In this document: positions 1-28,921 of the stretch, piece after piece
Layout: each line of letters begins with the position of its first letter
How positions within the stretch are numbered: the first letter of the stretch is position 1
IMG/VR virus record: IMGVR_UViG_3300037258_000230
Span: 1 to 28,921 of that record
Origin: a virus
Strand: one strand, 5' to 3'
Length of the DNA stretch: 28,921 nucleotides
Made by a program: the position numbers and the translations under genes
The notes under the pieces: model-generated
Seen by the model: the letters and a program-made list of their open reading frames with translations, nothing else
What the model was told of the DNA's origin: nothing
Database searches by the model: none

Positions 1-1
1 C

Positions 2-346
2 ATCGACACATCAGCCTTAGACGCGGCGACAGCGGCCCTTAACGCCCTTGTGGCCTCTTTGACAGACGTTGAGAAAGCGGACGCGGCCCTCGATTCGGCC
101 AACGGCAATTTGACGACCGTTCAACAAGCTCAGGCAACAGCGGTTCAGACCGCACAGGCAGCCGTTGACTCGGCGAACTCTCAAGTTAGCACGGCGAACC
201 AATCGGCAACCCAAGCCTTCACAGCCGCAGTTTCGGCCTGTGCTGTGGCGGGATTTGCCGTAATGCCCGAACCAACACCAACGCCAACGCCCGACCCAGG
301 ACCGAGCCCCGATCCAGGGCCGACACCTGATCCTGCACAGTCCTAA
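2..346 (+). CDS. Alanine-rich coiled-coil protein, 3' part only (partial)
   Basis: The reading frame is already open at base 2, so the gene starts upstream of the window; only its last 114 residues are visible. The first 80 or so residues are rich in Ala, Thr, Asp and Gln with heptad-like spacing, as in a long alpha-helical coiled coil. A short hydrophobic patch follows, then a Pro-Thr-Asp-Gly linker of PTP and PDPGP units ending in AQS. Such layouts occur in phage fibres, tail-tip proteins and spanin-like proteins, and the tail-fibre genes downstream fit a structural role. I do not recognise a family. It ends 11 bases before the next gene, so the two are probably co-transcribed. Confidence 0.6.
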   Translation: MDTSALDAATAALNALVASLTDVEKADAALDSANGNLTTVQQAQATAVQTAQAAVDSANSQVSTANQSATQAFTAAVSACAVAGFAVMPEPTPTPTPDPGPSPDPGPTPDPAQS

Positions 347-357
347 TAAGGAGGAGC

Positions 358-1281
358 ATGAGGCTTGTTGCCCTTTTCATCATCCTGGGCATCGTCCCAA
401 TTTCACAGCAACACCAGCCCCGATCCAAACGACTGGTGATCGGTCTGGATGCGAGTCTCGAATCCCAATGGCTCAAGACGGAACTGGAACGGGACTGGAC
501 CAAGCCCTCGAACGCGGTGGATTTGGACGAACAATCCAAAGCTCAACTGCGGCGTTATCGCGACATGGCGGCGGACATCAAGACGTTGCAAATGACGTAT
601 ACCGAGGATGTCCCGTTGGGCGTCAAACGTCCTGCCCTCAAGTTCGGGTCAAGCGGTTGGCAAACCATCGACAAGCGGGCCTTTCGTGAAAATGCTTTGC
701 CGTTGGAATCGGTCTATTGGTACAAGCAGACGCACTATGAGGACGAACTCGAAGAGCGGCTGAAACAAGAATACGCCAAACGTGATTTGACGGCTCACCT
801 AAGAAACGCCATTGCCCTTCGTAAGATTCGGCGGCAACTAGAGGACCGAACGCCTGGGGCTGTTGCGATCTATTTGTACAAGCGATTGATTGCGGTCCAG
901 TTCTGGGACATCAGGGAAGGACGCTGGACAACTCTGTTACAGCAACCCCAGCGAATGGATTATGAAGCGGTCCAAGCAGCCCTCATTAAAAAGGTGGGCA
1001 AAGCCTATTACGAGGAGCATCGGTTTTGTGACATCAAGACTCACGAGGTCTGTCAGGATGTCTGTGCAGCCTATGGCGATTTCTATGTGATTGAATTAGG
1101 TGGATTGACAACCCATCAGGTTCCTTTGCCTTTAACGGGCATCGATTGCACGACCCCGCCCGAACTGCCCCCCTTTGTGTTTGCGATCTCTGATCCGCCG
1201 TTCTTGCGGCCTGGGGAAAAGTTCGACGGCAGAAAACGACCTTGGGAAGAAGCCCCTCCCCCGCCTGAAGGGGGGAAATAA
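358..1281 (+). CDS. Hypothetical exported protein, 307 aa
   Basis: The ATG follows a strong ribosome binding site (AAGGAGGAG, 1-base gap). Residues 1-18 are hydrophobic (MRLVALFIILGIVPIS) and look like a signal peptide or membrane anchor. The rest is charged and mostly helical, with a cysteine cluster near residues 223-235 (FCDIKTHEVCQDVC) that could bind metal or form disulfides. A proline-rich tail ends EAPPPPEGGK. No family is recognised. Its stop overlaps the next ATG by one base (TAATG), and that next protein also has an N-terminal membrane segment. An exported or envelope-facing pair is a reasonable inference; a lysis or virion role is possible but unsupported. Confidence 0.7.
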   Translation: MRLVALFIILGIVPISQQHQPRSKRLVIGLDASLESQWLKTELERDWTKPSNAVDLDEQSKAQLRRYRDMAADIKTLQMTYTEDVPLGVKRPALKFGSSGWQTIDKRAFRENALPLESVYWYKQTHYEDELEERLKQEYAKRDLTAHLRNAIALRKIRRQLEDRTPGAVAIYLYKRLIAVQFWDIREGRWTTLLQQPQRMDYEAVQAALIKKVGKAYYEEHRFCDIKTHEVCQDVCAAYGDFYVIELGGLTTHQVPLPLTGIDCTTPPELPPFVFAISDPPFLRPGEKFDGRKRPWEEAPPPPEGGK

Positions 1282-1643
1282 TGAACATGATCTTATTGGG
1301 CCTGTTGGCCCTGGGCTGCATCGGCAGTTTGGTTCTGGTCTATCGAAGAATGGCCGAACTGAAGACCGAGGGCGTCATCACCAGAGCCATTGCAATGGAA
1401 CTGGCAAGCCAGATTCGCCAAGAACGCGGCCCCCTCATGCAACCCGAAGTGTGGCTCAACGGCGAACTCTATCGAGCGGCCATCATGCTGGTGCATTCCA
1501 GGCATCCCGATGGTTCGCCCAGGCTGATTAGCTACGTGAAAGAGGAAACGCCCATTGAGCTTCAAGGGGAGGAAGAGTTCGCGGTTGTTTATTGCCCGAT
1601 CCGTGATTTTGGGCCAATAACGCGATTGGGGGTAAACGGATGA
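1281..1643 (+). CDS. Small single-pass membrane protein, 120 aa
   Basis: Residues 2-20 (NMILLGLLALGCIGSLVLV) form a clear transmembrane segment followed by a positive YRRM. This predicts an N-out, C-in anchor or an uncleaved signal. The remainder is a small soluble domain with alternating hydrophobic residues. The start is fixed by the TAATG overlap with the previous stop, and the end overlaps the next gene as ATGA, so translation is probably coupled on both sides. No family is recognised. A position beside another exported protein hints at a joint envelope role, for example in lysis, but no holin or spanin signature is present. Confidence 0.65.
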   Translation: MNMILLGLLALGCIGSLVLVYRRMAELKTEGVITRAIAMELASQIRQERGPLMQPEVWLNGELYRAAIMLVHSRHPDGSPRLISYVKEETPIELQGEEEFAVVYCPIRDFGPITRLGVNG

Positions 1644-1966
1644 TGACCCGATGTTTTATCAGCAGCCCGCCCATCATCGGGACGGATGAGGAAACGGCCC
1701 TACAAGCCAGCAGCCTTCTTTACCAATTGTTGGATTGTGGGATCGCCCCGTTCTTTCAACATTTGATTGTGAAAGATCAGGACTGGTCCCAGGCGAAATT
1801 TGCTTGGCTGTTGGCCTCCGACTGTGTGTTGCGACTGCCTGGGAAATGTAAGTTGTCTGATGAGGAATGTTTATTCGCAGTTAATAATGACATCCCCATC
1901 TATAAGTCAGTCAGAGCCATCATAAGAGAAGAACGAACACGATTTGGTCTCAATGAAGACGAATGA
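1640..1966 (+). CDS. Nucleoside 2-deoxyribosyltransferase-like / DUF4406-like protein
   Basis: The 108-residue protein opens with a beta strand ending in SSPP (RCFISSPP), where the family has its SGP loop. A helix follows, and then the segment at residues 59-86 (LLASDCVLRLPG, then DEECLFAVNNDIPIY), which matches the family pattern of a CD-x-vLRLPG loop followed by a helix with the catalytic Glu and a G-I-P-V strand. Family members use a Rossmann-like fold and act on nucleosides, nucleotides or related N-glycosides. Phage copies are usually assigned to nucleotide salvage. The ATG overlaps the previous stop. Assignment rests on motif memory, so activity is unproven. Confidence 0.5.
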   Translation: MMTRCFISSPPIIGTDEETALQASSLLYQLLDCGIAPFFQHLIVKDQDWSQAKFAWLLASDCVLRLPGKCKLSDEECLFAVNNDIPIYKSVRAIIREERTRFGLNEDE

Positions 1967-1972
1967 AAACAC

Positions 1973-1987
1973 TATAATAATTCCCTG
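1973..1987 (+). promoter_or_regulatory. Possible -10 box (TATAAT) close to the ATG at 1988
   Basis: TATAAT at 1973-1978 lies only nine bases before the ATG at 1988, in a short AT-rich gap. No good -35 box sits at the normal distance and no Shine-Dalgarno sequence precedes the ATG. If functional, it would give a nearly leaderless mRNA for the fibre genes. Confidence 0.3.
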
Positions 1988-2200
1988 ATGGCAAAGCAGA
2001 AAAGAATCTATCGCAAAACCTATCGCAAACCTTACATGCCGACCCCCGAACAAATCAGGCAGTCTTGCCTGGAAATCCAGGCGGGCTGGACGGCGGAGGA
2101 AGAAAGAGAACGACGCGGCTGCCTGACGCCCTATCAATGCGGCAAACATCGGACCCCTAAAGTCACAATCCGTTCAGGGGCATCAGCGGGAGGTCAATAA
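1988..2200 (+). CDS. Small basic hypothetical protein, 70 aa
   Basis: The N-terminus is strongly basic (AKQKRIYRKTYRKPY). It is followed by PTPEQIRQSCLEIQAGW and then an Arg/Glu-rich helix. The middle resembles a short phage motif of the kind PTPEEI..AC..IR..W, which I associate with small proteins of unknown role. No ribosome binding site is visible before the ATG; a TATAAT lies just upstream. The stop overlaps the start of the large fibre gene (TAATG), so it may act as the translational leader of that gene. A nucleic-acid contact is plausible from the charge only. Confidence 0.55.
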   Translation: MAKQKRIYRKTYRKPYMPTPEQIRQSCLEIQAGWTAEEERERRGCLTPYQCGKHRTPKVTIRSGASAGGQ

Positions 2201-4881
2201 TGACCTCTCAAGGTCCAAACTATCCAGGAACCGTTACCGAATTAGCCGACGGATCACGTACCTGGACCAATCCCAATAACATCAAAGTTTCGGACGGCAC
2301 TTTTGCGACCGTCCAAGACGACTCAAATTCCGACACTCTCGAAGCCACAAACTTTGGCTTCTCGATTCCCAGCACGGCGACCATTACGGGTATCACTGTC
2401 GAAATCAATCGCAAGGCAGGCGAATCGGGCAGTTTTACGTCGAATGATAGTTTCGTTAATCTTATCAAGGGTGGGTCGATCAGCGGCAGTAGTCTGGGAT
2501 CGGGGACTGCTTGGAGCACAAGTGCGACAACGGCAACCTATGGCAGTTCGTCCAACCTATGGGGTTTATCTCTTACTTACGCCGACGTGAATGCGTCCAA
2601 TTTTGGGGTGGCGTTTGCGGTTAATGGTGCGGGACGCGGCGGTAGTCACGTTGATAGCGTTGACTTTGTGCGGATCACGGTCGCCTATTCGTTGCCATCG
2701 GCGGCAGACTCAGCTTATGAGGCTCCTGTCTCTGGCACGATGACCCTAACGCCAAGCAGTATCAACCTGTATGGTAACAATGCCAAATATGGCGGTTGGC
2801 GTTTTGAGAATATCCAAATGCCCAATGGGGCGTCGGTTGTTTCCTGCTCCATCACTCTGCACGTCACGACGAACTCAACCGATGGCAGCACCGAGTTTAA
2901 TATCTACTTTGATTCAGCGGCGAACGCGGCGGCATTTTCCTCAACAGCCTCAGACATCAGCAACCGAACGCTGAGCGGTCCCGTTGTGTGGAGCGGTCTC
3001 AACACAGGCACAGGATTGAGGACAACGCCTGACCTCTCCTCCATTGTCCCGAACGGTGGAAGCTGGGCCAAAGGAAATGCGATGTCCGTCATTTTTTCGC
3101 AGACGGCCCCAGCCTTTGACTACATCGTCGATAACGCGACAACGGTTCCTGTGCTTAACCTGAAATGGACGGTCACAAGGGACTCGCAAACCCCGACCGA
3201 CTGGTCAGGCAATATCGCAGCCGATGCAGTTGATCCTTTGGAATGGCCCCAAGGGGTCGTCAAAGATGTGGTCACGCCGTCCGAATGGACCTCGACCCTT
3301 AACAAAGACAGCATCGAACCGACCGACTGGGAAGCCAGCCTAAACGCCGATTCCGTCGAACCCCTGGATTGGTTCGCCAACATCACTTCGTCAGATTCGG
3401 TCTTGCCTCTGGAATGGCCCCAGGGCGTTGCTGGTGACTCTGTGTTGCCAACCGAATGGCCCCAGGGCGTGGCAGCCGATTCGCTCATAACGACCGAATG
3501 GCGGGGCAACCTCAACGCGGATCAAATCCTAACAACCGATTGGCTGTTGGACCTGTTGACGGATGCCGAGATTCCCCTGGATTGGATCAACCCGACGTTG
3601 GCAGGTGATAGCCTCTTTGCCATCGCATGGCCTTCGTCCCTGAACTCAGACCAAATCATCGACCTCGCTTGGCAGGATACGCGGGTTCCGATCTTTGTTG
3701 ACTGCGGCTTTCCTCTGAGTCTGCTCCAAGGTGCTCAGACGGATAACGACGTTCCCATTGAATGGCTGGGCGTCGTCATCATTGACACCATCGACACGAT
3801 GGCGATTGCCTGGACCCAAGGCGTCCTAAGAGACATGGCCGATGCAACCGACTGGTTGGCGTCGGTTCGCCGAGACTCTGTATTCCCGACCCTCTGGGGC
3901 GGTCCTTTGTACGTGGATTCGGTCATTCCGTTAGCTTGGCCCAACCCCATCGTCATGAGGGACGCCAGTATTCCCATTGCCTGGGCAGGCAGCCTCAGAC
4001 GGGATCAGGTGATTCCAACCGATTGGAAAAACGACCTGATGACCTCTAAGACGATCCCAACCGAATGGTTGGCCTCGATCAACAAAGATTCCAGCATTCC
4101 CGCCGACTGGATCAGTCCCGTATTGCGTGATTGCATCCTGACAACCGCATGGACCCAGGGCGTTCGCCAAGATTCCGTCTTGGTCACAGAATGGACCCAG
4201 GGCGTCCGTAATAACTCTGTAACAACAACCGATTGGCTAACGACCATTCATGTCGATAAAAGCCTTCCCGTTGAATGGGTGGGGTCTGCGGCGGCAACCT
4301 TAGATGCGGACATCCCCATTGAATGGCGGCTGAATCTTATTAAGGACTCAAATGAGGTCATAGAATGGCCCCAGGGCGTTCGCACAGACAACGTTGTAAC
4401 AATGGATTGGCCCCAGGGCGTTCGCAGAGATCAGGTCTTGCCGACCGAATGGCCTGGGATACTCAACAGGGATTCTGTTATTCCTATTGAATATCTCAAG
4501 ACGGTGCAGCTTGATTGTATAACTCCCATAGACTTTCAAGCCAAAATCGTGTCTAATGTCACTATTCCCACAGAATGGGTCGGGGCCATAACTTATAGTC
4601 CGATCATCCCTGTGGAATGGCGAGCCAACATCCTTGTTGATGAGGCGATGCCCGTTGAATGGTTCGGTGATGTCGTGAGCTATAACGCTACGATCCCGAC
4701 CGACTGGACATTAACCGTCAGACATGACGGGATCATCCCCACAGAATGGTTGGTTCAACAGCCCGCTTACATCGATGGCGGCGTATTTGTGTTAGGGAAA
4801 CGCGGAACTGTTTGGGAATGTCCCAACAGAGGCGTGATGTTGGTAGTGGAAAAACGCGGAACCGTTTGGGTTTTGGAATAA
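2200..4881 (+). CDS. Large repeat-containing tail fibre / adhesin-like protein, 893 aa
   Basis: Three parts are visible. Residues 1-165 look like a beta-sandwich domain, ending in HVDSVDFVRITVAYS, typical of phage receptor-binding or carbohydrate-binding modules. Residues 170-325 look like a second beta domain. From about residue 330 to 852 there are about 36 tandem units of roughly 14 residues around a core of the form (I/L)P(T/I/L)(E/D)W followed by six to eight residues ending in D, such as LPTEWPQGVAAD. The C-terminus has two KRGTVW strands. Repeats of this kind could make an elongated stalk with exposed tryptophans. The position after small leader genes and before a fibre-adaptor-like gene supports a tail or virion-surface role. 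No enzyme motif is seen. Confidence 0.7.
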   Translation: MTSQGPNYPGTVTELADGSRTWTNPNNIKVSDGTFATVQDDSNSDTLEATNFGFSIPSTATITGITVEINRKAGESGSFTSNDSFVNLIKGGSISGSSLGSGTAWSTSATTATYGSSSNLWGLSLTYADVNASNFGVAFAVNGAGRGGSHVDSVDFVRITVAYSLPSAADSAYEAPVSGTMTLTPSSINLYGNNAKYGGWRFENIQMPNGASVVSCSITLHVTTNSTDGSTEFNIYFDSAANAAAFSSTASDISNRTLSGPVVWSGLNTGTGLRTTPDLSSIVPNGGSWAKGNAMSVIFSQTAPAFDYIVDNATTVPVLNLKWTVTRDSQTPTDWSGNIAADAVDPLEWPQGVVKDVVTPSEWTSTLNKDSIEPTDWEASLNADSVEPLDWFANITSSDSVLPLEWPQGVAGDSVLPTEWPQGVAADSLITTEWRGNLNADQILTTDWLLDLLTDAEIPLDWINPTLAGDSLFAIAWPSSLNSDQIIDLAWQDTRVPIFVDCGFPLSLLQGAQTDNDVPIEWLGVVIIDTIDTMAIAWTQGVLRDMADATDWLASVRRDSVFPTLWGGPLYVDSVIPLAWPNPIVMRDASIPIAWAGSLRRDQVIPTDWKNDLMTSKTIPTEWLASINKDSSIPADWISPVLRDCILTTAWTQGVRQDSVLVTEWTQGVRNNSVTTTDWLTTIHVDKSLPVEWVGSAAATLDADIPIEWRLNLIKDSNEVIEWPQGVRTDNVVTMDWPQGVRRDQVLPTEWPGILNRDSVIPIEYLKTVQLDCITPIDFQAKIVSNVTIPTEWVGAITYSPIIPVEWRANILVDEAMPVEWFGDVVSYNATIPTDWTLTVRHDGIIPTEWLVQQPAYIDGGVFVLGKRGTVWECPNRGVMLVVEKRGTVWVLE
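3190..4752 (+). repeat. Tandem coding repeats (about 36 x ~42 bp) in the fibre gene
   Basis: Each unit encodes about 14 residues with a near-invariant Trp preceded by Glu, Asp or Ala. A few units are nearly identical at DNA level (TGGCCCCAGGGCGT recurs in several), while most have diverged. Longer units occur around 3670-3790. This mix of old and recent copies suggests repeat gain and loss by recombination. Confidence 0.75.
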
Positions 4882-5015
4882 GGAACACAAGGGGCTGCCC
4901 ACAAGGCAGCCATGAGGCACAAGAAGGAGTAGCTACCTTCTGAGATGCCATGAACATCGAGCCTTTCATGGGGGCTGCGTGATGCAGCCCCTTTTTATTT
5001 GCACGAAAGGCTTAG
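4882..5015 (+). promoter_or_regulatory. Structured 5' leader with nested terminator and hidden ribosome binding site
   Basis: Four helices can be drawn. GGCTGCC (4893-4899) pairs with GGCAGCC (4905-4911). AGAAGG (4922-4927) pairs with CCTTCT (4936-4941), flanked by GGCA and TGCC. GGGGCTGC (4971-4978) pairs with GCAGCCCC (4984-4991) and is followed by five T. An outer stem AGCCTTTC (4960-4967) pairs with GAAAGGCT (5005-5012), which contains the Shine-Dalgarno sequence of the ATG at 5016. GGGGCTGC also occurs at 4891-4898, so the 3' arm at 4984 could pair with either copy, as in a switch. A matching element precedes the gene at 18197. Confidence 0.6.
4971..4996 (+). terminator. Intrinsic-terminator-like hairpin before 5016
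   Basis: A perfect 8-bp GC-rich stem (GGGGCTGC/GCAGCCCC, 5-base loop) is followed by TTTTTATTT. It ends the fibre gene's transcript or, because it sits inside the leader of the next gene, protects or gates that gene. Confidence 0.7.
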
Positions 5016-5780
5016 ATGTCAGTAGCAACAACGGATTTGATTTGGTACGGCTCGGCGAACATGGATGAAGCTGATGGCTCAACGCAAGGCGGGGCCATCG
5101 ATGCAACGGTAAGAGTAATTCCCGATTCATCCTCCCTCTTTAACGCCCTCTCAAACGGCAAGGTTGACATTGTTTCTAGTAACTCTGGGGACAACAGCCA
5201 AACCGTAACTATCTATGGGCGGAACGCCTCTGGATCGATTGTCAGCGAAGCTCTTTCCTTGAACGGAACAACGACCGTCAACGGAACGCTGACTTATGAC
5301 CGTCTCGAAAAGATCGTCATTTCAGCAAGCCACACAGGAACAGTCACGGTCACGGCTCACACAGGCGGCACAACGATTGTCGCCATCGAGTCAGGCGTCA
5401 CGACGATTCGCCGACCCTTCTACAACATTTCGGCGGACGTTGGGGCTGGTTCAAGCAGAACCTATTACGAGAAGTTCTTTCTCAAGAACACAAACGGCAC
5501 AAATGCCCTTCTTGGTGCTCAAATCATCCTCCAGGCTGACCCATCCTCTGTGATGTCGTTTGCCCTGGATTCTGCGGTCAATGGAACAACGACCTCGACG
5601 AACCGTCAAACGGCCCCAGCATCGGGAACAGGATCATTCAGCACATCGGCCAAGAACGTTCCAGGAACCGACCTCGCGGCGGGTGACAAGGTTGGCGTTT
5701 GGTGGAGCTTGACCCTCGCGGCGGGAACGGCGGCGACTAAGACCACATTTACGGCAAGGGTTAGCGGGAGCACGACCTAA
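5016..5780 (+). CDS. Beta-rich virion structural protein, 254 aa
   Basis: The protein is rich in Thr, Ser, Gly, Val and Ala with alternating hydrophobic strands and no enzyme motif, as expected of Ig-like or jelly-roll virion proteins. Residues 1-125 look like one beta domain. Residues 135-254, after an RPFYNI segment, look like a second, with a TYYEKFFLKNTN strand that recalls neck, fibre or tail-surface proteins. The gene has a long structured leader and a good GAAAGG ribosome binding site that can be sequestered, suggesting high, controlled late expression. It overlaps the next gene by one base. The exact virion position is unknown. Confidence 0.6.
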   Translation: MSVATTDLIWYGSANMDEADGSTQGGAIDATVRVIPDSSSLFNALSNGKVDIVSSNSGDNSQTVTIYGRNASGSIVSEALSLNGTTTVNGTLTYDRLEKIVISASHTGTVTVTAHTGGTTIVAIESGVTTIRRPFYNISADVGAGSSRTYYEKFFLKNTNGTNALLGAQIILQADPSSVMSFALDSAVNGTTTSTNRQTAPASGTGSFSTSAKNVPGTDLAAGDKVGVWWSLTLAAGTAATKTTFTARVSGSTT

Positions 5781-6139
5781 TGAGTCAGAGCGTTGTGGCT
5801 CGACTGGCAAAGGTCAAACATCCCGACGAAACGATCAGTTTTGGGATGTCGTTCGCCAAGGTTCTGGAATCAGGCGAACTCATTTCGGCGGTCACATCGG
5901 TTGTCGATCCCAGCGATACCCTGACCATCACCAATAAAGCGGTGACATCAGGAACGATCCTGGACGATGACGGCAACCAAATCCCAACCGCCGAGGCAAT
6001 CACGTTTACGGTTGCAGGCGGGGACAGGGACGTTGATTACCGATTGGTTGCGACTGTGACCACAACATTCAACAGCGACCCAGGCAACACAAGAGTAGGA
6101 ATCGGCGTCCTGCAAGTGCGGGACGGAATGCCGAGCTAA
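5780..6139 (+). CDS. Fibre-tail adaptor-like protein, 119 aa
   Basis: The pattern KHPDETISFGMSFAKVL near residues 13-29 is followed by ELISAVTSVVDP. The second half, AEAITFTVAGGDRDVDYRLVATVTTTF, forms alternating strands. This matches my recollection of the small beta-sandwich phage fibre-tail adaptor family, whose members join fibres to the tail or build neck fibres. The ATG overlaps the previous TAA by one base (TAATG), so it is probably translated together with the 5016 protein. No sequence search was possible, so the family call is moderate. Confidence 0.5.
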   Translation: MSQSVVARLAKVKHPDETISFGMSFAKVLESGELISAVTSVVDPSDTLTITNKAVTSGTILDDDGNQIPTAEAITFTVAGGDRDVDYRLVATVTTTFNSDPGNTRVGIGVLQVRDGMPS

Positions 6140-6150
6140 TAAGGAGACCA

Positions 6151-6453
6151 TTGCCCACAGCGTCTAAGTCATTCTTTCCAACGGATCGTCCGACCTCACA
6201 TCAGCGGGGTTATGGTAAGGACTGGACTAAGCTACGGGCGGCGTTCCTGAAACAGAACCCCTATTGCAAATGGTGTCTGCGATGGAACAAGAAGGTTTAT
6301 GCCAACACAGTTGACCACAAGGTTCCATTCAGCGGCCCCGATGATCCAATGCGAATGTCATGGTCCAACCTGCAATCAATGTGCAGGTCATGCCATGCAC
6401 GCAAGACGCATGAGGACAGGGCAGCACGAATGACAAGGCGATATGAGAAGTGA
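6151..6453 (+). CDS. HNH endonuclease
   Basis: The 100-residue protein shows a compact HNH signature: CKWC at residues 39-42, VDHKVPF with the D55-H56 pair, NLQ with N73, and CRSCH at 78-82. The two CxxC pairs bind a structural zinc, and H56, N73 and H82 form the metal-nuclease site. In HK97-like phages a small HNH protein encoded just before the terminase genes assists the terminase in genome cutting at cos or pac sites, and the position here fits. The start is TTG, chosen because AAGGAG lies four bases upstream and no ATG is available near it. Confidence 0.9.
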   Translation: MPTASKSFFPTDRPTSHQRGYGKDWTKLRAAFLKQNPYCKWCLRWNKKVYANTVDHKVPFSGPDDPMRMSWSNLQSMCRSCHARKTHEDRAARMTRRYEK

Positions 6454-6470
6454 CGCTCATATACGAGACC

Positions 6471-6522
6471 GCTAATAGCGGTCGCCAATAGCGGCGTTAT
6501 ATGGCGGCATTATATGGGGGGG
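6471..6522 (+). repeat. Four 13-bp tandem units between HNH and terminase genes
   Basis: The stretch reads as GCTAATAGCGGTC, GCCAATAGCGGCG, TTATATGGCGGCA and TTATATGGGGGGG, each 13 bp. The first unit also lies in a dyad, GACCGC (6467-6472) with GCGGTC (6478-6483). The rest of the 173-base gap (6454-6626) has no gene I can support; it is a plausible place for a packaging (cos or pac) site next to the HNH and terminase genes. Confidence 0.5.
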
Positions 6523-6626
6523 ACGTAAATTCTCTTCAGGTTTGTAATGTTGGGAAATCGCGGCTCTCGAACGTATTTTTTGGCAAAATTATCGGGGTCG
6601 GAAGTGGCCTCTTTGTAAGGAGTTAG

Positions 6627-6818
6627 ATGACTTATCAACTGGTTATTGGAATCGTCCTTGTGCTTATCGTATTGGTCTCCGCGATTCTTGGCCTCGGTGG
6701 AATCTGGGGTTGGTTCAGCGGCGATTATTCATGGCAGGTGTTTCTAACGTTCCTTGTGTGCGGCGGGGCAGTCATCGGCGTTAGCTATGTGGCTCATATC
6801 TTTTTGGGGGTCGGATGA
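6627..6818 (+). CDS. Small two-pass membrane protein, 63 aa
   Basis: Two hydrophobic segments are clear: residues 5-30 (LVIGIVLVLIVLVSAILGLGGIWGWF) and 38-60 (VFLTFLVCGGAVIGVSYVAHIFL), separated by a short SGDYSWQ turn. GTAAGGAG lies just upstream of the ATG. Size and topology suit a small holin-like or other inner-membrane protein, but no endolysin is seen nearby, so a lysis role is only a guess. The stop overlaps the next start as ATGA. Confidence 0.6.
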   Translation: MTYQLVIGIVLVLIVLVSAILGLGGIWGWFSGDYSWQVFLTFLVCGGAVIGVSYVAHIFLGVG

Positions 6819-6973
6819 CCGATTGGGAATCGATCATTGATGAAATGTTGGAATCAGCCGAAATGGCGGAATGGCTCAGTCAACCCTTCGACATCGAGCT
6901 AACCCTCACGGATGAGGCTTTGCAAATGGTCGATGACGACGAACCCCATGATTGGATTAAAGAAGGCTTCTAA
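6815..6973 (+). CDS. Small acidic protein, 52 aa
   Basis: The start is the ATG overlapping the previous stop (ATGA), and the end overlaps the start of the small terminase (TAATG). The product is strongly acidic with a helical first half (MTDWESIIDEMLESAEMAEW) and ends HDWIKEGF. The last four codons supply the GAAGG-type ribosome binding site of the small terminase. The same ending (HDWVKEGF) occurs in the small protein just before the large terminase. The function is unknown; tight coupling to terminase genes is the main clue. Confidence 0.6.
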   Translation: MTDWESIIDEMLESAEMAEWLSQPFDIELTLTDEALQMVDDDEPHDWIKEGF

Positions 6974-7425
6974 TGGGGGCAGGCAGACCCAGAAAACCCG
7001 ATTATCTCAAAGTGATGCACGGAACCTATCGGCATGATCGGGACGGTATGCCCTGCCCGCCTGTGGAAATGTCGGGGACACCTGAAAAGCCCCAGGACAT
7101 GAGCCAAGCGGCCTCGGAGTTTTGGGACCAATATATTCCCGCCTTAGTCGCCAAAGGCGTTGTCAGCAACGTTGACGGGCCTGAGTTGTCGTTGATGTGC
7201 CGATATTGGGCTGAATCAATCAAAGCTCATGTCCTGTGCGATGCGACCCCCGCAGACAACGAGCATTATTATCGTAATTTGCAACTCTGCATTATGGCGG
7301 ACAACAAGTTTACGGGACTAGCAGATAAGTTTGGCCTGAATCCTCTGGATCGATCACGGCTCAGAGTCAAAACGCCAGAGGAAACCAAATCGACCAAAAT
7401 CAAACCCAGGGAACGGACGGCCTAA
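6973..7425 (+). CDS. Terminase small subunit, P27 family
   Basis: The N-terminus GAGRPRKPDYLKVMHGTYRHDRD is the hallmark of P27-type small terminases (GRPRKP..LK..GT.R.DR). It is followed by a P-rich linker and a helical oligomerisation region around residues 40-80 (SEFWDQYIPALVAKGVVSNVDGPEL). The protein recognises phage DNA and delivers it to the large terminase for ATP-driven packaging. At 150 aa it has the usual family length. It is coupled to its neighbour upstream by TAATG, and one small gene lies between it and the large subunit. Confidence 0.85.
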   Translation: MGAGRPRKPDYLKVMHGTYRHDRDGMPCPPVEMSGTPEKPQDMSQAASEFWDQYIPALVAKGVVSNVDGPELSLMCRYWAESIKAHVLCDATPADNEHYYRNLQLCIMADNKFTGLADKFGLNPLDRSRLRVKTPEETKSTKIKPRERTA

Positions 7426-7599
7426 ATGGAACTCAAATCGATTGACCTCGGCCTCACTGTTCTGATAGGGGCAACGAATTTCGCGGCAACGTTGGAGTCC
7501 AATCCCGAAAACCCTTTGGAATTAGTGTGGATCATCACATACGAGATTAAGGATTGCGGCGGTCGCAGTTCACACGATTGGGTCAAGGAGGGCTTCTGA
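7426..7599 (+). CDS. Small protein between terminase genes, 57 aa
   Basis: The ATG directly follows the small-terminase stop and the frame is open for 57 codons. The product has a hydrophobic middle (LTVLIGATNFAATL) and ends HDWVKEGF, closely matching the C-terminus of the protein encoded at 6815-6973. Its last codons contain AAGGAGG, a strong ribosome binding site for the large terminase. It may be a true small protein or a translated leader whose purpose is coupling. No family is recognised. Confidence 0.5.
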   Translation: MELKSIDLGLTVLIGATNFAATLESNPENPLELVWIITYEIKDCGGRSSHDWVKEGF

Positions 7600-9314
7600 C
7601 ACGGGTTGATAAGCTCACAAAACGCTGGATTCGCAACGCCTCGGATGAGTTCGCAGCATCACAACAAGGCGGCTCATGCTGGTTTGATGAGGATCGAGCC
7701 CAACATGCGGTTGAATGGATTCAATCGTTCTGTTGCTTGTATGAGGGCGTCCCGCCTGGAACCCCGATGGTTCTGGGGGACTGGCAACTCGATTGCACCT
7801 ATCGCCTGTTTGGATGGGTTCGCCATTCCAACGACTGGAACCGAACCGTCCGCCGATTCCGCAAGGCAGGAATCTGGCTTCCCAAGAAAGGGGGCAAAAG
7901 CCCGACCTTAGCGGCCTGGGGCTTATACCTCCTGATCGGCGACGGCGAGCCTGGGCAGAAAGTTTTCTCTGCGGCCCGCGACGGCAAACAGGCGATGACG
8001 GCCCATCGCCACGGAATGGAAATGGTTCGCATGTCCCCCGAACTCAACGGGGACATTGGCGGACGCTGCACGGTCAACAAACAAACGGGGCAGATTACCG
8101 ACCGACCCAGCAAATCGATTTGGCTGGTTCTGGCGGGCGACAATTTCAAGTCAACCGAAGGCATCAACGGCTCGGTCCTGATCGACGAGACCCATGTTGT
8201 GGATCGTCGATTGGCAGAGGTCGTCAGATTCGCAGGAGCTTCCCGACAAGAACCCTTACACATCGAGGTCAGCACGGCGGGCAATGACCCAGACGGTTAC
8301 GGTCGGGAACAGTATCAATTCGGCAAAGGGGTTGAATCGGGAACCAATCAGGTTTCCTCCTTCTTTTTCCAGACCTACGAAGCCCCACAGGACACATCGC
8401 CCGAACAACTCACAAGCCCCAAGATCGTCTTAAACCTGGGCCAGAAAGCAAACCCCGCCTGGGGACGGCTGACCAAGCCTGAAGAGTTCGTCAACGCCTG
8501 GACAGAATCCAAGTCATCCAGGGCGACCCTTCTTAACTTTCTCATGTACAGGCTGAATGTCTGGCAACAGTCAACCAATCCTTGGTTGAGCCTGGACAAC
8601 TGGAAAGGCTGTGAAGAGCGGTTCACGGCAGACAGCCTCAAAGGTCAGACCTGTTATTCGGCCTTAGACTTGGCGGCAACAAGAGACCTCAACGCCCTGT
8701 GTCTGTGTTTCCCGCAACCAGAGGAGACCTACAAACTTCTTTGGTGGTTCTGGTTGCCAGAGGAAACGGCGAACGCCCTCAATCATCGGGTTCCGTTTGC
8801 GGCCTATCGGCAAGACCCCCGTTGCAATCTGACGCTAACGCCTGGCTCGGCGGTCCATCATGAGGCGGTCATGAAAACGTTTCAGCAGTTGTCCAAGGAC
8901 TACAACATCAAACAGTTGGTCTATGACGAGAAATTGGCCGAACTGCCAACGCGGGCCATTAGTGAGGGGATGCGGGTCGATGGAATCACATTGTTTGAGG
9001 GAACAGGCGTTCCCAGGGAACATTTCCCCCAGGCAATCACAGCCTTCGCCGAACCAACCAAATCGTTCGAGCGGCTCATTCTACAAAACAAAATCAAGCA
9101 CAACGGAGACCCTCTGATGTCGTGGCAAATCGGCCATGTTGCCATCAGGCAGGATCAGAACGGCAACGTCAAACCCGTCAAACCTGGAGGCAAAGACGAC
9201 GTTAGAAAAATCGATGGGGTCATCGTCGGCATCATGGCGTTAGCGGCAGCCATGAAAGCTCGCGGCACAGAGCAAGTGAGCTATTACGAGACGCGAAGTC
9301 TGGAGTTTATTTGA
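7596..9314 (+). CDS. Terminase large subunit (Terminase_1 type)
   Basis: This is the ATPase-nuclease that pumps DNA into the prohead. With a CTG start at 7596 it has 572 residues. The ATPase part holds a Walker A-like PKKGGKSP (residues 96-103) and Walker B VLIDETH (acidic D197-E198). The C-terminal RNase H-like nuclease has candidate metal ligands in LDLAAT (D358), VYDEK (D444) and KIDGV (D540). Start choice: CTG 7596 lies four bases after AAGGAGG and overlaps the previous TGA, copying the NTGA pattern used elsewhere here; TTG at 7554 or 7578 is the alternative but lacks a well-placed ribosome binding site. The portal gene overlaps its stop. Confidence 0.92.
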   Translation: MTRVDKLTKRWIRNASDEFAASQQGGSCWFDEDRAQHAVEWIQSFCCLYEGVPPGTPMVLGDWQLDCTYRLFGWVRHSNDWNRTVRRFRKAGIWLPKKGGKSPTLAAWGLYLLIGDGEPGQKVFSAARDGKQAMTAHRHGMEMVRMSPELNGDIGGRCTVNKQTGQITDRPSKSIWLVLAGDNFKSTEGINGSVLIDETHVVDRRLAEVVRFAGASRQEPLHIEVSTAGNDPDGYGREQYQFGKGVESGTNQVSSFFFQTYEAPQDTSPEQLTSPKIVLNLGQKANPAWGRLTKPEEFVNAWTESKSSRATLLNFLMYRLNVWQQSTNPWLSLDNWKGCEERFTADSLKGQTCYSALDLAATRDLNALCLCFPQPEETYKLLWWFWLPEETANALNHRVPFAAYRQDPRCNLTLTPGSAVHHEAVMKTFQQLSKDYNIKQLVYDEKLAELPTRAISEGMRVDGITLFEGTGVPREHFPQAITAFAEPTKSFERLILQNKIKHNGDPLMSWQIGHVAIRQDQNGNVKPVKPGGKDDVRKIDGVIVGIMALAAAMKARGTEQVSYYETRSLEFI

Positions 9315-11092
9315 GAGTCTTGGATCAATTCGGAAACCCGTTTCCTGAAATGCAAGGAGCAACCCTTAAACAACCTGACCAATGGTTGATTGATTGGTTC
9401 CGCGATGGCGGGGCGACCACATCGGGCGTTTCGGTGAATGAGAACTCGGCCCTTCATGTTTCGACGTTCTTTGATTGCGTGCGAGCGATCAGCAATGACA
9501 TCGGCAAAATGCCCCTGTTCCTGTATCGGCGTCGGCGACCCAAGGGCAAGGAGTTCGCCGATGACCTCCCATTATTCGACCTGTTACATGCGTTCCCCAA
9601 CGCCGAAATGTCCTCTTTTACATTTCGGCAGACCCTGACCAAAGACATGCTATTGAACGGCAACGGTTATGCGGAAATTATCCGCAATGCGGCGGGCTGG
9701 CCTATGGAAATGTGGCCCCTGGATCGGAACTGTGTCACGGTCCTTCGTGATAACAACACGCAACAGTTGTTCTATCGCTATCGTCCGCCTGGGAGCTACG
9801 AGTCTTATGACCTGCCCGAAACGAATGTGTTTCATATTCGGAACATCGGGGACGGCCTGATTGGCTGGTCTATCGTGCGGTTGGCTCGTGAATCCATTGG
9901 AATCTGTCTGGCCCAGGACAAATACAACGGGGCGGCGATGGGCAACAACTCAACGCCTGCGGGCCTGTTGACGTTCGAGGGAGACCTCACAGACCAAGCC
10001 TTGAAACGGCTGCGGGAAGAGTACAACTCCCGTCATCAGGGGCCAGAGAATCATGGACGTGTGTTGGTGAGCAGCAGCGGACAGGGAAAAATCTCGTTCA
10101 CGCCCTTTGAGTTTTCCCCCCAGGACGCGGAGTTCATTCTCAGGGTCCAACATTCGGTTGAGGAAATCTGCCGATGGTTCCGAATGCCCCCGCATAAGGC
10201 GGGACACCTGTTGCGATCCACCAACAACAACATCGAACAGCAAAACTTAGAGTATTGGCAGGACTGCCTACGGGATCATATCACGGTCTGGGAACAAGAG
10301 ATTTTGAGAAAACTTGTTCCTGCCAAACTGCGGTCAACGGTCTTTGCACAATTCGACCTGACCGACCTGTTGCGGGCCGATACGGTCACAAGAACGGCTC
10401 ATATCAACACATTGGCCCAGGTCGGGGCCATCATGCCGAACGAAATTCGGGATTTAGAAGGCTACAACCCCTACGAAGGGGGGGACGTTGCGTTCATCAA
10501 CTCAACGATGATTCCCGTTCCCATTGCGATCAAAGGGCCACAAGACAAGCAGCCCCCAGCGGACCCCAAAGCCCCCGATAACGAAGACAATGAGGCGGAA
10601 AACGACGAAAAACCGCCACAAAAGGGGCAAAAACAGCCCGAAAAGGACGCCTCGGCGACCGTCAACAAGCGGTTGGAAGCCATTGTTGCGGCTCACGAGC
10701 CCCTGTTGGTTGAGACCGTCAGACGGCTACTCAAGACCGAACAGGACAAGGTAACGCGGGCTGCCAAGAGGTCGAATTTCGCCAATTGGGCGTCCGGATT
10801 TTACGCCACACAGCCCCGATTCATTTCTGAGACCCTGAATAACCCCATTCTGGCCCTCTGTGCGTCCCTCTGGGCAATCCTGGGCCTCGATGCGACCGAC
10901 AGCGACCAAGCGGTCATTGCGGACGAACTGGAAGCCATCGGCCATCGCATGGTCAAACGATCCAAGGACGAAATGAGAGAACCGACAGCGGTCAAAGGTT
11001 GGTCCAACGGTCGGGCCGATGAGGAAACACAACAGGTCTTGGCGGACATTATGAGGATCATCAACCCTTTCAAGGAGACGCATGAAGCTTAA
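9311..11092 (+). CDS. Portal protein, HK97 family, with C-terminal extension
   Basis: The 593-residue protein forms the dodecameric ring through which DNA enters the head. The family core spans about residues 30-410, with HVSTFFDCVRAISNDIGKMPL, the conserved LLNGNGYAEI near residue 117, and an SVEEICRWFRMPPH segment typical of HK97 portals. After about residue 420 comes a charged Pro-Lys-Glu linker and then a helical domain to the end, making the protein longer than most relatives. The extension might contact cargo or scaffold. The start is TTG at 9311, overlapping the terminase stop as TTGA. Confidence 0.92.
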   Translation: MRVLDQFGNPFPEMQGATLKQPDQWLIDWFRDGGATTSGVSVNENSALHVSTFFDCVRAISNDIGKMPLFLYRRRRPKGKEFADDLPLFDLLHAFPNAEMSSFTFRQTLTKDMLLNGNGYAEIIRNAAGWPMEMWPLDRNCVTVLRDNNTQQLFYRYRPPGSYESYDLPETNVFHIRNIGDGLIGWSIVRLARESIGICLAQDKYNGAAMGNNSTPAGLLTFEGDLTDQALKRLREEYNSRHQGPENHGRVLVSSSGQGKISFTPFEFSPQDAEFILRVQHSVEEICRWFRMPPHKAGHLLRSTNNNIEQQNLEYWQDCLRDHITVWEQEILRKLVPAKLRSTVFAQFDLTDLLRADTVTRTAHINTLAQVGAIMPNEIRDLEGYNPYEGGDVAFINSTMIPVPIAIKGPQDKQPPADPKAPDNEDNEAENDEKPPQKGQKQPEKDASATVNKRLEAIVAAHEPLLVETVRRLLKTEQDKVTRAAKRSNFANWASGFYATQPRFISETLNNPILALCASLWAILGLDATDSDQAVIADELEAIGHRMVKRSKDEMREPTAVKGWSNGRADEETQQVLADIMRIINPFKETHEA

Positions 11093-11795
11093 ATCAATCA
11101 TCAATGCCAAAACGGACTCGGCGGAACTGTATATCTATGACGACATCGGGGCCAACCCCTGGGGCGTCGGGATTATGCCCGAAGATGTGGCTGCGGCCCT
11201 CAAGGACTTGAAGGACGTTCGCTCGATCACGGTTCGGGTCAATTCACCTGGGGGCGATGTCTATGACGGCATGGCGATTTACAGCCTGTTCAACGGGGCC
11301 AAACAACGCATCATCATGCAAATTGATGGCTTGGCGGCGTCGGCGGCGGCAACGATTGTGATGTCAGGCGAAGAAATCGTGATTGCGGACGGGGCCGAAC
11401 TCATGATCCATAACGCCTGGATGATGGCGGTTGGCGATGCAACGGAAATGCGGCGTCAAGCGGATCGGCTCGAACAAACGACGAACCAAATGGCGAAAAT
11501 CTATTCGTCCAGGTCGGGCCAGCCCATCGGAACGGTTCTGTCCATGATGGATAACGAAACCTGGATGACGGCAAGTGTGGCCTATGACCTGGGGTTCGCC
11601 GAGAAGGTCATCCCATTGAAAAGGGTCGCGGCGTCGGTCAGAGGCTATCAGTACAAGCATACGCCCGACCAATACAAAACCAACACAATCATCGTCCCTG
11701 ACAAATCCAATCTCGAACTGACCCGCGAACGGATCGCGGCCATGCGAGGGGATTGGCTCAAGAGGCAATTACAACGAAAGGCGGAAACAAAATGA
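11082..11795 (+). CDS. Head maturation protease, ClpP-like (S14)
   Basis: This serine protease processes the prohead. The fold signature is clear: VRVNSPGGDVYDGMAIY at residues 51-67, the nucleophile S87 in DGLAASAA, and the catalytic H110 in MIHNAW. A likely third residue is D157 in MMDNETWM, at the expected distance. Its 237 residues match family length. It overlaps the portal gene by 11 bases, and the capsid follows two small genes later, the normal protease-capsid arrangement. The likely substrate is the N-terminal delta region of the capsid protein encoded at 12508. Confidence 0.92.
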   Translation: MKLKSIINAKTDSAELYIYDDIGANPWGVGIMPEDVAAALKDLKDVRSITVRVNSPGGDVYDGMAIYSLFNGAKQRIIMQIDGLAASAAATIVMSGEEIVIADGAELMIHNAWMMAVGDATEMRRQADRLEQTTNQMAKIYSSRSGQPIGTVLSMMDNETWMTASVAYDLGFAEKVIPLKRVAASVRGYQYKHTPDQYKTNTIIVPDKSNLELTRERIAAMRGDWLKRQLQRKAETK

Positions 11796-12025
11796 TGAGT
11801 GATGCAGGTAACTTGCTCATGGCTGAAATCCACAAGACACGCTCTCATATCAGTGTTGTGGAAAACAACCTGACAAGGGCAGAGGACGAAGTGAACAAAT
11901 GGCGGAATGAACTCACTTCTTTGCAAACACGAATCATACAATTTGAGCAAGACCTCGAACGATTAGGCGTCAGTTACAACGACCGTCTAATTTACGAGGC
12001 GGAAAGGAAGACAGGATGTCGTTAA
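11792..12025 (+). CDS. Small coiled-coil protein, 77 aa
   Basis: The start is ATG 11792 (or 11795), overlapping the protease stop and preceded by a purine-rich AAAGGCGGAAA. Almost the whole protein is one amphipathic helix with heptad spacing (HISVVENNLTRAEDEVNKW, then LTSLQTRIIQFEQDLERL). The position between protease and capsid suggests a scaffold-like or assembly helper, but this is inferred from position only. It overlaps the next gene by ten bases. Confidence 0.6.
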   Translation: MMSDAGNLLMAEIHKTRSHISVVENNLTRAEDEVNKWRNELTSLQTRIIQFEQDLERLGVSYNDRLIYEAERKTGCR

Positions 12026-12303
12026 GAGATTTGGAAAATGCCTTGCTCCATCGGGCCGAGTTCGGCCCTATCGGCGAGGTCTTGAAATTGGTTCAGAACG
12101 AATTGGAATCCTTGCACGCGAACTTCGCGGCCTTGGAAGAGCGGTTGGATAAGTTGGCCCCTTGTGAGGCTCAGAAGATCGGCAACGTCACAATGTCTCG
12201 GTTAGCAGAGACAGCAGCCGTGACCAACACAGCCGTTCTGCCGAATCATGAGGACGCGGTTGATTCCTTAGAACACATCCCACATATCAACCTCCATGAC
12301 TAA
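12016..12303 (+). CDS. Small helical protein, 95 aa
   Basis: The ATG follows GGAAAGGAAGACAGG. Residues 1-50 are helical with leucine heptads (LKLVQNELESLHANFAALEERL). The C-terminal half is Ala/Thr-rich and ends HINLHD. A second assembly helper beside the capsid is plausible, but no family is recognised. Its final codons and the first bases after its stop (12288-12309) recur exactly at 27170-27191, where they end another small gene in the same frame. Confidence 0.6.
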   Translation: MSLRDLENALLHRAEFGPIGEVLKLVQNELESLHANFAALEERLDKLAPCEAQKIGNVTMSRLAETAAVTNTAVLPNHEDAVDSLEHIPHINLHD

Positions 12304-12309
12304 CATCTA

Positions 12310-12336
12310 TTGTTGATTTCGGGAACGGCCTATACA
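12310..12336 (+). promoter_or_regulatory. Weak promoter candidate upstream of the capsid gene
   Basis: TTGTTG (12310-12315) and TATACA (12331-12336) are 15 bases apart, in the 204-base gap between 12303 and 12508. The spacing is short and the match imperfect. The gap also holds a small hairpin, CATCCT/AGGATG at 12385-12400. Confidence 0.25.
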
Positions 12337-12411
12337 TTAGACATCTGGACAATCTATATCGGTCCCGCCTTGTTGCGGTTGACCCATCCTATAAAGGATG
12401 ACCTTTCGTCC

Positions 12412-12469
12412 ATGCGGCGAAGTCATCCCGAACCAAAAAACGTTCGGGGGCTTTGCCGCATTTCTTTTT
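12412..12469 (+). terminator. Two-tier terminator-like hairpin before the capsid gene
   Basis: The outer stem is ATGCGGC (12412-12418) with GCCGCAT (12455-12461). The inner stem is CCCGAAC (12427-12433) with GTTCGGG (12442-12448). TTTCTTTTT follows at once. It lies only about 40 bases before the capsid ATG, so it could separate capsid expression from the upstream operon or mark an RNA end. Confidence 0.6.
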
Positions 12470-12480
12470 GATGCCCCAGG

Positions 12481-12504
12481 GTCTCCGACCAATCACACGG
12501 AGAC
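12481..12504 (+). promoter_or_regulatory. Hairpin covering the capsid ribosome binding site
   Basis: GTCTCC (12481-12486) pairs perfectly with GGAGAC (12499-12504), which contains the GGAG binding site of the capsid ATG at 12508. Its stability is modest (6 bp, 12-base loop), so it may tune rather than block translation. Confidence 0.45.
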
Positions 12505-12507
12505 TCA

Positions 12508-13896
12508 ATGGGAAAAGACATTCTTGAATTGCGGGCGGACTGGGAACACAAGGTCCGTTCGGCAGAGGACATTAGCAATCGGGCCGAAAAGGAAGATCGG
12601 CTCTTAACCAAGGAAGACGAAAACCATATCAATGGTTTTCTCAAAGAAGCCAAAGACCTTGAGGATGAAATCAAGGCACTTGAGGAGCAAGACGCCCTCA
12701 AGAACAAGCTGAAGGGCGAACTGTCTAAGGTTCGTCAACCTGGGGCAAGAGTTACCCCTCCTCAACAGCCCAATGAAACCCCATCGGCGGGCAAGTCTCG
12801 CGTTGAGGTCGTTTCGGGTCGCTATTCCACACTCAAGGCGTTCAAGGGGCCGAATGCCGAACTCAACGCCTACGTCTCAGGGCAATGGCTGCGGGCCAAT
12901 TTCCTGGGTGACTATAAGGCGTCCCGTTGGTGCCGTGAGCATGGATACGATGTTCGCACCATTCACGCGGCCCAGGGCGAAAACGTCAATACGGCGGGTG
13001 GAAACCTCGTTCCAGAGGAATTTGCCAACACCATCATTACCCTTCGTGAGACTTACGGTGTGTTTCGTCGGGAATGCAAAGTAACCCCGATGGGACGCGA
13101 CCTGATGCACATTCCGCGTCGTGCGGGCGGCTTGACGGCATACTGGGTTGCGGAAAACCCCGCCACAGGCATTACCGAGTCTGACAAGGTTTGGGATCAG
13201 GTCCAGTTGATTGCCAAGAAATTGGGAATCTTGACCCTGATGTCTACGGAAATCGCAGAGGATGCGATTATCAACCTCGCGGACGACATCGCGGACGAAA
13301 TGGCCTATACGTTCGCCAAGACTGAGGATACGGCGGGCTTCTCTGGTGATGGAACCTCGACCTACGGGGGAATCACAGGCGTCCTGACCAAGTTCAACAA
13401 CAACACTTCTTATAAGGGGGCGGTTGCGGCTGCCTCTGGACATAACAAGTTCAGCGATTTTACTTATACCGACGTTACCAGCATGATGGCGGCTCTGCCG
13501 CAGTATGCTCATGAGGGAGCGAAGTTCTACTGTTCGCAAGCCTTCTTTGACGCGACCTTCAGCCGATTGGCGGTGACGGCTGGCGGTAACACCAACCAGA
13601 CGGTGACGGGTGAATACAAGCCCTCCTTCAGCGGTTATGAAATCGTAACCTCACAGGTGTTTCCGCTTGACCCGACCGTCAGCAACGCCAGCAAGGCGGT
13701 TTGTTTGTTCGGTCGCCTCGATAAAGCAGCCCTGATGGGTGAGCGTCGGGGCATTCAGGTGATGCGATCCGATGACCGTTACTTTGAGCTTGACCAAATC
13801 GGCCTCAAGGCGACGGAGCGAATTGACATCAACGTTCACGACGTTGGAGACACCAGCGGGGCTGGCCCAATCGTGGCTTTGATGGGCACGACCTGA
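12508..13896 (+). CDS. Major capsid protein, HK97 fold
   Basis: The 462-residue protein starts with a charged coiled coil (residues about 1-80, including EDLEDEIKALEEQ in essence), matching the delta domain that scaffolds HK97 proheads and is removed by the protease. The mature part follows a Gly-Asn-rich stretch near NTAGGNLVPEEF. It contains the N-arm/E-loop/P-domain pattern (GLTAYWVAENPA, then VQLIAKKLGILTLMSTEIAEDA) and ends in A-domain strands near TERIDINVHDVG. The gene has its own leader with a terminator-like hairpin and a hidden ribosome binding site, and is followed by another strong hairpin, consistent with very high expression of a separate mRNA. Confidence 0.95.
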   Translation: MGKDILELRADWEHKVRSAEDISNRAEKEDRLLTKEDENHINGFLKEAKDLEDEIKALEEQDALKNKLKGELSKVRQPGARVTPPQQPNETPSAGKSRVEVVSGRYSTLKAFKGPNAELNAYVSGQWLRANFLGDYKASRWCREHGYDVRTIHAAQGENVNTAGGNLVPEEFANTIITLRETYGVFRRECKVTPMGRDLMHIPRRAGGLTAYWVAENPATGITESDKVWDQVQLIAKKLGILTLMSTEIAEDAIINLADDIADEMAYTFAKTEDTAGFSGDGTSTYGGITGVLTKFNNNTSYKGAVAAASGHNKFSDFTYTDVTSMMAALPQYAHEGAKFYCSQAFFDATFSRLAVTAGGNTNQTVTGEYKPSFSGYEIVTSQVFPLDPTVSNASKAVCLFGRLDKAALMGERRGIQVMRSDDRYFELDQIGLKATERIDINVHDVGDTSGAGPIVALMGTT

Positions 13897-13916
13897 TAGC
13901 GGCTGACGAATTAACC

Positions 13917-13946
13917 CCCTGCCTCAATTTTCGAGGCAGGGTTCTC
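13917..13946 (+). terminator. Hairpin terminator after the capsid gene
   Basis: A perfect 9-bp stem CCCTGCCTC (13917-13925) with GAGGCAGGG (13933-13941), loop AATTTTC, is followed by TTCTC. The U-tract is short, so termination may be partial and allow readthrough into the next gene. Confidence 0.65.
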
Positions 13947-13968
13947 ATACAAAGGAACTCATTGAAAT

Positions 13969-14412
13969 ATGATTCATGCTCAAAATGGTCAGGATAAAGT
14001 TTTAATCAGCCCTGCGGCTTTGACGGCGGGGGCTTCGAGCACGGCCAACCTGGACTGTGCAGGGGCCGATTATGCGACGGTGCGAGCCCTCGTCACTTTG
14101 GGGACAACGGCAACGATTGCCTCTAGCGACGGAACTACGGTTCAGTTGCTTTCCAGCGATGACACCAACGTTAGCAATTTCGCGACGGTCAAGAGCTTCA
14201 CAGGGATCAAAAATTCCAGTGAGGTCTTATTCCAAATCGACACGCGAGCCCAAAAGCGTTACTTGCGATTGTCGATGCAGACGGGAACCAGCGGCGTCAC
14301 AAACGAAGCGGGAACCGTTGCAGCAGTCGGAACATTGACGCGGCAAGAACAGACCCCACACGCGGCCAGCGGCGAAGTGACTGGGGCCAACGATCAAGTT
14401 TATATCGGATAA
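13969..14412 (+). CDS. Candidate head decoration / minor virion protein, 147 aa
   Basis: The protein is Thr/Ser/Ala-rich with alternating beta strands and no catalytic motif. Its position right after the capsid gene, between two hairpins that isolate it, fits a head decoration protein or another abundant surface subunit. The ATG follows AAAGGAAC. It contains SEVLFQIDTRAQKRYLRL in the middle, a strand pattern seen in small virion beta proteins. The decoration role is inferred from position and composition, not from a recognised family. Confidence 0.5.
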   Translation: MIHAQNGQDKVLISPAALTAGASSTANLDCAGADYATVRALVTLGTTATIASSDGTTVQLLSSDDTNVSNFATVKSFTGIKNSSEVLFQIDTRAQKRYLRLSMQTGTSGVTNEAGTVAAVGTLTRQEQTPHAASGEVTGANDQVYIG

Positions 14413-14418
14413 TGGATT

Positions 14419-14484
14419 CCGCCATAGGGACCATGAGACTGGGCAACTGGTCTTGTGGTCCCACTTTGGCGGTTTCGTGTTTTC
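14419..14484 (+). terminator. Long terminator-like hairpin after the decoration gene
   Basis: The outer stem is CCGCCA (14419-14424) with TGGCGG (14467-14472). The inner 13-bp stem is GGGACCATGAGAC (14427-14439) with GTCTTGTGGTCCC (14450-14462), including two G-U pairs. TTTCGTGTTTTC follows. It probably ends the capsid-decoration transcript and argues that the glycosyltransferase gene does not start at the GTG inside the stem. Confidence 0.65.
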
Positions 14485-14499
14485 TATGGCGGGGGACAA

Positions 14500-15165
14500 T
14501 TGGATGAAATCAAAATCGCGGCGGTGATGTCTTTACCTCGCGTTGGTTGGAACGATTCTTGGGGCTTTGCATTCGATGCGTTCTTGCCCTTTCGCATTCC
14601 CTTATTCACGCGGTCTCAGGCATTCTGGGGCCATGCCCTGCAATCACTGATCGAGGATCGGGTTGAGGCAGGCTGCGATTGGGTGATTACACTCGACTAT
14701 GACAGCCTGTTTACGAAGTGGGACGTTGACGCCCTGATCGGTCGCGTGATTGCCCATCCCGAAATTGACGCTGTGGCGGCTCTGCAATGTCGGCGGGGAT
14801 CGGACGAAACTCCCTTGATGGGAATTTGCGGGGCGACCCAGGTTGAGTTTGGCAACGAACCTGTTCCCTGTGATACGGCCCATTTCGGGCTGACCTTCCT
14901 TCGCTGTGATGCCCTCAGAAAATTTCCGAAGCCTTGGTTCCAACAGGTTCCCGACAAGGACGGCGGTTGGCGGGGCGATGACAGGACCGATTGCGATATT
15001 TGGTTCTGGCGGAAATGGAAGGAGGCGGGGTTCACAACCTTTGTCGATCCGAACGTTTCCATTGGTCATTTGCAGTTGATGGTTTCAGAGTTCGGCCCCG
15101 ACCGCAAGCCTCGTCACGTTCACGTTGACGACTGGCGGAAGGAGGCGAATGCCCGCAAGCAATGA
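14500..15165 (+). CDS. Glycosyltransferase-like protein (GT-A fold), 221 aa
   Basis: Around residues 57-70 the pattern CDWVITLDYDSLF gives a hydrophobic strand followed by D-x-D (D66, D68), the sugar-nucleotide/metal motif of GT-A enzymes. Later come a TAHFGLTFLRCDALRKF segment and a DCDIWFWRKWKEAG helix with acidic residues, as in GT2-type enzymes. The start at TTG 14500 is chosen because it follows GGCGGGGG and the longer GTG start lies inside a terminator hairpin. It overlaps a second glycosyltransferase-like gene. The likely role is modification of virion protein or host glycan; donor and acceptor are unknown. Confidence 0.7.
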   Translation: MDEIKIAAVMSLPRVGWNDSWGFAFDAFLPFRIPLFTRSQAFWGHALQSLIEDRVEAGCDWVITLDYDSLFTKWDVDALIGRVIAHPEIDAVAALQCRRGSDETPLMGICGATQVEFGNEPVPCDTAHFGLTFLRCDALRKFPKPWFQQVPDKDGGWRGDDRTDCDIWFWRKWKEAGFTTFVDPNVSIGHLQLMVSEFGPDRKPRHVHVDDWRKEANARKQ

Positions 15166-15868
15166 CACGATTTCCAAGGCAAATGCAGGCAAGACAAGAC
15201 GCGGCGTTCTGTACGTAGTTTGGCCTGGGCCTAATGTCGAACGGCTCTTAGAGCGGTCGATTGCCTCAGTCCAAAAGATTCATCCTGAACTTCCCATCCA
15301 CATCCAGCGGCTGCCAGAGGGTTCAACCCTCTTGGACAAAGCCCGCATGTACGATTTCACGCCCTTTCGGGAAACCCTCTTTTTAGATGCCGATACGGTC
15401 ATCCTAGAACGGTTGGACTTTGGTTTTGACCAAGCCAACCGTTTTGGATTGGCCTGTTGTATCTGTGAATGCCCCTGGGCCAGACGGTTTACCAGCCTCA
15501 AGGGGCTGGGCGACCTCATTGAATACAACACAGGCGTTCTGTTTTTCTCTCACATCACAAAACGATTGTTTGATCGATGGGCCAGCATCGCCAAGAACCT
15601 GGATTCCCGTTTGTCATTTCTCAGGGGGGATCAAATCTGTGTGATGTCTGAAAACGATCAAGCCTCGTTCGCCGAAGCCCTAAGAACCGATTTTTATAAC
15701 CCCTATGTGTTGCCTCTCAACTGGAACTTTCGCCCGACATGGCAACGGCTCTGGTTCGGCGATGTCAAAATTTGGCATGACTACGCGGACCCCCTGCCTG
15801 GGTTTCTCCAATGGAACAAAGAGCAGTCCCAGGCTGATGCCCTGATCCAATTCGCCAAAGTGCCATGA
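15149..15868 (+). CDS. Second glycosyltransferase-like protein (GT8-like), 239 aa
   Basis: RGVLYVVWPGPNVERLLERSI resembles the opening of GT8-like sugar transferases, and FLDADTVI at about residues 78-85 is a classical D-x-D strand (D80, D82). Later elements are a YNTGVLFF segment, a DQ pair in RGDQICV, and a KIWHDYADP stretch with a His where GT8 enzymes have their third metal ligand. The ATG at 15149 follows AAGGAGG and lies inside the end of the first glycosyltransferase gene, so the two are coupled. Acceptor unknown; virion glycosylation is plausible given the head-gene setting. Confidence 0.7.
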   Translation: MPASNDTISKANAGKTRRGVLYVVWPGPNVERLLERSIASVQKIHPELPIHIQRLPEGSTLLDKARMYDFTPFRETLFLDADTVILERLDFGFDQANRFGLACCICECPWARRFTSLKGLGDLIEYNTGVLFFSHITKRLFDRWASIAKNLDSRLSFLRGDQICVMSENDQASFAEALRTDFYNPYVLPLNWNFRPTWQRLWFGDVKIWHDYADPLPGFLQWNKEQSQADALIQFAKVP

Positions 15869-15908
15869 CAAGCTCTATTAGTAGAAAGCAATTAGCAAGG
15901 TAAAATGT

Positions 15909-16112
15909 ATGGCTGTGCAAGCAAGAGTGAAGTTAGCTTATTCGCGGTATAACGTCGGGGATGTTATCCCTGAAATGCCCGCGATGTTGTTCGAGTATCT
16001 CAATGGACGCGGTTTTGTTGAGTCGTTTAACCCAGGGGGGGAGGTGATCCAATCTGAGGGGCCAATCGCAAAACCCAAACAGAAGAGCAGAAAGAAACAA
16101 TCCACGACATGA
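15909..16112 (+). CDS. Small basic-tailed protein, 67 aa
   Basis: The core VKLAYSRYNVGDVIPEMPAMLFEYLNGRGFVE resembles a short phage motif in which a G-D-V strand precedes a helix and a final G-x-V/A strand. A related pattern occurs in the 18644 product (GTIVEGKECWMLVRNGHAAP). The C-terminus is Lys-rich (KPKQKSRKKQ). The ATG is preceded by AAGG and a TAAAAT that may be part of a promoter. The role is unknown, probably head-tail junction by position; it overlaps the connector gene by four bases. Confidence 0.55.
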   Translation: MAVQARVKLAYSRYNVGDVIPEMPAMLFEYLNGRGFVESFNPGGEVIQSEGPIAKPKQKSRKKQSTT

Positions 16113-16762
16113 CGGACAGGGCCAATTATTCGTCCCTCACAGGGGCGTTACCTTATGGGGATCGAACCCGCTATCCAGGACAGGAAATTCATTCGCAACT
16201 CGTCCTCAAGACGGGTCCAGCGGTTGAGCCTGTCAGCCTGCCCATCGTCAAGAAATGGTTGATTGTCGAAAGCAACGATGACGACGAACTGTTGACGACC
16301 CTGATTACCGAGGCACGCGAAACGGTTGAGGGTTGGCTCGAACGGGCGTTGGTAACGCAAACCTGGACGCTGTGGCTGGACGCCCTGCCCTTTGAGATCG
16401 AGCTTCGCAAACCGCCGATCCAGACCGTCAATTCCATCAAATACATCGATGTCAACGATGGCAGCCTCCAGACCGTTGACCCATCGGTCTATCAAGTAGA
16501 CATCCAAACCGAACCTGGGCGGGTGCGTCCCGCCTATTTGCAAATCTGGCCCATCTATCGGTCAATTCCAAACTGCATCCAGGTTGAGTTTGTGGCGGGC
16601 TACGGCGATGACGGCTCGGCCGTCCCTGCCACGATTCGGCAAGCCATCACCAGACTGGTGGCGGTGCGTTATCGCAACCGTGAGGTCATGACGATTGGCC
16701 CCAGTGAGGCGGAAAATGAAATCAAAAACAAGGTCAGGCGGTTTGGTTGGGGTTGCTTCTAA
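16109..16762 (+). CDS. Head-tail connector (gp6-like adaptor)
   Basis: The 217-residue protein has the adaptor pattern: VSLPIVKKWLIVESNDDDELLTTLI at residues 42-66, a helix reading ARETVEGWLERAL, then the strand region QTWTLWLDALPFEIELRKPPIQTVNSIKYID. It ends with PATIRQAITRLVAVRYRNRE, the final helix of HK97 gp6-like proteins. These form the ring below the portal. The ATG overlaps the previous stop, and the next gene begins at its own stop (TAATG). Confidence 0.85.
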   Translation: MTDRANYSSLTGALPYGDRTRYPGQEIHSQLVLKTGPAVEPVSLPIVKKWLIVESNDDDELLTTLITEARETVEGWLERALVTQTWTLWLDALPFEIELRKPPIQTVNSIKYIDVNDGSLQTVDPSVYQVDIQTEPGRVRPAYLQIWPIYRSIPNCIQVEFVAGYGDDGSAVPATIRQAITRLVAVRYRNREVMTIGPSEAENEIKNKVRRFGWGCF

Positions 16763-17154
16763 TGGGCCAGACGGTGAAACCTCTGGCGGCGGGCGACCTC
16801 AGATTCCCGATCACGGTTGAGCAGCCCCGCAAGGCAACCCCGCCCGACACAGACGGACATATCGACGGGACCGACCCAGACAACTGGACGGAGTTTTGTT
16901 GCAGACGGGCCAAGGTCCAGGCGATTGGGGCCAGAGAAGTTCTGAACCCCGATGGATCGGTCTTGATTGCTCTGACGACCTATGAAATGCGGGTCCGTTA
17001 TGACTCTGTGACCAAGGACATCAAAAAGACGATGCGGGTCCGTTGGGAAGGCAAAATCATCAACCTGGAGACGGCCTACGACCCCGACATGACCAAACGG
17101 CAAATCCTCATGACAGGGGTTGAGGAGGAAAGCACAGAACAGGACGGCGACTAA
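16762..17154 (+). CDS. Head-tail joining / head closure protein
   Basis: The 130-residue protein begins LAAGDLRFPITVEQP, the start of the head-tail joining family (SPP1 gp16 / HK97 gp7 type), followed by a W-T-x-x-C-R-R-A-K-V strand (WTEFCCRRAKVQAI) and the MRVRYDSVTKDIKKTMRVRW barrel region. It closes the connector after packaging. The ATG at 16762, overlapping the connector stop, is preferred over an upstream in-frame TTG. Confidence 0.85.
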   Translation: MGQTVKPLAAGDLRFPITVEQPRKATPPDTDGHIDGTDPDNWTEFCCRRAKVQAIGAREVLNPDGSVLIALTTYEMRVRYDSVTKDIKKTMRVRWEGKIINLETAYDPDMTKRQILMTGVEEESTEQDGD

Positions 17155-17708
17155 TGGCAGGGCGATTAGCACCAAGACGCAACCAAACCCAAGCCCTATT
17201 CCAGATTACGGGGGACAAACGGTTGTTGCGAAGGATGCAGAAAATCCAAAAAGCGGTCCAAAACAAGATTGCGGCAAAGGCGATCAACAAGATGCTGAGG
17301 GTGGTTGCTAACGCTCAAAAGGCTGCGGCACCTGACCCGATCACAAAAAAATCAATCGGCATTCGGGCGGGCAAATCTCGAAAGACAGGGGAAGAGTTCG
17401 CCAAGGCGGGCATCAATGTTGGAAAGAGTCCCCAGGGGAGGCTTAATGCCAAAGGCAAGATTCGACGTGGCAGCGTCCAACAGCCCGTCGCCCATTTGCT
17501 CACGATGGGCACAAAGCCCCGATACACAGGATACACAACCAGAGCCAAAGGACAGCGTGGCATACGAGTCTCGACAGGCAACGTCAAACGATACACAGGC
17601 ATGATGAGACAACATCTGTTCTTGAAAAAGGCATCGGCGGCCGCGTTTCCAGGTGCGATTGCGGTAGGACGGCAAACCGCCTGGAACGAAATAACAAAGG
17701 TCTTATGA
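17154..17708 (+). CDS. Tail completion protein, HK97 gp10-like
   Basis: The 184-residue basic protein has the family layout: DKRLLRRMQKIQKAV near residues 21-35, an AKAINKMLRVVANAQKAAAP helix, and RAGKS. It then has the PVAHLLTMGTKPRYTG loop, where family members carry an E/H-x-G-T patch, and a C-terminal segment ending AIAVGRQTAWNEI. These proteins sit at the head-tail junction. It overlaps neighbours on both sides by one and four bases. Confidence 0.8.
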   Translation: MAGRLAPRRNQTQALFQITGDKRLLRRMQKIQKAVQNKIAAKAINKMLRVVANAQKAAAPDPITKKSIGIRAGKSRKTGEEFAKAGINVGKSPQGRLNAKGKIRRGSVQQPVAHLLTMGTKPRYTGYTTRAKGQRGIRVSTGNVKRYTGMMRQHLFLKKASAAAFPGAIAVGRQTAWNEITKVL

Positions 17709-18097
17709 TTAGTGATTTGGCGACCCTAATAAGGGATCAGGAATTTACAGGACTCAAAGGGATTTATGTGCGGCGGGCCGATATGACCTCGCCCAAACCC
17801 TATGCGGTCGTCTCACGGTTTGGCGGCGACCGTAACGCGGACCTCTCAGGGAATGACGCAAGCCTCTTATTTACCGATGTACAGGTGGAAGTTTACAGTT
17901 CTAAGCCTAATACCGACATCGCGATTGCAGAGCTTATAGTTGTATTCTTAGAACAATCCATCGGTGTTACAATGGGAACGCGGACGCTGTTTGGCTGTAC
18001 GGTCGATGAGCCAGAGGACTTCGATAATGCCCCTCTGGACGGGTCCGACGATTGGAATGGCGGGACCAAATTCATTGTTCATTGCGAACATAACTGA
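17705..18097 (+). CDS. Tail terminator-like protein (DUF3168-like), 130 aa
   Basis: The protein starts with a helix (ISDLATLIRDQEF), then strands KPYAVVSRFGG and FTDVQVEVYSS, followed by a helix DIAIAELIVVFLEQS. This is the alpha/beta order of tail terminator or completion proteins, which cap the tail tube and join it to the head. The location between the gp10-like protein and the tail tube is where HK97-like phages encode this subunit. No strict signature is visible, so the call relies on order and fold pattern. Confidence 0.6.
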   Translation: MISDLATLIRDQEFTGLKGIYVRRADMTSPKPYAVVSRFGGDRNADLSGNDASLLFTDVQVEVYSSKPNTDIAIAELIVVFLEQSIGVTMGTRTLFGCTVDEPEDFDNAPLDGSDDWNGGTKFIVHCEHN

Positions 18098-18196
18098 AGC
18101 ATAGGGCAGGCTGTGATTAGCTAACTCGGCCTGTGCATCGCAGACCTTTCTTGGGGGTTGCTACGGCGACCCCTTTTTTATTTGAGAAAGGTTTGG
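18098..18196 (+). promoter_or_regulatory. Second copy of the nested terminator / hidden-RBS leader
   Basis: An outer stem CAGACCTTTC (18141-18150) pairs with GAAAGGTTTG (18186-18195), which includes the ribosome binding site of the ATG at 18197. Inside it sits GGGGTTGC (18154-18161) with GCGACCCC (18166-18173), closed by a C(TACG)G tetraloop and followed by six T and ATTTG. Order, spacing and T-tract match the leader of the 5016 gene, while the outer pair changed from G-C to A-T on both sides, which is compensatory. An extra CAGGC...GCCTG pairing lies upstream. Confidence 0.6.
18154..18179 (+). terminator. Intrinsic-terminator-like hairpin before the tail tube gene
   Basis: An 8-bp stem with one G-U pair and a stable C(UACG)G tetraloop is followed by TTTTTTA. 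It would end or process the connector operon transcript 18 bases before the tail tube ATG. Confidence 0.7.
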
Positions 18197-18622
18197 ATGT
18201 CTAAACTTAGTTGCATTGGAACCGTCCTCCAACAAAAGATTTCGGGGACGTATACGGCGGTCGCCCAGGTTATCAGCATTTCTTCGAGTGGTCGGGGGGA
18301 TGAAACCTTTGATGCGACCTGCCTCGATTCGGCTGCGGATAACAATAGTGTTGTCTGGAAAGAGAAAGCCAATACGGGGGCTGTCGAGCCTGGAAAAGTG
18401 TCTTTTGAGCTTTTCTTAGACCCGACCTTGAGCGGCCATCAAGCGATTGCTGGGCAACTCGGTCAGGGGAATACCGATTGGAAGGTCATTTACGCCAATA
18501 CCGAAGGGGTCTCAGACCTCTTTACGTCTGCGGGCATTCAATACGGCGTTGATGTGAAAATGGGTGACGGTCTCAAGATGTCCGTTGATTTGGACCTCAC
18601 AGGAGCGGTCACACAGTTTTAA
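18197..18622 (+). CDS. Major tail tube protein
   Basis: The 141-residue protein begins SKLSCIGTVLQQKISGTYTAVAQVISI and continues with GRGDETFDATCLDS, then EPGKVSFELFLDPTLSGHQAI. This is the usual tail tube series: N-terminal strand, loop, and a strand/helix unit that stacks rings. ATG 18197 is chosen because it follows GAAAGG; an in-frame upstream ATG at 18158 lies within the leader hairpin. The special leader suggests strong, regulated expression, as needed for the most abundant tail protein. Confidence 0.8.
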   Translation: MSKLSCIGTVLQQKISGTYTAVAQVISISSSGRGDETFDATCLDSAADNNSVVWKEKANTGAVEPGKVSFELFLDPTLSGHQAIAGQLGQGNTDWKVIYANTEGVSDLFTSAGIQYGVDVKMGDGLKMSVDLDLTGAVTQF

Positions 18623-18643
18623 GTCAAATAGAAAGGCGGAACT

Positions 18644-18943
18644 ATGAAAGCGAAATTGTATTGGGACAGTTACGGAGACGGTCCAGACGGGCCTAATTCG
18701 TTGCAACGAGCGGGAACGATTGTTGAGGGCAAAGAATGTTGGATGCTTGTCCGTAATGGACATGCGGCCCCCGCCGACGAGGAATGTCGGGCGAAAGCCA
18801 ACATGAGTCCCGATCAACTAGAGGAAGCCAAGGAGCACTATCACAAATTGGCAATGGGACGCGGAACAGGGATCAAAAAATTTGATGCCCCTGACACAGA
18901 CCAAGGAAGGGAATCACTGGCCGATGAGCATGAAGAGGGATGA
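18644..18943 (+). CDS. Small protein after the tail tube gene, 99 aa
   Basis: GAAAGGCGG precedes the ATG. The segment GTIVEGKECWMLVRNGHAAPADEEC resembles a short phage motif (a G-x-x-V strand, a helix, then G-x-A) also hinted at in the 15909 product. The C-terminus is acidic. It overlaps the tail assembly chaperone reading frame. Its role is unknown; a minor tail or assembly helper is likely by position. Confidence 0.55.
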   Translation: MKAKLYWDSYGDGPDGPNSLQRAGTIVEGKECWMLVRNGHAAPADEECRAKANMSPDQLEEAKEHYHKLAMGRGTGIKKFDAPDTDQGRESLADEHEEG

Positions 18944-19370
18944 TTTTTTCCGCAAGCGGGAACGGGTCATCAAGGACGTTGATATTGGACTGGGCGGAAC
19001 GGTTCGCGTTCGTTCAATGACGGCAGGAGAAAGAGCAAGGCTTGAGGCTTCGCGGCTCGACAAGGAAGGCAATTTGATCCCCAATCGGGTCAGAACATTC
19101 CGCGAACGGTTGGCGGTCGCAACGGTCGTCGATGAGGAAGGCGAATTGATGTTCACAGAGGGGGATATTGAACGCCTCTCGGAACTGCCCGCCGAAAGCC
19201 TGGACAAACTTGCGGACGCGGCAATGGAACTGGCGGGCATGAAAGAGTCCAGCAGACGTTTGGAAGATTTGGCGGGAAACTCCGTTACGCTGACAGTCTC
19301 AGATGGGCCATCCGATACATCTGCATCCCAGCAGGACGGTTTGACTGGCAGCGTTACCTCGATGAAATAA
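18924..19370 (+). CDS. Tail assembly chaperone, short form (G-like)
   Basis: The product DVDIGLGGTVRVRSMTAGERARLE onward is typical of phage tail assembly chaperones, which bind tape measure protein during tail assembly and are absent from virions. The frame ends at 19370. Near its end lies the slippery heptamer GGGAAAC (19274-19280) in the correct phase (G GGA AAC), which lets some ribosomes shift -1 into a long open frame. Start uncertain: ATG 18924 or 18930 are likely (148 or 146 aa), neither with a clear ribosome binding site; ATG 18885 is also in frame. It overlaps the end of the previous gene. Confidence 0.75.
   Translation: MSMKRDDFFRKRERVIKDVDIGLGGTVRVRSMTAGERARLEASRLDKEGNLIPNRVRTFRERLAVATVVDEEGELMFTEGDIERLSELPAESLDKLADAAMELAGMKESSRRLEDLAGNSVTLTVSDGPSDTSASQQDGLTGSVTSMK
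19274..19280 (+). promoter_or_regulatory. -1 ribosomal slippery site GGGAAAC
   Basis: The heptamer fits X XXY YYZ in the zero frame (G GGA AAC) and differs in one base from the lambda G-T site GGGAAAG. Both frames are open around it. No stimulatory structure was checked in detail. Confidence 0.75.
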
Positions 19371-19693
19371 CCTGCGATGAGTTCGACACATTACGGGCCT
19401 TATGGATGATCGATCCTTGGGGCGACGAACGGACGGACATGAGATTTCGGGCGGAAATGTGGTGTCAACATTTGGCCGTCTTGGGGGAAAAGCCCCCAGA
19501 GGAAATGTTGTATTACCTGGGTCAAACCAATCCCAAAGATGTTGAGGAGACTAAGGATCGGGTTCGGTCAATCTTAGGAGCAAAACAAACGCATGGCAGC
19601 AATGGGCGACTTGGTAGCGGGGATCAAACTTCAGTCAGCCCCCTTTCTGGCGGGCATGAAACAGGTCCAGAGCCAAACCTCGTCATTCGTTAG
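19280..19693 (+). CDS. Tail assembly chaperone, frameshift extension (GT-like)
   Basis: This is not an independent gene. After -1 slippage at GGGAAAC, translation continues from 19280 through an open frame with no stop to 19693. It adds about 137 residues for a fusion of about 256. The extension contains FDWQRYLDEITCDEFDTLRAL and then WMIDPWGDERTDMRFRAEMW, which matches the W...P-W/F-G-E...D-R pattern of the T part of lambda-type GT proteins. The frame is already open well before the first ATG in it (19406), which supports frameshifting over a separate start. The end overlaps the tape measure gene by about 100 bases. Confidence 0.75.
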   Translation, partial: LRYADSLRWAIRYICIPAGRFDWQRYLDEITCDEFDTLRALWMIDPWGDERTDMRFRAEMWCQHLAVLGEKPPEEMLYYLGQTNPKDVEETKDRVRSILGAKQTHGSNGRLGSGDQTSVSPLSGGHETGPEPNLVIR

Positions 19694-21287
19694 TAACATT
19701 CTGAAAATTGCGGCCCCCATCGGGCTGGCGTTCGGCTTCGAGCACGTCCTTTCGGCGGCGGGGGAACAAATCAGAGCAGAGAAAAAGCTCGATAGCGTTC
19801 TCAGGTCCACAGGCAACGCGGCGGGGCTGTCCTCTAAGGAAATCAAGGACTACGCGGCGGAACTGCAAAAGGCGACCAATTTCTCAGACGAGCAAACCAT
19901 CGCGGGGGCGTCGGTCCTTGCGACCTTCACGCAAATCAAAGGCGTGAACTTCAAGGAAGCCATCGCGTCGGCTCAAGACCTGTCCACCATCATGGGGCAA
20001 GACCTTCAATCCTCTGTCGTGCAAATCGGCAAGGCGTTGAACGATCCGATCAAAGGCGTCACGGCTCTTCGTCGTGTCGGCGTTTCGTTCACACAGCAGC
20101 AGCTTGCCCAAATCAAGGCGATGACTCAGGCGGGCAATGTCGCAGGAGCCCAAAAACTCATTCTCAAAGAGTTGCAAACGGAATTTGGCGGGGCGGCAAA
20201 GGCTCTAGCTTCGCCGATCACACAAGCCAAGAACATGGCGAACGACCTCGCCGAAAACCTGGGAATGGTTCTTGGCCCAGCCCTCAAAGAAATCGCGGGG
20301 GGGTTTTCCGACCTGATCGGCCCAACCGCAGAAGGACGGGAATCGTTCAAGGTGTTTGGCTCGATGTTGGCGGAACTGGCAAAGTTCTTGCGGCCATTTC
20401 CTGGGGCAGTTCTTGGACCTCTGGGAACAGGATTCTTAGAGACGGCCCAGTTGGTCGAGGGCGTGTTTCGCGGAGCATCGGTGTCAGTCCAGGACTTCTG
20501 CAACATAGCGGTCAAAGGACTGTATGACATTCATTTGAGCCTGACCAATCTGGTTCCCCAGATTCAAGGTCCAGTTGAGCAAATGGGCAAAAACATCGCC
20601 TCGATGTGGGCGGGGATTTCAACCATCTTCAACAAAACGCCTCTGTTGGACAAGCTCGACGAATTTGAGACACGATTCGGCAGACGAGCAGACCTTGGAA
20701 ACAAAAAGGACTTGGCGGCGGCTGGTTTCTCAGACAAGGAAACCAGCACGATGTTGGCCTCCGCAAAGAAGGGGGGCAACTGGACTACGATTCTCAGTCG
20801 GGCGACCGATCAATTGAGCGGCGGTGTTGGTGATGAGTTCTCCAAAGCATTTACCGACATGGACAAGAACATAGAGGACGGCCTGAAGGATTCTGGGGGA
20901 ATGAGAAACCTGATCCAACAACAGCGAAAGAGGATCGGGGACAACGTAGCAGCGGCGTTGGCAAAACTGCCAACATCGGTCTTCGCTCCAAAGAGCGGCA
21001 AAGAGATTCCAGGAATGAAAAATCCCAGCCTCAACCCGCCCATGACGGACACCAAAAAGAAACAAGAACATCAAGAGAAATTGACGGCGGAGCTTCGCGG
21101 TAGCAAGGAAGACCTGTCTTCCATCGTGGAGCGATTGACAGGTCACGGCAAAGGTCAGCAACAGCAGCAGATTGCAAAAGCGACTCAACAGACCGCTCAA
21201 CAATCGGTTCAACAGACAAAGATTTTGACAAAGATTCAGGAGGAGCTTGAAGAAGACGAAGTGTTTGACCTCCTTGCGGGGGTGTAA
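19593..21287 (+). CDS. Tail length tape measure protein, 564 aa
   Basis: The protein is long, mostly helical and Ala/Gln/Lys-rich, with hydrophobic patches near the start (ILKIAAPIGLAFGFEHVLSAA). A conserved early tape measure segment follows at residues about 65-200: LDSVLRSTGNAAGLSSKEIKDY, then VGVSFTQQQLAQIKAM in sequence. It sets tail length and is probably ejected during infection. At 564 residues it predicts a fairly short tail for a siphovirus. It follows the chaperone frameshift product as in lambda. ATG 19593 has AGGAG 11 bases upstream; ATG 19602 is an alternative. Bases 20748-20777 recur exactly at 27191-27220. Confidence 0.9.
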   Translation: MAAMGDLVAGIKLQSAPFLAGMKQVQSQTSSFVSNILKIAAPIGLAFGFEHVLSAAGEQIRAEKKLDSVLRSTGNAAGLSSKEIKDYAAELQKATNFSDEQTIAGASVLATFTQIKGVNFKEAIASAQDLSTIMGQDLQSSVVQIGKALNDPIKGVTALRRVGVSFTQQQLAQIKAMTQAGNVAGAQKLILKELQTEFGGAAKALASPITQAKNMANDLAENLGMVLGPALKEIAGGFSDLIGPTAEGRESFKVFGSMLAELAKFLRPFPGAVLGPLGTGFLETAQLVEGVFRGASVSVQDFCNIAVKGLYDIHLSLTNLVPQIQGPVEQMGKNIASMWAGISTIFNKTPLLDKLDEFETRFGRRADLGNKKDLAAAGFSDKETSTMLASAKKGGNWTTILSRATDQLSGGVGDEFSKAFTDMDKNIEDGLKDSGGMRNLIQQQRKRIGDNVAAALAKLPTSVFAPKSGKEIPGMKNPSLNPPMTDTKKKQEHQEKLTAELRGSKEDLSSIVERLTGHGKGQQQQQIAKATQQTAQQSVQQTKILTKIQEELEEDEVFDLLAGV

Positions 21288-22229
21288 TTGTCGGTAGTCA
21301 GTTGTAAGGAGAGATGGAAGAACAGAGCAGGTAAGTTCACGTTCAGTTTTGAGCCGAATGATTCCTCGCAACGCTTCTTTTTGGTCAAGACGGACAACAA
21401 GACGGATGATGACGTTGTTGTCGCGGCCTGGCTCAAAACCAACGGCTTCGCGTTAGGCGGTTCGCATCCAAGCAGCGTAATTCTGACGCTGCGGGATTTG
21501 GCCGTTGAGCAGTCGCCTGATGCGAACAGTCCGTTCTACTGGGACGTCACGGCGTCCTACTCGGACGAACCTCTCAAGCCTCCACAGGACGCGAACCCTC
21601 TCAACCGAGCGGCCCGAATTCGAATGCGGTCGGTTCGGTTCAATCGGCCGATCATCAAGGATCGCAACGGCAACCCTATCGCCAATTCGGCGAATGAGTT
21701 GTTCCCTCCTTTGGAGGTCGAGAACTCGCATTGGTCGTTCGAGGTCGAAAAAAACTATCCCTACCAATCGGTTCCATCTTGGGTGTTAACAGCCAATGAT
21801 GCCATCAATTCCGATCCATTCACAATCTCGCAACTTGGTCTGACGATTGACACCAATTGCGGCAAGATTTCAGAGCTTGACCTCTCGGATATTCAGTCGG
21901 AACAGGTTGGCAACTCGACCGTTTACTATCGAACGCTACGGTTTGTGATCGATTTCCAACAACAAGGTTTTCAGATCGAGGTTGCTGACAGAGGCTACAC
22001 GCAACTCAAAAAGGAAGGCGACGGTTTACCTGATTTCATCGCGGATGGAGCCCCATGCGTCATCAATGTCAAGGACTCGATTGGAGCCTTGGTTAAGCCC
22101 ACAGAGCCTGTTTATCTGGACGGATCGGGAGGGGTTCTGCCGCAGTCGCAGATTGATAATCTCAATTTTCAATATCTCACTTTCGACGTTTATCCAGAGA
22201 TGGATTTCTCTGTCTTGCCTTTGGCTTAA
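21288..22229 (+). CDS. Tail-tip candidate protein, 313 aa
   Basis: The frame starts at a TTG directly after the tape measure stop, with AGGAGGAGC about 45 bases upstream and no nearer ribosome binding site, so translation is probably coupled. The product is beta-rich with no catalytic motif: FTFSFEPNDSSQRFFLVKTD near the start and a conserved-looking FQIEVADRGYTQL late. Its position right after the tape measure is where phages encode the distal tail or tail-tip hub. I do not recognise the family, so the hub role is by position only. Confidence 0.6.
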   Translation: MSVVSCKERWKNRAGKFTFSFEPNDSSQRFFLVKTDNKTDDDVVVAAWLKTNGFALGGSHPSSVILTLRDLAVEQSPDANSPFYWDVTASYSDEPLKPPQDANPLNRAARIRMRSVRFNRPIIKDRNGNPIANSANELFPPLEVENSHWSFEVEKNYPYQSVPSWVLTANDAINSDPFTISQLGLTIDTNCGKISELDLSDIQSEQVGNSTVYYRTLRFVIDFQQQGFQIEVADRGYTQLKKEGDGLPDFIADGAPCVINVKDSIGALVKPTEPVYLDGSGGVLPQSQIDNLNFQYLTFDVYPEMDFSVLPLA

Positions 22230-22231
22230 TT

Positions 22232-23494
22232 ATGGCGAACGAACAGCAAAAAAGCGGAAAGATCACAGAGAACTCGGCGAGAGAACTTTCGCAGGTTGTG
22301 AAATGGTATCGCTCTTTGCCAAAGGGCACGGTTGGCGTTCCAAAACAACCTTCCAAGGCTGCCACAAAAGGCGGACCTTGGCTCGGTGTGACTCAACAAG
22401 ACATACCATCAGGATCATCGGGCAACGTTAACTATTGGTCGGGGACCAAAGGTTCCGAGACCGATTCAGGTGTCACGGTGTCTGTTTATTCTCGCAACGT
22501 CACAGTTAAAAATGCGACGTTCATCGTCTTTGATTATCTGGACGCGGGCTTAGAGATTATCCTGCCCACAACGGGCATTTCCCAAAATCCAGCCTATGGC
22601 AGTGGGATTTGTCCTTGCTCCTGCATCACAGGCGAGTCAGCAACCTATTGGCAAATCACGGCTCAATATCAACCTGTGGTTGGTCTCAACTGGCCTTTGC
22701 AGAATTGCTGCGGATCGTCGGACACGCCCCATGACGTTCTGTTTCCTCTGAGTTCGGGTGTGTGGCAATCCAACCCGTTCGCCTGTAAAGCCAAGGACAA
22801 CACAGTTCAACAGGTTCGCTGGAATCTGGCGAGCGATGAAAGCGGATTTCTCAACCTCACTCTGACGGTTGGGACGGGCAGCAATCAAACCCAGGTCCAA
22901 TATCGGGTCAAGGATTATTCGTCGGTTTGCTCCAACACTATCAGCCTGTGGGAACCTCTCAGCGTTCCTGGGGGATCGTCCTGCTTCCTGCCGTGTCAAT
23001 TATGCCTCATTCCAATTCAGCAGTTCTATTGCTCAATGTGTCCTCAAGGTTCGGTCGTGGCAAATGCCACCTTCACGACGCCTGCCGATTTCACGGCTAG
23101 CATGAACAGTCAGACTTACAATCTCGGTGTCTTCGCAACCACAGGGGACAGCCCGCCTGCCCAGACCTCTGGTTGCCAATGGTCTCTCACAGGCGTCCCA
23201 GGAGCAAACAACACCAAGGCGAAAATTGTTCTCGATATGAAAGGCAAGGTTGGTGATCCTGCCAGCAACTCGGCGATGACCATCACAATGTCCTTAGGAC
23301 TGCCTGGGGCGGCTTGGTCCCAGTTCGAGGGCCAACCAACTATTGTGTTCTCGGCTCTGTACGCCAAATGCGACGGCCTGACGACGTTCGCTCCTCTCTC
23401 CGCGAGCAACTGGCCGAACATCGCGAACAGCAACCCGACGTTTCCAACAGATTGGAACCTCGCGGTCACAATGGGAATTACGGTGATTCACTAA
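22232..23494 (+). CDS. Cysteine-rich tail protein A, 420 aa
   Basis: The N-terminal segment ITENSARELSQVVKWYRSLP, followed by GPWLGVTQQDI and then GSETDSGVTVSVYSRN, is closely mirrored in the next gene. The middle has several cysteine pairs (CPCSC, NCC, CFLPCQLCLIP, CSMCP) suggesting bound metal or disulfides, and the rest is beta-rich. It is probably a tail-tip or receptor-binding component. The start ATG lies two bases after the previous stop with no clear ribosome binding site, so coupled translation is likely. Family not recognised. Confidence 0.65.
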   Translation: MANEQQKSGKITENSARELSQVVKWYRSLPKGTVGVPKQPSKAATKGGPWLGVTQQDIPSGSSGNVNYWSGTKGSETDSGVTVSVYSRNVTVKNATFIVFDYLDAGLEIILPTTGISQNPAYGSGICPCSCITGESATYWQITAQYQPVVGLNWPLQNCCGSSDTPHDVLFPLSSGVWQSNPFACKAKDNTVQQVRWNLASDESGFLNLTLTVGTGSNQTQVQYRVKDYSSVCSNTISLWEPLSVPGGSSCFLPCQLCLIPIQQFYCSMCPQGSVVANATFTTPADFTASMNSQTYNLGVFATTGDSPPAQTSGCQWSLTGVPGANNTKAKIVLDMKGKVGDPASNSAMTITMSLGLPGAAWSQFEGQPTIVFSALYAKCDGLTTFAPLSASNWPNIANSNPTFPTDWNLAVTMGITVIH

Positions 23495-24714
23495 TGGACA
23501 GCAAGGGACGCATCACAGAAGGATCAGCCAGAGAACTCGGCAAGCTGGTCAAATGGTATCGAGGACTGCCTCGCAACAAGGCTGGCAAGGCGGTTGCTCC
23601 CCAAGTCATCGACGATCATGGACCTTGGCTGGGTGTGGCTCAAGCGGACATCCTCGCGAGGCAGTCTGGTCCTGTCAATTTCTGGACTGGACCCAAAGGT
23701 CAGGAGACCGATTCAGGTGTCACAGTCCAGGTCTATTGTCGATTTTCAAATCTTTCGACCGAAGGCGGAATTAACAACGGCGAACAGATTTACTTCTATG
23801 CGGTCGATGGCGGTTATGAGGCGTTGCGACAAGATTCCTATGTCACAGTCGGCCCTAATCCACAGACGCCCTGCATAACAAACCGCCAAACTCAAAACGT
23901 TTTGGCTTGCGGTCAATGCTCCCCGATTGCGGTTCCTTTGACGACCTGTTCGCAAAAAACCAAAGTAAGTTCAAGTTACGTTTTGACCGATTGGGGCGGC
24001 AGCCTAAATCTGACCGACTGTTGTGCTTCCTTTGCAGGTTCCAAAACGGCGTTGAATTATGTGTCAGGTTGTACCTGGGAAACAGCAACGTTTGCCTGTG
24101 GGTCTGCGACGGCGACGAAGTGGCAACTTGTGATTGGTGATACTTACACAACTCTAACTTGGCTGATTGACGATAATCATTCGGTACTATATCAAGCACG
24201 AACCGATGAGTTCTCATCCGTCTGCGGCGGATCACTAAAGCTCATTTCTCCCAAGACTCCCCAAACCTGTTCGATGCCTTGTTATGTCTGTGTTTTGCCT
24301 ATTATTGTCAGTAATTACTGCAACAGTTGCACAACCCCGCCTCCGCAGGTGTGGACGGTCTCGTTCAACAACTATAGTCCCGTTGCGGGAACTTATGACG
24401 TTCCCGCAATCACGACTCTCCAAGTCAACACGAGTTGTTTTTGGCAATTGGACAATGTCAATGTTGTCAGCAATGATTTTTTGTCAGATATTACAATTAC
24501 ATCAGGCGGCGAAGGACAGATTACAGTGTTTGTCCATCACCATCAATCAGGATCAGGTCAGACAGGCGACCTATTTGACGATCCGCCCAATAGCTTCGGA
24601 CACGGTCCATTCACCTGCGTCGGAGGCGAAAATGGTATTCCGTGGGCAAATGGTTGGAGTTCCATTTGGCATACTATGTATCCGCAATCGACGGTTAATC
24701 TGTCCCCAGGATAA
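23494..24714 (+). CDS. Cysteine-rich tail protein B, paralog of A, 406 aa
   Basis: It starts at the ATG overlapping the previous stop; a longer in-frame start at 23314 would run deep into gene A and is rejected. It shares with A the segments ITEGSARELGKLVKWYRGLP, GPWLGVAQADI, then GQETDSGVTVQVYCR, and the cysteine block CSMPCYVCVLP. The shared N-terminus probably docks both proteins on the same tail site, while the middle and C-terminal regions differ, ending in a His/Gly-rich domain (FVHHHQSGSGQTGD). A tandem duplication followed by divergence is the simplest origin. Confidence 0.65.
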   Translation: MDSKGRITEGSARELGKLVKWYRGLPRNKAGKAVAPQVIDDHGPWLGVAQADILARQSGPVNFWTGPKGQETDSGVTVQVYCRFSNLSTEGGINNGEQIYFYAVDGGYEALRQDSYVTVGPNPQTPCITNRQTQNVLACGQCSPIAVPLTTCSQKTKVSSSYVLTDWGGSLNLTDCCASFAGSKTALNYVSGCTWETATFACGSATATKWQLVIGDTYTTLTWLIDDNHSVLYQARTDEFSSVCGGSLKLISPKTPQTCSMPCYVCVLPIIVSNYCNSCTTPPPQVWTVSFNNYSPVAGTYDVPAITTLQVNTSCFWQLDNVNVVSNDFLSDITITSGGEGQITVFVHHHQSGSGQTGDLFDDPPNSFGHGPFTCVGGENGIPWANGWSSIWHTMYPQSTVNLSPG

Positions 24715-24722
24715 GGAGATGA

Positions 24723-25088
24723 ATGAGTACATTTTGTCAATTTGTGAGAGACGGGGAGACAATCAAATGCCCCATTTGCGGCTGGGCAAAACTGTTTGAC
24801 GGCGATCCTGCCAAGTATTGGCGGCAATGCGGACCCGACCCCGTCGCATTCGGACAGAGCGGTTGTTGCGGCGGGCAGGCCGCAAACATGGTGGCCCAGG
24901 TGATCGGCTCAATCCGACGCTGGGCCAAGTCTGGCTTCGCGATGGCATCCAAAGAGGTCGTCAAAGAACGCACAGCCATTTGCAAAGGTTGTGACAAGCT
25001 CAAGGGGCTGCGGTGCGACGAATGCGGCTGCGTCATCGCGGCCAAGGTCAGGCTGGCAACCGAGAAGTGTCCTCTTGCGAAATGGTAG
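24723..25088 (+). CDS. Zinc-ribbon protein at the end of the tail operon, 121 aa
   Basis: The ATG follows AAGGAG. Two cysteine clusters are visible: CPICG near residue 16 with later C residues, and ERTAICKGCDKLKGLRCDECGCVIAAK in the C-terminal third, ending CPLAKW. The latter matches a small C4 zinc-ribbon type often encoded at the end of phage tail modules (C..C ... C..CGC ... K ... CP...W). The function is unknown. The end overlaps the convergent methyltransferase gene by 41 bases. Confidence 0.7.
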   Translation: MSTFCQFVRDGETIKCPICGWAKLFDGDPAKYWRQCGPDPVAFGQSGCCGGQAANMVAQVIGSIRRWAKSGFAMASKEVVKERTAICKGCDKLKGLRCDECGCVIAAKVRLATEKCPLAKW

Positions 25089-25698
25089 CCTCGGCCCAGC
25101 GTCGGAAAATTCCTTTTGCCATTTGGAACGTATTGGGGCAGGTCGTTGCCAAGAACAACCCGCGTTCGGTCTGTTCGCCTGGGCGACGATAGTTGTCCTC
25201 TAGGGCGTAATATCCCTCTTTTGTGGCAAAGGTCCGACGCAAAAACTCTGCCCCTTCAGCATGGGGATAACCTGCAATCGTGGCCGATGTGTCGTGAGCC
25301 ATCAGGCAGCGGGGGCGGCGGCGTTCCAGGCGTCGGACTTCTTCACGCATATAGTCCAAATCATGGCGACCATCGCAGCAAATGAAATCGAACGGAACGA
25401 ACGAATCCAGGGCGTCCAAACTGGTGGTCTGTTCGATCCTAATTCTGCTTCCCTCTTGAGCCATCTTGAGGACTGGCTCGGTGATGATGGGATCACACAG
25501 CGTCAGTCCCTTAAAGGGGCAGTCCTTGTGAGCCTCCATGAACGCTGTGGTTGACGCCCCGTTCGCACATCCGATTTCTAAGGGCAACTCAAAGCCAACG
25601 TCAAGGACTTCACGCAAGATGTAGATATGGCGGCGGTCCATTGAGATTACGGGGTTGGCCCAAACCCCAGGATACGGGTCAAACGAGTATTGATTCAT
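25048..25698 (-). CDS. Class I SAM-dependent methyltransferase-like protein, 216 aa
   Basis: Motif I is visible as LEIGCANGASTTAFMEA (residues 40-56), followed by an acidic strand end (LTLCDP), the FDFICCDGRHDLDYM segment (motif IV region) and then LMAHDT. This matches the Methyltransf_24 type, often O-methyltransferases acting on sugars or small molecules. A role in finishing a glycan made by the two glycosyltransferase-like enzymes is possible but not shown. It runs opposite to the tail operon. Its translation start has no evident ribosome binding site; a GGGTT...AACCC hairpin precedes it. Confidence 0.75.
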   Translation of the reverse strand: MNQYSFDPYPGVWANPVISMDRRHIYILREVLDVGFELPLEIGCANGASTTAFMEAHKDCPFKGLTLCDPIITEPVLKMAQEGSRIRIEQTTSLDALDSFVPFDFICCDGRHDLDYMREEVRRLERRRPRCLMAHDTSATIAGYPHAEGAEFLRRTFATKEGYYALEDNYRRPGEQTERGLFLATTCPNTFQMAKGIFRRWAEATISQEDTSRLPA

Positions 25699-25741
25699 GG
25701 CCGAGGGTTATATCAGAAACCCGCCAACAAGGGCCAGCCTA

Positions 25742-26410
25742 TCATTTCTTTGTCTTGTGGGATTTCATCCAGGCGGCGACAACCTTTTGTTTGCGGGCGA
25801 AAGAATCACGATCAATCTGTATGGTCTCATAAATCCATTCATTACCATTCTTCTTGCCAGTCCATTTCAGGGGGACGCCCCCAACCGTGCTGGCGTTGGC
25901 CCCTTGAACATAGATGCAATAATCGGGGGTCGCCCCTACTGTCTCAATGCGAATGCTGTTCGCTCTGCGACGGAAGTTAGGGGTAATGTTCTTTGTCTCG
26001 AAGGCAACCTGAGTTCCAACCCTGCCATCAACCTGAATACGGACACCATAGGGGGTTTGCTCGTTGGTGACATGGAATTGACCATCCAGGATCGCATACG
26101 GCCCCCCGACCTCTGGGGAAGGCAGGCAAATCCTCTCATACCTGTTGAGCTTTCTTAGTTCTTTGCGGTATGACGCGAGGCGGGTGGATCGCCCAGCGTC
26201 ATATCTCGTTGCCCTCTCAATCTCTGCCTCTGTTCGAGCGATGTTGCTTTTGGTGGCCTTTAACCTCTTTTGCCTCTCAATCTCGGCGACCTCAAATAGC
26301 TCGCGTTCGTCGGCGGAAATGTCCTGAATCCGAATGGGTTTGATGATCGGCTTGGCTGGCTTACTTGGGTTCGTTCCCACGGCGGCGAACAGCAACAGGG
26401 CAGTCAGCAT
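25742..26410 (-). CDS. Exported coiled-coil protein, 222 aa
   Basis: The ATG on the minus strand follows AAGGAGACC. Residues 1-13 (MLTALLLFAAVGT) form a short signal or anchor, then a Pro-Lys stretch. A charged coiled coil covers residues about 35-90 (ELFEVAEIERQKRLKATKSN onward), and a beta-rich domain covers 95-200, with YGVRIQVDGRVGTQVAFETK in the middle. No family is recognised. Being minus-strand and exported, it may act in the envelope late or as a moron gene. It lies upstream of the methyltransferase and is probably co-transcribed with it. Confidence 0.65.
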   Translation of the reverse strand: MLTALLLFAAVGTNPSKPAKPIIKPIRIQDISADERELFEVAEIERQKRLKATKSNIARTEAEIERATRYDAGRSTRLASYRKELRKLNRYERICLPSPEVGGPYAILDGQFHVTNEQTPYGVRIQVDGRVGTQVAFETKNITPNFRRRANSIRIETVGATPDYCIYVQGANASTVGGVPLKWTGKKNGNEWIYETIQIDRDSFARKQKVVAAWMKSHKTKK

Positions 26411-26877
26411 TTTTGGTCTCCTTGTCTTTGGTTTGGTACGCCCGTTATCGCTCGACCCAACCGCCGAAGCAAGCTCTTTCGGCCCAAAATCGGCTTTTGT
26501 CCGCCAACCCCAGCCCCTGAAAACTGGTCGTTTAGCGATCTTTTAACCGTGAGGCTCTGTGCGGCCCCAGGTGCGATGCGACCCCTTGGGATGATCGTTG
26601 AGTCACGGATTCTAAAAGGTCTTGTCCTGGATGGAATGCGGCGGTCAGTCTCACGTTGAAAATGCTGGGAAAGATTTTTCCAAAAAAGATATTCGGGACG
26701 GTCAATTACAAATGTCAGACTGGCAGCCGTTTGGGGCTTGTATGGCCGATCCACACGCGAGCCCATCAAACTAATGTCATTCTGGCATCTATAAATTAGT
26801 ATTTGTTAGGGGGTTACGGCGTTAGTCACGTCCAAATTTTACTTGCGACGGTTCTATAGCGGTCGTATACTCTGACT
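26411..26877. other. Regulatory gap between divergent gene groups
   Basis: No gene is supported on either strand in these 467 bases; a 121-codon minus-strand frame (26404-26769) is Arg/Pro-rich and unlike known proteins, so it is left uncalled. The stretch holds a CCGAA...TTCGG hairpin near 26462-26480, two similar TGTCA...TGGCA sites (26713-26725 and 26775-26787), an AT-rich patch at 26788-26812 and a promoter at 26843-26871. It is the likely control region for both directions. Confidence 0.5.
26713..26787 (+). repeat. Pair of partly palindromic sites TGTCA-N3-TGGCA
   Basis: TGTCAGACTGGCA (26713-26725) and TGTCATTCTGGCA (26775-26787) share 11 of 13 bases plus an AA 5' flank. The half-sites are near inverted, as in operators for a dimeric repressor, and lie between the divergent genes. 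Confidence 0.45.
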
Positions 26878-26878
26878 A
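26843..26878 (+). promoter_or_regulatory. Promoter for the ribbon-helix-helix operon, leaderless start
   Basis: TTGCGA (26843-26848) and TATACT (26866-26871) are spaced exactly 17 bases. The ATG begins six bases after the -10 box, where transcription should start, so the mRNA is probably leaderless. The spacer contains ATAGCGGTCG, which also occurs at 6475-6484 in the 13-bp repeats. Confidence 0.65.
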
Positions 26879-27051
26879 TGAAAGAAACGAACATGACTGA
26901 CGAACACAAGCAAGTAAAACTCATACGGATCAACGAAACGTTGATGAGCTATATCCGACAACAGGGCCGATTCGGGGAATCAGCCAACGACGTATTGTTG
27001 AGGCTGTTGGGATTGGATGAGGACAAAGATAAGAAGGGGGATAAGGAATGA
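26878..27051 (+). CDS. SeqA N-terminal-like ribbon-helix-helix DNA-binding protein, 57 aa
   Basis: The segment VKLIRINETLMSYIRQQGRFGESANDVLLRLLGL resembles the N-terminal dimerisation module of SeqA (strand, D/N-x-x-L-x-x-Y-I helix, then GESASDILRRML). In SeqA this part makes a ribbon-helix-helix fold; here it is the whole protein apart from an acidic tail, and the GATC-binding domain is missing. Stand-alone proteins of this kind act as transcriptional regulators. As first gene after a promoter it may control itself and neighbours. The stop overlaps the next ATG (ATGA). ATG 26893 is an alternative start. Confidence 0.7.
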   Translation: MKETNMTDEHKQVKLIRINETLMSYIRQQGRFGESANDVLLRLLGLDEDKDKKGDKE

Positions 27052-27185
27052 GAACGACTAAAGGAAGGGCGAATAAGGTGGATAAGGTAGCGGGAACGTG
27101 GCAACGCGAGAAGGCAGACCTTGCTAATGTAGTTGCGAAAGCAATCAAGCGGTGCAAAACCTCCGAAGCCAACCTCCATGACTAA
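27048..27185 (+). CDS. Small basic protein, 45 aa
   Basis: The ATG overlaps the previous stop and follows AAGG. The product starts MRTTKGRANKVDKVAG, is lysine-rich, and ends with the helix LANVVAKAIKRCKTSEANLHD. Its start matches that of the 27606 gene at DNA level. Its last four codons, stop and following bases are identical to the end of the 12016-12303 gene, so the gene may be chimeric. Function unknown. Confidence 0.5.
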   Translation: MRTTKGRANKVDKVAGTWQREKADLANVVAKAIKRCKTSEANLHD

Positions 27186-27220
27186 CATCTACGATGTTGG
27201 CCTCCGCAAAGAAGGGGGGC
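27170..27220 (+). repeat. Mosaic junction of two phage segments
   Basis: Bases 27170-27191 equal 12288-12309 (22 of 22) and bases 27191-27220 equal 20748-20777 (30 of 30); the blocks share one base. The join creates a perfect inverted repeat AACATC-TAC-GATGTT centred on it. Confidence 0.85.
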
Positions 27221-27283
27221 GGTCCTGGACCGTGGGCGATTGCGGTCGAAGATTACCCCATGCTGTTCCATCAGGAAGGCACG

Positions 27284-27619
27284 ATGGATAACCCCATACA
27301 ACAGAGCATTGACGCGGGGTTATGTGCGGACAAAAAGGAACACGCCCGCATTGTGGGGTCAAGTATGGCGGCGTCAGACCGCGACGGGGCAGTCAGGGTC
27401 GTTCGCGATCCAGAGGACGGGGGTGTCAAGGTCTACAACCACATCGACCAAGAAATGCGGCTCAACGAAGAGCAAGCTATCGGGCTGTATCAAGCTCTGG
27501 CAAAAGCCTTCGGCCTGGACTATCAGGACAACTGCCCTGTGTGCGGAACCTTGATGGAGTTCGATGGGACTTGCTCTGAATGTGCCTTTGATGAAGAAGA
27601 GGAGAATGAGGACGACTAA
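27284..27619 (+). CDS. Small acidic zinc-ribbon protein, 111 aa
   Basis: ATG 27284 follows AGGAAGG and is preferred; an in-frame ATG at 27194 would add 30 residues, of which the first nine (MLASAKKGG) are copied from the tape measure gene. The N-terminal half has ASDRDGAVRVVRDPEDGG then VKVYNHIDQEMRLNEEQA, a small mixed fold. The C-terminus has CPVCGTLMEFDGTCSEC, a four-cysteine zinc knuckle, then an acidic tail of Glu and Asp. It overlaps the next gene by 14 bases. Family unknown; a nucleic-acid or protein-binding adaptor in the early operon is a reasonable guess. Confidence 0.65.
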   Translation: MDNPIQQSIDAGLCADKKEHARIVGSSMAASDRDGAVRVVRDPEDGGVKVYNHIDQEMRLNEEQAIGLYQALAKAFGLDYQDNCPVCGTLMEFDGTCSECAFDEEEENEDD

Positions 27620-27818
27620 AGGTAGTGGGAAGATGCAGAACATCAACATGGGTAGTGGGAAACGTGTCCGTCTTCTTGTTGCGACCTGTGCGGGGTGTCG
27701 GCGACCCATCAGGGTCAAGGTCACAGACAGACATAAGGACAAATACTGCCGCGACTGTGCGGCGTATGGGATGATCGGCTTTGTTTCACGGATGAAGAAG
27801 AAAGGTTGGATGAAATGA
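27606..27818 (+). CDS. Small basic zinc-finger protein, 70 aa
   Basis: Two cysteine pairs, CAGC and CRDC, about 20 residues apart (ATCAGCRRPIRVKVTD and then KYCRDC) suggest a zinc finger with a basic tail (RMKKKGWMK). Two ATGs are possible, 27606 (MRTTKGSG) and 27648 (MGSGKRV); each is next to a GGTAGTGGGA motif. The first has GGAG just upstream. Likely nucleic-acid binding; no family is recognised. Confidence 0.6.
   Translation: MRTTKGSGKMQNINMGSGKRVRLLVATCAGCRRPIRVKVTDRHKDKYCRDCAAYGMIGFVSRMKKKGWMK
27621..27660 (+). repeat. Two GGTAGTGGGA motifs, 30 bp apart
   Basis: Exact copies lie at 27621-27630 and 27651-27660, the second fused to an ATG. A one-mismatch copy, GGTAGCGGGA, lies at 27086-27095 in the related gene start. 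Confidence 0.6.
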
Positions 27819-28414
27819 GACGTTGGAAAGAACTGTTAGGCAAGGCGGACTGCCTGAATGGGCAGTCCAACGGAATAGCGTATGACCGTATCAAGCTCTT
27901 GGTTGAGATTTATAACGACCTGGACTATCGGTCAGACATGGCGGCACAGTATCAGGTAGACGCGGCCAGTGATGACCAATTAGTCGCCCTCTTGGACGAA
28001 CGATTGGCAAACGACCTGGGGGCGTTCTGGGACCAACCCTTCCATGAGGGGCGGGCGATGTTAGACCTGTTCCCAGAGCGGTCAACCTGGGTGTCTGGCA
28101 AGATTCGTGACCTTCACGCCCAAATGTTGGAAAAGGCGACAGAGACCGACAGAACAGAGACTCGCAACCGCCCGCACTACAAAGCAGAGACCGCGAAACT
28201 CAAAGATGAGAATGCGGAACTGAGGGATAAGGTCAAGGTCATTGAGACCCAGACCGCTAAGGTGGAAAGCGAAATTGAGACCTTGCGGCGTGAGAATGTC
28301 GAACTGCGGTCAGAGAATGAGGTATTGAGGATCAAGGTCGATCAGTTGACGGTTGACCTGAGCGAAGCAAGAGCAGCTATCAGAGGACTTCGCAGCATCC
28401 CTGCGGGGGTCTAA
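27815..28414 (+). CDS. Coiled-coil protein, 199 aa
   Basis: The ATG overlaps the previous stop (ATGA). Residues 1-105 are a mixed alpha region (AYDRIKLLVEIYNDLDYRSD then DQLVALLDERLANDLGAFW). Residues about 120-190 are a strong leucine-zipper-like coiled coil with repeated K/E-L-K-D-E-N-A-E-L-R heptads, so the protein is very probably a dimer or oligomer. No catalytic motif is seen. It is the last complete gene before the structured gap, in the same operon as the zinc-ribbon proteins. Roles could include replication or regulation; this is inference. Confidence 0.65.
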   Translation: MRRWKELLGKADCLNGQSNGIAYDRIKLLVEIYNDLDYRSDMAAQYQVDAASDDQLVALLDERLANDLGAFWDQPFHEGRAMLDLFPERSTWVSGKIRDLHAQMLEKATETDRTETRNRPHYKAETAKLKDENAELRDKVKVIETQTAKVESEIETLRRENVELRSENEVLRIKVDQLTVDLSEARAAIRGLRSIPAGV

Positions 28415-28739
28415 CAAACTACCTTTGGGCTAACCCACTAGCCCAAGGCGAGAAGAGCTAGGGACTTCGCGAGCCCTGTAGCACTCGCCAAACCTTTCCC
28501 TTTTGGGGTCGGTATTGGGACAGCCACATGGAATCCGTTGCGACTGACCCCAATCGGGGAGCGGTATTGGGATAACGGATAACATCATTCTCCTTTGACC
28601 CAAATTCTTTAAGGGAGGCTGGCAAGCTGTGAGCTATGAGGTAGTGGGACAACGATGATCTATGAGGTAGTGGGATTTCGATTTCTGGCATATCTAAGGT
28701 AGTGGGAATAGTATGCTGGGAACAAAGAAGGAATAGGTT
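28415..28739 (+). other. Structured, repeat-rich noncoding gap (candidate origin, operator array or ncRNA)
   Basis: No gene is supported here on either strand. Near the 5' end CCTT(T)GGGCTA pairs with TAGCCCAAGG (28422-28448). A second stem-loop covers about 28459-28483. TTGGGGTC (28503-28510) pairs with GACCCCAA (28546-28553) around a GGTATTGGGA. Further motif copies lie at 28563, 28640, 28666 and 28698, and a variant sits on the next start codon. Iteron-like spacing and stems suggest a replication origin or a regulator array; a structured RNA is also possible. Confidence 0.45.
28424..28448 (+). terminator. Stem-loop after the coiled-coil gene
   Basis: TTGGGCTA (28425-28432), loop ACCCAC and TAGCCCAA (28439-28446) extend with CC/GG over a bulged T. 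No T-tract follows, so it is a weak intrinsic-terminator candidate or a processing/RNA structure. Confidence 0.4.
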
Positions 28740-28752
28740 ATGGGTAGTGGTA
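28511..28752 (+). repeat. GGTA(G/T)TGGGA motif array, six copies
   Basis: GGTATTGGGA lies at 28511-28520 and 28563-28572; GGTAGTGGGA at 28640-28649, 28666-28675 and 28698-28707; variant GGTAGTGGTA at 28743-28752 on the start codon of the next gene. The 28640 and 28666 copies share a longer 16-base unit CTATGAGGTAGTGGGA. All are on the same strand. Confidence 0.7.
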
Positions 28753-28921
28753 CGGCGACCCGAACCGCAAGGTTTGAGATTGATAAGATCGACGGCGACC
28801 GTAAGGAAACGGTTGAGCGTTGGTACAACCTCTGTCAGCAAAGCCAAGAGGCGGTCAACGCGATTTGGCGGCAATGGCTCTGCTATCATGTCCGCCACAA
28901 CACGGCGTCCAAGCTCAGGGC
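28740..28921 (+). CDS. Unknown gene, 5' end only (runs off the window); possible TnpB/Cas12-like N-terminus
   Basis: AGAAGGA lies seven bases before the ATG, and the frame is open to the end, 60 complete codons. The visible part reads MGSGTATRTARFEIDKIDGD, then a strongly helical KETVERWYNLCQQSQEAVNAI and WRQWLCYHVRHNTASK. A short N-terminal strand followed by a long W/Q-rich helix with an (N/E)AVN(A/x)IW motif recalls how TnpB and miniature type V effectors begin, but the diagnostic RuvC and zinc regions would lie outside the window, so this is weak. Replication or recombination proteins are equally possible. Its start codon carries a copy of the motif array. Confidence 0.45.
   Translation, partial: MGSGTATRTARFEIDKIDGDRKETVERWYNLCQQSQEAVNAIWRQWLCYHVRHNTASKLR

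Follow-up and report, generated by a model that had tools for sequence, protein, structure and literature searches.

Terminator-like hairpins combined with SD-hiding stems in the leaders of capsid and tail genes of a phage with a probable planctomycete host: a possible lock on read-through transcripts

Introduction

The silencing of abundant, self-assembling phage proteins is well studied at the level of promoters and antitermination and less so for RNA structure at virion genes. In the leader of T4 gene e, occlusion of the SD sequence on long transcripts cuts synthesis about 100-fold, and the gene is released by late promoters located within the upstream strand region (PMC3014915). For sigG of B. 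subtilis, a large hairpin has been proposed that blocks translation of read-through transcripts from the upstream operon and that transcripts from the sigG promoter cannot form (PMC5942855). Among phages, stem-loop terminators delimit the late gene clusters of SPP1 (PMC6316719), and a strong terminator has been mapped behind the capsid gene of LUZ100 (PMC10134795). Each layer is therefore already known on its own, SD occlusion on long transcripts from T4 and sigG and terminators at late-gene borders from SPP1 and HK97. In the part of the literature covered, we found no description of a terminator nested with SD occlusion or of the recurrence of such an arrangement at virion genes.

Here, we analyzed a complete IMG/VR virus record of 28,921 bases (the window). 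An initial annotation, made from the letters alone, had placed a terminator hairpin nested in a stem that hides the ribosome binding site ahead of two genes of this record. We report that the structural claim stands and is broader than stated. The leader elements and the three genes behind them lie on the + strand of the window.

Results

The phage and its structural genes

The window carries siphophage-type structural genes, namely those for a large terminase, portal, ClpP-like protease, HK97-type capsid, connector, tail tube and tape measure. Because its terminase matches proteins on two Planctomycetota MAG contigs (52% and 39% identity), the host is probably a planctomycete. The annotated phage collection contained no near relative of the window. 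The gene at 5016-5780 encodes a 254-aa protein and adjoins a fibre-tail adaptor-like gene (Gp77 family). Its product has no Pfam match and only weak PHROG matches of unknown function; it is predicted to be mostly beta in a low-confidence AlphaFold model, which was discarded as too poor in quality for use. The HK97-type major capsid protein gene occupies 12508-13896 (phrog_10, E 1e-53), and the gene for a lambda-type tail tube protein (TTP) occupies 18197-18622.

Repeats were also observed in this record. The tail protein gene at 2200-4881 contains many degenerate coding repeats, often 42 nt apart (GAATGGCCCCAGGGCGT units). At 22232-24714, two adjacent genes have repeated DNA segments in common (e.g., 22427/23674 and 22457/23704), which suggests a tandem gene duplication. 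The stretch at 27170-27220 is built from exact copies of two remote places: 22 nt are identical to 12288-12309, which precedes the capsid leader, and 30 nt to 20748-20777, within the tape measure gene. These copies may reflect recombination, a shared regulatory sequence or an assembly artefact.

Two nested modules are predicted to hide the SD sequences of gene 5016 and the tail tube gene

Both sites are as first described. The modules, at 4960-5018 and 18141-18199, each consist of a terminator-like hairpin and its U-tract enclosed by a stem that pairs the SD, CCTTTC with GAAAGG, the latter being the SD itself a few bases before the ATG. In module 1, RNA folding places the 5′ arm of the outer stem at 4960-4967 (AGCCTTTC), followed by a hairpin of 9-10 bp at 4970-4992, a U-rich tract at about 4992-5000 and the 3′ arm at 5005-5012 (GAAAGGCT), which holds the SD of gene 5016 (ATG at 5016); opening this SD, as scored, costs 12.1 kcal/mol. 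Module 2 has its 5′ arm at 18141-18150 (CAGACCTTTC), its hairpin at 18153-18174, the U-tract TTTTTTATTT at 18174-18183 and its 3′ arm at 18186-18195 (GAAAGGTTTG) with the tail tube SD (ATG at 18197), for which the opening cost is 13.1 kcal/mol. In sequence, the inner hairpins look like intrinsic terminators, with G+C-rich stems of 9-10 bp and a U-rich tract at once after them (TTTTTATTT and TTTTTTATTT), and the same is true of the capsid leader at 12412-12469. The SD is paired with upstream leader sequence in the window leaders, in the manner of T4 gene e, and in longer folds the start codon region also pairs with an upstream CATC. No Rfam family matched the window at its gathering score. A scan limited to promoters of the sigma-70 type found none inside the leaders, and the stretch that separates U-tract and SD leaves too little room for a promoter.

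The combined pattern of outer arm, terminator and SD occurs exactly twice in the window, compared with 0.00 occurrences expected from dinucleotide shuffles, and the two hairpins top the list of terminator-like sites for the first 20 kb. The folding check that had been suggested for the modules returned the nested structure as both MFE and centroid with RNAfold, in the two window copies (z -4.9 for module 1 and -6.8 for module 2) as well as in two relatives (z -4.5 and -4.0). These relatives are contigs from metagenome 3300037258 and keep the module at the same two genes: L002 carries it before a tube gene whose protein is 82% identical to that of the window, and L005 before a 5016 homologue with 93% identity. 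The more distant tube relatives L003 and L004 (48% identity) are without the module. A leader peptide was rejected as an explanation of module 1, across which an ATG...TGA frame is broken in L005 by a one-base shift.

Across the four copies, none of the core outer pairs (the first seven) and none of the nine inner pairs is broken, which bears out the conserved pairing deduced from the two window copies. Three base pairs, one outer and two inner, have changed on both sides. The outer one lies just outside CCTTTC/GAAAGG and is G-C in the 5016 leaders and A-U in the tube leaders; the compensatory change of this closing pair is thus a true double change, and it represents one evolutionary event because the split follows the two paralogous leaders. 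The two inner pairs covary as C-G/U-A and U-A/U.G/C-G. A covariance model (R2), a check that the initial annotation had suggested, was built from the module copies on an alignment in which parts of two rows are shifted by one base. It matched the four known copies strongly, and these were its only strong matches among the loci examined; 392 Planctomycetota genomes yielded weak matches only, and those inspected resembled terminators but had no convincing SD stem. Therefore, judging from these searches, the specific module seems to be confined to this phage group.

Hairpins upstream of the modules

Directly after the stop codon of gene 2200-4881 stands a hairpin, GGCTGCC/GGCAGCC (4893-4911), whose 5′ side is the repeat GGGGCTGC (4891-4898) that had been offered as an alternative pairing partner. 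The repeat is present and could instead pair with GCAGCCCC (4984-4991), the 3′ arm of the terminator, but it sits in this hairpin of its own, which is kept in L005 with one G-U change and has no counterpart in either tube leader. An antiterminator role for the repeat was rejected on these grounds, as the mutually exclusive partner is not conserved.

A second hairpin, AGAAGG-(AGUAGCUA)-CCUUCU at 4922-4941, displays the conserved loop motif UAGCUA, and RNA folding gives an upstream hairpin in the tube leader at 18106-18134 with UAGCUAAC in its loop. The sequence TAGCTA(A/C)CT is common to all four module copies, a few tens of nt upstream of CCTTTC and in a hairpin loop, and the stem of the hairpin has changed on both sides in L005 (GCAGG/CCTGC). 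UAGCUA is a 6-nt palindrome and could permit loop-loop contacts or protein binding.

A third leader precedes the major capsid gene

Although the two leaders initially annotated are both real, the inventory was incomplete, since it left out the UAGCUA hairpins and the capsid leader at 12508. The latter shares the logic of the two modules without nesting: a large terminator-like hairpin (12412-12461) with TTTCTTTTT (12461-12469) comes first, and a separate 9-bp stem, GGGTCTCCG/CGGAGACTC (12479-12506), covers the capsid SD downstream. The UAGCUA motif is absent from this leader. Only genes 5016, 12508 and 18197, among the 31 window genes scored, have a terminator-like hairpin within 150 nt upstream, and all three belong to the six genes with an SD opening cost of at least 7 kcal/mol. 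The SD is thus hidden in 3/3 genes with a terminator-like leader compared with 3/28 others (Fisher p 0.004). When the leaders were shuffled with the ribosome binding site kept, both features arose jointly in 0% (5016), 2% (tube) and 0.3% (capsid) of cases. The proposed link of the modules to abundant virion proteins holds for the tail tube and is strengthened by the capsid leader; the 5016 product, with the matches described above, is at most a candidate for an abundant protein.

Capsid leaders of relatives

A strong terminator-like hairpin with a 7-10-bp SD-covering stem after it was also found in the capsid leaders of two Planctomycetota genomes (L012 and L019) and one viral contig (L044), whose capsid proteins are roughly 23-35% identical to that of the window. 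These leaders have no evident sequence in common with the window, and both features occur jointly in 0-0.7% of their shuffled versions. The layout is partial in L013 and L043. The L043 leader has the SD stem and no scored terminator. L013 was not counted: its SD is paired in the MFE structure in most contexts, but the opening cost of 4.8 kcal/mol is reached in 64% of shuffles. In L003 and L045, the hairpin is strong and the SD is not clearly hidden by score. Most of the more distant planctomycete prophage capsid genes show neither a terminator-like hairpin nor a hidden SD; therefore, the trait belongs to a phage group and not to the phylum. We also observed very long terminator-like hairpins, far beyond what termination needs, in the capsid leaders of L012 (4790-4870) and L003 (4965-5065).

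Recurrence of the nested design and control phages

To see whether the design exists outside this phage group, we searched IMG/VR for the nested layout built on another SD (CTCCTT ... CCCCTTTTT ... AAGGAG), and a scrambled 5′ arm, CTTCTC, served as the control. The design was recovered in 30 contigs compared with 2 for the scrambled arm; many of the 30 are homologous, and about 11 families were counted. In at least three unrelated families, a true terminator hairpin is nested in an SD stem before the ATG. These precede gp11-like tail tube genes that immediately follow the capsid gene in T7-like phages (L061, L063, L075-L077 and L081), a gene with an RyR domain that lies among structural genes (L065, L069, L074 and L080) and a gene for a 475-aa product of unknown function (L066 and L067). 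Other families have an SD stem without a G+C-rich hairpin. A perfect SD-hiding stem of the CTCCTTAA/TTAAGGAG type, with no G+C-rich hairpin inside, stands before a 105-aa phrog_3982 gene in L055, L058, L068, L071, L078 and L079.

In a control survey of 180 annotated genes from HK97, HK022, lambda, phiC31, T7 and two Firmicutes phages, 16 genes had a terminator-like hairpin, 15 had a hidden SD and 2 had both. One of these two is the major tail gene of HK97 (gene 12), at which the HK97 record annotates a putative terminator. At lambda E, HK022 gene 12 and T7 gene 11, a terminator hairpin lies just upstream of the SD without strong occlusion. Both features were present in 8/176 planctomycete-phage genes, a count that includes homologous pairs, compared with 2/180 control genes (p 0.06), a contrast that we regard as suggestive.

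Discussion

After weighing these data, we provide a putative mechanism in which each leader acts as a lock with two layers and silences its virion gene on RNA that has read through; we favor it tentatively and would place it a little short of an even chance. In the first layer, the predicted intrinsic terminator would halt most RNA polymerase arriving from upstream. In the second, on RNA that reads through, the SD of a nested module pairs with the arm upstream of the terminator, and the capsid SD with an arm immediately downstream of its terminator; the ribosome would thereby be excluded. The pairing is computed for all three leaders, and the block on translation would be its consequence. Such a lock would prevent the synthesis of abundant, self-assembling capsid and tail proteins from transcripts that are early, leaky or of the prophage state. 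It would have to be bypassed late in infection, by an antitermination-type or RNA-binding factor, by RNA cleavage between the arms or by a transcript that starts downstream of the 5′ arm. Since the scan recognised no promoter in the leaders and too little space separates U-tract and SD to hold one, opening would call for cleavage or for a factor acting by RNA binding or antitermination.

Several results count in favor of the lock. Both modules are far above chance, fold as described and are kept at the same genes in relatives, with double-sided changes and intact core pairs; added to this are the third leader at the capsid gene, the coincidence of the two features within the window, the leaders of L012, L019 and L044, the recurrence in IMG/VR and the precedents of T4 gene e and sigG. 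As the same design recurs in unrelated viruses, it looks like a genuine double lock, placed on the genes for coat and tail, and not like a product of chance. Other results count against it. Should the stems never be opened, translation would be poorest for precisely the most abundant proteins. T7-like phages have the design before a gene that is probably of low copy, and therefore the design may simply lower expression. Moreover, the leaders gave no sigma-70 promoter match, and in many distant Planctomycetota prophages the capsid gene shows neither feature. We treat the timing-switch function first suggested for the leaders, and the coupling of RNA 3′ ends with translation, as hypotheses.

The stems could instead form a translational operator, in which a protein of phage or host origin (possibly the virion protein), a small RNA or the UAGCUA hairpin opens the SD stem to provide feedback or stoichiometry and the terminator hairpin is mainly a scaffold. 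The UAGCUA-loop hairpin, conserved upstream of both nested modules and in both relatives, would suit this role, as would the conservation of stems and not of sequence. However, the motif is missing from the capsid leader, the capsid leaders of relatives offer no common sequence for protein recognition, and no ligand or partner is known; we consider an operator unlikely. RNA processing would explain a hidden SD together with high late expression. RNA folding gives each module a helix of ~17-19 bp with an asymmetric U-rich internal loop, and an RNase III-like enzyme might cut this long irregular duplex, separate the virion-gene mRNA from the upstream one, remove the 5′ arm and free the SD. Nevertheless, the SD stem in the capsid leaders is separate and only 7-10 bp long, and the U-tracts suit terminators better, which makes processing or stability rather unlikely as the main role.

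Expression trimming, in which the terminator and a weak SD set relative protein amounts within one late operon without any switch, appears quite unlikely as the main role. In the window, the genes behind the design include those for capsid and tube, proteins that siphophages need in hundreds of copies. Trimming has its best case in T7-like phages, which have the design between the capsid gene and gp11; in LUZ100 and T7, a strong terminator directly follows the capsid gene (PMC10134795), and the T7-like design may lower expression of the gene behind the capsid gene, matching the LUZ100 terminator. Chance, meaning a terminator and then an SD that happens to have a complement upstream, is hardly credible and is largely excluded for the nested modules by the zero expectation in shuffles, the conservation with compensatory changes and the 30 versus 2 contigs in the scrambled-arm scan, even though lambda, HK97, HK022 and T7 have terminators just upstream of virion genes without strong SD hiding.

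Beyond the two-layer lock in this phage, we speculate that a widespread and unnamed class of phage leader exists, a "read-through lock", in which a terminator nested in or followed by an SD-hiding stem has evolved repeatedly at virion genes, ties termination to a block on translation and is opened by a late phage factor. A class of this breadth is possible but doubtful. A compact leader that both terminates and hides, recurring in unrelated phages, is a directly testable control element, and its design would be a ready-made insulator for gene circuits built in laboratory strains.

In combining a transcriptional and a translational layer in one leader, the window resembles attenuators and riboswitches with a terminator and SD control; unlike them, it has no Rfam match and no conserved aptamer-like core beyond the UAGCUA hairpin. 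In common with HK97, HK022, lambda, SPP1 and T7/LUZ100, it has a terminator-like hairpin bordering capsid or major tail genes, whereas those phages lack a strong stem around terminator and SD, the SD of HK97 gene 12 (major tail) being moderately hidden with an opening cost of 7.5 kcal/mol. sigG differs in being a cellular gene whose own promoter excludes the hairpin, and the available portion of its report mentions no nested terminator. The stem of T4 gene e encloses no terminator, and its upstream strand region holds late promoters, whereas the window has a terminator hairpin nested in or preceding the stem and no such promoter was seen. Like the leaders of T4 genes e, soc, 49 and I-TevI, the window leaders place the SD or start region in a helix formed only on transcription from upstream, and they may likewise keep a phage gene silent until late.
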